A DNA stretch of 64,000 nt from Paraburkholderia sp. PGU19 (GTDB lineage: Bacteria > Pseudomonadota > Gammaproteobacteria > Burkholderiales > Burkholderiaceae), in assembly GCF_013426915.1 (NCBI RefSeq), contig NZ_AP023181.1:1178001-1242000 (forward strand), written 5' to 3'. Positions 1-64,000 of the stretch are shown here, one piece after another. A program made the translations under genes and the position numbers. A model generated the notes under the pieces. That model did no database searches. It was not told the origin of the DNA and worked only from the letters and a program-made list of their open reading frames with translations. The number at the start of each line of letters is the position of its first letter. Positions within the stretch are counted from its first letter, which is position 1.

Positions 1-216
1 CGGCAAGCCGCTGCCGCCCGACTCGTCAAGCGCGGCGCCGATCCATGCCGCGAGCGTCTCCGTCGACGCATCAGCGCCGGCCGGCAGCGATCGTTCGACG
101 AATAGAACCGGCACTTTGCGCGATGCACCGGTGCGCCGCACCGTCAGCGCGTCGCGTGACAGCGCCAGCCGGCAGTAGCCACCCCGCGCAAACCGTTTCA
201 ACCAGCGATCAAGCAT
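1..216 (-). CDS. Partial gene after gspE, possibly GspL/PilM-like
   Basis: This reading frame starts with ATG at 216 and runs off the left edge, giving 72 codons beginning MLDRWLKRFARGG. The start overlaps the gspE stop by 8 bp, so the gene is translationally coupled to the secretion operon. The visible part is a short basic N-terminus followed by a strand-like stretch (LALSRDALTVRR, VPVLFVERSLP). That resembles the start of the actin-like proteins (GspL, PilM or MshI type) that hold the secretion ATPase at the inner membrane, and this position in the operon would suit one. No diagnostic motif is inside the window. The gene call is solid but the function is an inference from context. Confidence 0.55.
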   Translation of the reverse strand, partial: MLDRWLKRFARGGYCRLALSRDALTVRRTGASRKVPVLFVERSLPAGADASTETLAAWIGAALDESGGSGLP

Positions 217-1927
217 TGAGAGTCACCCGCTTCACTTCGGTCAACGTCGTCTCGCCGAGCTTCACGAGACCGAGCGCGACCTCGCGTAACTGCCGTGTGC
301 CGTTGCGGCGTGCGACATCCTTGATCACGCGGATCGGCTGCTTCTCGACGACAAGATCGCGAATTTCGTCGTCGAGAATCAAGATTTCGGCGATCGCGCG
401 ACGGCCGCGATAGCCGGTCCCGCGACAGTCACCGCAACCACTGCCCTGGCGGAACGCGTAACCGGCGACGTCCGCTCGCGTCAGGCCCAAACGCGCAAGC
501 TCGGAGTCGGTCGGCACATATGGCGCCGAGCAACGCGGACAGTTCACACGCAGCAGACGCTGCGCCCAGATCCCGTTCAACGCAGACACGAACGCATACG
601 GATCGATGCCCATATGACCGAAGCGGCCGAACACGTCAAACACGTTGTTCGCGTGCACGGTTGTCAACACAAGGTGCCCGGTCAACGCGGATTGCACTGC
701 AATCTCAGCAGTCTCACGGTCTCGAATCTCGCCCACCATAATCTTGTCTGGATCGTGCCGCAGGATTGAGCGCAGCCCGCGCGCAAAGGTCAGCCCTTTT
801 TTCTCATTGACGGGAATCTGCAGAATGCCGGGCAACTGATACTCGACCGGATCTTCGATCGTGATGATCTTGTCACGCCCGTTGTGGATTTCGGTCAACG
901 CAGCGTACAGCGTGGTGGTTTTGCCGGAACCGGTCGGGCCGGTCACGAGCAGCATCCCGTATGGCTCCTCGGCCAGCGCGCGCAGTGCAACCAACGATTC
1001 GCTGTCGTAGCCAAGCGCCTCAAGGGTCAGCGAGCCGTAGGCCTCGATCATCGCGCGCTTGTCGAGAATCCGGATCACCGCGTCCTCGCCATGAATGCTC
1101 GGCATGATCGACACGCGCAGGTCGATATCGCGGCCGCCTGCCGCGACGCGGAAGCTACCGTCCTGTGGCACGCGCCGCTCCGCAATGTCGAGTTCCGCAA
1201 GCACCTTGAGCCGTGAGATCACCTGCTCGGCCGTCTCGACGCCCTGGATCGTCGCAGCCGCGTCGAGCACGCCGTCAACGCGATACTTCAGCGCAAGTCC
1301 GGTCGACGTGCTTTCCAGATGAATGTCGGATGCGCCGGCCTTCAGCGCATCATAAAGCGTCGAGTTCACGAGCTTGACGGCCGGGCTCGCCGCTTCGTTG
1401 ACGGTCTGGAATGACAGCACCTGCGCGGTGCGTCCGTCCACGTGCGTGCCGTCGTCGACGGATACGAGGCTGTCGACCGCGCGAGTCGTTTCCTCCATAC
1501 GAGTGTGATAAGCCAGCAGATCGCCGTGTAGCGCAAGCCGTATTTCGACGGCCGCGCCGGCCCGCGTCGTGAGCCAGATCTGCAAGTCGAGGTCGAACGG
1601 GTTTGTGACGACGCCGACAAGCGTGGCGTCCGCGTCGCGCAGCAATGCGCAACGACGCTGCATCGCACGCGGCAGCGGCACGCGGTCGAACGCCGGCGCG
1701 AGCGCGAGCATCCCTGCCGTCTCGATCACCGGCATTGCGAGCTGCGTCGCCAGCGCGCACAGGAGTTCGAACGGCTCTGCGCCCGTCAGCACATGCAACT
1801 CCTCGATGAGATGACGCTGCGTGGCGGCTGCGGTCGCGCGAGCGCGAAACAGCAGATCCGCGTCGAACAGAGGCGTGAGCACGGGCGCGGGCGCGGGCGC
1901 AGGAGCGTGCATATCCAGCACGGTCAT
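209..1927 (-). CDS. gspE: Type II secretion ATPase GspE
   Basis: 572 aa hexameric ATPase that powers pseudopilus assembly at the inner-membrane base of the type II secretion system. The N-terminal ~170 residues form a weakly conserved N1E/MshEN-type domain. The catalytic core follows, with Walker A GPTGSGKTTT at residues 330-339, an Asp box (ITIEDPVEYQLPG), Walker B-like IMVGEIRD near 397-403 and the His box LTTVHANN near 421-428. A zinc-binding tetracysteine (CPRC at 463-466, CGDC at 498-501) marks the GspE/PulE/PilB group rather than PilT. The ATG overlaps the gspF stop as ATGA, so the two are coupled. All key motifs are intact and the length is normal for the family. Confidence 0.95.
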   Translation of the reverse strand: MTVLDMHAPAPAPAPVLTPLFDADLLFRARATAAATQRHLIEELHVLTGAEPFELLCALATQLAMPVIETAGMLALAPAFDRVPLPRAMQRRCALLRDADATLVGVVTNPFDLDLQIWLTTRAGAAVEIRLALHGDLLAYHTRMEETTRAVDSLVSVDDGTHVDGRTAQVLSFQTVNEAASPAVKLVNSTLYDALKAGASDIHLESTSTGLALKYRVDGVLDAAATIQGVETAEQVISRLKVLAELDIAERRVPQDGSFRVAAGGRDIDLRVSIMPSIHGEDAVIRILDKRAMIEAYGSLTLEALGYDSESLVALRALAEEPYGMLLVTGPTGSGKTTTLYAALTEIHNGRDKIITIEDPVEYQLPGILQIPVNEKKGLTFARGLRSILRHDPDKIMVGEIRDRETAEIAVQSALTGHLVLTTVHANNVFDVFGRFGHMGIDPYAFVSALNGIWAQRLLRVNCPRCSAPYVPTDSELARLGLTRADVAGYAFRQGSGCGDCRGTGYRGRRAIAEILILDDEIRDLVVEKQPIRVIKDVARRNGTRQLREVALGLVKLGETTLTEVKRVTLNA

Positions 1928-3111
1928 GAGAGGCTCCCCGCGAGATCGAAAATGGGCATATAGAGCAGAACGACGATTGTGCCAACCACGACGCCGATCG
2001 CCGCCATCAGCAGGGGCTCGAACATCCGCGTGAAGCGGTCGATCCAGCGGCTGATTTCGCCGTCATAGAACGCGGCCGACTGGTTCAGCATTGCGCCGAG
2101 TTCACCAGAGCGTTCGCCGACCCGCAGCATCCGCAGCGAAATCGGTGTGGTCAGCTTCTGTGTCAGAAACGCGGCGGAAAGCGGCTCGCCCGACGTGACT
2201 GATGCGCGCGCCTTCAGCAGCCCGTCGCGCATTGCAGGCGCAACCGTGCCGCAGGCCGTCTCCATCGCTGCGACGATCGGAATGCCGCCTTCGAGCAGCA
2301 TCCCGAGCGTCAGATATAGTCTGGATAGTTGATAAATCCGCATATGCGTACCGAGCAGCGGCATCCGCCCGAGCAGGCTGACCAGGCCGACCCGCGCAAT
2401 CGCCGCGCGCGCACCCATGAACAGCACGGACGCAGCGCCTAGCCCGGCGAGAAGCAACGGCAAACCATGGGCCGCCGCGAACTTGCCCCAGTCGAGCAAC
2501 ATTTGGGACATCCACGGCAACGCGCGGCCGGTGTCTTCGTAGATGGTCGCGAAGCGCGGCACCACGTACGTGATCAGGAACGCCGACACGCCACCGCCAA
2601 CCACCAGCAGGATGCACGGATAAATCGCCGAACTAACGAGCTTGTTGCGCACCGTGTCGATCCGCTCCTGGTAATCGACATACCGTTGGAGTGCGCGCGG
2701 CAGGTCGCTCGTGCCTTCGGCCGCACGCACGATGCCCACGTAGAGTGGCGGAAACACATCAGGCTGCTCGCCGAGCAGGCTCGAGAAACGCTTACCCTCA
2801 CGCAAACCGGCAAGCAGGCGCCCGAGTACGCCGCCTAGTCGTGCGCCGCCCTCACGCTCGAGCAGAGCTTCGAGCCCTTCGACGATCGACAGACCCGCCT
2901 TTAGCAGCGCGAGCAGTTCCTGGCTGAACAGCACCAGCGAGATCCTGCCGCGCGAGCCGGCTGGCCGGCGCAGCGCACGCACTGGCGCCACACGGGTCAC
3001 GTGAAGGCCGCGCGCCTCGGTGTGGGCACGTGCGCCGGCCACGTCCTGGGCGTCGACGACGAAGGTGATGATCCGGTTCTCCGGCGAAAGCGCTCTCACT
3101 TCAAATTGCAT
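1924..3111 (-). CDS. gspF: Type II secretion inner-membrane platform protein GspF
   Basis: 395 aa polytopic protein of the secretion machine that couples the GspE ATPase to pseudopilin extraction. It carries two T2SSF domains (about residues 70-190 and 270-390), each beginning with a helical bundle. One hydrophobic segment lies near 165-190, another near 215-235 and a strong C-terminal one (AAIGVVVGTIVVLLYMPIF) near 370-390, which is the usual GspF/PilC layout. The stop overlaps the gspE start. The ATG at 3111 follows a gap of about 100 bp after gspG that holds no other gene. The sequence looks intact. Confidence 0.95.
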   Translation of the reverse strand: MQFEVRALSPENRIITFVVDAQDVAGARAHTEARGLHVTRVAPVRALRRPAGSRGRISLVLFSQELLALLKAGLSIVEGLEALLEREGGARLGGVLGRLLAGLREGKRFSSLLGEQPDVFPPLYVGIVRAAEGTSDLPRALQRYVDYQERIDTVRNKLVSSAIYPCILLVVGGGVSAFLITYVVPRFATIYEDTGRALPWMSQMLLDWGKFAAAHGLPLLLAGLGAASVLFMGARAAIARVGLVSLLGRMPLLGTHMRIYQLSRLYLTLGMLLEGGIPIVAAMETACGTVAPAMRDGLLKARASVTSGEPLSAAFLTQKLTTPISLRMLRVGERSGELGAMLNQSAAFYDGEISRWIDRFTRMFEPLLMAAIGVVVGTIVVLLYMPIFDLAGSLS

Positions 3112-3213
3112 GTTGCCGCGTTACCTTGGGTCGGGTGCTGCCTTCTGCATGGCGGTGCGTCCGTCGTGGGCGCATTGCCATACAGAGTCCGCCGGCGGCG
3201 GACCCTTGATACT

Positions 3214-3678
3214 TCATTCGCTGCTGATGTCTGCATCCTCGCCCGTGCCGCCCGGTTGCCCGTCGCGACCGTACGAAATCACCGCGTAGTCGCCCTTTGT
3301 GCCGGGCACCTGGTAGACGTACGGATGCCCCCACGGATCGAGCGGAATTTCCTTCTTCAGATACGGACCGTTCCACTTGTCCGCGCTGGCGGGCCGCACC
3401 ACCAGCGACTGAAGCCCCTCCTCGGCCGTCGGAAACCGGCCGACGTCGAGCCGGAAATTGTCGATCGCCTTGCTCAGCACGTCGATCTGCGCGCGGGCCA
3501 CCGTCACCTGCGACTTGCCCAGTTGCGCGAAATAACGCGGCCCGACGATCGCCGCCAGCATCCCGATGATGACGAGCACCACCAGCAATTCGAGCAGCGT
3601 GAAACCCTTCACGTGGGACCGCGGCACGAGCCGCTCATTGCGCTTGCCCATGAATCGGACAGCCGTCACGTTACTCAT
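3214..3678 (-). CDS. gspG: Major pseudopilin GspG
   Basis: 154 aa class III prepilin-like protein, the main subunit of the type II secretion pseudopilus. The prepilin peptidase site is clear: G followed by FTLLELLVVLVIIGMLAAI, with Glu at +5 of the mature protein. After the N-terminal helix come the GspG landmarks: AIDNFRLDVGRFPTAEEGL, then WNGPYLKKEIPLDPWGHPY and the C-terminal YGRDGQPGGTGEDADI calcium-binding-type loop. The ATG at 3678 was chosen because the codon before it is TTG; ATG at 3651 would shorten the leader and keep the cleavage site. It lies first in the visible gspG-F-E order, just downstream of the giant hydrolase gene on the same strand. Confidence 0.95.
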   Translation of the reverse strand: MSNVTAVRFMGKRNERLVPRSHVKGFTLLELLVVLVIIGMLAAIVGPRYFAQLGKSQVTVARAQIDVLSKAIDNFRLDVGRFPTAEEGLQSLVVRPASADKWNGPYLKKEIPLDPWGHPYVYQVPGTKGDYAVISYGRDGQPGGTGEDADISSE

Positions 3679-3861
3679 CAATCACTCATCTGAAAAAATT
3701 AAGGGGGCCCGTACTGCGGGCGCCCTGATTACATCGCACGTACTGTGACGACATCGGTGCCGCGGCATCAGTAACCGATGCCAAGCACGATGTGCTCCGG
3801 AACCGGCACCTGCACCGTCGAGCTCTGGTTATTCACGTCGTCGAACAAGTAGCCGTAAACA

Positions 3862-4051
3862 AGACCGACGATGCCGTGGTCGTGCCAAAAGCGGGCGTGC
3901 TCGTCGCTCCGGCGATCGACTGACCGCCGGGTTGCCACTGCTACGTGTACGCCCCCATACCCGAGATCACCATCGCGATGTGACCGTTTTGGCCGACCGG
4001 CACCGTCTGCGCGGCCGGTTGCTGCACAATCTGACTGCTCGGTTACGAAGG
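3862..4051 (-). pseudogene. Decayed Ig-like C-terminal extension of the giant hydrolase
   Basis: Directly after the stop of the hydrolase gene, the same reading frame continues with an Ig-like repeat broken by further stops. It reads PS-stop-PSSQIVQQPAAQTVPVGQNG, then a stretch ending GMGAYT-stop-QWQPGGQSIAGATSTPAF. This matches the internal repeats of the hydrolase (PQIVTQPGDQVVTLGQT ... YQWFKNGQQIAGANSYT). Three in-frame stops (the annotated TAG, a TAA three codons later and a TAG at the position of the expected Tyr codon before QW) show that at least one more Ig domain was once translated. From about 3769 to 3861 another frame (VGLVYGYLFDDVNNQ ... HIVLGIGY) looks coding-like but is unplaced. 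Confidence 0.6.
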
Positions 4052-7000
4052 CTAGGTGCCGCTACCGGTGCCCGTACCGCTGCCTGTTGCCGTCGCTGTC
4101 GGTACCGGGTCGTTATAAACCGCGAACTCGAACAGCGAGTAACCGTAGCCGGTCGCGCGCAACACGCCTTGTAGACGGATGTAGCGTGCGGTCGTGTTGG
4201 TGAGCGGCAGGTCCTCGACACCGCCCTTGCCGTCGGTCTGGTTGTAGGCGACATTCGTCCAGTCGACGTTGTCGTGCGAAGTTTGAATCTGGTACTGCTT
4301 GCCGTACGCGTTCTCCCAGTTGAGCACCACGCGATTGAACGTGGTCTCTTTGCCGAGGTCGATCGTGATCCACGCATCATCGGCAAAATTCGACGACCAG
4401 CGCGTGGTGACGTCGCCGTCGATCGCGTTCGACGCCGGATAGCCGTCGTTCTCAAGACCGCTGGCCGTTGCCGTTGCACCGAGCGCCAGGTTCACCGCGG
4501 CCGAAGCTGAGTTGAACACGACGTTGATCGTATGCGCGGCCAACACGTTGTCGAACGTGTATTGGTTGACGATGCCAATATCCTGCCCGTCGACCGTCAC
4601 GCCCGTCACCGCGGAGCCCGCAGCCGCAACGAACTGGTACGTCTGCATGCCGCCCTGGTACACCGAGGTATTGCCTACCGGCGAGAGCGCGCCGCTGCCC
4701 GTCGACGTCGCCGTGATCGGGAACTGCGGCGTGTTCGCGGTGTTGTACACCTCGAACTCGAACAACGAGTAGCCGTACTGCGTCGCACGCTTTGTCCCGA
4801 GCATGCGAACGTAGCGAGCCTGGACCGGCGAGCCGAAACGCAGATCCTCAGTGCCGCCCGTGTCGCCAGTCTTCACTACTGGGTCGCTCCAGGTCGTGTT
4901 ATCCGTCGAGGTCTGGATCTTGTAATCCACACCGTACGAATTCTCCCAGCGCAGCACAACTCGATCGACCGTCTGGACCGAGCCCAGATCGACCTCGATC
5001 CACTGCGGGTCGGCGAACGCCGACGACCAGCGCGAATTGGTGCTGCCGTCCGTTGCATTGGCAGGGCCGTAGCCGTCGTTCTCGTTTCCGCTCGACGTTG
5101 TCGGCTTGCCGAGCGCAAGGTTCGCGCTCGGGGTTTGCGCCGGCGGAGTCGTGCCGCCTCCGGTGTTGCCACCGGTACCACCAGTCCCACCGCCTGTACC
5201 CGCGGTAGCCGGGATCACGGTCAGAGTCGCTGGATCGCTCGTGCTCGTGCCGCCTGCGTTGGTGACGTCGACCGTGTAGATCGCACCGTTATCGCCCGCG
5301 ACCGTGAGGGCCGGCGTCGTGTACGAAGGAATCGTCGTGATCGCGACGATTTGGCCGTTGCGCTTCCACTCAAAGTTGAACGGACCGGTGCCAGTGACAG
5401 CGACCGTGAACGTCACGCTTTGGCCTTCGCTCGCCGTCGAGCTTGCCGGCGATGCGGAGATCACCGGAGCCGGGACCGTCGGGCCGGACACACACATTAC
5501 CCAGGCCGGAGTGTTGTTGATGATGCCAGGCCACGACTTGCCCGACGAATCGACGAGCCACGCGTTGTTCGCGAGGTTCGGAACCGGTGTGGTCGTCCAG
5601 GTCCGCCACGGCGACGGGAAAGCGCACGACGAATAGTTCGCGCGTGCCACCGTCAGCGCTTCGTACAACGTCGGAACTCGCATGCCAATCGATTGGCAAT
5701 ACTGGCTCGCGATCTGCTGCGTGAACTGCGCACCGTCTGCCGCGAACGTCGTGTAGGTCTGCTGCCACGTGAGGCCGCTCACGTTGTCCTTCACGGTCGG
5801 GATGAACGGACCGTTCGGCAAGCCCGGAATCGTCGACTGCCAGATACCCGGCTGCGCGGCAATCGGCGTGTAGCGCTCAGTGTCGGCGCCGCACTGCGGT
5901 GCGTCGAGCACCTGGAACTCGAACAGCGAGTAGCCGTACTGCGTCGCGCGCTTCAGACCCAGCATGCGGATGTAGCGGGCCGACGTGCTCTGGAAGAAGC
6001 GCGTCTCGGTGCCGCCTGCGCCGTCGACCGGGCTCGTCGTATTGCCCGCTCCATCCGGTTGTCCGTTCGGAAACACGGTCGTCCAGGTTTTCTCGTCGTT
6101 CGACACCTGAATGTCGTACTGCGTCGCGTACGCGTTTTCCCAAACCAGCACGACCTTGTCGAAGGTCTTCACCGAGCCGAGGTCGACTTCGAGCCACGAC
6201 GGATCGATCTGCGGCGCCGACGACCAACGCGTGCCGACGGAGCCGTCGATCGCATAAGCAGCGCTCAGACCACCGTTCTGATCGCTGCTCGACTTCGCAA
6301 TGCCGCCGAGTGCGAGATTGGACGCGTCGGTACCGCTGACGTTGAGCGTGGCCGTACGGCTGTTGACCGTGCTCGCGGTATTAGTAATCGCCACCGCATA
6401 GCTGCCCGCATCGCTGGCTTGCGCCTGCGAGATCAGGAAGCTCGGCGAGTTGTCGCCGACCGGCAGACCGTTGTGGGTCCACTGATAGCTGAGCGGATTC
6501 GAACCTGTAACGCTGACGCTGAACGTCACGGCTTGACCAAACGGCACGCTCTGATCGGCAAGATCGGAGACGATCACCGGCGGCGTTGCAACGTTGACAG
6601 TCAATGTCACCGGCGTCGTCGCAATAGAGCCCGCGCTGTTGCTGATGATCACGCTGTACTGCGCTCCGCTGTCCGTCACCGACATCACCGGCGTGTCGTA
6701 GACCGGCGCATTGGCGCCGTCGATCGCGACGTTGTTCTTCAGCCACTGATAAGACAGCACTGGCGAACCCGATGCGACCACCGTGAACTCAACGCTCTGA
6801 CCTGCGGTGATGTTCTTCGCGAGCGGCGGCGTGACGATCTGCGGCGCGGCCGGTTGCACCAGTGTGACGACAGCGTTGCGCGACGGGACATTGCCGATCG
6901 CGTTGCTGACCACCACGCTGAAGGTCGCACCGTTGTCGCCCTGTTGCAATGTCGGCGTCGTGTAGGTATAGCTATTCGCGCCCGCGATCTGCTGACCATT

Positions 7001-9798
7001 CTTGAACCACTGATAGGCGATCGGCGTAGCGCCGGCCGTCAACACGCCGAACGTGGCGGTCTGGCCAAGCGTCACAACCTGGTCGCCCGGTTGCGTGACG
7101 ATCTGCGGCGCTGTCTGATCCTGCTGGCCAACGACCGTACCGTTGCCGTCGAACGTCTGCGCGTCGACCGCCGGCACCACGTTGAACGACGCCGACGCGC
7201 TACCGAGATTCGGCGACGTGACCGTCACCGTCACGGTGCCCGTCGTGAACTGCGTGCGGACCGCGACTTTCGCCATCCCGCCTTCCGCGGACAGGTTCGG
7301 ATCGCCCGGCGCATGATAGCCCTGCGGCTGGTTGTCGACCACATAGTGGTCCGACCCGCCCCGATAGGTGCCCGGACCGCTGACGCTGAACGTCAGGGTC
7401 TGACCGGCGTCCGGCACGAGGATGCCGTTCGCGTCGACGACCTGCGCCGTCAGTGTGGCCGCATCCGTGCCGTTCGCCGTCAACTGAAACTGGTCACCGT
7501 CCGGCTTGGTCACTTGCGGATCGACGGTCAGCAGCAGGTGATCCGCCGGACCAGCCGTCATGAGCGAGTTGGTGGCAGCGACCTGGCCGTTCGCATCCAG
7601 ACACTCTGCGACAAGCGTACCCGGCTGGAACGCGATATTGTCCCAGTGCACCTGGCCCGGTAGCAGCACCGTGTTTTGCGTGATGTCCGCGGACGGATCT
7701 GAGTTGACCGGATTCGGCACCTGCGCGCCGCCGACCAGTTGGCCGTTCAGGCGCAGTTGCACCGTCGGGCAGTTGCTGAACGCATTTACACGTACGTTAC
7801 CCGTGCGGTTCCAAGTGTTCGCCAGCTTGACCACCGGCTTGATCTGGTAAGGCGTCCAGACGGCTTCGTACATGTAGTAGAGCAGACGCGGAAATCGATT
7901 CCAGTCCATCATCGACGCACCGTTCGAACGCACTTCGCTGTTCAGCGTGCCGTCCGTCTGCGTGTTGATTTCACCCGGCGTATCCGCGAGATACCAGTGC
8001 GCGATTCCGAACGACTTGCCGGCCACGCTATGCACCCAGTCGCGGATGTACGAGGCTGCGAACTGGATTTCGAAGTCGTACTTCCAGCGTCCCACACCGT
8101 CGCCCCAGTATTCCGATCCGTAAGCCGGCGAACCCGGGTAGGTCCGCTTGACGTTGATATCGCAACCCTGACCGCTACAGCCGAGGATGTCGCCGTTAGC
8201 CGGATCCGGCGTACGGTCGGCCTGCGCGCGCGTGTTGTTGAAGTCCCACTGTCGCGAAATCTGCTTGATCTGCTTCGCGATGCCTTCATCCATCTTGCCG
8301 TTGTTCGCTTCCCACGCGAGCACCGATGGATGGTTACGGTCGTGGACGATCATGTCGCGATGCAGTTCTTCCTTCAGCGTCAGGTTGTCCGCCGTCGCGC
8401 AGTTTTGCTGGATTGCGCCCGAGCAAACTGCGCCGAAGCCATTCTCGCCGTCGCCGCTCGGCTGCAGCATCATGATCCCGTACTCATCGGCAGCGTCGAG
8501 CCACTCGCGGCCCTGACTGGAATGGCCTGGGCGATACGAACTGCCACCTGCCTGCGCGAGCAAATACAGGTCCTGCCATTGCAGGTTCGGCGGCACAGCG
8601 GAACCGAGCGCCGGATAGTCATAACGGCCCGACGCCCCCACAGGTAATGCGAATGACCGTTGATGATCGGGAAATTGTTGTCCCACGTGATGGTCCGGAT
8701 GCCGAGCGGGCTCTCCTTCGTGTCAACCACCACTCCGTTCATGCTGACCGAGTGAATCACGCGGTACATGTACGGGTGACCGTAGATGCTGTTGTTCGGA
8801 TACCAGAGCGTCGGGTTGCTGACCGTCAACACCTGGTCGAACAGTGCCGGAGTCAACGGTCCCGCGCTGTTCGCGGGGATCGTCTGCGAATCCTGCGCGG
8901 TCGCGACGATATTGCCGGATGCGTCGACGATCTGCGTCGTCAATGTGACCGGCTGGTTCGTTGAGTATTCGTTGGCCACGTTGGTCTGCACGCGGATCGT
9001 CGCCGATGAGTCGTTCGCCGAAACCGTCGACACATACGTGCCCCACGTGTTCAACACGGAGTAGATGTTCTCGGGAATATGTACGCGATCCGTGATGTGC
9101 ATCCACACCGGCCGGAACAAGCCCGTATCGTCCTGACCAAAACGGAACGCGCCAGAGAAGCTCGGTGACTGGAAGAAGCCGTCGCCGCGCGAAACCTTAA
9201 CCGCGAGGACGTTGTCGACCGGCTGACCGTTCGCGTCCGTGAAATTCACATATGGCGTGATATCGATGATGAACGGAATGAAGCCGATCACGTGCGTCGC
9301 GTGCGCGTTCGCCTGCACCTGACTGTTGCCGGGAATGAAGTGACCGTTGATGTAGACCTGCACACCTGTATGCGCGCCTTCGAACTCAACCAGGATTTTG
9401 CGATTCAACTGGTTAGGTCCGTACGACGGATCGAGCTTGAAGTGCTTGCGGTACCAGTTGATGTTACCCGTCAACTGCCCCTGTCCGCCACCCGATTCCA
9501 TATTGATGAAGGTGTCGTTGTCGGCGGGTGTTTGCGGCACGCCGATCGACAGCCAGCTGGAGTCGTCGAACGGCGCGCATCCGACGCTCGAATCACCCGC
9601 CGTCGGACACCTTGAATTCGGATCGTCGACGTCCTTGATGTATCTCCACGGTGTCGCACCCAGATTGATCCGGATGTGATTGCTCGACGGCAGCTTTACG
9701 GCCGCTCGCGCATGGACCGCAGAGAGCAGGAAGAGCCCCCATAAAAGGAGCAACAAGCCCGCACCCCGCCATGCGGAATGCCTAACGTTTTTGCGCAT
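4052..9798 (-). pseudogene. Giant secreted glycoside hydrolase family 2 protein, one frameshift
   Basis: Two overlapping frames (8470-9798 and 4052-8686) form one protein of about 1,910 aa. The ATG at 9798 starts a signal peptide (MRKNVRHSAWRG, then a Leu-rich core, ARA). Next come a GH2 jelly-roll sugar-binding domain (~40-240), a GH2 Ig-like domain (~245-360) and a TIM barrel with the likely acid/base Glu in VLAWEANNG and a candidate second Glu in YGSEYWG. Then follow three Ig-like repeats, a discoidin (F5/8 type C) domain ending GYSLFEFQV, a DUF1566/Lcl-like segment, another Ig repeat, discoidin 2, a short G-rich repeat domain, discoidin 3 and a GTGTGSGT tail. The frame breaks at the C5 run 8635-8639 (G5 in the gene). 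One extra G restores YLWGASGRYDYP. The likely job is extracellular polysaccharide breakdown with surface adhesion via type II secretion. Confidence 0.85.
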
Positions 9799-11389
9799 GT
9801 TGAGTTTCCCAGCTTTTTTTGCGTTATGTACTTCGTTGCACTCAAGGCCGCCTGAAAAGGGCGCACCACCCCCGTCATACGACGCGCGAACACCCGGTCA
9901 ATCGGAACGCGCGTTCGCGTGTTCACTCGTCCAACACACCGCTCAGTCGCCTCTCGCCCGTTCACGACAGGGAGAACGCAAACGTTTGACTTACCAGATA
10001 ATGTATGACCCTTTGCCCGGCATCACTACTGGATAACGGCGTCAATCGGAAACTTTAATTCCGTGTAAACCGTTAGTACTTCAAATTACTGGTTTCCACA
10101 TGAAATTAAGGACTGGCGTATGTCAAGCGAGTGAGAGCAAAAGGGCTTACGATGTTCCGACGAAACCGTCGCGCTGTCAGAAAACCGTATAGCGAACGAC
10201 GTACCTGCGAGCGATGCGCTCGTGATCCGCACGACGCCGACTGCCGGCAAAACCGCGCTGAACTTAACGCTTCACTATTTCGCCGTGAACGCTTCGACGC
10301 GTCCAAAGATGAGACAGCAATACCAAGGTAGTCCATCGATATTCATAAGGTGAAGATTGGCAAAACACGTACAGCGCCCGCGTGGACGAGAGCCTGCATT
10401 CTTGGGGATGTGGATTTCGTCAGAAGTCCATACCGCATACGGCATGATTGCGCCGTTCGATCCGTCCGTTGTCCGCCCCCGCCGGCGTTGGCACAACGCA
10501 TTTACCATATCGCAAGCCGGCGATTTTGAGCACCAAAATGCGATGGGATGAGCGCTCTCCTTTCGACCAGATCGTCACGCAGGCTTACGGGCGTCATCTG
10601 CTGACCAAACACCTGGACAATCAGGAGCCGACCGGGGTGGCGCGCTTGCATGAACTCGGGAGTCGTCTTTATGCGCTGGCCTTTCGTCGCCATAGCAGGC
10701 GATGGCCATCTCCGCCCGACTCCGGCTCGCTCGCCGCCCACCCCAACTGGTTGGCATGCTTAAGCATTCCTATTTTCATCCACACAATTATTAAACTTAT
10801 TTGAGTGAAGTTTCATTTGTTGCCGGACGGACAGTTCAAACTCCTCCTGCTTATTCGGGTGAACGTGTCCGCCGATTCCGGCATAACGCCATCGTCGCGC
10901 ACCAGTGGTTTTTACAAGGGTCACATTGTAGGGGATGCGGTCATGATGAGTTGATTTTTTCTCACTTTGATCACAATTTTCGGTGCGTTACTGCATAACG
11001 ATCCAAGTAGCGAAGTACTCGTCCTATTCGGGATGTCTAGTTCGAGTTCGCGATCACTCGATCTTCCATGGTCTTGTCGAGCCCCTCGCCCAATTCCCAC
11101 CTCGTTACTCCGTAATGACATACGGAGCCGGGCCCAGGGCGAGACAGACACCCATGCCGATCCATCACACGGACCACAGCAGGCAATATTGCGCTCACAC
11201 GTATCAGAAGCTCGTCAGTAAGTCGCCCGCAGACGTCAATGAGTCGGCGAGGAAACCGCTTAAGAACCTTTGACTCTTCAAAGAGCAATCGGCTTGACCT
11301 CTCGTTCCAACGCGTTGCTGTCGCGTTTGCAACTGTTGAATGTGCGCAAACCTGATCCCGCGTTTGCAGAAGGGTTCTCAGGTCTAGAA
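9799..11389. other. Gene-poor interval upstream of the hydrolase
   Basis: About 1.6 kb of lower-GC DNA. It must contain the hydrolase promoter; a weak GGGAAA ribosome site precedes ATG 9798. The open frames here have no recognisable motifs and none stands out by codon use. One plus-strand segment around 10540-10700 (VARLHELGSRLYALAFRRHSRRW) is coding-like but has no clear start. I see no RNA gene or repeat. Confidence 0.4.
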
Positions 11390-11665
11390 TCAGATAACGT
11401 TGGGGTATAAGTTCAGGCGGCAAACGATCCCAGTGGGCGAAGTCCATCTGTTCGTTGCAAACCTTGCCTTGCCGGACCCTTCAGTAAACGGGTGGAAATC
11501 GTAGCCGGACACAAACCGTCCCTCGCGCCGCCACACTTTCATCGACCGCTCGTTCACATAGTTCTGGACGAAGTCGATCTCGCGCGCAAGCTCCCCAGAA
11601 ACGCTGTGCGTTTGCCTTCGCATCTGAAGCGAAGAACACGGCCAGTAAAGTCCACGTATTGAATT
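11390..11665 (-). pseudogene. TnpB (IS605 OrfB) N-terminal stub, frameshifted
   Basis: The minus strand encodes LAREIDFVQNYVNERSMKVW and SGYDFHPFTEGSGKARF, the N-terminal signature of IS200/IS605-family TnpB (RNA-guided nuclease relatives). The preceding bases encode VLRFRCEGKRTAFLG in another frame, so a single-base indel separates the first 15-20 residues from the rest. Only about 80 residues are present: the RuvC-like catalytic region and C-terminal zinc finger are absent, so this is a dead fragment. A second stub of the same protein family lies at 39014-39289. Confidence 0.7.
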
Positions 11666-11745
11666 CCTTTAAAAGATCAGGATACTCCTGCTACGCGATC
11701 TACATGCGCATTTTATCCTTGGCCTGAACGCAGGGTTTTCGGGCC

Positions 11746-12381
11746 ATGTCAGAAATAAATCCATTGGAAACCATACCGAATATGACTACCGGGATAGAGT
11801 CTATCAAGAGCACGACGTTAAGCGGAGTCGTCGCCGGCATCATTGCGGCCGTCGCAGAGATAGGCGGGCAATACTTGATTGGTTACCGGTTAATAGAAAA
11901 GCCTAAGCTGGATGCCGAGGCGCAAGCTCACTCGAATCTGCTAATTCAAAATCTCCACACCACTTGTCGTGCGGTTGCACTCGACGCCAGGACATGGAGG
12001 ATTGGATGCTCCACTGAGAACCGGGGTACATATAGCGCGAGCGTGGGTATTCAGGATATTGTTGTTGCCAATAACGTATCGCCTGACCGACACAATTACC
12101 GTGCGGGAACGGGCGGTTTTCATCTTGCCTTTGAAGATGATCGCAGATCATATCAAGCCATCCCGACTTCAACTCGGGCCCTCGCCGTTTACCTGAAATT
12201 CGATAAGGCAACCTATCCGAACGGAGTTAATAGAGCAGATCTCGATGCGCAAGTGACGATGAGCTACCAAACGCTCCCCGATGTGTCCAGTGGCGTCGAA
12301 GCTGCTAATTCACTTAAGGACACCGATGTCCGTAGCAAAGCTCATAACGGAGAATTAGTCGAGCCATATCTGGCCATGTGA
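11746..12381 (+). CDS. Hypothetical membrane-anchored protein
   Basis: 211 aa with no family I recognise. A hydrophobic segment (SGVVAGIIAAVAEIGGQYLIGY, about residues 25-46) follows a short polar N-terminus. The remaining ~165 residues are polar, with Cys in LHTTCRAVALDA and WRIGCSTENRG that could form a disulfide if the domain is outside. This suggests a single-pass anchor with a soluble beta-rich domain (AVYLKFDKATYPNG). No strong ribosome site precedes ATG 11746; ATG 11782 is an alternative. Base composition is less GC-rich than the core genes, suggesting transferred DNA. The gene is isolated. Confidence 0.5.
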   Translation: MSEINPLETIPNMTTGIESIKSTTLSGVVAGIIAAVAEIGGQYLIGYRLIEKPKLDAEAQAHSNLLIQNLHTTCRAVALDARTWRIGCSTENRGTYSASVGIQDIVVANNVSPDRHNYRAGTGGFHLAFEDDRRSYQAIPTSTRALAVYLKFDKATYPNGVNRADLDAQVTMSYQTLPDVSSGVEAANSLKDTDVRSKAHNGELVEPYLAM

Positions 12382-12693
12382 AACCCCAACCCACAACCGG
12401 TTCTTCTTAGTTCTCCGATTCCGGTACCCTCCGCATCTTCATCCGCCGAATCGCCGACGCAGCAATCCGGCGCAGCGAGTGAACCACCTTCGACATAACC
12501 AATGCCTTCCACTTCGTTCTAACTCGACACTCAGAGGACCAACCGTTTTCCCGATTGATGAGAGACTCGCGTCCGGTATGTTCGTTAGATACCATCCGTA
12601 AACGAGCAATCCTTGCCGACCAATCCCTCGGTGCTTCATTTGAAGAGCACCTTGTGCCGACGTACCATCGACGATGTACAATTTTTATTCCGA

Positions 12694-13427
12694 TTACTCT
12701 TCAAACGAAACCCCACATGCCTGAAGATTGCGCGCAAAGACAAACAGGTCGGCGCTTTCGAGGGTTCTCAAATTCACCGCTCGCACCTCATCCCTGCTCA
12801 AGAGACGGCCGGCCACCCCCTGTTCAAGGTAGCAGAATGGACCGACCGGTATCCGGGCGGCCATGTGATACTGATCAGAAACCAAAAACTCCAGACTGTC
12901 GGACCGCACGACTCTCCAAGCCGGAACATGAAGTTGTCGCCGCGTCTGCAACAGTCCGAGCCGCTGTGCAAGCCCTCGAGCAACGCGGTCCAGTTGACCT
13001 GCCCCCCCATGAAGATCCCCTGAGATTCGAACCTGTCGAGATCGACCTTCTCAACACGATTCAGGCTCTGATCAGCAGCAAGCAAGCTCGTTTCAGTGAA
13101 AGTGTGCTTTTTTGCGATGCTTCGTTCACGCAAGATCACATAGAAGCGTTGAATGGCACGACGCTGACTGTCAAGTGATATCTCCGCTCCGTGGCAAACC
13201 GCCTCAGCAACGCTATGGAACGTATCCTCTATTTGCACGGCATCTCGCTCGATCTGCTCGTCCCATTTTCTATTTGCTACGAAGTTTCGGTCGTCCACAT
13301 GCGCGGGGAAACTCTTCCTGTGTTTCAACAGCCTGAAGTCGACCATTTCTGGACGCTCCGCACAAAACCTCAAAAGCGCGCGCCGCGGAAGAACATGCTG
13401 ATTCTTTACGACGCTATATGTCGACAT
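12694..13427 (-). pseudogene. DUF4238-like protein, frameshifted
   Basis: Two minus-strand frames make one protein. The first (from ATG 13427) begins MSTYSVVKNQHVLPRRALLRF and continues DDRNFVANRKWDEQIERDAVQIEDTF. This resembles DUF4238 proteins, which open with a QH-x-x-P-x-x-LLR-x-F motif and an acidic helix containing the paired E residues. The second frame (ending at 12694) gives WRVVRSDSLEFLVSDQYHMA and NLRTLESADLFVFARNL, which fits the family's C-terminal S-D motif and final helix. The switch lies between about 12950 and 12990. DUF4238 function is unknown; members are often found in mobile or defence-associated DNA. The family call rests on motif resemblance only. Confidence 0.5.
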
Positions 13428-14178
13428 ACATCCCTTCGTGGATTACAGGCGGAATCGAAATCAATTCGTGCGCCCTGCCCTCGGCCAGCACGTTGACGCC
13501 GGGGAGTTTTGTTGAACACTACCTGACAGCGTAAATATTATCGGGCAGGCGGCTCTGCTAACCAGTCTGCATTCGTGATGCATGCGCTGCAAATACCTTT
13601 AATCGATCGAGCACCCGCGGGCCCCCAAGCTGACGGCAAACGCGTCGCGTCGGCGCTCGGAAAAACACAGCCCTCGAATCGATTGGTTAGTCAAAACTAG
13701 CTTTCAGTCGCCGGTCTCTATAGGCGGGCAAATCTGCACTGCACTCATTCCAGAATGATTCGCAGCCAAACGACCCGGCCGCCGGTTTCCCATCTTCGAA
13801 TTCTGCGTCCTTCGCCCGGAAAATTCAGTCCCTAGACTTACACGGCGATTCTATCGGGATCGGAACGTCGCTTGACCTGTCGGCATCCACCAATTCCGAC
13901 CGACTCAGCAAACACTCCTGATCATCGCTTCGGTCCTCACGACGAGGTGCTTTTCAGCAACCCGCTAGGATCACTGTTGTTGCCACGACCGTGCTGGGGC
14001 TTCTGGCGGCCGCCCGAGTCACGATCGATGCGGCTCATGGGCGGCTCGCGCGTATGGTAGTGGCGGCCCCGTCTCCTTTGCCGAACTGCTGCGGCATGGC
14101 CGTGCGGCCAGCGAGAGGTTGCCGAAGCGCGTGCTAACATTGTTTGTTATCACATCCCGTCGTTCAACGGCTCAAACA
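13428..14178. other. Intergenic region upstream of hemC
   Basis: About 750 bp with no convincing gene on either strand. The short frames here have arginine/proline-rich shadow composition. The hemC promoter is expected within the last ~100 bp, where AT-rich DNA (around 14138-14155, CTAACATTGTTTGTTATC) lies upstream of the start. Confidence 0.4.
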
Positions 14179-15162
14179 ATGAATTCCGAGACGCTTGCTT
14201 CCACGCCGCCCGCCACACTTTTCATCGCGTCGCGGGAAAGCCGGCTTGCAATGTGGCAGGCCGAACACGTACGGTGTGCACTGCACAAATTATATCCATC
14301 TTGTGACGTAAAAATCCTCGGAATGACGACTCGAGGCGATCAGATTCTCGATCGCACGCTGTCGAAGGTCGGCGGCAAGGGACTGTTTGTGAAGGAGCTG
14401 GAGAACGCGCTCGCCGACGGCCGTGCCGATCTCGCGGTCCATTCGCTGAAAGACGTGCCGATGGAACTGCCCGAAGGCTTCGTGCTGTCCACCATCATGG
14501 AGCGCGAAGACCCGCGCGACGCGTTCGTCTCGAACCAGTACGACTCGCTGGCTACGTTGCCGTTCGGCAGTGTGGTCGGCACGTCGAGCCTGCGCCGCGA
14601 AGCGATGCTGCGCGCGCGTTATCCCGAACTCGTCGTGAAGCCGTTGCGCGGCAATCTCGACACGCGGCTCGGCAAGCTCGATAGCGGCGATTACGCGGCC
14701 ATCATTCTGGCCGCGGCGGGTCTCAGGCGTCTGGGACTTGGCGACCGCATCCGCTCGCTGCTCGAACCCGCCGACAGTCTGCCCGCCCCCGGGCAGGGCG
14801 CCCTCGGCATCGAGATCCGCGCGGACCGCGTCGATCTCGCCGCATGGCTTGCTCCGCTGCATCACGAGCACACGGCGGCCGCCGTCGAAGCGGAGCGCAT
14901 GGTGTCGCGCGCGCTGGGCGGCAGCTGCGAAGTGCCGCTCGCCGCTTACGCGACCTGGCATGACGGCGCGCTGCATCTGCGCGGCGTCGTCGCGACGCCT
15001 GACGGCCAGCGCGTGCTGTTCGCGCAAGCCTCGGCGCCCGCGCCGACCACGGGCGCCGCGCTCGAACTGGGCCGCGAGGTCGCGAGCCAGCTCGAAGCGC
15101 AGGGCGCACTCGAAATAGTCCGCGCGCTCACCACGGCGAGCGACCCGGCGACGGGCTCGTGA
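14179..15162 (+). CDS. hemC: Hydroxymethylbilane synthase (porphobilinogen deaminase)
   Basis: 327 aa cytosolic enzyme of tetrapyrrole synthesis; it joins four porphobilinogen molecules into hydroxymethylbilane. The sequence shows [16 protein letters not shown] at the N-terminus, [20 protein letters not shown], the catalytic-Asp loop [14 protein letters not shown], the [20 protein letters not shown] substrate-binding region, [14 protein letters not shown], and the dipyrromethane-cofactor Cys in [15 protein letters not shown] chose ATG 14179 ([19 protein letters not shown]) rather than the upstream frame extension from 14119 because the added 20 residues look non-homologous. The stop overlaps the hemD start (TGATG at 15160-15164), as expected for coupled hemCD. 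Confidence 0.95.
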
Positions 15163-15238
15163 TGGCGACCGGCTCGCACCCGACATCCGCCGAGTTCCCT
15201 TCTCAGGACGGCGCAGGCTCGTCGCACGCCGCGAGCCT
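15162..15238 (+). pseudogene. hemD: Start of hemD cut off by an IS remnant
   Basis: An ATG overlapping the hemC stop opens a frame [19 protein letters not shown] and about 25 codons remain before sequence switches to an IS701-family transposase remnant on the opposite strand (junction near 15240). Position and overlap are those of hemD (uroporphyrinogen-III synthase), which normally follows hemC in this group. Nothing of its catalytic domain is present in the window. Identity is inferred from position; the few residues left carry no family motif. Confidence 0.5.
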
Positions 15239-15239
15239 G

Positions 15240-15773
15240 CAACGGCGCGCGAGCTGCGGCTTGGTTGCGAAGCCCATGTTGTCGGGGACGCCCGCTGCCC
15301 GGCAGCGAGGACGATCATCGATCCACGACTGGGGCATATACAGTTCCCGGTCAATAAATGCGCTACCCCCATTGCCTGCGTAGCATAGGAACACACCAAT
15401 CTGGCTATTCTCGATGCGACCCGCCGTACCACTGTATTGGCGCTGTACACCGGCAGAGTGTTCACCCTTCTTGACGAAACCCGTCTCATCAACGATCAGC
15501 ACGGCATCACGCGCGCCGAGTTGTTCAACGACGTAGTCGCGAAGGATGTTGCGAGCTGCGTCAGGATCCCACTGTGCCCGCTCGAGAAGGTGCTGCACCC
15601 CATCGGGTGTTGCTTCGCCGATCCATTCTGCGAGCTGCCACCTGTTTTTGCGCTCGACTGTGCCCAGCAAACCTTTTAGATACGCTAGCGAGCGCTGTCG
15701 CGGTTCGGCGCGCCTGAACAGGCCGGCCAAACTCTCATGGTTCCTGTTCCCATGCTTTAGCCATCTCTTTCAT
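15240..15773 (-). mobile_element. IS701-family transposase remnant (N-terminal part)
   Basis: Minus-strand coding sequence matches the N-terminal third of IS701-type DDE transposases: [55 protein letters not shown] (the first DDE-region Asp) and [20 protein letters not shown]. It ends abruptly after [11 protein letters not shown] where it meets hemD sequence. The first residues ([12 protein letters not shown] from ATG 15773) are in a different frame from HESLAGLF, so one indel lies near 15735. The remaining two thirds of the transposase and any terminal repeat on the hemD side are missing, so this is a truncated, immobile copy. Confidence 0.8.
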
Positions 15774-16101
15774 AGGTCCATATACAAGATAGTAGTACTA
15801 CCTTTGTATAGGAAAAATAACTACGGCTGTAGTGTTACACGGTCAGGCAGACCTGGTTGCCCCCGGGACGATTCACTTGTTTGCAGAGAACGCAGTGCTA
15901 CGGACCCAGCCTCGATTCTCGCTACCTTTGTCGCTGACGATGATTGCGGTCCCCTGACGGTATTGAAATGACTCGGTGGCTCTGTCACAACTACGACCCA
16001 CCCGAAATTCCAGTCCTAAAAGAAGTCAGGCGCCGGCGTCTCGCGCTTACGGAAGGAGCCGTCGCGCTTTGCACCCCAATGAACTACCGCATCGGGACCG
16101 C
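15774..16101. other. Short interval between the IS remnant and the DUF3331 gene
   Basis: Lower-GC DNA of about 330 bp. The only feature worth noting is a 45-codon plus-strand frame from ATG 15968 (MTRWLCHNYDPPEIPVLKEV ... YRIGTA) without a clear ribosome site; I cannot tell whether it is a gene. Confidence 0.25.
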
Positions 16102-16512
16102 CTAGTCGGTATTGCGGCCGACGGTTCCGTACACAACAGAGGCGAGAATCATGGCCCCCGAGTTTTGTGGCTCGACACTTGTGTAGACCGGCCGATAGAC
16201 CTCATCGCCTTCCCGGATGACTGAGTGGCTGAATGCGCAACGACCAGCGAGTCGCGCTTTGGTGGCGCGCCAAGATTGATGACCGTAGAAGCACCGACCT
16301 GGATCGCTCCAGAGAACGATGAGAGTGGAATTAGTCGGTCGTTCGAGAATACGGACCTGTACTTTGTCGCCTGTGCGGTACGCCGATGATATGTTTGGTT
16401 CTGCGGTGATGCTTCTTCGAACTCCGTCACGCCTGTCACCACTGCCGGACGACAGCATCTCGAGAGTTCGATGCCACGCTTGGCTGTCTCCTACGTTGTC
16501 ACTGCTATACAT
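16102..16512 (-). CDS. DUF3331-like protein
   Basis: 136 aa. The second half has the features of DUF3331 proteins common in Burkholderia and relatives: VLWSDPGRCFYGHQSW, then a Cys-containing GRCAFSHSVIREGDEVYRP and the closing NSGAMILASVV. The first ~45 residues are polar and low complexity (RTLEMLSSGSGDRRDG). The function of the family is unknown. The ATG at 16512 has no strong ribosome site. The family assignment is from remembered motif order, not a search. It stands alone between an IS remnant and the nitroreductase. Confidence 0.6.
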   Translation of the reverse strand: MYSSDNVGDSQAWHRTLEMLSSGSGDRRDGVRRSITAEPNISSAYRTGDKVQVRILERPTNSTLIVLWSDPGRCFYGHQSWRATKARLAGRCAFSHSVIREGDEVYRPVYTSVEPQNSGAMILASVVYGTVGRNTD

Positions 16513-17013
16513 ATTTTCTTTACCGTTGTTACGCCAGGACGTCTACCGCTCCGTTTTCGTTGACCGCGTGCAACCGATCAAAAATCAGTAAGGCGCCCGA
16601 AGATCTGGTCGCGATACAGATCCTCCAAGATACGAGCGCGAAGTGGCGAATGACTCGTCATACCAGTCTTTAATTCTCTTTGCTCTTCAGTGCAAGCCTT
16701 CAATTTCTCGTCACCCAAAAGGCAACTCGAACGGACGAGCGTCCCCCTTTGCAGTAGTCCGTGTTATATGGCGCATGTCTAGAGCCCGGTGCCCCGGAAG
16801 TTTTTCCGCTTTTGAACTTGTTATTGTAGTTTCGAGGCTAGTCCTACGAAAGGACCAAGAATGAACATATCTTCTGTACCATGATCCGATGAACACAACT
16901 CCGGAAATCTGACTCAATCTATCTGCGAAGACGCGGTTGGCCGAGCACATTTCTTCGCGATGCATCGCACGCGAGAGAGGTAACTGAACGCGCAGCCCAC
17001 GCTGCCATCGCAA
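16513..17013. other. Gap with no recognised gene
   Basis: About 500 bp without a supportable gene, RNA or repeat; the reading frames are short and lack motifs. Confidence 0.4.
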
Positions 17014-17745
17014 TCAGTATAGCCAGCTTGAAAACTCATCCTCTGACTTTTTCACACCACCGAAGCGGGGCACGGTGCAACCGTCGGCGGGAAATCCCGT
17101 AACCAAAAGCAAAAAGGGCTTTTCTGACGCCGGTCTTCGGCAGATATCGTTGAGGAACCCCATTGGACTTGGTGTATGGGTCATGGTCGCCAAACCCGCT
17201 TCGTGCAGAGCGGCGATCAAAAATCCGGTCGCGATGCCAGTTGAGTGCGGAACGTAGTAGTGTTTGACACGGCGGCCATCATCCAAGCTCGTATGATTAA
17301 CGGAAAACACCGCTATCAGAACGGGCGCAATCTCCAAAAAGGGTTTGCTTTCGTCCGTGCCTAGCGGCTTCAACGCATCCAGCCATTCCTGCGGCGCTCT
17401 ACTTTGATAGAAAGCCTTTTCCTCCTCTTCGGCGGCTACTCTTATACGTCGTTTCAAAGCCGGATCTTTCACAACTGCAAAATGCCATGGCTGAAGATTG
17501 GCGCCCGAGGGCGCCGTCGCGGCTGCCCTCAACGCTAGTCGAATCACCTCGTCAGGGACCGGTTCCGCTGAAAAATCACGTACAGTCCGCCGTCGGCAAA
17601 TGCTCTCGTAGAAGGCCCTTGCATGAGACTCCATCTCAACCACCGGCCGGCGGCAATATCCATTCAGATTATCAAACTGCGGCTCACATCCTATATACGA
17701 TGGGAGACAATCTCGGAACTTCATCTTTTCGTCTGCTGTTGACAT
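17014..17745 (-). CDS. Nitroreductase family FMN oxidoreductase
   Basis: 243 aa flavoprotein of the nitroreductase fold, in the subgroup resembling iodotyrosine-deiodinase/BluB proteins. The FMN phosphate-binding motif [14 protein letters not shown] lies near residues 51-64, and [20 protein letters not shown] (near 81-100) contains the conserved S-G-x-N-x-Q-P-W segment. [16 protein letters not shown] and the C-terminal [10 protein letters not shown] complete the fold. The 36 residues before [11 protein letters not shown] resemble the N-terminal arm of this subgroup, supporting the ATG at 17745. Substrate is not predictable. No operon partner is visible. Confidence 0.9.
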
Positions 17746-18714
17746 TTTTGATTCGACGACGTTGGTGTTAACCGAAGTCCATTAGAAAGCGCAGCGTGTA
17801 CGCCTACCGCTTACGCAGCAGCGCTTATTCCAAGAATTGCGTTGTGATACGCCGTCCAGGTTCTCTTTTTCATATACAGTGCAGTTGCTGGAAACAAGAG
17901 ATTTGTAGTAGGACATCATCATGCTTTCCGCAGTACGTTCGCTGGAGCATGTGTTTCGGCTACTAACTGACGCGAAGAATTCGTTCCGCCTGATGCTTCT
18001 CGAGCCGCTTGCCGCGCTTCGGTGACGGCTTCGACATCGCCCATAGTCCCTCTTGAAGCACAAAGCTGGCACACTTCGGCGCTGAGAAACGCGCACGTAA
18101 CGCACATTTGCCCTTATGAAACCCGGTTGGCGCGCGCGCTCGTCGCTATGAAACTCACCGAAGCCGACATTCCATTGCGCCGAATGGCTCGCGTCGAGGT
18201 CGTCGAGCGAGTCGAGATGCCGAATAGGTGATGATGTGTCCATGCGCATTCTCCAAGTTGCATGCCACACACGTTATCGATTCGCTGGCACGGCCAGAAG
18301 GGTCAAGAAACCATCGCGGGACTGGGCCATGTCAGTTCCGGGAGTGCAAAGATCTCAACCGATGCCGTTGAGGGCGGCATTTTCAGATTAGCTAGAGTGG
18401 AACGGCCCGGGCGCAGGTTTGACGTCGACCAGGAAGCTGTCGACGGATTCTTGGCGAGTTCAACGAATTCTCCCCACGCGTGGAACCGGGCCGCGAGTTG
18501 CTTGCAGTAGAGTGAAGCGCGTGGCAAATGCCGCTTGAGTGAGCTCGAAATGTTGCCGGACGAGCCCATAGCTCGAGAGACGCCAGAGCGTAAGGGACCG
18601 GACTGACTCCGCGAGAACTGGCGGCGCGCCACGGCCTGGACCATGGCAGGCAAATCACCTTCATTGATGCATGCACTTTCGATGGTAAAACCGGGCTCTA
18701 TTTGGGCACATCGC
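17746..18714. other. Gap between nitroreductase and kinase copy A
   Basis: Nearly 1 kb with no gene I can support. A minus-strand frame at 17782-18270 (162 codons) is Arg/Ser-rich with shadow-like composition. Homology between the two kinase copies stops sharply at about 18743, right at the C-terminal end of the kinase gene, so this gap is outside the duplication. Confidence 0.35.
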
Positions 18715-21700
18715 CTACGCGCTCCAACTTGACACAGACGCTGGATGGGCTGGCACGGAGAATTGAACAACGGCACCGCGTGGCACGTTCGCACTTGCCC
18801 ACAACCGGCCGCCGCGCGCTTCGATGATCGAACGGCAGATCGACAACCCCATCCCCAAACCGGTAGGCTTTGTGGTGTAGAAGGGAGCGAAAACGTCCTC
18901 CGCGCCGTGCGGAGCAAACCCGGGCCCTGAATCGCGCACAGTCACGAGCACACAGTCAGAGTCGGCTTTGTCCGTACTGACGAACAACTGTCGCGAGCTA
19001 TCGCTGACGCCGCTCATTGCCTCGAGCGCGTTGATGATCAGGTTGAGGAGCACCTGTTGCAGTTCGACACGGTCTCCTTCGATGAATGGCAGGCCGTCCG
19101 CGAGTTGTGTCTGTACCGAGGCACCGCTCTTCGAAGCTTCGCCATGCGTGAGCTCGATCACCTCGCGGATTGCCTCGTTGATGTCCACCGGCTCCTTCCG
19201 CGGCGGCGCCTTCCTGACCAGCTCACGGATCCGGCGGAGCACATCCCCCGCTCGACCTGCATCCTTGACAATCTGCCTGAGCGTCTGCCCTACCTCGTCA
19301 ATGTTCGGAGGCTGGGCGTTCAGCCATCGCAGCGCCGCCTGGGCGTTGGTCATCGTCGCGCCGATCGGCTGGTTGACTTCGTGAGCGATCGAGGCCGTGA
19401 GCTGCCCCATGGTGGCGACACGGTTCGCGTGAGCCAGTTCCGTGTGCACCTCGCGATAGCGCTGCTCGCTCTCGCGGGCTTTTTCCTCCGCCTGCTTGCG
19501 CTCGCTCAGATCGAGCACGAAAGCGACACCTTCCTTTCGGGTTTCTTCGAAAGCGGTAGCACCGAGCATGACGGGCACGCGGCTGCCGTCCTTCCTGATG
19601 TACTCCTTCTCGAAAGGTTGCGCGCGCCCCGTCGCCCCGATCTCTGCCAGGGCCCGTTCGTCGCGCTCGAGCCATTCGGGCGGCGTCAGATCCCTCCAGC
19701 TCACGCGGCCCGAGACAAGATCCTCCCGCTCGTATCCCACCATGCGAAGAAATTCGCCATTGGCCTCAAGAATGTCGCCACCGGCATTCCAGACGACGAT
19801 CCCGATGATGTTGGCGTCGACGAGACGCCGGATCTTCCCTTCGCGCTCCGCAAGATCGCGGTACAAGCGGGCATTCTCCAGCGAGATCGCTGCCTGCGAG
19901 GCCAACAGCTTCAGCACGGCGATGCGGGCCGGGCTGAACACGCGGGCAGTCAGACTGTTTTCAAGGTAGAGCGCGCCAGTGACCTTCGCCTGATTCATCA
20001 ACGGGAAGCAGAGAATTGAACGGGCGCGATGCTGACGGATATAGGGATCTGCAGCGAACGAAGATCCAGCCGCTGCATCGTCAAGAAAGACGCTCTCCCG
20101 CGTGCGCAGGACATGATTGACGATCGACTCCGGCAGCATCGCCGCGCTCACCGGCACATCACGCAACTGCAACCTTGGCGCGTCACCGGTGGTCAGCGCT
20201 TGCGCCGCTATCCGTGCTTTGCCGCCGTCCGACAGAATCAACACGCCTCGTTCGGCACCCGCCTGTTCGATGGCCGTACGCATGACCATTTCGATCAGCT
20301 TGTCCAGCACGATCTCGCCTGAGGCGGCCTGCGACACCTTGATCACCGTCGCAAGGTCGAGGTGTTCGACTGGCGTTGAAATCGTGATCGTCGGCCCGGG
20401 CGCAGACTCTTCCGCCCTCAGGTAAGGATACCTCTCCTCGAGTTGCCGCACCTTCCCGTTGGCTCCCCAACGCAGATAGCCGTAGCGGGCGTCCTGCAGG
20501 TACACACGTGCGATCTTCCCGAAACCGTGTGCCGCGTAAAACCGGGACGCGAGTTCGTTGGCGAGTGCCTCACCGTGGATAAAGCCGCTTTCCTGCGCCG
20601 AGTCGATGGCCTGCTCGTACAGCTCCATGGCATCCGCTACGCGACCTTCAATCCGGGCGATCTCCGCGCCGACCAGCGCCGCGCGGTCCGCGAAATTCTC
20701 GGGGCAGTTTTTCGCCCAGATCTGAAGCTGCCGGTAATGTGCAGCGACAGCGTCCAGGTGTTGTGGCCGCTCGTCGGCCGGGGCGCACTCGCACCAGGCG
20801 GCCTTTGCCAACGCGCCGTAAAAATGATATTCGGCTTCCTCGAAGAACGTGGAAGAGATCCAGAGCAGCGGTTGCGCCTTCGACGCGGCGTCCATGGCCG
20901 CCGCATAGTCACCAGCGATATAGCGCCCCTGCAATTTCCGGATCCAGTAGAAACTCGCAGCGAGGACCAAGGCCGGGTTGCTGGACAGATGGGTTTCAGT
21001 GCGAAGTTCATTGAACTGCCCGTCGTCAAGGCAGCCGAACGTCGGCGTCAGACCGCGAAGCATCCGTATCAGCGCGAGTTGTGTGGTGATGAGGTCAATG
21101 ACGAGACCGAACCGCACCTTCCCTGCGTACGCGAGGCCGCGTTCCGCTTCGCCTTGCACCTCGTGCAGCGGCTCGCCAGCGAAGAGCAGGTTCGAGTCGA
21201 GTTCGTTGCCCGCATAAGCTCCCATCGCGAGGTCTCCGATCCGGTTCGCCGCTTCGAACGCGCGGCGCATCAGATCACGGCGAGACCGCACGTGTTTCAT
21301 CCAGGGCATGACGAAAACCGCGAAGCAAAGATACGTGCTCGCCTCGAACCGTCTTAGCCCACGTCGTTCGACGAGATCACAGCCGAGCTGGCCGAACCGG
21401 AATCCGGCCTGGTAGTCACCGAAACGCGGTCCGGCGACCCTGCCGAAATTGGCATAGAGCACACATGAAGCGTCACAGTTGCCACGCTCGATGCTGAGAC
21501 TGACCCCCTTGCAGATCGTCAGCGAAACCAGGTTCACATCCGTCTGCACGGCCGGCGCGAAACACTTGCCCAACACCTCGACGGTCGCGAGCGAGGCTGC
21601 GTCTTCCATCAGCGGCAATTCGATGAGTTCCTCGATTGTCCGGCCCCAAGCCGCGTCCCGATGCGCTCGTATTCCCGTCGCACCTCGTCGTCGTCCGGAT

Positions 21701-24233
21701 GAGGTGACCACTCGATGCCGACATGCCGGAGGTAGGCGAGGCACACAGCGACCGCGCGGTCGCTCTGATCGAGGACTAGGTAGACATCCATTTGCATGCA
21801 CGCGACGCTGGCTCGTTCGACCGTTGTCGTGACCCGATTCGAGAGCGCCGCCAGGCGCTCGTCTGCAGCCGATAACTGCCCGGTCAAAAATTCGCATTCG
21901 GCCCGGTTCAGTTCCAGCGCAAATATCAGCTCATGCCGACGCTCCCAGCAATCGTCGTTCAATAGTTCCGCGCCGGTGATGAGATAAGTGAGCGCCGAGG
22001 AGTACGCTGTCGACGCCTTGGCGCGCTGGCCGGCGAGCAGGTTGAATTCGGCCAGCCGCTCCCGTTCGCCCTCTTCGGTGATCAGCGCGGCGCCGCGATT
22101 GAGCTGACCGACAATCTCGAAGATCGCCTCCCCCCGCTTTCCCGGTGGTGTACGCGCGGCGAGCAGTCGCCCGATCCGCAGATGGGCCGAGGTCCGGGAG
22201 GCTTCGGGGATCAGTGAATAGGCGGCTTCATGAACACGGTCGTGCACAAGCCTGTAAGCGCTCTCCAACCGCTCGACCAGTTCCTGACGCATCGCCTCCC
22301 ACAACGCCGCGTGGACCTGTGCCTCCGGAATGCCGAGAACCATCGACAGTGTCGTGATCCCGGCGACGTTCCCGAGACAGGCGAGCTGCTCCAACGCGTG
22401 CCGCGTCCCAGCCGGCAGGCGGGTCAGCTTGCCGACCATCAGGTCCACGACGTTGTCGGTGTATCCCTTGGCATGGATCCGGCCGGTATCCCAGCACCAT
22501 CGCCGCGCATCATGATCAAAGGTGAGCAACTCTTCTTCGGCAAGCGCGTGCAGAAACTGGATGACAAAGAACGGATTGCCACCCGTCTTGTCATGGACCA
22601 GTTGCGCCAGGGGTGCGATGCGCGCCGGCGCGCAGTGAAGCGCCTCCGCGATCAACTGCCTGACATGCACACGGGCGAGCGGCGCCAGCGTGATCTCATT
22701 GATCTTGACGCCCGCGTTCCTGATGGCCTGGAGCTTGCGGGTCAGTGGATGCGTGGCATCGACCTCGTTGTCACGGTACGCGCCGACCAGCATCAGGTGC
22801 CGCAGGTCCGGGTGGGTCAACAGATCCTCGAGCAGGTCGAGCGTCGCGGAGTCGAGCCACTGCAAGTCGTCGAGAAAGAGCGCAAGCGGATGTTCCGCCC
22901 GGGCAAAAACACTGATGAAACGCCGGAACACGAGCATGAAACGGCGTTGCGCCTGTTGCGGCTCAAGTGTGGGGACAGGTGGCGGCTCACCGATGATCAG
23001 CTCCAGCTCAGGGATGAGGTCGGTCATGAGCCTGGCATTGGGCTCCAGCGCCTCCAGCAAGGCGTCGCGCCAGCTCGCCAGCTCCGTGCCGGGCTTGCCG
23101 AGCAGCGGGCGCACCAGGCCTTGAAATGCCTGGACCAGCGTCGAATAGGGGATGTCGCGCTTGTACTGGTCGAACTTGCCCGACGCGAAGAGCCCTCGCG
23201 GCGGCACCAGCACCTTGTGCAGTTCATTGACGACCGAGGATTTGCCGATGCCGGAATAGCCGGAGACCAGCACCAGCTCAGGCGGGCCGCTCCCGACGAC
23301 CCGATCGAACGCGGCGACCAGGGTGTCGACCTCGCGCTCCCGCCCATACAGCTTCTCGGGTATCAGCAACCGGTCAGGTGTGTCGTGTTCGCCCAGCGGG
23401 AAGGCATCGACCCGGTGCCGACGCCGCCAGTCGGCGAGGCATTGCCGCAGATCATGCTCAGCACCGGCGGCCGTCTGGTAACGCTCTTCGGCCGTCTTGG
23501 CGAGCAGCTTCATGACGATATCGGAGACTGCAGCAGGGACGGTCTCCACGAGCTCGCGCGGCGGCACCGGCTTTCTGGCGATATGGCAGTGCACCCATTC
23601 CATGGGGTCCGCGGCCGTAAACGGCAACGCGCCCGTCAGCATCTGGTAGAGCGTCACGCCGAGCGCATAGAGGTCACTGCGCGAATCGATCGAGCGGTTC
23701 ATCCGGCCGGTCTGCTCGGGTGCCATATAAGCGAGCGTGCCGGCGATCGTCTCGGGCGGTTCGGGCGCCTGTCGCTCACGCGGAAGCCGAGAGGCGAGGC
23801 CGAATCCGGTGAGCCGGACCTGTCCGTCGGCGCAATGTACGAGGATATGCGCGGGCTTGAGATCCTTATGGACAAGGCCGCGCTGGTGAAGCTTGCCTAG
23901 CGCCGCAGCGATGCCGGCAGCAAGCCGCAAAAAATCTTCCATCTCCATCGGAGCGCCGAGCAGACGCGCGAGCGGCTCACCGCCAGGATCCTCGAGCACC
24001 AGCAGGGTCCGGCCGCCTTCGCGCACCAGTTCCAGCGGCCGCACCGCCCACGCGCCATTGAGCTCGTCCTTCAGGCCAAACGCGTGAACGAGGCGATCAA
24101 TGCTGGCGGGTAATGGATGTTCGGCGGCGGGCCGCACCAGCAGAACGCTGTGGCCGCCGCTTTCGCCTGGGCGCGGCCCTCGACACAGGACGCGTTCGCC
24201 GTCGTCCCACAGGATCTGGAGGCTGTTACCCAT
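18715..24233 (-). pseudogene. Hybrid kinase-like/AAA/GAF/PAS/histidine kinase, copy A, frameshifted
   Basis: About 1,840 aa when one lost base is restored near 21640-21660; copy B reads GAQLGDRTIEELIEL there. From ATG 24233 (a TTG lies five codons upstream) the order is Ser/Thr-kinase-like domain (~1-275, HKDLKPAHIL), AAA ATPase (~290-580, Walker A GYSGIGKSS, Walker B-like ALFLDDLQWLDS), a long helical TPR-like region, GAF, PAS (MVGYEREDLVSGRVSWRD) and histidine kinase. The H-box ASIAHEVNQPIGA, N-box LLNLIINALEAM, G1 RDSGPGFA and G2 GLGMGLSICRSI are intact. This matches the multi-domain 'trifunctional' kinase family. It probably signals to the FixJ-like regulator upstream at 25090. The frameshift separates the kinase output from the N-terminal domains. 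Confidence 0.85.
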
Positions 24234-24480
24234 CGGCAACGGAATCAAATGTAGGTTGTCATCTGGCGCGCGGGGCCATCAGACCGCCGCCCGTCATTGG
24301 TTGAGACGCTACATTCGTTCACACGGAGGCTAGGATTCCATCAGGATACACCTCGACGACCATGGTGCCATGGATAGTACTCAGAGCAACTTCTTGACAC
24401 CGGCGTCCACGCTACGCTGACTGCTGCCCGGACACGGCCTAGCGTCACTGATGCCGCTTCGCATTGCCTGAGTGCGTGAT
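18743..24480. repeat. Large direct repeat, copy A
   Basis: This block, covering the whole kinase gene A and roughly 230 bp upstream of it, is repeated in the same orientation at about 33115-38830. The two are near-identical over long stretches within the gene (for example the AAA domain) and diverge more in the helical middle and in the upstream DNA. The similarity starts abruptly at the kinase C-terminus (ATGGGCTGGCACGGAGAATT on the plus strand). Confidence 0.85.
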
Positions 24481-24726
24481 ATGCCAGTCGTCAAAAGCCG
24501 GGACTCGCACGGTACGTGGGGGCCAACATCGCGAACGGCGCTCACAGTACAACCGAGTCGGCCGCGCACATCCGCGAAACCCGATTGATGCCACCATTCC
24601 ATGTCGAAGTCTCAGCATCAGCCACGTTGAACTCGGTCGATAGTTCAGGTCGAGTGTGCGGATCTGTTCGGCGGTTGAATCGAAAATATCACCGGACCGT
24701 GCAATTAATAACCGTAACCAGATACC
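24249..24726. promoter_or_regulatory. Divergent intergenic region upstream of kinase A
   Basis: Region between the kinase A start (minus) and the receiver remnant (plus). The first ~230 bp are recognisably homologous to the region upstream of kinase B (38619-38830), including TACATTTGATTCCGTTGC next to the start and a TACATTC motif about 60 bp further out. Its promoter elements are not identifiable with confidence. The rest holds no gene. Confidence 0.35.
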
Positions 24727-25060
24727 GTGATAGGGCGCCTCGTGCGCTCGTTCGGCAGGTATACACGCCTGTTCGCATCAGCAAGGGAATTTCTGCGATC
24801 CGGCCATCTCGCCTCGACGTCATGCCTGATCTCCGAGGTCATGATGCCCGGCAGGTCGGGAGTGGAAATGCACGACCGCGTCATTGCACTCGGGTCTGCG
24901 CCGCCGATCATCTTCATTACGGCATTACCATCGGCCAAGCTGAAAGCGAAGGCCGTGGTAAATGATGTCTGTACTCGAAAAACCGGTCGACCCCGACACC
25001 GTCGCACGTTGGCTCAACGTTGCCCTGGACGCGGCATATCAAATCGACAAGAGGCCGGAA
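24727..25060 (+). pseudogene. CheY-like receiver domain, module A, decayed
   Basis: Homologue of the intact receiver at 41357-41728, which faces its regulator in the same way. The N-terminal acidic pocket (VSIVDDDEA in the intact copy) is gone; the similarity begins at RLVRSFGRYTRLFASAREFL. The phosphoacceptor segment reads CLISEVMMPGRSG, so the Asp is replaced by Glu. A frameshift near 24960 puts the Lys segment (VLEKPVDPDTVARWLNVALD) in another frame. With three separate defects it is almost certainly non-functional. It ends about 30 bp from the convergent regulator gene. Confidence 0.75.
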
Positions 25061-25089
25061 CGGCGCTTCCGTTCCGATCTCCGCTGCAC

Positions 25090-25755
25090 TCAAGACGACT
25101 TCTGCGACTGCGCATTGACGCGCAACGATTCCGATTTTTTGACGAGATCCGCGACGGATCGCGTCGCCATCTTTTTCATGAGTTGCGAACGATGCTTCTT
25201 CACACCGATCTCACTAAGATTCACCTCGAAGGAAATCTGCTTGTTCAACAGGCCGGCCACGACGAACCCCATGACTTTTCTTTCGCGCGGTGTGAACGAG
25301 TCATACGCAACACGGAGTGCCACGATCGATTGTTCGGAGGCGAGCCGCTCGCCGTCGCGCGCCAACGCATTGACGACCGCATCCAGCATGTCCTGCTCGC
25401 GAAACGGCTTCGCGAAGAAATCGACTGCACCCGCTTTCATGGCCTTGACTGTCATTTCGATATCACCATACCCCGTCATGAATACGATCGGCATGAACAC
25501 ACCGCTCTTTGCGATCTGTTCCTGAAAGATAAGGCCATTTTCGCCGCGCAGCCTGACATCGAGAATCAGGCAACTGGGCGCGTCGTACTTCGGGAATGCA
25601 AGAAAGTCCCCCGGCGATTCGAACGTCTCCAAACGTAGCCCGACCGATCGCAGCAAATTGCCAAAGCCTAACCACATCGACTCGTCGTCGACCTCATAGA
25701 CCACTGGCTCCTTGCGATCGCGTGTGCTCTGGGTTGAATGCGAACCCGAACTCAT
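25090..25755 (-). CDS. FixJ-like response regulator, module A
   Basis: 221 aa from ATG 25755, chosen because an excellent ribosome site (AGGAGGTGAG) precedes it. The receiver domain has YEVDDESM (acidic pair), SCLILDVRLRGENG (phosphoacceptor Asp), FMTGYGD (switch Thr) and the Lys in DFFAKPFREQ. The LuxR/NarL-type HTH begins FTPRERKVMGFVVAGLLNKQ. Compared with copies B and C it has lost one codon in the acidic pocket (B reads YVVDDEESM), and the recognition helix reads EIGVKKHRSQLMKK instead of ITVKMHRSHLMRK. It probably binds DNA on phosphorylation by the neighbouring hybrid kinase. Frame and key residues are intact, but these changes suggest drift. Confidence 0.9.
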   Translation of the reverse strand: MSSGSHSTQSTRDRKEPVVYEVDDESMWLGFGNLLRSVGLRLETFESPGDFLAFPKYDAPSCLILDVRLRGENGLIFQEQIAKSGVFMPIVFMTGYGDIEMTVKAMKAGAVDFFAKPFREQDMLDAVVNALARDGERLASEQSIVALRVAYDSFTPRERKVMGFVVAGLLNKQISFEVNLSEIGVKKHRSQLMKKMATRSVADLVKKSESLRVNAQSQKSS

Positions 25756-26165
25756 CTCACCTCCTCTCCTCTCTCCCAACTGACGGCGCAAGCGGGCCGT
25801 CCTATCCGACAATGTGGTCGACGACGCTGCGCACTACAACGAATCGGTTTCAGCGAACCTGTCCTTCACGGCGGTGTTCATTCATACCGGGGGTACAGGT
25901 CATCGGCGCGCCAACATGCCCGTCCATACTTCCGCGCTGCTCGTTCAGAGGTTGAAAACCGGACATACTCACGTCCTCTTTTTTCGACCGACAGTTGCAC
26001 GTCCCTGCCAGACGATCACGGTAGCTGTTCTAGGTGATTTGGATTCGGACGTCGTTCCTGCACTGTTTGCGTTGGGGGGTAACCTGGACGCAGTAATCGC
26101 CGTCGCCGCCGATACGCCCGCTGGACGAACTGGAGTTCGGGGCGCAGACTGCACGTGCGCCGATC
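25756..26165 (-). promoter_or_regulatory. Upstream region of regulator A, conserved in module C
   Basis: On the minus strand, about 200-280 bp upstream of the regulator start, a block of roughly 90 bp (from AAATCACCTAGAA at about 26040 to GTCCGGTTTTCAA at about 25950) is closely matched upstream of regulator C (42717 to 42612). It lies between the DHA2-transporter end and the regulator and may hold the promoter; CCTAGAAT/CCTAGAAC is a plausible -10-type element. It contains no gene. Conservation may also simply reflect shared duplication. Confidence 0.45.
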
Positions 26166-26335
26166 TCAGTGCGCGCCCGCCGCCGCAGTCCCGCCGCAGC
26201 CCTTGCTCGGCCTCGTCATGCAGATTAGAGGAATGGTCACGATGAAAATTATCGACAAGAAGCAGAAGATGTCGTTCCGCCCGAGCATCGCCGCCTGCGC
26301 GTTCAACGATTGCTCGAAAAAGGTTCTGCCCTGAT
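26166..26335 (-). pseudogene. C-terminal fragment of a DHA2 (EmrB-type) MFS transporter
   Basis: The minus strand reads QGRTFFEQSLNAQAAMLGRN, DIFCFLSIIFIVTIPLICMT, RPSKGCGGTAAAGAH-stop. This is the typical ending of 14-helix EmrB/QacA drug-efflux permeases: the A-x-x-L-x-x-N-D-x-F motif followed by the last membrane helix and a polar tail. Only ~55 codons remain; the rest was lost where a Tn3-family transposase remnant abuts. A matching remnant lies upstream of regulator C (42760-43095), so a transporter gene was probably part of the ancestral module. Confidence 0.65.
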
Positions 26336-27194
26336 CCAGGCTGCCGCCGTCAGGTATCGGACGAGGAGTTCCGTCGTGAGCCGCCGCGTTATTGTGAGAT
26401 CGTGGATCTGCCCGCCGACAGCAAGTCCTTCACGAAGAACCAGCGCAAGCAGCTGAGCGATCCGCTCGACGAAACCGACGCGAGTTTCCCCGAAAACGAC
26501 AGTATCGAGTCCAGCGTAACTGGGCTGATCATTCGCAAGCCGCACAAGGAATCAGAGCCAGTCAACACAACGTTGATCGGCCAGGCCACCACGGCGTCGA
26601 TGCGGGAGATCAGTATCTTGGATCTTCTCACCGAAGAACAGTGGCTCGACCTTCATGCACTGTTCGGACTACCGCCCCGATCCGACGCCAAGGTCGACGT
26701 ACCGCGCAAGCGCTTCATCAGCACGTTATTCTGCGACGGATGCAAGCTCGGCCCCACCCGGACGGTACGTCGGTGAAAGACCTGAGCCGCCAACAGGTAG
26801 CGGGTCTAAATCTGAAGCACGTCACAGAGCAACGCTCGACAAGGCGATCGTGAGGGTCATCAAAGCGTACGAACGGATAGCGTTACCGAAATGCTGGCGT
26901 GACGCCAAGCGCGCGTCACCGGAGGGCGACAAATGGACCCTGTACGGGCAGAATCTGCTCTCCGAGTATCACGTTCGCTACGGCGGATACGGTGGCATCG
27001 GCTACTACCACGTGTCCGACATGTATATCGCGCTGGTCGGCCACTTCATCCCGTGCGGAGCACAAGCGGTCATCGCCCCTTTTACATCTCGCTCGGTTGG
27101 GGCGGGCAAAAATATGGCCGAAACTGCATCACTTATGCGTGATCCTGTTCGAAACACGACGTTTCCAACGAAGCCAACTGCACGCCGTTCATGA
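26336..27194 (+). mobile_element. Tn3-family transposase remnant, frameshifted
   Basis: Two plus-strand frames cover the central and catalytic regions of a Tn3-family transposase (the DUF4158-containing branch). Frame one includes VDLPADSKSFTKNQRKQL, ILDLLTEEQWLDLHALFGLP and FISTLFCDGCKLGPTRTVR. After a frameshift near 26770-26840 comes DKAIVRVIKAYERIALPKCW, LYGQNLLSEYHVRYGGYGGI and YYHVSDMYIALVGHFIPCG, which contains the catalytic-region H-x-S-D-x-Y motif. Both the N-terminus and the rest of the catalytic domain are missing, and no 38-bp-type terminal repeat was found. It abuts the DHA2 transporter fragment, suggesting it inserted into that gene. Confidence 0.8.
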
Positions 27195-27290
27195 CCCGTC
27201 CTGACGAGCGCCAGCCGTAACGACGTCACGCAACTGCGGCCGCTGGTGGAAGCGTCCACCAGGCGACTGTAAAAATCCGCCAGCCCCCCG

Positions 27291-28289
27291 CTATGTCAAC
27301 GTGTTCAACTCGTCGAGCAACGCCGCGGGAATGTCAATCCCGTCACGCGCCGCCGAACTGGCGAGTTGCCGACGGCGCTCCCCCGGCAGACGCACTTCAG
27401 CGTCCTGCATCATCAGTTCGATCAGCGCCTCGATGCGCGTGAGATACGTATCCTGACCCGCCATGGCGGCAGGGTCGATTACCCAAAACAGATGACCTAT
27501 CGCCGAGCGCTCTCCGTCAGCGGTCAAAAACGACCCTGCTTCGTAACCGAAATTTGCCCCTGTCAAAGCTGCCGCGAGCAGTTCCACGACGAGCGCGAGC
27601 ATGGCGCCCTTTGCACCACCGAACGGGAGCATCATTCCATCGAGGGCCTCGCGGGCATCGGTTGTCGGCGACCCATCGCGCGCTGTCGCCCAACCCTGTT
27701 CGATTGGACGCCCCTCGCGCGCTGCGAGCACGATTTTCCCGCGAGCCACCTGCGACAGCGACAGGTCTACCAGTAACGGCTCTGCGTCACGACGAGGAAA
27801 CACTGCCGCGATCGGATTGGTGCCAAAAATTGGCCGTCGCCCGCCATGTGCGGGCATCGCCGCCGGAGAATTGCTGAACGCCAGACCAACCATACGCGCG
27901 GCGCCGATCGCCTCGAGGTGATACGCGCCGGCGCCGAAATGATGGCTTCGCGTCACGCTCGCAACCGCACTGCCGCACTGACGTGCCCTCACTATAGCCT
28001 CGTTGACTGCGAGTGCGCACGCCGGATACGCCATACCGTGCGCGGCATCGACGACCAACGCCGCTGAACGCGTGGCCACGACGGTGGGCACCGCCTGACC
28101 GTCGACGCGACCGTTGCGCAATTGCGCGATATACGTCGGCAGCCGGGAGACGCCGTGCGAGGCAAGGCCATGCAGATCAGCATAGACGAGCGCGCGCGCA
28201 GTCGCAGTTGCGGCCTCAGGTCGCGTGCCGGCTCGCGTAAGCGTTCGTTCAGCAAGGATTCTGAGATCTTCTTGAGAAATGCGTGACAT
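27291..28289 (-). CDS. Malate/lactate/sulfolactate dehydrogenase family oxidoreductase
   Basis: 332 aa NAD(P)-dependent dehydrogenase of the type 2 malate/L-lactate dehydrogenase family (Ldh family; includes (2R)-3-sulfolactate dehydrogenase ComC). Landmarks are LVYADLHGLASHGVSRLPTY with the conserved His, SHHFGAGAYHLEAIG, NSPAAMPAHGGRRPIFGTNP and MMLPFGGAKGAMLALVVELL. The ATG at 28289 is preceded by GGAG at good spacing; the upstream ATG at 28313 lacks one. It is about 90 bp downstream of a TauE/SafE exporter gene on the same strand, so the pair may form an operon for an organosulfonate or hydroxy acid. Substrate is not certain from sequence. Confidence 0.9.
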   Translation of the reverse strand: MSRISQEDLRILAERTLTRAGTRPEAATATARALVYADLHGLASHGVSRLPTYIAQLRNGRVDGQAVPTVVATRSAALVVDAAHGMAYPACALAVNEAIVRARQCGSAVASVTRSHHFGAGAYHLEAIGAARMVGLAFSNSPAAMPAHGGRRPIFGTNPIAAVFPRRDAEPLLVDLSLSQVARGKIVLAAREGRPIEQGWATARDGSPTTDAREALDGMMLPFGGAKGAMLALVVELLAAALTGANFGYEAGSFLTADGERSAIGHLFWVIDPAAMAGQDTYLTRIEALIELMMQDAEVRLPGERRRQLASSAARDGIDIPAALLDELNTLT

Positions 28290-28376
28290 CGATATGCTCC
28301 AGTACTGTCCCATGCTATAGATGCCGCGGCCTAGGCCCTGCTGCGTCGCTACGAGCTGCGAGCCGCGGTGCCCGGC

Positions 28377-29192
28377 TTAGGTGGCGTCCCTCACTGCCGT
28401 TTTCACGGCGGCATGTTGTCGGGCGTTCCCGATCACCAGCGTTTTGGTCGACGGGATGATCAGCGCAAGACTCGAGCAGAAGAGAACGAACATCACAAAG
28501 CGCCGGAAACTTGCTTCGCTGATTCTCTTGAAGCACCGCACGCCTATCGACCAGCCGATCAGCGCGACGGGAACCGCAAAGATCAGCTGCGCCTGCGTGG
28601 TCGGGTCAGCGTAATTCCCTTTCAGCCCCGTGAGAGCGACAGTGACGAGCAGCATCGCGAAGTTGAACGGCACGGACAGCCCACGCTGCTTTTCCTTCCC
28701 GTAGCCACGCAGGTTGCTCCAGATGACGACAGGAATGCCCGGCAACGCGAGCATGCCACTGAGCACCCCACCGATGAAACCAACAACGATCTCGCCCATG
28801 CGACCACCGAATTTATTTTCGGCCGGCTTCTTTCTGAGTGTCCATCCTACAAATACCAGAAGCACCAGACCAAACACGAGAGAGACGATCACCTTCGGCA
28901 GGACCGTCAGAAGGTGAACACCGATGGGAACGCCGACAACGCCCGGAACGACGTAGATCGCGACGTTTCGCCAGTTCACGTTCCTGAAATAGTCGATGTT
29001 GTTGCACACCTGCAGCAGGAGGCCACCTACTGCCATGACGGCTACGGCGGATGAAGGTGGAAGGACCCAGAAGACGATCCCTCCGCTCACGGCAGAGAAG
29101 GCTAGGCCGACCAGTCCGTTTGTGAAGGAACCAGCCAGAATGGCCAGGCAAAACACGACCAACGACCCAACAGGGAGGGTGTGATTGAGCAT
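28377..29192 (-). CDS. TauE/SafE (TSUP) family membrane transporter
   Basis: 271 aa inner-membrane protein of the sulfite exporter TauE/SafE family, which moves sulfite, sulfonates or other small organic anions. About eight hydrophobic helices are visible. The first half has LAILAGSFTNGLVGLAFSAV and the second repeats the fold with VVGFIGGVLSGMLALPGIPV, the family's duplicated G-rich hairpin. The C-terminus is basic and cytoplasmic (STKTLVIGNARQHAA). It is upstream of the Ldh-family dehydrogenase with an 87 bp gap. ATG 29192 is preceded by GGGAGGGTGTG only on the opposite strand, so the ribosome site is weak. Confidence 0.9.
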   Translation of the reverse strand: MLNHTLPVGSLVVFCLAILAGSFTNGLVGLAFSAVSGGIVFWVLPPSSAVAVMAVGGLLLQVCNNIDYFRNVNWRNVAIYVVPGVVGVPIGVHLLTVLPKVIVSLVFGLVLLVFVGWTLRKKPAENKFGGRMGEIVVGFIGGVLSGMLALPGIPVVIWSNLRGYGKEKQRGLSVPFNFAMLLVTVALTGLKGNYADPTTQAQLIFAVPVALIGWSIGVRCFKRISEASFRRFVMFVLFCSSLALIIPSTKTLVIGNARQHAAVKTAVRDAT

Positions 29193-29257
29193 ATTGAGTA
29201 TGACGGGGTTGAGTGGGTTGGCGCCGGGTTGGCCGCCAGAGTGTGTGGGGACTGACC

Positions 29258-29280
29258 GAGCGCCCTGACCACGGGCGCTC
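29258..29280 (-). terminator. Possible terminator hairpin after the chemoreceptor gene
   Basis: A perfect 8-bp inverted repeat, GAGCGCCC and GGGCGCTC with a 7-nt loop, lies 19 bp past the chemoreceptor stop and before the tauE start. No U-tract follows on the minus strand, so it may act weakly, with Rho, or only protect the RNA end. Confidence 0.4.
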
Positions 29281-29298
29281 GCTTTGGCTACAGGCGTC

Positions 29299-30945
29299 CT
29301 AGAAGGTTGTCCACCCTGGCGTTGACTTTGGTGCGCCGCGGTGCGTCGTGGAGTGCGGCCGCGCTCGAGAAGCCTCGTCGCGACCCGCTTGATGGTGTGA
29401 TCCGCTATCGCCTGCGTCGTCGAGTTTGAAGACCTTGACCGCGTCGCGGAGGCCTACTGCCTGCTGCGCGAGAGATTGGGCAGCAGCGGATGCCTCCTCG
29501 ACAAGTGCGGCGTTCTGCTGCGTCACCTGATCCATCTGCGAGACGGCTTTGTTTATCTGCTCGATGCCCGTTGCCTGTTCGCTGGAGGCGGCGGAGATTT
29601 CATTCGTGATCTCGGTCACCCGACGCACGGCCCGAACAAGATCGTTCATGGTCCCACCGGCTCGCGCGACAACGTCAGAACCCTCGTGAACGTGCGTCGC
29701 CGACGCTTCGATGAGCGCCTTGATCTCTTTGGCTGCCGCCGCGCTGCGTTGCGCGAGGGTGCGCACCTCACCAGCCACCACTGCAAAACCGCGGCCCTGA
29801 TCGCCGGCGCGTGCGGCCTCGACCGCGGCGTTGAGCGCAAGAATGTTCGTCTGGAAGGCAATTCCCTCGATGACAGCGATGATGTCGACAACCTTCGCGG
29901 AGCTATGAGAGATGGCTTGCATGGAGGCCACAACGCGGTTGACCTCCACCCCGCCCTGAAGTGCCGTCTCCGACGCAGCCGCCGCTAGCGAACTCGCCTG
30001 TTTCGCGCTCTCTTCGTTCTGTCGCACCGTTACGGTCAACTGCTCCATGCTCGCGACTGTCTGTTCGAGCGATGCCGCCTGCTCCTGCGTGCGTTGCGAA
30101 AGATCATCGTTGCCGCCAGCGACCTGCTGCGTTGCGCTGGCGATCGAATCAGTCGCGCGCTTTACATCGCGAACGACGCCCGCCGTTTGGCCGATTGCCT
30201 GATTGACGACGTTCGCCAGCACACCCACCTCGTCCTTGCGTGCCACGTCGATGCGATATGTCAGATCACCCTGCGCCAACGCCTTCGCGCCGTCCACCAC
30301 CTTCTGCATCGGCCCGACGACCGAGCGCACTAGCAGCCATCCCAGAGTCCCCGCTACGATGAATGCTGCGGCGATGACGCTCCACAGTACCATGCGGGCA
30401 GTCCAATAGGCTTGCTCGCTTTGAGCAACCGACTTCTCCATCTCCACGCGCTCGTAATTGATGACGTCCGCCTGTGCCTGCAGCAGTTGAACCTGAAGCG
30501 GCGTGGCGGCGAGCAGCGCGGCTTTAGCGCCCTCGACGTCATGTTTGGCCATCAGCACGTGCGCGGGTTTGAGCGCTACGTTGTACGCCTTGCGCACGGA
30601 GATCAGCTTTCCCATTACGCTGAGCGCTTCCGCGTGCTCCGTCAGCATCGACTGAAGTTCCTGATAGATCTGGCCGTTACGCTTTGCCTGCTTCTCGACT
30701 TTCTCGAGGTCTTCGTCGAGCGCTTGCGGCGAGGCCTCCGCGATCGCCCGATAGAGATACAGGGCGGTAAAGTATGTGCCGGCCTGCCCCTCGCGCGCAA
30801 GGTTCTGCAACGCGAGCCGGTTCTTGACGATGAACTGTGTGTTGTCGTTCATCCGCGCCATCTGCACGTTGACGACCAGTCCGACAACAACGAGCAACGC
30901 CAGCACCGCCGCAAAGCTCGCCGCGAGCCTCGCACCAATCTTCAT
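29299..30945 (-). CDS. Methyl-accepting chemotaxis protein
   Basis: 548 aa transmembrane chemoreceptor. TM1 is [20 protein letters not shown] (about 6-25). A periplasmic four-helix bundle of 4HB_MCP type runs to ~185. TM2 ([20 protein letters not shown]) is near 188-207, then a HAMP domain, then the cytoplasmic signalling hairpin with tip [20 protein letters not shown] and [20 protein letters not shown]. The last residues TPGWTTF resemble the NWETF-type tether for methyltransferase/methylesterase. ATG 30945 was chosen because GGAG precedes it at good spacing and it gives a standard [11 protein letters not shown] start; an upstream frame adds 20 unlikely residues. Ligand unknown. The sequence is intact. 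Confidence 0.95.
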
Positions 30946-32419
30946 GTTTAACTCCGATTCTTCGTGTTTTGATCTCGGCCGCGCGCTCTTGAGCATCGGC
31001 GGCAAGGGGCATAAACGCGAACGATTTCTCGTCGCAATCTCTCATACCCCCTACTGCCGCGGTAGCCGCTGTTTACTTCAGCAGCCATATCTGGACCGCT
31101 TGAGGAACGCTCTCTATCTGCAAAGAATTACGAAAGTTTCAACTTGTTTCCGAATTGCATCATTTGAAAGTATTTAACATCTTACTTATCAATTAGCTTA
31201 GCGAGCCGTTACTGCGTAACGTGGTTAGCTCGTCCAGAAACTTCGGGGCGCGCGACAGGTCGTCAAAATAATGGAGCGAAGCGGTCGAGCTTAGCCAGTG
31301 CTGAAGGCGACCGCAGGCTCTTGCGCGCTGCCTGCAGTGCCGGCGAAGCGCTCATCGAACCAGTGGCTGAACTGACTGTCGGGCTACATGAGCGTGGCCA
31401 GATTAGCTCCGCTCCTATCGATCGCGGCGGACCGCCGATCTTTTTCGTTTGTCAGCGGCGTCAAAGAGCTGGATATCGCAATCATTCACAACCTGAACTC
31501 ATCCATATCGCCAACACCCCGTAAATTCAGCGGCTTCTTCAGCGTAGCCCTCAGGACGCGAAGCGTGGATTGGCGTCCTGATTTTGTCCGCTTAAGTGGG
31601 AGTCTGTATCAACCGATTGCAGCGCCGATCGAGGAAGCGATCACGGGGGGCGTTTCCGCTCCCATCGGCATCACGGGTCCGCTCTTCCGATTAACTACAT
31701 AGAGATCGAATCATGGGTATCTTTAATGTGTCAGTCCGTACACGTGAAAGTGTTTGGACTGACACATATGTGCGTTTAGCGCTGTTGCCTTGAGAATCGC
31801 AGAATGAGCCTACTAACTAACGATTGAGCGCCGCGATTCCGATGTCCGCAACAGTAAGCCGTCAACTACACAAGCCTGAGCAACGCGTCGTTAAGCTATT
31901 ACTGGGAGGCGCTGGAGACGGCGCTCTTGACCCGCTCCTCCTCTTTGGTCAGATAACGTCCATTCCAAAAAAATGAGCGGCAATGAAGAAGCGATTGGGC
32001 GAAGAATAAATCATCGGAATCTCGTCTATTTTTGCCCATCCCCGAAATATGGCACGCCGTGTTCATCGGGCATCACCGCATCGACGTATTCTTTTCAAAG
32101 TCAGTTTGATTTTTTCCACATTAGTAGGATGCCTATTCTTTCCATCGCAGGCATCTATTGATTTTCGGAACTTTAGCCATAAAGCACGGACGCCGTATAA
32201 CAGTTCCTGCATGCGAAAAACAACACCGGGCGACCCGCAATCATTGTCCCCGTCACCGCGGTGTCTGACAGGGGCGCCCCGCCGGACGCGTCTTTGCTTG
32301 CAAGGGCGCCCCAGCGCCGTGCGGCACACCGCGCTCGTGAGGTGTACGCTGGAAGCCCAACTGATCCGTCCGGAAACAGGATCGGGTCTTGGCGCGCAAT
32401 TCGCGCACGGGAGACGATC
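30946..32419. other. Gap between the chemoreceptor and the lipoprotein gene
   Basis: About 1.5 kb with no intact gene. On the minus strand 31193-31380 shows two short coding-like pieces in different frames (SASPALQAARKSLRSPSAL then HYFDDLSRAPKFLDELTTLR), probably the end of a decayed gene I cannot name. An inverted repeat lies at 31726-31767 (separate entry). The remainder is AT-richer DNA without features. Confidence 0.35.
31726..31767. repeat. 12-bp perfect inverted repeat with structured loop
   Basis: ATGTGTCAGTCC at 31726-31737 is repeated in inverted form as GGACTGACACAT at 31756-31767. The 18-nt spacer itself contains ACAC ... GTGT, which would extend the hairpin. No T-run follows, so an intrinsic terminator is unlikely. 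It could be an operator, a decayed transposon end or an RNA hairpin. Confidence 0.6.
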
Positions 32420-32608
32420 ATGCTCAGGCTTTTCGGCATCATGGCACTAGCGGCTGCCGTCTCGGGATGCGCGGCTGCTCCGCCGTACGGTTACAGCGAT
32501 CCTGCGTACGGCCCCGGCTATTACACCCCGGGTCCCAGCATCGGCGTGGGTGTGGGAGGCGGCAGCCTCGGCGGTGGGGTGGGCGTCGGGGTCGGTATCG
32601 GGTTCTAA
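32420..32608 (+). CDS. Small glycine-rich lipoprotein
   Basis: 62 aa predicted lipoprotein. ATG 32420 follows GGGAGACGATC, a good ribosome site, and starts a signal peptide MLRLFGIMALAAAVSGC with a lipobox (V-S-G-C). The mature part is rich in Pro, Tyr and Gly (APPYGYSDPAYGPGYYTPGP) and ends in a low-complexity GVGVGGG repeat. Such small proteins are common in the Burkholderiaceae envelope; no function is known to me. The longer frame from 32261 adds an Arg-rich stretch that looks non-coding. No neighbour in an operon. Confidence 0.65.
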   Translation: MLRLFGIMALAAAVSGCAAAPPYGYSDPAYGPGYYTPGPSIGVGVGGGSLGGGVGVGVGIGF

Positions 32609-33096
32609 GCACAGCGCGGCCAGCCGACCTCCGTTGGCCGGACCCCACTCACAGGCAATCGGCTCGATGTCTCTGCGGCCGCCCCATAAAATATCCCTTC
32701 CGGTTCTGAAAGACGTCGCTACGAAGTCGCTGCTTCTTCGATGTTGGGAAGGCCGTCTCAGCTCTCGGCGTTGCAAGCGAGCTGACTCGCCTTTTTCTCG
32801 AGGTTAGAGCCGATCCTCCCCCTGGAAATCCTCACCTTCTGCCGGTCGGATAGCTGAGAAAAATGGCGGGCGCCTGCCCGCTTTGGGAATCCGCCTAGTC
32901 CGGAGGTGTTGCGGCTGGAGGGACCCTGAGCATGTGCTGGGCTCGCGAGAGCACGTGGTCATCGTAGGCGGGCGCCGCATGTTGCGGTACGCCTGCAAAC
33001 AGCCGCACAATGTTGTCGCCCGGCAGCAATTAAAGACACGCCCACGCTGGCAGCAGACGTATACGATCGGGTGCCCGTAGCTGACATGCGTGGCAA
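32609..33096. other. Gap between the lipoprotein gene and kinase copy B
   Basis: About 490 bp with no recognised gene, RNA or repeat. The duplicated block begins at its right edge (near 33115). Confidence 0.4.
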
Positions 33097-36000
33097 TCAC
33101 AATGAAACGGCTGTATGGGCTGGCACGGAGAATTGAACAACGGCGCCGCGTGGCACGTTCGCACTTGCCCACAACCGGCCGCCGCGCGCTTCGATGATCG
33201 AACGGCAGATCGACAACCCCATCCCCAAACCGGTAGGCTTCGTGGTGTAGAAGGGTGCGAAAACGTCCTCCGCGCCGTGCGGAGCAAAACCCGGCCCTGA
33301 ATCGCGCACAGTCACGAGCACACAGTCAGAGTCGGCTTTGTCCGTACTGACGAACAACTGTCGCGAGCTATCGCTGACGCTGCTCATTGCCTCGAGCGCG
33401 TTGATGATCAGGTTGAGGAGCACCTGTTGCAGTTCGACACGGTCTCCTTCGATGAATGGCAAGCCGTCCGCGAGTTGTGTCTGTACCGAGGCACCGCTCT
33501 TCGAAGCTTCGCCATGCGTGAGCTCGATCACCTCGCGGATTGCCTCGTTGATGTCCACCGGCTCCTTCCTCGGCGGCGCCTTCCTGACCAGATCGCGGAT
33601 CCGGCGCAGCACATCCCCGCTCGACCTGCATCCTTGACAATCTGCCTGAGCGTCTGCCCTACCTCGTCAATGTTCGGAGGCTGGGCGTTCAGCCATCGCA
33701 GCGCCGCCTGGGCGTTGGTCATCGTCGCGCCGATCGGCTGGTTGACTTCGTGAGCGATCGAGGCCGTGAGCTGCCCCATGGTCGCGACACGGTTCGCGTG
33801 CGACAATTGTGTCCGCACCTCCCGATAGCGCTGCTCACTCTCGCGGATTTGCTCCTCCGCCTGCTTGCGCTCGCTCAGATCAAGCACGAAAGCGACACCT
33901 TCCTTTCGGGTTTCTTCGAAAGCGGTCGCACCGAGCATGACGGGCACGCGGCTGCCGTCCTTCCTGATGTACTCCTTCTCGAACGGCTGAGCGCGCCCCG
34001 TCGCCCCGATCTCTGACAGGGCCCGTTCGTCGCGCTCGCGCCATTCTGGCGGCGTCAGATCCCTCCAGCTCACGCGACCCGAGACAAGATCCTTCCGCTC
34101 GTATCCCACCATGCGAAGAAATTCGTCATTGGCCTCAAGAATGTCGCCACCGGCATTCCAGACGACGATCCCGATGACGTTGGCGTCGACGAGGCGCCGG
34201 ATCTTCCCTTCGCGCTCCGCAAGATCGCGGTACAAGCGGGCATTCTCCAGCGAGATCGCTGCCTGCGAGGCCAACAGCTTCAGCACGGCGATGCGGGCCG
34301 GGCTGAACACGCGGGCAGTCAGACTGTTTTCAAGGTAGAGCGCGCCGGTGAGCTTCGCCTGATTCATCAACGGGAAGCAGAGAATTGAACGGGCGCGATG
34401 CTGACGGATATAGGGATCTGTGGCGAACGGGGACTCAGCCGCGGCATCGTCAAGAAAGACACTCTCCCGGGTGCGCAGGACATGGTTGAGGATCGACTCC
34501 GGCAGCATCGTCGCGCTCACAGGAACATCGCGCAACTGCAACCTGGGCGCGTCACCGGTGGTCAGCGCTTGCGCCGCTATCCGTGCTTTGCCGCCGTCCG
34601 ACAGAATCAACACGCCCCGTTCAGCGCCCGCCTGTTCGATTGCCGTACGCATGACCATCTCGATCAGCTTGTCCAGAACGATGTCGCCCGAGGCGGCCTG
34701 CGACACCTTGATCACCGTCGCGAGGTCGAGGTGTTCGACTGGCGTTGAAATCGTCGTCGTCGGCCCGGGCGCAGACTCTTCCGCCCTCAGGTATGGATAG
34801 CTCTCCTCGAGTTGCCGCACCTTCCCGTCGGCGCCCCAACGCAGATAGCCGTAGCGGGCGTCCTGCAGGTACACACGGGCGATCTTCCCGAAACCGCGCG
34901 CCGCGTAAAAGCGCGACGCGAGTTCGTTGGCGAGTGCCTCACCGTGGACAAAGCCGCTTTCCTGCGCCGAGCAGGTGGCCTGTTCGTACAACTCCATGGC
35001 ATCCGCTACGCGACCTTCAATCCGGGCGATCTCGGCACCGACCAGCGCCGCGCGGTCCGCGAAATTCTCCGGGCAGTTTTTCGCCCAGATCTGAAGCTGC
35101 CGGTAATGTGCGGCGACAGCGTCCAGGTGTTGTGGCCGCTCGTCGGCCGGGGCGCACTCGCACCAGGCGGCCCGAGCCAGCGCGCCGTAAAAGTGATATT
35201 CGGCTTCCTCAATTAACGAGGATGAGGTCCGGAGCAGCGGTTGCGCCTTTGATGCCGCATCCATGGCCGCCGCATAGTCACCGGCGAGATAGCGCGCCTG
35301 CAGTTTCCGGATCCAGTACCAGCACGCAGCGAGGGCCAGGGACGGGTTGCCGGACAGATGGGTTTCGGTGCGAAGTTCATTGAACTGCCCGTCGTCGAGG
35401 CAGCCGAACGTCGGCGTCAGGCCGCGAAGCGTCCGGATCAGCGCGAGTTGTGTGTTGATGAAGTCAATGACGAGACCGAACCGCACCTTCCCGGCATACG
35501 CAAGACCGCGTTCCGCTTCGCCTTGCACCTCGTGCAGCGGCTCGCCGGCGAAGAGCAGGTCCGAGTTGAGTTCGTTGCACGTGAAAGCGCCATACGCGAG
35601 GTCTCCAATCCGGTTCGCCGCGTCGAAAGCGCGGCGCAGCAGATCACGACAAGCCCGTATTGGTTTCAGCCAGCGCATGACAAAAATCGCGAAGCAAAGA
35701 TACGTGCTCGCCTCGAACCGTCGTAGCCCTCGTCGTTCGACGAGGTCGCAGCCGAGCTGGCCGAACCGGAATCCGGCCTGGTAGTCACCGAAACGCGGTC
35801 CGGTGACCCTGCCGACACTGGCATAGAGCACACATGAAGCGTCACAGTTGCCACGCTCGAGGCTGAGACTGACCCCCTTGCAGGTCGTCAGCGAAACCAG
35901 GTTCACATCCGTCGACACCGCCGCCGCAAAGAGCTTGCCCAGCACCTCGACGGTCGCGAGCGAGGCTGCGTCCTCCATCACTGGCAATTCGATGAGTTCC

Positions 36001-38603
36001 TCGATGGTCCGGTCCCCGAGCTGTGCCCCGATGCGCTCGTATTCGCGTCGCACTTCCTCGTCATTCGGATGCGGAGACCAGTCGATGCCGACATGCCGCA
36101 GGTAGGCGAGGCACACAGCGACCGCGCGGTCGCTCTGATCGAGGACCAGGTAGACATCCAGTTGCATGCACGCGACGAGCGCTTCTTCGACCGTTGTCGC
36201 GACGCGCTTCGACAGCGCCGCCAGACGTTCGTCTGCGACCGATAACTGCCCGGTCAAAAATTCGCATTCGGCCCGGTTCAGTTCCAGCGCAAAGATCAGG
36301 TCATGCCGGCGCTCCCAGCAATCGTCGCCCAATAGTTCCGCGCCGACGACGAGATAGGTGAGCGCTGATGAGTATGCTGTCGACGCCTTGGCGCGCTGGC
36401 CGGCGAGCAGGTTGAATTCAGCCAGTCGCTCCCTTTCCCCCTCTTCGGTGATCAGCGCGGCGCCGCGATTGAGCTGACCGACGATCTCGAAGATCGCCTC
36501 CTCCCGTTTTTTCAGGGGCGTCCGCGCGGCCAGCATGCGCCCGATCCGCAGATGGGCCGAGGTCCGCGAGGCTTCGGGGATGAGTGAATAAGCGGCTTCA
36601 TGAACACGGTCGTGACCAAACCTGTAGGCGCCCTCCAGCCGCTCGACCAGTTCCTGACGCATCGCCTCCCACAACGCCGTGTGGACCTGTGCCTCCGGAA
36701 TGCCGAGAACTGTCGACACTGTCGTGATCCCGGCGACGTTCCCGAGACAGGCAAACTGCTCCAACGCGTGCAGCGTCCCAGCCGGCAGGCGGGCCAGCTT
36801 GCCGACCATCAGGTCCACGACGTTGTCGGTGTAACCCTTGGCATGGATCCGGCCGGTATCCCAGCACCATCGCCGCGCATCATGATCAAAGGTGAGCAAC
36901 TCTTCTTCGGCAAGCGCGTGCAGAAACTGGATGACAAAGAACGGATTGCCACCCGTCTTGTCATGGACCAGTTGCGCCAGGGGTGCGATGCGCGCCGGCG
37001 CGCAGTGAAGCGCCTCCGCGATCAACTGCCTGACATGCTCGCAAGCGAGCGGCGCCAGCGTGATCTCATTGATCTTGACGCCCGCGTTCCTGATGGCCTG
37101 GAGCTTGCGGGTCAGTGGATGCGTGGCATCGACCTCGTTGTCACGGTACGCGCCGACCAGCATCAGGTGCCGCAAGTCCGAACCCGCTAACAGATCCTCG
37201 AGCAGGTCGAGCGTCGCGGAGTCGAGCCACTGCAGGTCGTCGAGAAAGAGCGCAAGCGGATGTTCCGCTCGCGCAAATACACTGATGAAACGCCGGAACA
37301 CGAGCATGAAACGGCGTTGCGCCTGTTGCGGCTCAAGGGTTGGGACGGGTGGCGGCTCACCGATGATCAGCTTCAGTTCGGGGATGAGGTCGGTCATGAG
37401 CCGCGCATTGGGCTCCAGTGCCTCCAGCAAGGCGTCGCGCCAGCTCGCCAGCTCCGTGTCGGGTTTGCCGAGCAGCGGGCGCACCAGGCTCTGAAACGCC
37501 TGGACCAGCGTCGAATAGGGGATGTCGCGCTTGTACTGGTCGAACTTGCCCGACGCGAAGAGCCCGCGCGGCGGCACCAGCACCTTGTGCAGTTCATTGA
37601 CGACCGAGGATTTGCCGATGCCGGAATAGCCGGAGACCAGCACCAGCTCAGCCGGGCCGCTCCCGACGACCCGATCGAACGCGGCGACCAGGGTGTCGAC
37701 CTCGCGCTCCCGCCCATACAGCTTCTCGGGTATCAGCAACCGGTCGGGTGTGTCGTGTTCGCCCAGCGGGAAGGCATCGACCCGGTGCCGACGCCGCCAG
37801 TCGGCGAGGCATTGCCGCAGATCATGCTCAGCACCGGCGGCCGTCTGGTAACGCTCTTCGGCCGTCTTGGCGAGCAGCTTCATGACGATATCGGAGACTG
37901 CAGCAGGGACGGTCTTGACCAGCTCACACGGGGGCGCCGGCTTTCTGGCGATGTGGCAGTGCACCCATTCCATGGGGTCAGCAGCCGTAAACGGCAACGC
38001 GCCCGTCAGCATCTGGTAGAGCGTCACGCCGAGCGCATAGAGGTCACTGCGCGAATCGATCGAGCGGTTCATCCGGCCGGTCTGCTCGGGTGCCATATAA
38101 GCGAGCGTGCCGGCGATCGTCTCGGGCGGTTCGGGCGCCTGTCGCTCACGCGGAAGCCGAGAGGCGAGGCCGAATCCGGTGAGCCGGACCTGTCCGTCGG
38201 CGCAATGTACGAGGATATGCGCGGGCTTGAGATCCTTATGGACAAGGCCGCGCTGGTGAAGCTTGCCTAGCGCCGCAGCGATGCCGGCAGCAAGCCGCAA
38301 AAAATCTCCCATCTCCATCGGCGCGCCGAGCAGACGCGCGAGCGGCTCACCGCCAGGATCCTCAAGCACCAGCAGGGTCCGCCCGGCTTCGCGCACCAGT
38401 TCCAGCGGCCGCACCGCCCACGCGCCATTGAGCTCGTCCTTCAGGCCAAACGCGTGAATGAGGCGATTAACGCTGGCGGGTAATGGATGTTCGGCGGCGG
38501 GCCGCACCAGCAGAACGCTGTGGCCGCCGCTTTCGCCTGGGCGCGGCCCTCGACACAGGACGCGTTCGCCGTCGTCCCAGAGGATCTGGAGGCTGTTACC
38601 CAT
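33097..38603 (-). pseudogene. Hybrid kinase-like/AAA/GAF/PAS/histidine kinase, copy B, frameshifted
   Basis: About 1,835 aa after restoring one C in the run 33615-33618; copy A has five C there. Domain order equals copy A. The kinase-like domain has HKDLKPAHIL near 122-131 from the ATG, but the DFG motif reads TGFG and no VAIK lysine is visible. Walker A GYSGIGKSS follows near 325, then a helical repeat region, GAF, PAS and a histidine kinase with ASIAHEVNQPIGA, LLNLIINALEAM and GLGMGLSICRSI. The break falls between the H-box and the N-box, so the long product would keep the phosphoacceptor His but lose the ATP-binding half. Start ATG 38603 was preferred over TTG 38618. Confidence 0.85.
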
Positions 38604-38830
38604 CTGCAACGGAATCAAATGTAGGTTGTGATCTGGCGCGCCACGCCTTCATGCCGCCGCCCCTCGTGGGTTGAGACCCTACATTCATTCACAGGGAAGC
38701 TAGAATTACATCAGCATACACTTCGGCGAACGCGGCGTAATAGATAGTACTCCGAGGAACTTATTGGGACCGGCTTCTACGCTAAGCTGACAGTCACCCG
38801 GACGCGGCCGGGCGTCACTGACGCCGCCTC
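33115..38830. repeat. Large direct repeat, copy B
   Basis: Second copy of the block at 18743-24480, same orientation, about 14.4 kb away. It contains the kinase B gene and its upstream ~210 bp. Copies share long identical runs and carry different frameshifts. Confidence 0.85.
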
Positions 38831-39013
38831 GCATTGTGACGACGTCCCATATCTCCCGGCCAATCCGATCGGCTCGCACTCGCCGGTAGATTTAACGAAC
38901 ACCCTGTGACGTACGCATTTATCAGAACGTCTGTCAGTTGCGATAGTGTATCGAGCGGGCCGTGAATGGAATCCAGTCGAGCGAGCGCCATCCGCCTCGC
39001 GATACCGGCCACC
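38619..39013. promoter_or_regulatory. Upstream region of kinase B
   Basis: The first ~210 bp are homologous to the region upstream of kinase A (shared CAGATGGGTAACAG start area, TACATTTGATTCC, and TACATTCATTCAC further out), so it likely holds the kinase promoter. The rest up to the TnpB stub has no gene. Confidence 0.35.
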
Positions 39014-39289
39014 TCACCTCGCTTTGCTGGCCTGCATGCGACGTGTCGGATACTCGTCACCGATTTCCTGAGTGGTCCGCGAGTGCAGATGTAATCCCGC
39101 CTTGCCGGCGCCTTTGGTGTACGGATTAAAATCATAGGCTGAAAGAAAGCGCTTCTCGCGCTCCCTGACCTTCAGGAAAAATTCAGCACAGTAGTTCCAC
39201 ACAAAGTCCACCTCGCGTGCCTGTTCACTCAACCACTTTGCGTGTTTGTCTTTCAGTCTGAATCTCAGAACGAGTGTTGTGAATTCCAT
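39014..39289 (-). pseudogene. TnpB (IS605 OrfB) N-terminal stub
   Basis: 91 codons from ATG 39289: MEFTTLVLRFRLKDKHAKWL, EQAREVDFVWNYC, REKRFLSAYDFNPYTKGAGK. This is the start of an IS200/IS605-family TnpB; about three quarters of the protein, including the RuvC-like active site and the zinc finger, is missing. After about residue 75 (IGDEYPTRRMQASKAR) the homology ends. It sits between kinase B and the receiver remnant, a place where module A has no insertion, so it arrived after or broke up the duplication. Confidence 0.75.
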
Positions 39290-39449
39290 GTGCCGGTACC
39301 CTTGTTCCTCCGTATAGGTAGACGCGGGGATTGACTTTGAAAACGTCGAAATTGGTGCTTCGCTAACTACAGTCAGCTTTCATCCTCGACCTGCAGGCAG
39401 CCTGAAGGCCGAGGCTTTTAGGCCAGATTTGGCGTAAAACAGGGATCAA

Positions 39450-39603
39450 GAAAAACAGCTCGTACTATCACCTTACGCGTCGCGACCATTTTCATTACGG
39501 CATTCCAACCAACCGACCTGAAAGCAAAGGCCAGCTGCAAGTGGCGCGTTTGTGCCGACAAGCCGGTCGATCCCAACACCATCACGCATTGGCTCAGTGC
39601 GTT
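39450..39603 (+). pseudogene. CheY-like receiver remnant, module B
   Basis: Only the last third of the receiver domain survives: ATIFITAFQPTDLKAKASCK, then DKPVDPNTITHWLSAFY. In the intact copy at 41357-41728 this is TIFVTAFPSANLKAKALANG and EKPVDPDAIAHWLSVALD. The acidic pocket and the phosphoacceptor region are absent. It directly abuts the end of the convergent regulator B gene, the same tail-to-tail arrangement as in modules A and C. Confidence 0.65.
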
Positions 39604-40263
39604 CTACGACTGGGCATTGACACCCAGCGATACCGATTTTTTTACGAGATCTGCAAGGGTTCGCGCCGCCATCTTTCGCATGAGATGAGAACGATGCATC
39701 TTCACGGTGATTTCACAGAGATTCACCTTGGAGGCAATCTGCTTGTTCATTAGCCCAGCTACGACGAACCCCATAACTTCCCGTTCGCGCGGTGTAAGCG
39801 AGTCGTACGCGACACGGAGCGCCTCAATCGATTGTTCGGCGGCGAGACGCTTTCCGTCGCGCGCCAACGCATTGGCGACGGCATCCAGCATCTCCTGGTC
39901 GCGGAACGGCTTTGAAAAAAAATCGACTGCCCCCGCTTTCATAGCCTGCACGGTCATCGGGATGTCGCCATGGCCGGTCATGAATACGATCGGCATGCGC
40001 AAACCGCTCTTAGCAACATGCTCCTGTAAGGCGAGGCCATTTTCGCCGCGCAACCGGACATCGAGGATCAAGCAACTGGGCGCGTCGTACTTCCGGAAAC
40101 CGAGAAAGTCCCCCGAGGATTCGAATGTCTCAACACGTAGCCCGACCGACCGGAACAAATTACCGAGTGCGAAGCGCATCGACTCCTCGTCGTCGACCAC
40201 GTAGACGACTGGCTCCTTATCTTGGACGCCTCGGACCGAAGTCAAATGTGAACCTGAATTCAT
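39604..40263 (-). CDS. FixJ-like response regulator, module B
   Basis: 219 aa from ATG 40263, preceded by AGGAGGAGGTGAG. The receiver domain is complete: YVVDDEESM acidic pocket, SCLILDVRLRGENG with the phosphoacceptor Asp, FMTGHGDIPMTVQAM with the switch Thr, and the Lys in DFFSKPFRDQ. The LuxR/NarL-type HTH follows: LTPREREVMGFVVAGLMNKQ and CEITVKMHRSHLMRKM. This is the least altered copy of the three. It most likely acts downstream of the hybrid kinases encoded on either side of the duplication, although no target site can be named. Confidence 0.92.
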   Translation of the reverse strand: MNSGSHLTSVRGVQDKEPVVYVVDDEESMRFALGNLFRSVGLRVETFESSGDFLGFRKYDAPSCLILDVRLRGENGLALQEHVAKSGLRMPIVFMTGHGDIPMTVQAMKAGAVDFFSKPFRDQEMLDAVANALARDGKRLAAEQSIEALRVAYDSLTPREREVMGFVVAGLMNKQIASKVNLCEITVKMHRSHLMRKMAARTLADLVKKSVSLGVNAQS

Positions 40264-40641
40264 CTCACCTCCTCCTCCCGACCGATGGTGCGCTGGGCGT
40301 CGCAACTGACAATGCAGTCGGAGATGCTGCACATTGAAATAATACTGTTTCGCTGAAACCCGTCCTTCACGGGAGTGTTCATTCACTCTAGGGGCGCGCT
40401 GCCGACGCGCAGACATGCTCACCCATACATCTTCTTGTTCCTTGTCTTAACTAAGCTTACTTCCATCGCGTCGGCACGAACGAGATGCCCGTATAGTTCC
40501 TAGTAAAACTGATAGACGAGGCCTCCGCAATGTTTAACGATCCGACGTCAAAGCCACATTGCGGATTAACCAAGCGATCCATTGGTGGCTCCCGCTAACG
40601 CAGGTCATGGCAGAGCCTGTTTGCGCTGTACGTTACAGCAG
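40264..40641. other. Region upstream of regulator B
   Basis: No gene. The first ~120 bp (to about 40390) are alignable with the DNA upstream of regulator A (shared CCTTCACGG-G-GTGTTCATTCA), after which similarity fades. The ~90-bp block conserved in modules A and C is not recognisable here. Confidence 0.35.
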
Positions 40642-40770
40642 CTATAGCAAGCAAATGCGGTTCAGTTCCACTGTTCGGCGGTACACGTTTCGGTTGAGCC
40701 AAGGTACGAAAGTGTACTCGTCGTATGCGTTTGCGCCGACAAAGATCCAGTTGTGCAGTACGTTCAACAT
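40642..40770 (-). CDS. Possible 42-aa small protein
   Basis: Minus-strand frame of 42 codons from ATG 40770: MLNVLHNWIFVGANAYDEYT then FVPWLNRNVYRRTVELNRIC and LL. Amino-acid composition is protein-like (aromatics, hydrophobic/polar alternation) and GAGGGG lies about 9 bp before the ATG. Nothing identifies it; it may equally be the end of a decayed gene. Confidence 0.3.
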   Translation of the reverse strand: MLNVLHNWIFVGANAYDEYTFVPWLNRNVYRRTVELNRICLL

Positions 40771-40921
40771 AGCGTGTCCCCTCGAAACCAGCCGTCACAT
40801 CACGATGTGTAGCGAGCGCACCGCGCGATTGCACCGGCTCTGACACAAGAGTAGGCGCTCGGACACCCCAAGACTATTGTACGGATGGGTGGCACTGCAC
40901 CTACATAGGCGTCGAAAGCTG

Positions 40922-40954
40922 ATACCTAGGTATATCCGACGAAGTCGGATATAC
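40922..40954. repeat. Overlapping dyads: ATACCTAGGTAT and an 11-bp hairpin
   Basis: ATACCTAGGTAT at 40922-40933 is a perfect 12-bp palindrome. Overlapping it, GTATATCCGAC (40930-40940) and GTCGGATATAC (40944-40954) form a perfect 11-bp stem with a GAA loop. No T-run follows. The same 12-bp core recurs at 41138-41149. Confidence 0.7.
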
Positions 40955-41132
40955 GCCGCGGGTCGTCGGGGCATACGGGAGCGGATATGCAAGCCCCTCA
41001 TTTGTCAGCCCGTTATGGTGAACTTGCGTCGCGTCGCACGATGGGAAACACTCCACTCTCTGGCGACGACGCACGCATGCCGGTCCGGATACGTAATGAT
41101 CCATTCATACGCTTGGATGCGACGGACGCCGC

Positions 41133-41154
41133 GACGCATACCTAGGTATGCGTC
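41133..41154. repeat. 22-bp perfect palindrome containing ATACCTAGGTAT
   Basis: The bases GACGCATACC and TAGG plus TATGCGTC form an uninterrupted 22-bp palindrome centred on CCTAGG. It is about 200 bp upstream of the receiver gene (41357) and shares its 12-bp core with 40922-40933. It could be a binding site for a dimeric regulator. Confidence 0.7.
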
Positions 41155-41356
41155 CGCAGTATCAGTGAATCTCCAAGCGGTATCCAGCTTAGGAACAAGA
41201 TGAGCAGGATCGCGCGATGCAAATGCTGCGCACTAATACTTGTGTATGATTCCCGGCCGATGATACGACAATTACGCTGGGTTTCGTAGATGCGGACGGA
41301 AGCATGCAATAGCGTTCTTGCTGCGTGCCCCCCTTTCCTGTAGATCGAGGCTAATC

Positions 41357-41728
41357 TTGTGTTCTGCTCAAGTCGTTTCGATTGTTGACGACGACGAGGC
41401 CGCCCGACTCGCTACGGGAAATCTTGTGCGGTCGTTCGGCAGGCGTACCAGCCTGTTCGCATCGGCAGAGGAGTTCCTGCTATCCGGCCAACTCGCCTCG
41501 ACGTCGTGCCTCATCTCCGACGTCATGATGCCCCGCATGTCAGGAGTGGAGATGCACGAACGCATGATTGCACTCGGGTATGCGCCGCCGACCATCTTCG
41601 TCACGGCATTCCCATCGGCTAACCTTAAAGCTAAGGCCCTAGCAAATGGCGCCCTAGCTGTACTCGAAAAGCCTGTTGACCCCGATGCCATCGCGCATTG
41701 GCTCAGCGTTGCGCTGGACGTGCCATAG
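41357..41728 (+). CDS. Stand-alone CheY-like receiver, module C
   Basis: 123 aa single-domain response regulator, the only intact receiver of the three. It has VSIVDDDEAARLATGNLV (acidic pocket), SCLISDVMMPRMSG (phosphoacceptor Asp), TIFVTAFPS (switch Thr) and AVLEKPVDP (conserved Lys), so phosphorylation is expected. No output domain follows. I prefer TTG 41357 because GAGG lies 6 bp upstream; the frame is open back to another TTG at 41318. It faces the FixJ-like regulator tail to tail with a 44-bp gap. It may serve as a phosphate sink or intermediate for the hybrid kinases. Confidence 0.8.
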   Translation: MCSAQVVSIVDDDEAARLATGNLVRSFGRRTSLFASAEEFLLSGQLASTSCLISDVMMPRMSGVEMHERMIALGYAPPTIFVTAFPSANLKAKALANGALAVLEKPVDPDAIAHWLSVALDVP

Positions 41729-41772
41729 TCTATCGACGAGGAGCTGGAATGACACTTCCGATCTCCGCGCTC

Positions 41773-42447
41773 TCAAGACGATTTCAGCGATCGTGCCTTG
41801 ACGCCAAGTGATTCCGATTTTCTGACGAGATCCGCAACGGACCGGGCCGCCATTTTTTTCATGAGGTGCCCACGATGAATCTTCACAGTGATTACACTGA
41901 GATTCATTTCGGCGGCAATCTGTTTGTTCATCAGGCCGGCTACGACGAACCCCATGACTTCCCGTTCCCGCAGTGTCAGCGAGTCATACGCAACACGGAG
42001 CGCCGCGTTCGATTGTTCGGCGTTAAGACGCTCAACGTCGAGCGCTAACGCGTTGGAGACGGCGTCCAGCATATCCTGGTCGCGAAACGGCTTCGCGAGA
42101 AAATCGACTGCCCCCGCTTTCATTGCTTGGACTGTCATCGGAATATCTCCATGCCCCGTCATGAATACAATGGGTATGTGTACCTCGCTCTTCGCAATTT
42201 GTTCCTGGAACGCAAGGCCACTTTCACCGTGCAGCCTGACATCGAGAATCAGGCAACTGGGTGCGTCGTACTTCCGAAAAGCGAGAAAGTCCCTTGACGA
42301 TTCGAAGGTCTCCACGCGTAACCCGGCTGAACGCAGCAAGTTTCCAAGGGCGACACGCATCGACTGATCGTCGTCGACCACATAGACCACCGGTTCCTCG
42401 CAACCATGCGGACTCCGGGTCGAAGTCGAAGGCGAACCCAAACTCAT
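41773..42447 (-). CDS. FixJ-like response regulator, module C
   Basis: 224 aa from ATG 42447, preceded by GGGAGCTGAG (weaker than the AGGAGG of copies A and B). The receiver has YVVDDDQSM, SCLILDVRLHGESG with the phosphoacceptor Asp, FMTGHGD and the Lys in DFLAKPFRDQ. The C-terminal LuxR/NarL-type HTH reads LTLREREVMGFVVAGLMNKQ and SVITVKIHRGHLMKKM. All functional residues are present. There is no kinase gene directly beside it, so it would depend on kinases A or B, or on another kinase outside the window. Confidence 0.92.
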   Translation of the reverse strand: MSLGSPSTSTRSPHGCEEPVVYVVDDDQSMRVALGNLLRSAGLRVETFESSRDFLAFRKYDAPSCLILDVRLHGESGLAFQEQIAKSEVHIPIVFMTGHGDIPMTVQAMKAGAVDFLAKPFRDQDMLDAVSNALALDVERLNAEQSNAALRVAYDSLTLREREVMGFVVAGLMNKQIAAEMNLSVITVKIHRGHLMKKMAARSVADLVRKSESLGVKARSLKSS

Positions 42448-42759
42448 CTCAGCTCCCCTCTCCCGAATGACACTGCGTGCATGCATCCATGCATCAACGT
42501 GATCGACGACGCTGCGCACTGCAATGAAGCGATTGCAGCATCTCCGCCTTCACCGGTATTCGTGCCGGGGTACGGGCTGCCACCACGCGATCTGGTGCCG
42601 CTCGCCCAAGATTGAAAACCGGACGCACTCACGTCATGTCTTTTCGTCCGACAGTTTCACGTCACCGCCAGACGGCCCCAGTAGCTATTCTAGGTGATTT
42701 GAATTCAAGGGCGTTACCGCCCCGTTTCGCTAGAGGTAACTTCGCGCCGGAAATGCGCT
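42448..42759 (-). promoter_or_regulatory. Upstream region of regulator C, conserved in module A
   Basis: Contains the counterpart (about 42612-42717) of the ~90-bp block upstream of regulator A, including AAATCACCTAGAATAGCTAC, GTCGGACGAAAAGACATGAC and GTCCGGTTTTCAA on the minus strand. No gene is present. Confidence 0.45.
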
Positions 42760-43095
42760 TGCTGGACAGGATGAAGTTCCCGGTCCACTTGCCCGAGCAG
42801 CGGAGCTTTTTCGTTTCGGGTGCGCTGTACGCAGTTCCAGGCGTTATTGCGCCCAAGCATCACCGCCCGCGCGTTAAAAATATCCTCGCTGCCGGCGAGC
42901 GTCGCGTGGATGTTCGAGATCGCGTCTGCATGCACTGGATTGTTCACGCTCGTCCTCTATGCCTGTTGCGCCTGATGGAGGATCGGGTCGTTCCGAGACT
43001 GTCGCGATCAGCGACGTGCCGATTCCGGCGACAAAACACGCGCACGAAGTCGAACAGATTCGCAGCAGTCGACCCATACGCACACCTCAAGCTTT
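42760..43095 (-). pseudogene. DHA2 (EmrB-type) MFS transporter remnant
   Basis: Minus-strand pieces in different frames: FVAGIGTSLIATVSERP, which is the G-x-I-G-T-S-L-x-T motif in the C-terminal half of EmrB-type permeases, then IFNARAVMLGRNNAWN, matching LNAQAAMLGRNDIF in the remnant at 26166-26335. Several frameshifts and stops separate the pieces and the last helix is not readable. As in module A, the remnant lies upstream of the regulator on the same strand. Confidence 0.5.
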
Positions 43096-43382
43096 ATCCC
43101 GCGTCCGGAGCGGACCGACATATCGTTGCATTTCCCTTTCGTTCGCGAAAGGAATGGACTGCGTCGCCATTTTGGTCCTTTCGAGCATTTTATTGAGCAA
43201 AGACAGTCTCGAAAACGGTACACGGCAGGCATAAAGTGGAGGCTCCTAACCACTTGATGAAAACGTCGCACCGCGAGCCGCATCGCTATGTCAAACACCG
43301 ATGAGGTTTCCTGAACGTCAAATCTGACGCTGGGATAAATCAAGTGATGACATTCAACCTTAACCGTACCACGGAGTCACAC

Positions 43383-43796
43383 ATGCGTAACAAGATCATT
43401 GCTTCGATATTCGTTGCTGCGTCAGTTTCCTTCGCCGCGCCCGTCTTCGCCAGTGGCTATGGGCCTGCACCGTTCTACCACCCGGCTGATGGTGCTCCGG
43501 CGTCACAACGTGGTCAAAGCGCCGAGACTCTTGCATCCAATCTGGCAGTGGTTGACGCGGGTGCATCGCATCGCGGCAACACTACAATCGAGACCGGAGG
43601 GACTGCGAAGCCCGATTCACCCGTGCAAAACTCCTCGGCAGGGGAAGGCGGCGTTGTTGACGGGACATCAGCGTCGGGTGCACATCATCCGCTTCGCGCG
43701 CTGGGTCATTCGATCCAGTCGGCGGGACATGCGATCCGGTCCTCTGTTCGAACTGACCCAAATGACGGTATGAAGCAGGTTTATTTTGGTCGTTAA
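43383..43796 (+). CDS. Small secreted protein
   Basis: 137 aa. ATG 43383 starts a signal peptide (MRNKIIASIFVAASVSFAA, cleavage near VFA-SGYG). The mature protein begins SGYGPAPFYHPADGAPASQR, a pattern I recognise from small periplasmic proteins of Paraburkholderia, and ends in a His/Ser-rich segment (GAHHPLRALGHSIQSAGHAI). It has no Cys and no known catalytic motif. The upstream frame extension to 43344 adds 13 residues and would spoil the signal peptide. Isolated gene; function unknown. Confidence 0.75.
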   Translation: MRNKIIASIFVAASVSFAAPVFASGYGPAPFYHPADGAPASQRGQSAETLASNLAVVDAGASHRGNTTIETGGTAKPDSPVQNSSAGEGGVVDGTSASGAHHPLRALGHSIQSAGHAIRSSVRTDPNDGMKQVYFGR

Positions 43797-43942
43797 ACTT
43801 CTATGTATGGCTATTCGTACATTCTGTGAATTTTCCGGCGGTTCGCGCGAAGATTCACCCGTTGAATCAAACGAATGCCAGGTTTGGCAAGTGGTGGAGA
43901 TCTACGAAGCCGCACGGTCTTGCTGCAAGTTGGTCTTAGCCA

Positions 43943-44095
43943 CTACCGCCGGAAAATACACAGGGTGGTGAGCAACCCTGCGACATCATCTGCCAAGTCA
44001 CCTTCGGTCGGCGCGCGTCCTTCGATCTCAAGATCAAGTTCCGCCAAGAACTCAATGGCCGTATCGATGTCTGCCAAGACGATGCCAACGTTGTC
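43943..44095 (-). pseudogene. VOC/glyoxalase-family fragment
   Basis: The minus strand reads DNVGIVLADIDTAIEFLAEL, DLEIEGRAPTEGDLADDVAG, LLTTLCIFRR-stop. This matches the first beta-alpha-beta unit of vicinal-oxygen-chelate proteins (typical form D-N-V-x-I-V-V-x-D-L-x-x-A-I-x-F-F). The rest of the domain is gone after a stop, and no start codon is well placed upstream. It is a dead fragment. Confidence 0.55.
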
Positions 44096-44838
44096 CTACG
44101 TCTGATCGCCACAAAGTCTCCGTGGCGTCCAAGCTGATATCAACGTCGGCACAACATAACAGCTGGCAAGATGCGCCGACGACTAACGAGAATTGGGTAT
44201 TGGACGGGCCCATCTCGGCTAGTTTTTCAGATCTCTTCTCGCTGCCTGTCAAGGAAGCAGTCGATCGTCGATGATTGCAACTGGCCCGACACTGCCTCAT
44301 GCCATAGTCATTCACAGTATGCGCCTCGGGCGCCTTCGGCCGTAGACAGGAAGTCAACGTCCTGGGACGTCGGAGCGGGCGCTAAGTCAAAGGTGGCTGC
44401 AAAAAGGTAGGGCCCACGCGTGCCTTCTCGTCTCTGGGCAAGTGTAAGGCGCTCATGGTATTTCGCCGCCGCGCCATTCATCAAACTTAGGAATCGCTGT
44501 CTCATACCTGCGTATGCCAGGCTTACTGTGACGGCTCCCCCAATAGGTCGTTGCAAGAACTCAAACTCGCGCCTGGATGCCTTCGAAGTATCCAAAAGTG
44601 TGAGCGCGTTATGCCCACAGGGTACTGCAGTGACCGTTCGTACAATGGGTTTTTGTTGATCGTTCGACTACCGTTATTGAACAAGATCGGTCCAACTGCG
44701 TCGAGACGATCTAATGTCGGCTAGAGCGACCGCTGCCTTCCACGCGGTACATAAGGAGAACGCTAACCAGCATTCTCGACCGCCCATCGACCGATCCACT
44801 ACTAAGCCCCATTGATCACGATGCCATCGGAGATTGCC
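44096..44838. other. Gap with one doubtful small frame
   Basis: A minus-strand frame at 44308-44595 (95 codons, TTG start; EFEFLQRPIGGAVTVSLAY, RFLSLMNGAAAKYHERLTLA) has protein-like composition but no recognisable family or ribosome site. The remainder holds nothing I can identify. Confidence 0.3.
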
Positions 44839-44988
44839 ATGTACACCTATTGGATCCGTTATCGCGATGTCTGTGGCCGGTGGTCGGTTGCTTACGCACA
44901 GGCCACTTCGCAGTCAGACGCTGAAGCGATTGCAACCCGCCGTTATGGCACGTTCCATTCCGTCAGTCGTGCTGTATCGGTTTCTTGA
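44839..44988 (+). CDS. Small protein, 49 aa
   Basis: ATG 44839 is preceded by GGAG at 7-nt spacing. The product is MYTYWIRYRDVCGRWSVAYA then QATSQSDAEAIATRRYGTFH and SVSRAVSVS. It is rich in Tyr, Arg and Trp with a beta-like N-terminal half, resembling the many short uncharacterised proteins of Burkholderia. Function unknown. It lies about 190 bp upstream of phaZ on the same strand, with no sign of a shared function. Confidence 0.5.
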   Translation: MYTYWIRYRDVCGRWSVAYAQATSQSDAEAIATRRYGTFHSVSRAVSVS

Positions 44989-45177
44989 ACAACGTGAGCG
45001 GGCAGCCCGAACGACAAGGTCTTCCAGGAGCGGCGATTCCAACCCCATCCGTCGCGGACTTAGGGAATCGCCGCTTGCGAGACCTCGGATTCGGCGTCGC
45101 ATGCGCCTAGTTCAACCGTCCGAATACTGCACAACAAGGGAGTCTTCTGCTTTTAGTCAACTAACCCCTAGGGAAAC

Positions 45178-46515
45178 ATGCTCTATCAATTCCATGTATT
45201 TCAGCGAGCAGTTCTGAGCCCGCTCACCGCCTGGGCTCAGGCCGCCTCGAAATCGTTTGCGAATCCGGCCAGTCCGCTCGCCTATGTGCCGGGCGCCACA
45301 CGCCTGTCCGCTGGCTACGAGCTTCTGTACCGCCTCGGCAAGGACTACGAGAAGCCCGAGTTCAACCTGCACCAGATCGTCAAGGACGGCCACAACATCC
45401 CCATCGTCGAGCAGGCGATCGTCGAGAAGCCGTTTTGCCGGCTGATGCGCTTCAAGCGCTATTCGGACGACAGCGACGCTGTCACTCAACTGAAAAAAGA
45501 GCCCATCGTGCTGGTGTGCGCGCCACTGTCGGGCCACCATTCGACGCTGCTGCGCGACACCGTCAAGACGCTGCTGCAGGATCACAAGGTGTACATCACT
45601 GACTGGATCGACGCGCGCATGGTGCCGATCGAAGACGGCACGTTCGATCTCGACGATTACATCGCGTACATCCAGAAATTCATCCGCCACATCGGCGCGA
45701 AGAATCTGCACGTGATCTCGGTGTGCCAGCCTACCGTTCCCGTGCTCGCGGCCATTTCGCTGATGGCGAGCCGCGGTGAAGACACGCCGCGCACGATGAC
45801 GATGATGGGCGGCCCGATCGACGCGCGTAAGAGCCCCACGGCCGTCAATTCGCTGGCGACGCAGCATTCGATCGAATGGTTCGACAACAACGTCATTTAC
45901 AACGTGCCGCCGAACTATCCGGGCTTCGGCCGCAAGGTGTATCCGGGTTTTCTGCAGCACACGGGCTTTGTGGCGATGAATCCGGAACGTCACGCGGCTT
46001 CGCACTGGGACTTCTATCAGAGCCTGCTGCGCGGTGACGAAGAAGATGCGGAAGCGCATCGCCGTTTCTACGACGAATACAACGCGGTGCTCGACATGGC
46101 TGCGGAATACTATCTGCAGACCATCCGCGTCGTGTTCCAGGAGTTCAGTCTTGCCGAAGGTACGTGGGAAGTGAACGGCGAGCTGGTACGCCCGCAGGAC
46201 ATCAAGAAGACCGCCCTCTTCACGATCGAAGGCGAACTCGACGACATCTCCGGCAGCGGCCAGACGCGCGCCGCGCATGAGCTGTGCACGGGCATTCCGG
46301 AGAACGATCGCCGCCACTTTACGGCGGAAAAGTGCGGTCACTACGGCATCTTCTCGGGCCGTCGCTGGCGCACCATCATCTATCCGCAACTGCGCGCGTT
46401 CATCGCGGAACACGATCGGGTGCCAAGAAGAGTCCGCAAAGTTCGGGGCGAAGAGATCGACGACGAGGAAAGTAATACGAGCTTTTCCAGCGCGACCGTA
46501 GCGTCAGTCGGTTAA
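45178..46515 (+). CDS. phaZ: Intracellular polyhydroxybutyrate depolymerase
   Basis: 445 aa enzyme that degrades native PHB granules in the cytoplasm to release stored carbon. The catalytic triad sits exactly at the positions known for Cupriavidus necator PhaZ1: Cys183 in HVISVCQPTVPVL, Asp355 in EGELDDISGSGQ and His388 in EKCGHYGIFSGRRW. The N-terminal MLYQFHVFQRAVLSPLTAWA is also typical. The C-terminal ~40 residues (VRKVRGEEIDDEESNTSFSS) extend beyond the usual end and are low complexity. ATG 45178 follows AGGGAAAC. Codon use is that of core genes. The sequence is intact. Confidence 0.95.
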   Translation: MLYQFHVFQRAVLSPLTAWAQAASKSFANPASPLAYVPGATRLSAGYELLYRLGKDYEKPEFNLHQIVKDGHNIPIVEQAIVEKPFCRLMRFKRYSDDSDAVTQLKKEPIVLVCAPLSGHHSTLLRDTVKTLLQDHKVYITDWIDARMVPIEDGTFDLDDYIAYIQKFIRHIGAKNLHVISVCQPTVPVLAAISLMASRGEDTPRTMTMMGGPIDARKSPTAVNSLATQHSIEWFDNNVIYNVPPNYPGFGRKVYPGFLQHTGFVAMNPERHAASHWDFYQSLLRGDEEDAEAHRRFYDEYNAVLDMAAEYYLQTIRVVFQEFSLAEGTWEVNGELVRPQDIKKTALFTIEGELDDISGSGQTRAAHELCTGIPENDRRHFTAEKCGHYGIFSGRRWRTIIYPQLRAFIAEHDRVPRRVRKVRGEEIDDEESNTSFSSATVASVG

Positions 46516-46891
46516 TTGTTCCGCGAAGCAGTTTTTCGGTCGGGATGCGAAGCACGAAGCGAGCAACCGGTATAGTCGAGGACGGAAATGGCTCGGTCGA
46601 CGTACGAAGGTCCGCTGTCTGGCGCCGATTCAACCAGTGGATGCAATAGCTTGTCGGAATCGCTCGGCCGGTGTTTCGTAGTTCAGGTTGGTCCCTGGAA
46701 CGCTCAAAGGGCGTCTCGCCACGGCGACTAACACCAGCTCGCGAGACCTATGTCTATGGAATGCTGGCGACGATGCAGATCTTCAGGTCCGTGGCGTCGC
46801 GTCTATCGAATTAAAATCAGTGAGACGGTGAGCACGAGCCCCAAGTCATCTTTCTGATCAATGCCCGTGATAGGACGGTGTGACCACACTT
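46516..46891. other. Gap after phaZ
   Basis: About 375 bp; no gene, hairpin terminator or repeat that I can support. Confidence 0.4.
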
Positions 46892-47146
46892 TCATTCTGC
46901 AACGCCAAGCAGATTCTCTATATGATCCTCAATCCGCGCGCATGCTTCGGCCACCGCCTGTTCCCTCGTTGCGGACGCTAGCGGAAAGACGAGACCATTT
47001 CCCTTGAACCTGCCCGCATGGTGAACCCATGCCTCGTAGGCAAAGACGCCCGATTCCCGGCGAACCAGGTTTACCGTTACGTCGTAGGTACGTTGCATTC
47101 CTTCCGTACGCCTATAACGAAATTTGTAGATCTCAGAATGAATCAT
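46892..47146 (-). CDS. Hypothetical small protein
   Basis: 84 aa, MIHSEIYKFRYRRTEGMQRT then YDVTVNLVRRESGVFAYEAW and a C-terminal helix REQAVAEACARIEDHIENLL. The pattern of two or three beta strands followed by a helix, with Trp-Val-His-His, looks like a genuine small folded protein. ATG 47146 has no strong ribosome site; the internal ATG at 47098 (MQRTYDV) is preceded by GGAAGG but too closely. I do not recognise the family. Neighbouring small genes at 47326 and 47657 lie on the same strand. Confidence 0.5.
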   Translation of the reverse strand: MIHSEIYKFRYRRTEGMQRTYDVTVNLVRRESGVFAYEAWVHHAGRFKGNGLVFPLASATREQAVAEACARIEDHIENLLGVAE

Positions 47147-47325
47147 CGATGCGATTCACGGTTTGTCCGGACACAACGCCCCTCGATCTAAGAGCATGAC
47201 CGCCCTCCCTGGTCTCGCTGCCGGTTCGGGGAGGCGCGCACTTCCTTTTATCATCACCTCACCCGGACCGCCTCCGCTAGCTGAATGAGTGGACTTGCCG
47301 GTCCAGTCGATTGTGAGAAAGCCTC

Positions 47326-47574
47326 TCAGTTTCGGGGGCTCAGGTGCTTTGATTGGTACACTACCGGAGCTCGCGGCAGCGGCTCATCATCCACAAAAGC
47401 CGTGCCGCACCGCACTGCGAACGCGAACGCCGACTGCGGATTCGCGAATTGGCCAAGATCTCCAAGTGAGGTTGCTTCGCCGTCTTCCTCAAGAATGCAA
47501 ACACGTGCTACAAACGTGTTACCGCTTCTCGCCACCGACGGCTGGATCGCTACCCCGTGATGATAGACAAGCAT
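47326..47574 (-). CDS. Hypothetical small protein
   Basis: 82 aa, MLVYHHGVAIQPSVARSGNT, FVARVCILEEDGEATSLGDL, GQFANPQSAFAFAVRCGTAF, VDDEPLPRAPVV. It has the look of a Burkholderia-type short protein (a strand pair, an acidic loop, then a helix containing Ala-Phe-Ala repeats). No catalytic motif is present. ATG 47574. Function unknown. Confidence 0.5.
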   Translation of the reverse strand: MLVYHHGVAIQPSVARSGNTFVARVCILEEDGEATSLGDLGQFANPQSAFAFAVRCGTAFVDDEPLPRAPVVYQSKHLSPRN

Positions 47575-47656
47575 GACGCCTCCGGTATCCCATTAGTCCC
47601 GCCCAGCCTCAGTAGTCACGATGGTGCCCACGACGGCAGTCGAAACCCCAGCCACG

Positions 47657-47950
47657 TTAAAGGCGTAGCCGTGTAGTCGTCGCTACAGTAACCAGCTCAC
47701 GTACGTCGATGGACAGTACTGACGGTAAGGCCAATTGCAATCGCGATCGAAGTTCATTGACTTTCGTCGCGGGCGGGTCGAGAAGATCAATGCTCAGTGA
47801 CTCCGCGTTGAGCTCCCTGTCCATGCGGATTCTCCACTCGCCCACGCGTAGACCAAGCTGCATGAGGTTACGCCAAACCGGAACCGCACGCAGTTCGCTG
47901 ATTCCGGCGCGCACGACGATTCGATACACGTCGATGACTGTCCGCCTCAA
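47657..47950 (-). CDS. Hypothetical small protein, weak
   Basis: 97-codon frame from a TTG: AVPVWRNLMQLGLRVGEWRI, RMDRELNAESLSIDLLDPPA and a closing LQLALPSVLSIDVRELVTVA. The middle looks coding, but no ATG or clear ribosome site supports the start. Listed because it continues the run of small minus-strand genes here. Confidence 0.3.
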   Translation of the reverse strand: MRRTVIDVYRIVVRAGISELRAVPVWRNLMQLGLRVGEWRIRMDRELNAESLSIDLLDPPATKVNELRSRLQLALPSVLSIDVRELVTVATTTRLRL

Positions 47951-48498
47951 CCGGCTTGAAGCAGACCCGTGTCAGCGCTTACGCAGGCGCAAACCAGTCA
48001 CGCGTGCAGGTAGACAAAACCCGTCCCTATCGACAGTGTAGGTGTAGGCAAAGCACATTACGCGACCAAGTCGCAAAAAGCCTGATGTTGAGACTTTCTC
48101 TTTGTGTTAGCGCCGACGATGAGCGACGCAGCTCGCTAGCCAGTCGCGCGGTCGAATCTACCTACCAGGATTGTTCATCCGGAAACGCCGGGCGCCTCTG
48201 GGACGAATAGTTTTCCCACCAAGAAATCTCGAATACATCGGTGTGAACTCTTAACATCGAAAAGTTTTTTGATATTTATGGTGATCAATTTTAGCCTTCG
48301 CGTGTGAAATTTTTGCCCGGTGGAAGACAATGCTCTCGCGTGCTTGTCCCACGCAGAAACCCGGCATATCTCCGGCGCTTTGCGCCGACAATCATGCCTG
48401 TTCGGCCGACCGACGCGCCAGAGGAAGCTATCGCTGATGACCGGATCTTGGTCTGGCAGTCCATTGCGTTGCACCGCAGCAACGTTCCGATGCCCCTC

Positions 48499-48529
48499 TT
48501 GCGCGGGTTTCCCCCGATGGGCCTATACT
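48499..48529 (+). promoter_or_regulatory. Putative sigma-70 promoter of the short RNA
   Basis: TTGCGC (48499-48504) and TATACT (48524-48529) form a -35/-10 pair with a 19-bp spacer. The -10 differs from TATAAT at one position; the spacer is slightly long. Transcription would start near 48535, just before the anti-SD-containing hairpin and terminator. Confidence 0.5.
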
Positions 48530-48534
48530 CAAAC

Positions 48535-48597
48535 CGTCTCCTCCGTATCACCTCCGGATATGGATTTAGCCCGCTTCATGCGGGCATTCTTTTTTTG
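48535..48597 (+). ncRNA. Short RNA with anti-Shine-Dalgarno loop (toxic-sRNA-like)
   Basis: About 62 nt from the predicted start to the end of the U-tract. The 5' end carries CTCCTCC. An 8-bp stem (48542-48549 with 48557-48564, one G-U pair) shows the loop ACCUCCG, a full anti-Shine-Dalgarno hexamer at 48550-48555. The stretch ATCACCTCC is identical to the 3' end of 16S rRNA. A strong terminator hairpin follows immediately. Promoter, short length, aSD loop and terminator together resemble the Rfam family described as betaproteobacterial toxic small RNA, which I recall as aSD-bearing RNAs; membership is not verified. It would be expected to bind ribosome sites or mRNAs and affect translation. 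Confidence 0.6.
48569..48596 (+). terminator. Rho-independent terminator
   Basis: GCCCGC (48569-48574), loop TTCAT, GCGGGC (48580-48585), then ATTC and seven T. A textbook intrinsic terminator, 170 bp before the DUF1488-like gene and so most likely ending the short RNA. Confidence 0.85.
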
Positions 48598-48768
48598 GAT
48601 ACCCCGCGCGAACAGTTCAAATCGGGAAACCCAAAAAGCGTTCTGGCGCCGGAAAGACGAGTCGCGGCGGCGGACGTTTCGGTCCCGAGTCGTCTGTCCA
48701 GCTACTCAAATCCCGTCGGTGTGAAAATTCATTCGACGTCCCACTTTACTGACGTGCTGCTAACGGCG

Positions 48769-49038
48769 ATGGAAACCGTTGACAAAGAACCTGAAGTGCT
48801 TGCGAATCGTCGCGGCGTGATGTTTAGCCTGGTGCTTCGGAACGGCACTGTCACCTGCGTGATCGCCCTCACGGCGCTGGAAACGTTTTTTTGGCTCGAA
48901 CCTCGCGCTAGCGACACCGACGTTCTCAGGACGTTCGAAAACGGCTTTGCGCGGATTAGAGCCATCGCTGAGCGTAAGTTTCGAGCCCACCCGGCTACGC
49001 ATCTCAAGTTAACAGCAGAGGACTTCGCGCGGCCCTGA
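48769..49038 (+). CDS. DUF1488-like protein
   Basis: 89 aa from ATG 48769 (METVDKEPEVLANRRGVMFS). The layout resembles DUF1488: a short strand, an R-x-V-x-F strand, then TVTCVIALTALETFF with a conserved Cys and Glu, and a C-terminal helix FENGFARIRAIAERKF. The frame stays open far upstream to 48304, but that extension crosses the RNA gene and terminator, so the shorter start is preferred; GTG 48721 is another option. Function of the family is unknown. No operon partner. Confidence 0.5.
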   Translation: METVDKEPEVLANRRGVMFSLVLRNGTVTCVIALTALETFFWLEPRASDTDVLRTFENGFARIRAIAERKFRAHPATHLKLTAEDFARP

Positions 49039-49784
49039 CTGTGGCCACCGGTTCGACGGTGGTCAAATCTGCTGAGTGAAGCGGCGCGGGTGCCGCGACC
49101 ACGCCTTTCGGACTTCGGGGCGGCGAACCGCTTCGGGTGGGGAACCTGCACGCACCCGCCACTGATCCGAAGCTCCCACGAACGGTCGCGCCGGCTGCCG
49201 CGCGCGAATCTATACTTTTCCTTACAGGTAGCTCGAGGGCAATGAGCGCGTCGCGCCCGAACGCTGCCCCTCTTTGCTACCTCGACCTCATGGGCGGCTT
49301 CTCCCATGCCCCCCAAGATTGTTGCACTGCGCTGGTCCGCGCCGAACGGACCGTAACGGTTTGAAGTTGGAATTCGGCAGCGTGCCGCCTGTAACGCCGT
49401 CTCGGTTCGCCTATCTATGTTGTGCCTAGTAGAGGTCCTAAAGCAGCCTCCGGTCCTGCGATGACAGCGATTCAGCACAAACCCGTCGTTGCAAGAGGCG
49501 CATGGGCTCCAAGGGCCACCGGGCACGGCCCGGCACGGGCTTGGTCGGCCTTCCTTCTGGAAGACAGCGGCGTCCAGCCGCAAGCATGTCCTAAGCTGCA
49601 TTGATGACGCGACGCAGACGGATGGCAACGACTCGCGCTGAACGCAGCCCCGCGATTTCCAGATGTCTCGACACCGATAACGCGGCGGTCACTGCCACAA
49701 ATTCGATTCTATTCCTGTCCGAGACTCGAAACGCTGCCGGAATGCCTATACAATTGGTAATTTAGTCCCCGAAGACGTCCACGT
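49039..49784. other. Gap upstream of hutC
   Basis: About 745 bp. The last 60 bp should hold the hutC promoter (CTATACAAT at 49746-49754 is a reasonable -10 and overlaps a possible HutC half-site). The remainder contains no gene that I can support. Confidence 0.4.
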
Positions 49785-50501
49785 ATGAATACGGAAAAGA
49801 ATGGGACGACAGCGACGCCAGCCTATCAGCAACTGAAGGACTATGTTCGGAAGATGATTGAAACGGGGCAGTGGCGCCTGGGTGACATGATTCCGACGGA
49901 ACTCTCATTGGCGAGCGAATTTGCGTTGTCGCGAATGACGGTAAATCGCGCACTACGCGAACTCGTGAGCGAGAATGTCCTGACACGAGTACGTGGCCGT
50001 GGGACCTTCATCACCGATCGTCGCTATCAATCGACTTTAATCGAGATCCGCAGTATTGCTGAGGAGATTCGCTCACGTGGCGACGCGCATCGCAGCAAAG
50101 TTCTACTTCTTGAGTCGACTCATGACGCCGCCGCCCTGCAAACCCTTGAGTTGCCCCAAAACGGTACTGCATTCCACTCGCGCGTCGTGCATTTCGAGAA
50201 CGATGTACCGATACAATTCGAAGATCGTTACGTCAATAGCCTCGTTTTTCCGGACTATCTGGACCAAGATTTCGAGTCCGAGACGCCAAATGAGTACATG
50301 ATGCGCGTTGCGCCCGCGCAAGGCGCGGAATACTGGATAACGGCACGTAAGACTAACGCGATCGTCAGGCAGGCCCTGATGATGCCAATAGGCGAGCCGT
50401 GTCTGGTACTGCGACGAAGGACCGAAGCCCAACGACAAATCGCAAGTGATGTCACTCTTTGGCATCCGGCTAGCAGATACAAACTTAACGGTAGATATTG
50501 A
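49785..50501 (+). CDS. hutC: GntR/HutC-family transcriptional regulator
   Basis: 238 aa regulator: a winged-helix GntR domain at the N-terminus (PAYQQLKDYVRKMIETGQWR, GDMIPTELSLASEFALSRMT, VNRALRELVSENVLTRVRGR) followed by a UTRA ligand-binding domain ending VTLWHPASRYKLNGRY. The motif RGRGTFI and this ending are characteristic of HutC, the urocanate-responsive repressor of histidine utilisation. It is convergent with the MFS gene at the end of the hut-like operon, and a urocanase is encoded in that operon, which supports the role. Its ligand could also be a urocanate analogue. Confidence 0.88.
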   Translation: MNTEKNGTTATPAYQQLKDYVRKMIETGQWRLGDMIPTELSLASEFALSRMTVNRALRELVSENVLTRVRGRGTFITDRRYQSTLIEIRSIAEEIRSRGDAHRSKVLLLESTHDAAALQTLELPQNGTAFHSRVVHFENDVPIQFEDRYVNSLVFPDYLDQDFESETPNEYMMRVAPAQGAEYWITARKTNAIVRQALMMPIGEPCLVLRRRTEAQRQIASDVTLWHPASRYKLNGRY

Positions 50502-50717
50502 GCGTTGGGAGCCTGATCAAGTCAGTCTCCGACCTGATATGCACCCGATCCGGCCTTTGTGTATCGTGCCTGACGCGGAAAAGCCGATTCGGACACCACT
50601 CCTCCTGCACACGGCTCTGCGCTTTCTCCGCCAGACGGCGCATGACGGAAGGCGCATGGAGCGCCGGCTGTTCACCGTGAAACGGACAGCTCGGCGCTCG
50701 TAGAGATAGCGAACGCT
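50502..50717. other. Short convergent intergenic region
   Basis: About 215 bp between the convergent hutC and MFS genes; no clear terminator hairpin with T-run seen. Confidence 0.4.
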
Positions 50718-52019
50718 TTAAACAACTTGTCTCCGCTGTCCGGCGTTCACTTCATCTAGCTGGGAGCCGAGACGCTGGAACCGGCGCAAATCAGCGGCTG
50801 GATGGATGAGGCACGCGGCGATCAAACCCAGTGTGGCAACCAACAACCCGGCATCAATGTAACCCGTGCGGAAGCCTTCGGCCGCGTCGGCACCAACATC
50901 GACAATGATACCCATCGCAATGGGTGCAATCAGGCCTGCGATAGTGTGAATCGAGTTCGTTATACCGAGCATTGCACCGCGTTGCGAGGGCGGGCTGATT
51001 TCCCCGATCAACGTTGATCCAAGCGTAAAAATTACGCTACCAATCGAAAAGCTCAAAGCAATCAGCGCCACTTTCAACGGACCCATCGGCACCAGCGGCA
51101 GGCACACCATCGCGACGCCAGCGATCATGACGCAAGCGCAGCCAAATAGCCCGCGTGAATAACGGCTGGAATAACCAACTTTCGTCATGCCCTGAGAAAT
51201 AAACGCGCAGAATGGTGCAAGGACCATCTGCGTCACCGACGGAAGCAACACAATCCAGGCTGCGAATGAAGGTGTCAAATGCAGTCCCCGGATCAAATAG
51301 TTGGCGAGCCACACGATATTCAGCGCGATGATCCAGTAAGCAGCGAATCCAGCGATAAACACGCCTAGTGCGGTACGGCTAAGCAGCAATTGCACGTACG
51401 GAACTTTCAGCGTAGCGCTCATGCCGTCAGTCGCACCGCGATCCAGCGGTCCGTCCTTCCCAAGCATAAACCACACTACGGCCCAGCAAAAGCCAGTCAC
51501 GCTTAGCACCATGAAAGCGGCATGCCAGCCAAAATGCACAATGATCCACGTAAGTAATGGTGCGACTACCCCTGTGCCAAACGCCGCACCACACGCAACC
51601 ACGCTACTCGGCACAGCGCGTTTGGCATCGCCGAACCATTTGTAGACCGCGTGGATCGCAATCGGGAATGCCGGTCCTTCGGCCGCGCCAAGCACCACGC
51701 GGCTAGCGAGCAGCACGCCGAAATTCACGGCACCCGCCATCGGTAGCAGCGTGATAGCCCAGACGATGCTCATAGTGAGCATGATGGCCTTGGTGCTGAC
51801 TCGGTTCGACAGAAAGCCGACCGCTATGCCCGAAACCGAGAACAGTATGAAGAAGGCACTCCCGAGCGCGCCAAACTGCGCGTGCGTCAAGCCCAGCTCC
51901 TTCATGATCGACGTGCTAGACAAGCCGATGATGGCCTTATCAGCAAAATTGACAAGCATGAACAGGAAGACCATGACGACGATCAACCATGCTCTCCGAG
52001 AGTCATCGATTCCATGCAT
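50718..52019 (-). CDS. MFS transporter (anion:cation symporter-like)
   Basis: 433 aa major facilitator superfamily protein with 12 predicted helices, starting MHGIDDSRRAWLIVVMVFLF. The first loop contains NFADKAIIGLSSTSIMKELG, a pattern typical of the ACS/phthalate-type permease branch, and the loop 2-3 motif reads GFLSNRVSTK. ATG 52019 is preceded by GGAG at 7-nt spacing; the longer frame adds 46 unlikely residues. It is last in the gene string OCD-hutU-HAL-MFS and probably imports the organic acid or amino acid that the cluster degrades. Substrate is not readable from the sequence. Confidence 0.88.
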   Translation of the reverse strand: MHGIDDSRRAWLIVVMVFLFMLVNFADKAIIGLSSTSIMKELGLTHAQFGALGSAFFILFSVSGIAVGFLSNRVSTKAIMLTMSIVWAITLLPMAGAVNFGVLLASRVVLGAAEGPAFPIAIHAVYKWFGDAKRAVPSSVVACGAAFGTGVVAPLLTWIIVHFGWHAAFMVLSVTGFCWAVVWFMLGKDGPLDRGATDGMSATLKVPYVQLLLSRTALGVFIAGFAAYWIIALNIVWLANYLIRGLHLTPSFAAWIVLLPSVTQMVLAPFCAFISQGMTKVGYSSRYSRGLFGCACVMIAGVAMVCLPLVPMGPLKVALIALSFSIGSVIFTLGSTLIGEISPPSQRGAMLGITNSIHTIAGLIAPIAMGIIVDVGADAAEGFRTGYIDAGLLVATLGLIAACLIHPAADLRRFQRLGSQLDEVNAGQRRQVV

Positions 52020-52543
52020 AACATAGCTCCAGATAACGACAACACTGACCCGATTGTGGCAAGCCGGTGATATCGAAAAAAGCGACGCCTCGCAGCATCC
52101 TGCAAGTAACCCTTGATAACTGTCAGAAGTTTCGGCCATACGACGTTTTGCAATCACTCGCTACGCAACACGCCGGTATAGCCTCTACGTCCGCCACGCA
52201 ATTGACTGCTTCTATCTATGCCGCTTGAAGCGGAGCATGCCGCATTTTCAGCAATGCGTCGCCCGATGAACGTCGCGATTTGAACTGGGCATACAGAACG
52301 GTGCATTTTGACAGATCGCATCTGGCCATCAGAATGACCTGCCCATATTATGTCGGGCGACATTGTAATCGGTCTTTGCCCCGATATATCTAGCCGCCTT
52401 TCCTCGACGCCTTCCCGGCTGACATCTTTCAGCCGCTGTGCTCTGCGTGTCTTGTGCTCCGCTGCCTAAATGACCGTTCATCCACGACCTCAAGGCTAAG
52501 GTCTTCAGGCTTAACGTTGAGTAACGTCTCTCGCGCATCACGT
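52020..52543. other. Gap between the lyase and MFS genes
   Basis: About 520 bp without a supportable gene, which is long for an operon; the MFS gene may have its own promoter here. Confidence 0.4.
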
Positions 52544-54187
52544 TCAGTTCGAGTACTGCTTCAGGAAGATGGCGGCCTTCCGGAATTCCGACGTAAATGG
52601 CCGGTCAGTGTCACGAAAATTAACTATCTGTCGGAACGCGCCCATGAACATCTCAGTCTGGGGCGATGCCGAGAAGCCGCCCGGCTGTCGCTTGCGCAGG
52701 TCAACCGCTTGAGCAGCAGACACTAATTCGATGCCAAGCAACTGAAAGTGATTGTCGATTTCGTTGCGTACGCGACGCACCACTTGCGGTGCGTTTGTCG
52801 CGATGTCTTCGATATCTCCCGCGACCGGCAGATAGTCGAGAGAGACGGGCATCGCGAGCTCTTTATTCGCCATGGCAAGCACGACCGGAGGCTTTTCCAT
52901 TGCGCCGAACGCATGCAGTGTGTTGTCGGTGCCGAGGAAGCGGCTCAGATGCGTGAAACGCGGGTCGTTGAGCTTGATTATCTGTTGTGCGGATGCGAGA
53001 GAATTGTGCGCGATTGCGATGCCCATTTCTTCGAATGTCAGTACGAGCGGCAGTGGTTCGAAGTTCGCAGTTGGCAGCACTGCCCCCGTCAGACCATCGC
53101 GGTTCACATAGCTCCGCCTGGCCTGGTAAAGATCCGACTTCGGTTTGACGCCCACCGAGACACCCGGATTGTCATCCGAGGAGTTCAACTGAATCATGAT
53201 TTGATTGCGCGCTTCCTCAGAGCTACGGTCAAGTTCGGCCAGTAGATATGGCGCGTCCCGGAAGCTCAGCGGATCCTGCAGTGCTCGCGCATCGTCCCGT
53301 TGCCATAGTGAGCTACCAGCGAGGAGTGAACGTAGCGCCGCACCGGTAAGCATCACGTGTGGAAATGGATGCAACGATAGCGAATCCTCAAGAAACGGCG
53401 AGACGTTGCCATTCAGACCCTGCAGAGCGACTGCGTAGACCAGCTTGGCCATCTTGTTCAACTGCGTCAGGTCGACAAGCGCGAGACTCGCCATGCCAGT
53501 TGTATAGGCGTTTGAACTGAGAATGCCGAGCGCGTCCTTTCCCCACGGCTTGATCGGCTGGATATCTTCTTCAGAGAGTGCATGTGACGCATCAGTCTTT
53601 ACGCCACGGTAGTAAACGTCGCCCTCACCCATCATAGTCAGACCGACGTGCGCCAGCAGCGTAATGTCCGCTTCACCCATCGAACCGTTCGACGGTATCG
53701 CTGGAGTAATGCCGTGGTTGAGCAGCTGCGCATACATGTCCGCCACCGCTGGTTGGACGCCTGCAGCGCCGACCAGCATCTGGTTAAGACGCACCGCCAT
53801 CGCAGCACGGGCATCGCGTATATCCATGTCTGCGCCGACACCCGCGGAGTGCGCGCGCAACAACGCGGCGTTGAAGCGCATCGACGCGTCAATGACCTCA
53901 GGTGTCAGCCGGCCCTTGGCATCGACCATCTGACGATCCTTATTCAGGCCGACACCAACGGTCAGGCCGTAGATTCGCTGACCATCCGCAGCCGCAGCCA
54001 GCACGACATCGTGTCCCTTTGCGACGCGTGCAAGAGATGAAGCCGGAACTTCAACAGCCTCCCCATCCGCAACGAGCGCGATCGCTTCCGGCGTGACGCT
54101 TCTTCCGTCGAGCGTGACGGCAGCTTGGCATGAAAACGACGCGAGAACCGCCGCGATGCCGACCACATAACGAAAAGCCCTTCGCAT
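52544..54187 (-). CDS. Exported histidine/aromatic ammonia-lyase homologue lacking the MIO triad
   Basis: 547 aa. Residues 1-22 are a signal peptide (MRRAFRYVVGIAAVLASFSC QA), so the enzyme should act in the periplasm. The fold is the HAL/PAL/TAL family: catalytic-loop Tyr73 in RIYGLTVGVGLNKDR, SSNAYTTGMASLAL, ALQDPLSFRDAPYLL and NSSDDNPGVSVG. At the cofactor site, where HAL reads GSVGASGDLAPLAH, this protein reads GSMGEADITLLAH (residues 168-180): the Ala-Ser-Gly that cyclises to MIO is missing and the loop is one residue shorter. It is therefore unlikely to be a normal histidine ammonia-lyase; ergothionase is a known MIO-less relative. It lies between a urocanase and an MFS transporter. Substrate unknown. 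Confidence 0.85.
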   Translation of the reverse strand: MRRAFRYVVGIAAVLASFSCQAAVTLDGRSVTPEAIALVADGEAVEVPASSLARVAKGHDVVLAAAADGQRIYGLTVGVGLNKDRQMVDAKGRLTPEVIDASMRFNAALLRAHSAGVGADMDIRDARAAMAVRLNQMLVGAAGVQPAVADMYAQLLNHGITPAIPSNGSMGEADITLLAHVGLTMMGEGDVYYRGVKTDASHALSEEDIQPIKPWGKDALGILSSNAYTTGMASLALVDLTQLNKMAKLVYAVALQGLNGNVSPFLEDSLSLHPFPHVMLTGAALRSLLAGSSLWQRDDARALQDPLSFRDAPYLLAELDRSSEEARNQIMIQLNSSDDNPGVSVGVKPKSDLYQARRSYVNRDGLTGAVLPTANFEPLPLVLTFEEMGIAIAHNSLASAQQIIKLNDPRFTHLSRFLGTDNTLHAFGAMEKPPVVLAMANKELAMPVSLDYLPVAGDIEDIATNAPQVVRRVRNEIDNHFQLLGIELVSAAQAVDLRKRQPGGFSASPQTEMFMGAFRQIVNFRDTDRPFTSEFRKAAIFLKQYSN

Positions 54188-54499
54188 TTAGTTATTCCCA
54201 CGTTTCTTGGTTGAGACAAGACGGGTTTCGACGAACACCTTCCCGATGCTGCAATAAGACCGGCCAAGCGTATATGTCTCGATATTGCTAAAAGAGTTAG
54301 CGACGAACTGAGTCGCGAGCAGGGCCCGTCGAATCTCGTGATGGTTCACAGATGATTGACCGATTCGAAAGTTTAGTGTTCGAAACGACACTTTCTCTAC
54401 ATTTCCTACGTTCCCCGACGACACCGTGACCTGAAGATTTTTCCGCTCTTCACTGAGGGCAACGCCATACGCGCCTGTGCGCGCAACTCGTGGCCGTGC
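54188..54499. other. Gap between hutU and the lyase gene
   Basis: About 310 bp. A 78-codon minus-strand frame (54188-54424; KVSFRTLNFRIGQSSVNHHE, TQFVANSFSNIETYTLGRSY) ends next to the lyase start; it has protein-like composition but no known family, so I do not call it a gene. A second promoter for the lyase could be here. Confidence 0.3.
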
Positions 54500-56200
54500 T
54501 CATGCTAATGCTCTACGGCCCAGCATCGGCAGCTTGAGACCGGCTTCGCGAGCCGTCGACTGCGCGAGTTCGTAGCCGGCATCCGCGTGACGCATCACGC
54601 CCGTTGCGGGGTCGTTGAACAGCACGCGGCCGAGGCGCTCATGCGCGGCGTCCGAACCATCGGCGACGATCACGACGCCCGAGTGCTGGCTGAAGCCCAT
54701 GCCGACACCGCCGCCATGATGCAGCGACACCCACGATGCGCCGCCTGCCGTGTTCAGCAGTGCGTTGAGCAGCGGCCAGTCGCTGACGGCGTCCGAGCCG
54801 TCTTTCATCGATTCCGTTTCGCGGTTCGGGCTCGCGACGGAACCCGTATCCAGGTGATCGCGGCCGATCACGATCGGCGCCTTCAGTTCGCCGTTCTTGA
54901 CCATTTCGTTGAACGCCTGGCCCAGACGATAGCGATCCTTCACGCCAACCCAGCAGATACGCGCCGGCAAGCCCTGGAACGCGATGCGTTCGCGCGCCAT
55001 GTCGAGCCAGTTGTGCAGATGCGGATCGTCGGGAATCAGTTCCTTGACCTTCGCATCCGTCTTGTAGATGTCTTCCGGATCGCCCGACAGCGCGACCCAG
55101 CGGAACGGACCCTTGCCTTCACAGAACAGCGGACGGATATACGCGGGCACGAAGCCGGGGAAATCGAACGCGTTCTGCACGCCCATTTCCAGCGCCATCT
55201 GACGGATGTTGTTGCCGTAGTCGAGCGTCGCCGCGCCGCGTTCCTGCAGCGTGAGCATCGCCTGCACCTGCTTGGCCATCGACTGCTTGGCGGGCGTCAC
55301 GATGCTTTGCGGGTCGGTCTTCTGACGCTCGCGCCAGTCTTCGATCTTCCAACCCTGCGGCAGATAGCCGTGGATCGGGTCATGGGCGCTAGTCTGGTCG
55401 GTCACGCAGTCCGGCGTGATGTTGCGCTTCACGAGTTCGGCGAACACGTCGGCTGCATTGCCGAGCAAGCCGATCGATACGGGCGTGCCCGTCTTCTTCG
55501 CTTCTTCGATCATTGCGAGCGCTTCGTCGAGCGTCATCGCCTTCTTGTCGACATAACGCGTCTTCAGACGGAAGTCGATGCGCGACTCATCGCATTCGAC
55601 GGCGATCATCGAGAAGCCCGCCATCGTCGCTGCGAGCGGCTGCGCGCCACCCATGCCGCCGAGGCCGCCCGTCAAAATCCAGCGGCCCTTCGGGTCGCCG
55701 TTGAAGTGCTGGTTCGCCACCGAGAAGAATGTCTCATACGTGCCCTGCACGATGCCCTGGCTGCCGATGTAGATCCAGCTGCCCGCCGTCATCTGGCCGT
55801 ACATCATCAGGCCCTTGCGGTCGAGTTCGTGGAAGTGATCCCAGTTCGCCCAGTGCGGCACGAGATTCGAGTTCGCGAGCAGCACGCGCGGCGCGTCGGC
55901 ATGCGTGCGGAACACGCCAACGGGCTTACCCGATTGAATCAGCAGCGTCTCGTTCTCTTCGAGGTCCTTCAGCGACGTGAGGATCTGGTCGAAGCAATCC
56001 CAGTTACGCGCCGCGCGCCCGATGCCGCCATACACGACGAGCGCATGCGGATGCTCGGCCACTTCCGGGTCCAGGTTGTTCTGGATCATCCGGTACGCGG
56101 CTTCCGCGATCCAGGTCTTGCAGGTTTTCTCGCTGCCACGCGGTGCGCGGATCGTGCGGGTCGGGTCGAGGCGCGGGTCGATGGGTTTTGAATCGTTCAT
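54500..56200 (-). CDS. hutU: Urocanate hydratase
   Basis: 566 aa cytosolic enzyme converting urocanate to imidazolone propionate with tightly bound NAD. Landmarks are [34 protein letters not shown], the NAD loop [19 protein letters not shown], and [20 protein letters not shown] with [12 protein letters not shown] chose ATG 56200 ([20 protein letters not shown]), giving the usual HutU length, over the frame extension to 56248. It follows the ornithine-cyclodeaminase-like gene by about 60 bp. Given the unusual lyase next door, the true substrate could be a urocanate analogue such as thiourocanate; the sequence does not decide. Confidence 0.93.
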
Positions 56201-56257
56201 GACATTTCGAATGAGGGACCGGCGAGCCGGGTTCAGGTCAAAAAGCACATCCTTGGA

Positions 56258-57262
56258 TCAGGCAAAGCGCAGCGTTTGACCGATATCCAAATTCTTCGCT
56301 TTTTCCAGCAACGCGTGCCCGAGCGCGATATCGCTCAGGCTAAGACCTCGATGCCAGAAAAGGATAGTTTCGTCATCGCTTTCACGTCCCGGCTTCACGC
56401 CCGCGACGATCTGGCCGAGTTCGGCGTGCAGTGTCTCCTCACTCAGTTTGCCTGCGTCGACGTGCGCCCGCAGCGCACCAAACGGGAGACCTTTCCTACA
56501 TTGCCCCCAATCATCGACAATCATCTTGTCCATGATGTCCGTCAACGTGAACTCGACGGCACTCATCGTGCCGTACGGCACCACGAAGGCTCCCTTTTTG
56601 ATCCACTCAGTTTTGAGTAGTGGCTCCGGGGCCGGTAGACGAGATGCCTCGACAACGATATCCGCATCTCGTACACATGCTTCCCAGTTATCGACGACGC
56701 GTACCGGCTTGCGAAGAACGTGCGAAAGCCTCGCGGCAAACGCGTAGCGGCTTTCGGTACGCTTCGAGTGCACGCGAATTTCCTCGAAATTAAAGAAGTG
56801 GTCGAGCAATCGCACATTCCAGTATGAGGTTCCGCGCGCCCCGATGTGGGCGAGCACCTTGCTGTCCTTGCGCGCGAGATACTTAGCGCCGAGCGCAGTT
56901 GTCGCGCCAGTGCGCATGTCAGTGATCGAGGTCGCGTCCAGGATTGCTTTCGGTACGCCGGTTTGTGGATCGAACAGATTGAGAAGAGCCAACTCCGACG
57001 GTAGGCCGTGCTTATAGTTGTCAACAAAGTCTCCGACCGTCTTGACTCCTGCGAGGCCCAACGGATGGATCACACCACGCAGCACATTGAAGTGCCCTTT
57101 TTCGGAACTTTCCGGAATCAGGTGCACGCGGGGCTCAATGACGGTTTGCCCTCGGCCCTGTGCGTCCAATCCTTTCTCCACCGCGTCCAGAATTTCCTGA
57201 TCTGTCAACGCCAAATGTGCGATGTCGGGGCCGTTGAGGTACGTGAGATGAATAGATTGCAT
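56258..57262 (-). CDS. Ornithine cyclodeaminase/mu-crystallin family protein
   Basis: 334 aa NAD(P)-dependent enzyme of the OCD/mu-crystallin family. It shows EPRVHLIPESSEKGHFNVLR, AGVKTVGDFVDNYKHGLPS, ILDATSITDMRTGATTALGA (the conserved T-x-x-R-T/M-A-type helix) and a Rossmann segment VLAHIGARGTSYWNVRLLDH. Family members act as ornithine cyclodeaminase, ketimine/pyrroline-2-carboxylate reductase or alanine dehydrogenase. ATG 57262 is the first gene of the hut-like string. Its role in the pathway is not clear: it could reduce an imine or release ammonia from a downstream intermediate. The sequence is intact. Confidence 0.9.
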   Translation of the reverse strand: MQSIHLTYLNGPDIAHLALTDQEILDAVEKGLDAQGRGQTVIEPRVHLIPESSEKGHFNVLRGVIHPLGLAGVKTVGDFVDNYKHGLPSELALLNLFDPQTGVPKAILDATSITDMRTGATTALGAKYLARKDSKVLAHIGARGTSYWNVRLLDHFFNFEEIRVHSKRTESRYAFAARLSHVLRKPVRVVDNWEACVRDADIVVEASRLPAPEPLLKTEWIKKGAFVVPYGTMSAVEFTLTDIMDKMIVDDWGQCRKGLPFGALRAHVDAGKLSEETLHAELGQIVAGVKPGRESDDETILFWHRGLSLSDIALGHALLEKAKNLDIGQTLRFA

Positions 57263-57916
57263 TTAGTTATTCTCCAGTCGTGGATATGGGACTGTTAAGC
57301 CGCACACGTCGCGATCAGCAGCCAGCCAATACTGAAGCCTAGCAAGGTTAAAAAATCATGTCTATACATTTGCGATGTTTTGCACAAATCCCCGTAGATC
57401 AAGATGCCTACGTTACACCACCTTCTCATATGTATATACTTTATCGCATGCAAGGTGCGTCCACGGTACTTGGGTTCGGGGCGCGGCAGGAGGGATTTTC
57501 GAGGTTGAAGGGACGCTAAAGCCCGACGGCCAAGCTGCAAATCAGCCCTGCCGGTGATGGGAACGATGGTTTGTTAAAGCTGACCTGCTTGGTCTTCGAC
57601 GGGATCAGAGTCGTAAGGACGAAAATCCGCGAGATTGCCCGCCTGGAGTCAAAACATAAGAAAAATCGGGAATGCTGACCCGAACTATCGGGTTGACCTA
57701 TGCATGGTATGTGGAGGCAAGCCGGCCGCATTAAACTTCGCCCACCCACGATGAATCCTGTGCACGACGTGGGGTCTTGACGCTTTAAAACCTCACAGCC
57801 CGAAATCGCGCCACAAGCGGATAGGCACAGCTGGAAGAATTCGAACCAAATCGAGACCAAATAGAACCGAGCACTCGATATTATTCCCTCACCAACCTTT
57901 GAATATGGAGAGAATG
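57263..57916. promoter_or_regulatory. Promoter region of the hut-like operon
   Basis: Intergenic region between the OCD-like gene (minus) and the AhpD-like gene (plus). Two dyad motifs lie 100-180 bp upstream of the operon start: ATGTCTATACAT at 57358-57369 and GTATATAC at 57432-57439. They share the TGTATA core with CTATACAA upstream of hutC (49746-49753). HutC sites in other bacteria are TGTATA-type palindromes, so these are candidate operators. The remainder up to the AhpD-like gene shows no gene. Confidence 0.4.
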
Positions 57917-58222
57917 ATGATCGACATGAAGAACCTCGGCCGCCTGAAGAAACTGGATGAAAACGCACCTGCAGCCGCGAAAGCCTTCTGGGCGTTTAAC
58001 GACGCGGCGTTCGCTGAAGGCGCGCTCAGCGTTCAGCAAAAGCAACTCATCGCGGTCGCGGTCGCGTTGACAACGCAATGTCCTTACTGCATCGAACTGC
58101 ATACCAAAGACGCTCGCAACGCTGGAGCCACCGACGAGCAGCTTGCCGAAGCGGCTCTCGTTGCGGCAGCAATCCGTGCCGGCGGAGCAGTGACGCACTC
58201 TTCGCACTTGTTCAAGGAGTGA
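57917..58222 (+). CDS. AhpD-like carboxymuconolactone decarboxylase family protein
   Basis: 101 aa. The redox motif CPYCIELHTKDARNAGA carries the C-x-x-C-x-x-x-H of AhpD-type alkylhydroperoxidase proteins, preceded by SVQQKQLIAVAVALTTQ and followed by a helical C-terminus AALVAAAIRAGGAVTHS. Such proteins reduce peroxides through the paired Cys. ATG 57917 has GGAG 6 nt upstream (57907-57910); ATG 57914 is too close and the TTG at 57899 is unlikely. The gene stands alone at the start of a decayed stretch. Confidence 0.9.
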   Translation: MIDMKNLGRLKKLDENAPAAAKAFWAFNDAAFAEGALSVQQKQLIAVAVALTTQCPYCIELHTKDARNAGATDEQLAEAALVAAAIRAGGAVTHSSHLFKE

Positions 58223-58404
58223 TGCCTTCGAGTCACGCTTCCGACTCGCGCGCGGCGAGCGGCCAGAACCAAGTCTCTCTTGACTTCAGAAGGCGTCGGA
58301 AGTGCTCGCCGACCTGCCTTGTCTGTCTTCTACCGAGTTGCGAGGAAGACGGACGATTCCCTCGATTCCGGCTTTAACCTGCCGCCGCGTCTACGGGAGA
58401 GTTA

Positions 58405-58600
58405 GTCTGACCCGCGACACAGTCAACCGGAGTTCGATCGCCCGGAATTCAAGTGAAGTGACAGAGGCTGCGGCTTGCTCAACAAGCGCGTCATTCTGGT
58501 GCGCCATCGAATCCATTTGTGAGACGGCTATATTCACCTATCCAATTCGTTTGTCCTGCTCTACGGATGCGGCGACGATCTCACAATTATGTCAGCGCCC
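58405..58600 (-). pseudogene. Chemoreceptor C-terminal fragment
   Basis: The minus strand reads NCEIVAASVEQDKRIG-stop-VNIAVSQMDSMAHQ, NDALVEQAAASVTSLEF. This is the end of the MCP signalling domain (compare [20 protein letters not shown] in the intact receptor at 29299). An in-frame stop and loss of everything upstream make it a dead fragment. Confidence 0.65.
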
Positions 58601-58782
58601 CGAACGTCTAAACAGCCAGACTCATCGATTTTGCTTACCCCGATTCCGGTCTGAGGTACAGTGCTGAGCCTGCCAGCGATGAACGCACGGCGCAGTAGGA
58701 AGTCTTGTCCATCATCGACAGTATTTTCAAACGGATGCCGTATGTTTCCACCGATATAATCGCGGTGTCAGAAGGAAAAAGT

Positions 58783-59048
58783 TTACGACAGGCGAGCAGA
58801 TACTTTATAGAGCGCTGCACCGACGTCAGACACGAGCTTTGCGACCATCCTGTCCAGCGGTTGACCATTCTCGTCGAACGCCTCATGCGCAAGACCCAGC
58901 GCGAACGATTGGGGAACAACGATAGCCCCAAGCTTGTCCGGGACTGCCCTTTCATACCCGTTTGCGAACGAAGCCCGCCTAGCGGCCCAGGCGAAGCAGA
59001 AATTAGTGCAGCAGCTTTGCCAGCGAACAACGCGGTAGGAACACGCAT
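58783..59048 (-). pseudogene. NADPH-dependent FMN reductase fragment, frameshifted
   Basis: One minus-strand frame gives LFAGKAAALISASPGPLGGL, a flavodoxin-fold FMN-reductase motif, and a second frame continues PDKLGAIVVPQSFALGLAHE, AFDENGQPLDRMVAKLVSDV to the natural stop at 58783. The N-terminal half, with the FMN phosphate loop, is missing and a frameshift lies near 58940-58970. The product would be non-functional. Confidence 0.55.
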
Positions 59049-59173
59049 GTTCCATCATTGCGAGATCAATGTGCTGGCAGTTCATTCTCGCATCGAGACG
59101 TAGGCGTCTCACGGTCGGAATTCACGCCCTTTCTGCACCGCGCGCGGTCGCGGACGGCTGCTGGCGGAAGATT

Positions 59174-59941
59174 TCAACTGGAGACGACCATTCCGTAATT
59201 GACCCACACTTGCCAATTACGCTCAAAGTCAAAATTGCTGTCACGCGCCAGCGCGGCGTCGAGCGCATCGCCCATCGCGGCACCGTTGCGAAGGGCACGC
59301 AGCATCGCGAAGGCGTTCGGCGATACCACCACCACCTCCGGTATCCAGAGAGGTCGGACCACAACCATCCACTGTGGCCGTTCGCAATCGCGTGGCTCGA
59401 GGTTCTCCCGAGAGTTGCGAGCCGCGAGCCAAAGATCCGCGGCGCTCGTCGAAGTATGTAGCAGCTCAACGGACGGATGAAGCCGGATCGAAGAATTTTC
59501 TAATGTCTCTCGCGTGCATTGAGCCCACTGTTCCGGCGACTGCGTCACCGCGTCCGCCGCAAAATGGGCTCGGTGGACAAGCCACTCAAGACGGGCAACA
59601 TCTGCCAGATAGCGATATGTGGCGGTCGGAGGCCAAGCCTCCAGCAGTTCCGCCATCCGGCTTCCGAACCGGTTGAGGTCGCCAGACCGCGCCGGATCCG
59701 CGGCGCCGTATTCGCGCGAAAGCGTCAAAAAGAAGTCGCCGCCCAGCAGCTCGCGAAGCACCGGATAAGCGGATGCCAACACCCTGTTCCACATCTGCCT
59801 GAGATTGTCCCGATAGAAAGCGACGCGCTTTCTGTTCTTCGCTTCATCACCGACAAGAGAGACCAGCAAGCCCTGCTCGGCTTTGATGTTCAGCAGTGCA
59901 ATCGCAAAGTCGAGTTGCACATCTTCAAGAGTTTTGTCCAT
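59174..59941 (-). CDS. bufC: BufC/HvfC family protein (DUF2063)
   Basis: 255 aa. It shows the DUF2063 pattern: a short N-terminal helix region, then RVAFYRDNLRQMWNRVLASA, YPVLRELLGGDFF, DPARSGDLNRFGSRMAELL and YRYLADVARLEWLVHRAHFA. These proteins partner a DUF692 (MNIO) enzyme in making copper-binding bufferin peptides or related modified peptides, acting as its docking subunit. ATG 59941 has a strong GGGAGGGAG ribosome site and overlaps the end of the DUF692 gene by 17 bp, so the two are coupled. No bufferin precursor gene (bufA) is visible here. The sequence itself is intact. Confidence 0.82.
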   Translation of the reverse strand: MDKTLEDVQLDFAIALLNIKAEQGLLVSLVGDEAKNRKRVAFYRDNLRQMWNRVLASAYPVLRELLGGDFFLTLSREYGAADPARSGDLNRFGSRMAELLEAWPPTATYRYLADVARLEWLVHRAHFAADAVTQSPEQWAQCTRETLENSSIRLHPSVELLHTSTSAADLWLAARNSRENLEPRDCERPQWMVVVRPLWIPEVVVVSPNAFAMLRALRNGAAMGDALDAALARDSNFDFERNWQVWVNYGMVVSS

Positions 59942-60829
59942 CGCTCCCTCCCCTGTCGAATGCTTCCGCAACCCTTCTGGCCGTCGACGCTTCGTCCAGA
60001 AGAACTCGGATCGGAGGAACGTCCGTATCCCACTCGATGAGCGTTGATACGGACCCGAAAAGCTCGACCGCGTAACCGTAAAGCTGCCATACATCGGCTG
60101 ATATTCTGTCGCCATGGTGATCCACGACAAAGTGCTCTGTAGCCAGATGTCCTCCGAGATGAATCTCCGCTACAGCATCCGGAGGGATCCGCTCCAGCGC
60201 GTCGAACGCATCTTCACCGTGATTGCACAGGTTCACATGAAGGTTATTCACATCGAGGAGAATCGCGCAGCCTGTGCGGCGCACAAGTTCCCGAAGGAAG
60301 TCACTTTCTGTCATCTCGTCCTGTCGAAAGCGAACATGGCTCGAGACATTTTCAATCAAGACGTTCCGCTTCAACACGTCCTGCATCTGGGCGACGTGCC
60401 GTGTCACCACATCGAGGGACTCCAACGTAAACGGCAAAGGTAGCAAGTCGTGCAGATGACGCGACAACACAGTCGACCAGCACAGGTGCTCGGATACCAA
60501 TGCTGGCTGAAATCGATTAACCAGTGATGCGACTCGATTAAGGTGCTCAAGAGGTCTAGCGGTCCCGCCGAACCGACACCGAGCCCTACCCCATGGAAAC
60601 TTAACGGATAATCCCGCCGGACCTGCTCCAGAACGTGCAGATTGTAGCCACCATCGCCCATGTAATCTTCAGTATGGACCTCCAGCCAATCAACCGGCTG
60701 CTTTGCCGCGAGGAAGTCAGCGTAATGCGAATGGCGAAAACCTATTCCCACGCCAAGCTCAAGATTCAGGCGTACTGCACTGGATGCGCGAACGGGCGTT
60801 GACTTGAGCAGTGGATGTCCGGTTGGCAT
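59925..60829 (-). pseudogene. bufB: DUF692 (MNIO) protein BufB, frameshifted
   Basis: Two frames (60404-60829 and 59925-60500) together give a DUF692 multinuclear iron-dependent oxidase: [52 protein letters not shown], then [58 protein letters not shown] and VAEIHLGGHL with metal-binding His. One base is missing near 60545-60555 (GPLDLL to EHLNRV). In intact form it would modify Cys residues of small peptides with bufC. Broken as read, so either a sequencing error or a pseudogene. Confidence 0.8.
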
Positions 60830-61075
60830 GATTACGTAACGCCTCCTTCACCGACAGAAAATCGCCGGCGGTGTCGCTGATTCTGTTAAAGGTATTGGTG
60901 AAGATGATCAACGCGATCGCTGGCGAAATATTCGCCGACTGGATTCGGCGTATCAGGTCATCGGGTTTTTCCGCAATCGAGAACCCATTTACCGCGATCA
61001 AGGTCCGCTCGAACCATTCAGCGAGCCGATAACCGCCCAGCCCCGCCTTCGCTGCGGCCGGAACCCTTTGACTCG
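60830..61075 (-). pseudogene. Possible CMD-family fragment upstream of bufB
   Basis: The minus strand reads AAAKAGLGGYRLAEWFERTL, IAVNGFSIAEKPDDLIRRIQ, SANISPAIALIIFTNTFNRI, SDTAGDFL. The ending F-x-N-x-x-N/F-N-R-I-x-D resembles the last helix of carboxymuconolactone-decarboxylase/peroxidase-related proteins. No good start is present and the frame runs into bufB. The assignment is weak. Confidence 0.25.
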
Positions 61076-61431
61076 GACCTCTTCTCCGTCGAGATTTGGT
61101 GGCAGTTCCCGTATGTCGCTGTCGCCAAGAATACGATCCTGATCATTGTCCGTGTGACTCGAACACGCGGATGTCACTGAGATGGATTTGTTGCCAACTC
61201 GACAGTCTAGAAGAACGGCCGCCGCTCGATAGGTACAAGAATTGTATATTCGACTGGGACATCGGCGCGGTCCTTCCTGACCTGAAATCCCTCAATGATC
61301 CTGGTCGAGGGATCGGGCGCGACAATGTCCCGGCGGCCCCTCTGCTATCGATTACTAGGGACCGCCGATGTTCTTCGCTGGACGTGAGGCGACACCGCCC
61401 ACGAGTTAGACAGTGTCAAGGCGTTAAGTCG
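61076..61431. other. Gap with no recognised gene
   Basis: About 350 bp between the bufB-side fragments and the MocR gene end; no gene or RNA that I can support. Confidence 0.4.
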
Positions 61432-62883
61432 CTACGAGCGTACCCGGATCGAGCGATTTTGGCTCTGCCAACCCGCGGCGAGCAGGCTGATACCTTTGGT
61501 GATTTCTTGTACTGGTGTTCCGCCAAAACCGAACACCAGCATATTGGACGCACGCCCCACGCTGGAAAAGGTGTCCCCCCTATATATGCCAACGCCTTCT
61601 TCATCTGCTACGCGGCACATCGAGTCGATGTCGTAACCAGCATTCACTCGTGCGGAAATGTGCAGGCCGCACGTCGAGTCTAAGGGTGTGAGCCATGTCG
61701 AGAGACGGCTTCGGATCGCTTCGAGCAGAATCGCGCGCCGCCTCTTGTACTCAGCACGCATGCCGGCCAGATGAACAGCGAAATCGCCGCTTATCATGAA
61801 CTGCAGCAAGGTATTCTGGACAAGCATGGACGTTTGCCTGTCAACAATCCATTTTGCCCTTCTAAGGCTATCGAGCAGCCAAGGAGGTGCGACAATGAAC
61901 CCAAGCCGGTAGGCCGGCGCCAAGGTCTTTGACAGAGAGCCCAGATAAATGACGCGTTGCTCCCTGTCAGCCGACTGGAGGCATGGAACTGGCATTCTTC
62001 CATGGTAAAACTCACAGTCGTAGTCATCTTCAAGGATCACGAAATCGTCTTTCGCCGCACGTGCAAGCAGCGCTTTCCGTCGCGCCGGCGCGAGCGTAAC
62101 GCCCAGCGGAAACTGGTGATTGGGGGTGCAGTAAAGTCCGACGAGTCCTTCAGGAATTTCGTCGACCTTGACCCCTTGCTCGTCCACTCGAAGAGGAAAA
62201 GGTTCACTCCCGCATAGCCGCACAATCTCGGCGATGACGGGATAACCTGGATCCTCCACACCAAACGACGTCCGCGGTCCCAGCAATAGCCTCGACAGAA
62301 GATCAAGTGACTGGTGAGTGCCGGTGGTAATGACGATATCCGCGCCGGTACAACGAACCGATCGCGATTGCCGCAAATAGGCCGCAATCCGCTCGCGTAG
62401 ACGTGCATCCCCCTCTGGTGGGCCATATTCTGAAAGGCGCCCCGGCTCCGTATCGGACGGCCATCGGCCTAAGCGCCTGCGCCGAAGAACCTGTTCGGCT
62501 TCCTCGGAAACTTTGCCGGGTCGAAAATCTACATCAACGTCCTTGTCCTGCAGCACGAATGTCTTCACTGGAAGACGCGCGGCCCATTCGGCTAGACGTA
62601 ATCGTGACCCGGAACTAATAGCGGGAGAACTACTCTGTTGTGGACTCGTGCGTACGTATAAACCCGAGCCTACGCGGGCCTCGAGCCAGCCCTCCGCTGT
62701 CAATGCCGCGGTGGCCTCTCTTATAGTGTTGCGGGACACCCCGAGCTGGATCGCCCAAGTTCGGGACGCAGGCAACCGCTGTCCCGCTTCCAGTCGCCCG
62801 TCTGTCAAGGCAGAGTAGATGCCTTCGTACACTTGCTGCTGGATCGGACCCACGCCGTCTAGCCGGATTAAAAGGTCGTCCAC
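61432..62883 (-). CDS. MocR/PdxR-type regulator (GntR HTH plus aminotransferase domain)
   Basis: 483 aa fusion of a GntR-type winged helix (QQQVYEGIYSALTDGRLEAG, LPASRTWAIQLGVSRNTIRE) and a type I PLP-dependent aminotransferase-like domain with ITTGTHQSLDLLSRLLL, EDPGYPV, LYCTPNHQFPLGVTL, LEDDYDCEFYH and the PLP-binding Lys in YLGSLSKTLAPAYRLGF. Such proteins sense PLP-linked or amino compounds and control nearby genes, often a divergent one. I prefer GTG 62883, which has GGGGAGGG upstream; the frame extends to a TTG at 62967. It is divergent from the membrane protein gene at 63070, its most likely target. Confidence 0.9.
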   Translation of the reverse strand: MDDLLIRLDGVGPIQQQVYEGIYSALTDGRLEAGQRLPASRTWAIQLGVSRNTIREATAALTAEGWLEARVGSGLYVRTSPQQSSSPAISSGSRLRLAEWAARLPVKTFVLQDKDVDVDFRPGKVSEEAEQVLRRRRLGRWPSDTEPGRLSEYGPPEGDARLRERIAAYLRQSRSVRCTGADIVITTGTHQSLDLLSRLLLGPRTSFGVEDPGYPVIAEIVRLCGSEPFPLRVDEQGVKVDEIPEGLVGLYCTPNHQFPLGVTLAPARRKALLARAAKDDFVILEDDYDCEFYHGRMPVPCLQSADREQRVIYLGSLSKTLAPAYRLGFIVAPPWLLDSLRRAKWIVDRQTSMLVQNTLLQFMISGDFAVHLAGMRAEYKRRRAILLEAIRSRLSTWLTPLDSTCGLHISARVNAGYDIDSMCRVADEEGVGIYRGDTFSSVGRASNMLVFGFGGTPVQEITKGISLLAAGWQSQNRSIRVRS

Positions 62884-63069
62884 GCGCCCTCCCCTGAATT
62901 TCACATTTCCATCGACCGTTCGTTTTCCCAGACGAATGTCTTTGTACGGCCCAATTCGTGCGGCCAACTTCGGCCCACATCCCCAATTGCAAAATCTTAG
63001 AATCGTAAAGCGTCATCTACGCGGCAAATCTCCGCGCTTGCGCGCGGTGAAACACTCGGAACCACGACT
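62884..63069. promoter_or_regulatory. Divergent promoter region between the MocR gene and the membrane protein gene
   Basis: 186 bp shared by the two divergent genes. MocR-type regulators usually bind such a region at paired direct repeats; I could not identify a convincing pair by eye. Confidence 0.4.
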
Positions 63070-64000
63070 ATGAACTCTACGATTGCTCGAGCTGATCGGA
63101 CCTCATCACTTTATTGGCACTTCGCGCCGACCGTGCTGGCGCTAGGCTATCCGTGGTATCTCGCGAAATTCTACGAAGCGACCGGCAACCACAGCACCGC
63201 TGGTGCGTTGTTCGCTATGGCATTGGTATACGCGGTACCTGCTAGCGCGTTTGTCAGCATATTGACGCTCGGCCGGCTCGATGTAAGTGGGAGGCAAACC
63301 GTCATTTTGCGTCGTCTTGCGCACCTAACATTTGCCTCACCGCCGCTGTATGTCATCGTAGGGGTTCTGCTTTACCTCATGAAAATAAACGGGGCAGACG
63401 GAAAGGTATGGCTCGGCTTATGGGCTGCTGTGATTGTCGGAAGCCTATTGACGCTCTCAACCGAGCGAAGTGATACCGTCCTCTCGCGACCGGCCGTAAA
63501 CACGAGTCGTGTCCGCGTGCTCCATGGTGTAGCATCCGTCGCCATCATCGGAGTGTACCTCTTTCCTCATCTGGGTAACCACGCTGTCGGCATCTTCGGC
63601 ACCGACGTCCATAAGTCCGTCATGCTTGTGCTGCGCCACGTTTATCGGGCAGGATGGCTTGAACCTATTTTGATCGCACTTTTTTTCTTTCAAATCGTAA
63701 GCGGTCTCGTACTGTTGGCGCCGAAGTTTAACCTCAAACAGGACTTTCTCGGGGCAGTCCAGACGGCAACCGGCGCATACCTTGTCATTTTCATTGCCTC
63801 GCATATTAATTCTGTATTTATTCTCGCCCGTTACTTTGGGACAGATACCGACTATGCGTGGGCAACTTATGAACCGACAGGTCTGATTCGCGACGCGTGG
63901 TCGGAACGCCTGATTCCTCACTATTCGCTCGGCGTATTGTTTGTTCTTTCGCATATCGCCTGTGGTCTCCGGACCGTTATGCTGGCGCACGGTGTAAGTA
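63070..64000 (+). CDS. Multi-histidine membrane protein, partial
   Basis: The frame opens with ATG 63070 and is still open at the window end (310 codons seen). It encodes at least eight hydrophobic segments, for example SLYWHFAPTVLALGYPWYLA, AGALFAMALVYAVPASAFVS, and EPILIALFFFQIVSGLVLLA. Several His residues lie in or beside membrane segments (LHGVASVAIIG, LRHVYRAGW, IASHINSVFILAR, PHYSLGVLFVLSHIACG). This spacing recalls heme-ligating His in cytochrome b-type subunits such as the succinate dehydrogenase membrane anchor, but no specific family is recognised. It is divergent from the MocR-type regulator. Confidence 0.75.
   Translation, partial: MNSTIARADRTSSLYWHFAPTVLALGYPWYLAKFYEATGNHSTAGALFAMALVYAVPASAFVSILTLGRLDVSGRQTVILRRLAHLTFASPPLYVIVGVLLYLMKINGADGKVWLGLWAAVIVGSLLTLSTERSDTVLSRPAVNTSRVRVLHGVASVAIIGVYLFPHLGNHAVGIFGTDVHKSVMLVLRHVYRAGWLEPILIALFFFQIVSGLVLLAPKFNLKQDFLGAVQTATGAYLVIFIASHINSVFILARYFGTDTDYAWATYEPTGLIRDAWSERLIPHYSLGVLFVLSHIACGLRTVMLAHGVS

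Follow-up and report, generated by a model that had tools for sequence, protein, structure and literature searches.

An unannotated small RNA of Paraburkholderia sp. PGU19 is probably a divergent accessory homologue of the RF02278 family, in which the 5' tail is conserved more than the loop

In the 64-kb window analyzed here, by which we mean the whole stretch of Paraburkholderia sp. PGU19 DNA under study, a predicted small RNA (sRNA) gene lies between promoter-like hexamers and a DUF1488-family gene. The features of this locus are the following:

48499..48504, + strand: -35-like hexamer TTGCGC, weak; TTGTGC in the orthologues of genomes G020 and G069, TCGTGC in that of G094
48524..48529, + strand: -10-like hexamer TATACT, identical in all four copies known at the window locus
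48535..48593, + strand: small RNA gene, RF02278 homologue, spanning model positions 1-64
48537..48544, + strand: 5' tail UCUCCUCC, putative anti-ribosome-binding-site (RBS) element, the same in 102 of 112 family copies
48542..48564, + strand: first hairpin of the predicted fold, 8-bp stem UCCGUAUC/GAUAUGGA with loop ACCUCCG at 48550-48556
48569..48596, + strand: intrinsic-terminator-like site from a pattern scan, a 6-bp G+C stem (48569-48585) followed by ATTCTTTTTTT
48769..49038, + strand: DUF1488-family gene, start codon inferred, 3' of the sRNA; its DNA adjoins the sRNA in three orthologous loci

Three small open reading frames (ORFs) 5' of the sRNA, at 46892-47146, 47326-47574 and 47657-47950 (-) of the window, are without Pfam hits.

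A preliminary description of this DNA had pointed to a promoter-like pair, a hairpin, a CUCCUCC element 5' of that hairpin and a terminator, and each of these was borne out. Both hexamers of the TTGCGC/TATACT pair are present with a spacer of 19 bp, and as this spacer falls outside the 16-18 bp to which our promoter consensus scan was restricted, that scan called no promoter at the sRNA. Folding of 48535-48593 yielded -22.7 kcal/mol (z -4.8), a value equalled by none of 200 shuffles, and placed an unpaired CGUCUCC tail 5' of an 8-bp stem with the expected 7-nt loop ACCUCCG. The last three nucleotides of the tail UCUCCUCC double as the start of this first stem, and the CUCCUCC lies in the tail. 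The terminator was the sole site returned by the terminator scan; as 0.6 sites were expected in shuffles, the pattern by itself is weak evidence. The predicted RNA has the layout of the RF02278 family: an unpaired CU-rich 5' tail followed by two hairpins, of which the second is the intrinsic terminator.

An Rfam scan by E-value matched 48535-48593 (+) to RF02278 from end to end (positions 1-64 of 64) with 48.5 bits and an E-value of 8.6e-9, a whole-element match far beyond chance. The family named in the preliminary description, the betaproteobacterial toxic small RNAs, was therefore the right one, although the copy narrowly fails on score: the RF02278 gathering cut-off is 50 bits, leaving it 1.5 bits short of the formal criterion, and a scan of the window at the gathering thresholds listed no family. 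As the match is end to end but sub-threshold, we claim homology to RF02278 and not a formal Rfam annotation. At E ≤ 1, RF02278 also matched 11 of the 14 control genomes, always below the cut-off; at 1e-4, the threshold that we therefore adopted, it matched none of the 14. A genus covariance model built from 57 family copies, none of them from the window locus, returned a single match in the 64-kb window at E-values up to 10, again at 48535-48593 (62.3 bits, E 1.5e-12, E-values of this model being rough). Two other families were considered and rejected, NmsRb (RF02877; 18.1 bits and E 2.3 against a cut-off of 52) and anti-hemB (RF02837; 19.5 bits against a cut-off of 49.5). Covariation of the stem, a check put forward with the preliminary description, came out in part: in the consensus of the 57 copies, three of ten pairs had changed on both sides with the pair kept, and the covariation term of -0.58 lends the family structure modest support. 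Left out of this alignment were the four window-locus copies, all accessory copies below 41 bits and the majority of redundant core copies.

RF02278 comprises the double-hairpin RNAs ncS03, ncS05, ncS27 and ncS62 of Burkholderia cenocepacia, one of which has been called bdhR1 (PMC11722255). These four members are described as expressed RNAs of 57-92 nt with CU-rich unpaired stretches (PMC4603805, PMC5688073). The window copy resembles them in its length of about 60 nt, its CU-rich 5' tail, its 8-bp hairpin with a CU-rich loop, its GGAUU linker, its terminator hairpin and its membership of a dispersed multicopy family, but differs in its loop, which is ACCUCCG rather than the UCCUCCU of the model, in scoring 1.5 bits below the gathering score, and in its accessory locus. 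Comparable RNAs are found elsewhere. The CU-rich 5' part of S17/S17S of Bordetella pertussis is reported to resemble the RF02278 RNAs, although S17S, unlike the window sRNA, is the processed product of a longer RNA (PMC11722255). The sibling sRNAs NmsR/NgncR of Neisseria likewise carry CU-rich unpaired stretches complementary to the RBS regions of metabolic genes (PMC5688073), although the NmsR copies of Neisseria are tandem, unlike the window family. The anti-hemB RNA (RF02837) of Burkholderia likewise combines a CU-rich hairpin loop with a terminator, and the alphaproteobacterial sRNAs with CCUCCUCCC motifs were considered as further analogues.

The host genome holds seven RF02278 copies at E ≤ 1e-4, four of them above the cut-off, and the window copy is fifth among them. 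In the genus, every one of the 144 genomes searched carries the family, with 3-10 copies each, and in a sample of 150 genomes from the order 84 had at least one copy; both searches used stricter filters, with loss of weak matches. A figure of 3-5 copies per genome has been given for Burkholderia (PMC4603805, PMC5688073), and four members are listed for Herbaspirillum (PMC7011215). We collected all 112 copies from 14 genomes picked among those with at least seven copies, which are thus not representative, and sorted them into paralogue types (A, B, C, E, X and W) from sequence and locus lists rather than from a tree. Three core types are represented once each in every one of the 14 genomes and share one contig (C1) in the ten genomes with seven or fewer contigs, while non-core copies sit on C1 and elsewhere. 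The three core copies would belong to the main chromosome, accompanied by up to seven accessory copies in the genomes examined; the window copy is an accessory paralogue. Among the 112 matches at E ≤ 1e-4 in the 14 genomes, 32 score below 50 bits and are candidate genes. Two family copies (L158 and L164 of genome G125, contig C5) share a 22.9-kb contig, with about 5.4 kb between them. Among 72,556 plasmid records, the window sequence matched three (Paraburkholderia, Caballeronia and Burkholderia), and in each case less than 80% of the query was covered. A phage origin was rejected: a 40-nt core sequence, not that of the window copy, was without a match at E ≤ 1 in 50,697 phage records.

Upstream of the accessory copies, the string GGGTTTATACT, allowing up to two mismatches and lying 5-7 nt before the model start, is present in 36 of 54 mixed accessory copies; in 200 shuffles the count averaged 0.5 and never exceeded 5. 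The string is found in none of the 42 core copies and in one of the four at the window locus. Chosen by eye from the same sequences in which it was counted, it could represent a promoter type common to many accessory copies.

The window locus itself is rare, with matches of 87% or better across some 100 bp in only 4 of 144 genus genomes, the host included. When flanks were compared at ten loci, three (in G094, G020 and G069) shared them and the other seven matched in the sRNA only. Identity of the sRNA to the window copy is 54/59 in G094 and 52/58 in G020 and G069; the corresponding values are 35/40 and 34/40 for the promoter, 65/85 and 53/78 for the upstream non-coding DNA, which has many gaps, and 234/270 and 232/269 for the DUF1488 gene. 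The sRNA is thus more conserved than the upstream non-coding DNA (p 0.024 for G094, p 0.0035 for G020), with no significant excess of conservation over the DUF1488 gene (p 0.39 and 0.67). The orthologues in G020 and G069 have the loop GCCUCCA and, at 54.8 bits, lie above the RF02278 cut-off. In the closest orthologue, that of G094, the tail reads CUCCACC and the loop ACUUCCA, so that both perfect anti-Shine-Dalgarno (anti-SD) elements are gone, and the score is 37.2 bits, which raises the possibility that the window copy is drifting.

These observations bear on whether the window copy is a decaying or silent paralogue with no remaining role in the host strain. The narrow distribution of the locus, the sub-threshold score, the weak -35 hexamer and the altered anti-SD elements of G094 would all be expected of such a copy. 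Stem and terminator are, however, retained at the window locus, where one copy of the four shows drift in its anti-SD parts; G000, G020 and G069 have a perfect tail and keep CCUCC in the loop; the sRNA exceeds its upstream non-coding DNA in conservation; and of the two copies whose folding was tried, G000 and G094, both form both hairpins, the latter with one pair fewer. We regard decay as unlikely. The window element is real and, as a divergent accessory member of an sRNA family that is already known, probably functional.

The sRNA had been thought to lack any nearby partner gene, which does not hold as stated: the DUF1488 gene lies just downstream, and its DNA is conserved beside the sRNA in the three orthologous loci. 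Its frame is open in all four loci, and its C-terminus is altered in those of G020 and G069. The sRNA could on this basis be a cis-acting leader or attenuator of the DUF1488 gene, an idea to which the presence of DUF1488 DNA 3' of the sRNA in all four known copies of the locus and the short distance in G094 lend themselves. We judge this very improbable, since the distance between the two and the sequence of the spacer vary, other family members are scattered over replicons, and the published relatives tabulated in PMC4603805 (Table 3) are free-standing short transcripts; the DUF1488 gene is thought not to be part of the sRNA.

The preliminary description had drawn attention to the loop, in which the 9-mer AUCACCUCC equals the 3' end of 16S rRNA. 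This identity stands, as AUCACCUCC occurs within GGCTGGATCACCTCCTT, which is present seven times in the host genome at what we infer to be the 16S 3' ends. It is not a conserved feature: the 9-mer is found in the window copy alone among the 112 copies and is altered in all three orthologues, and 16S mimicry as a selected feature was rejected on these grounds. The CCUCC of the loop is itself present in only 45 of 112 copies, while the tail UCUCCUCC is identical in 102, making the 5' tail the most conserved single-stranded part of the family. When distinct sequences are counted once, the tail is kept in 84 of 94 and the loop CCUCC in 32 of 94. By type, CCUCC is found in the loops of 14/14, 0/14 and 13/14 copies of the three core types, 15/54 mixed accessory copies, 0/12 copies of a longer-loop type and 3/4 window-locus copies, where stem and loop were delimited by a simple base-pairing script with model position 8 as its anchor, so that the limits are approximate in odd copies. 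As the Rfam model contains both elements, the contrast between tail and loop is not simply an artefact of the search, although some ascertainment bias stays. The comparison suggests that the conserved pairing element in the host genus is the 5' tail and not the loop, and the earlier view of the loop as an active mimic of 16S rRNA is weakened by the loop counts and by the altered loop and tail of the G094 orthologue. In the literature consulted, mainly open-access texts, we found no account of tail-versus-loop conservation or of accessory copies in the host genus.

Two variants were also observed. A core copy of genome G108 (L056, 1501-1564) has three tandem TGTCTCCTCCA-like units in place of two, which suggests a tandem duplication of the 5' tail as the origin of the loop motif. 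Copies L025, L179-L186 and L188 form a separate, well-conserved type whose loop, for example AGAACUCCUUGA, is 12 nt long; in L025, the one copy of this type that was folded, the first hairpin is ambiguous.

An extended SD sequence, GGAGGAGAC, exactly complements the conserved GUCUCCUCC, and the pattern GGAGGAGAC-N0-6-ATG has 29 sites in the host genome versus one for the reversed pattern. Two of the 29 are sRNA genes on the other strand. Of the 27 that remain, 26 open ORFs of 100 aa or more, and the last, with an ORF of 25 aa, was dropped from the comparison. Transporter-type Pfam hits were obtained for 13 of the 26 ORFs (nine MFS, an L-lactate permease, a dicarboxylate symporter, KdgT and a solute-binding protein); the others hit DUF485, acyl-CoA dehydrogenase, APH, AMP-binding (two), FAD-linked oxidase, TPP enzyme, PQQ, KduI, MR_MLE, GST and a LacI regulator, with one ORF lacking a hit. 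As a control we used strong SD sites of the pattern GGAGGAGB-N2-8-ATG, taking 40 of the 78 listed by list position with their genes unseen (10/24, 10/11, 13/17, 4/19 and 3/7 on contigs 1-5). Twenty of these 40 start ORFs of at least 100 aa, the 20 shorter ones having been dropped before the Pfam scan, and six of the 20 gave transporter-type hits. The difference in transporters, 13/26 versus 6/20, is not significant (p 0.23), while that for MFS alone, 9/26 versus 1/20, has an uncorrected p of 0.028. ORFs of 100 aa or more are proportionally more frequent at target sites (26/27 versus 20/40, p 3.6e-5), but this is no evidence for the sRNA, as the control pattern is less specific: its reversed form matches 24 times against 78 sites found, versus 1 against 29 for GGAGGAGAC.

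A second genome, G107, has 20 GGAGGAGAC sites versus two for the reversed pattern, the SD control having been applied to the host genome only. Two of the 20 are sRNA genes. The 18 that remain include 16 at the start of ORFs of 100 aa or more, six of which gave transporter-type hits (three MFS, an L-lactate permease, KdgT and a solute-binding protein). Several sites lie at the same genes in both genomes (KduI, KdgT, L-lactate permease, PQQ dehydrogenase and TPP enzyme), and hits to APH, AMP-binding and LacI are likewise found in both. One site in G107 (L281, C3:1840419) places a sigma-54 activator gene behind GGAGGAGACAATG, and this GGAGGAGAC site is paralleled by S17 of Bordetella, whose 5' UTR targets include that of a sigma-54 activator (PMC11722255). 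The 6/16 of G107 slightly lowers our confidence in the target part and, with the 6/20 of the control, indicates that the leaning towards transporters may belong to strong SD genes generally. Enrichment of carbon genes as proof of targeting is likewise weakened by the 6/20 of the control and, as the control set leans the same way, target specificity is unproven. The sites fit occlusion of RBSs at carbon-uptake genes and are no proof of it.

The same results can be read as those of a global translation brake, in which the exposed anti-SD loop and tail would sequester the SDs of many mRNAs non-specifically. The tail carries CUCCUCC and the loop CCUCC, the tail complements strong SDs generally, and the control SD genes partly resemble the exact-match genes. 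Moreover, the family owes its name to the toxicity of other members cloned in E. coli (PMC4603805), and overexpression of ncS27 attenuates growth, while its silencing raises planktonic growth with no effect in biofilms (PMC4603805, PMC5688073). Neither the unconserved loop nor the single occurrence of the 16S-identical 9-mer is what a general brake would predict, however, and Bordetella S17 is reported to leave exponential growth of E. coli unimpaired, with modest impairment on entry into stationary phase (PMC11722255). In a review, NcS27 is given a part in balancing the shutdown of metabolism under nutrient deprivation, with effects that depend on the substrate (PMC10987360). General titration of SD sites, as envisaged in the preliminary description, also sits poorly with the available accounts of relatives, whose effects are predicted or reported on metabolic genes instead (PMC5688073, PMC10987360). 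We consider a global brake improbable, more so than decay.

We favour, as the likely explanation, that the window sRNA is an accessory RF02278 paralogue with its own promoter that acts in trans, through its 5' tail, on RBSs and so lowers the uptake and catabolism of carbon sources. A sigma-70-like promoter would give rise to an sRNA of about 60 nt ending at the intrinsic terminator, whose unpaired tail GUCUCCUCC, aided by the CU-rich loop, may pair with RBSs of the GGAGGAGAC type. Such pairing would block translation, uptake and catabolism of certain carbon sources would fall, and abundant sRNA would slow growth through this reduction. Of this explanation, the analysis shows the homology, the predicted fold, the conservation and the presence of sites with full complementarity at gene starts; the score under the gathering cut-off, the weak -35 hexamer and the 19-bp spacer were counted against it. 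Transcription of the window copy, pairing, repression and any dependence on Hfq are presumed. For relatives in the family, RBS pairing is predicted, carbon-metabolism targets are described and growth is attenuated (PMC5688073, PMC10987360), and 55-80% of the interactions predicted for the B. cenocepacia members lie around gene starts (PMC4603805, PMC5688073).

This kind of RNA has already been described, and the window sRNA is ordinary in kind, while the pattern across the family is modestly interesting. The window copy is an unannotated, sub-threshold addition to a family whose physiological role stays loosely defined, and the Rfam cut-off may miss other accessory copies of RF02278. The conservation of the tail points experiments to the tail and to carbon-uptake genes. 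More tentatively, and with some doubt on our part, the family may be an expanding, partly plasmid-borne multigene system that tunes repression of carbon uptake, in which the fixed tail would confer a common regulon and the varied loops would give individual copies extra targets of their own; if so, the window copy would be one loop variant of this multigene carbon-uptake tuning system.
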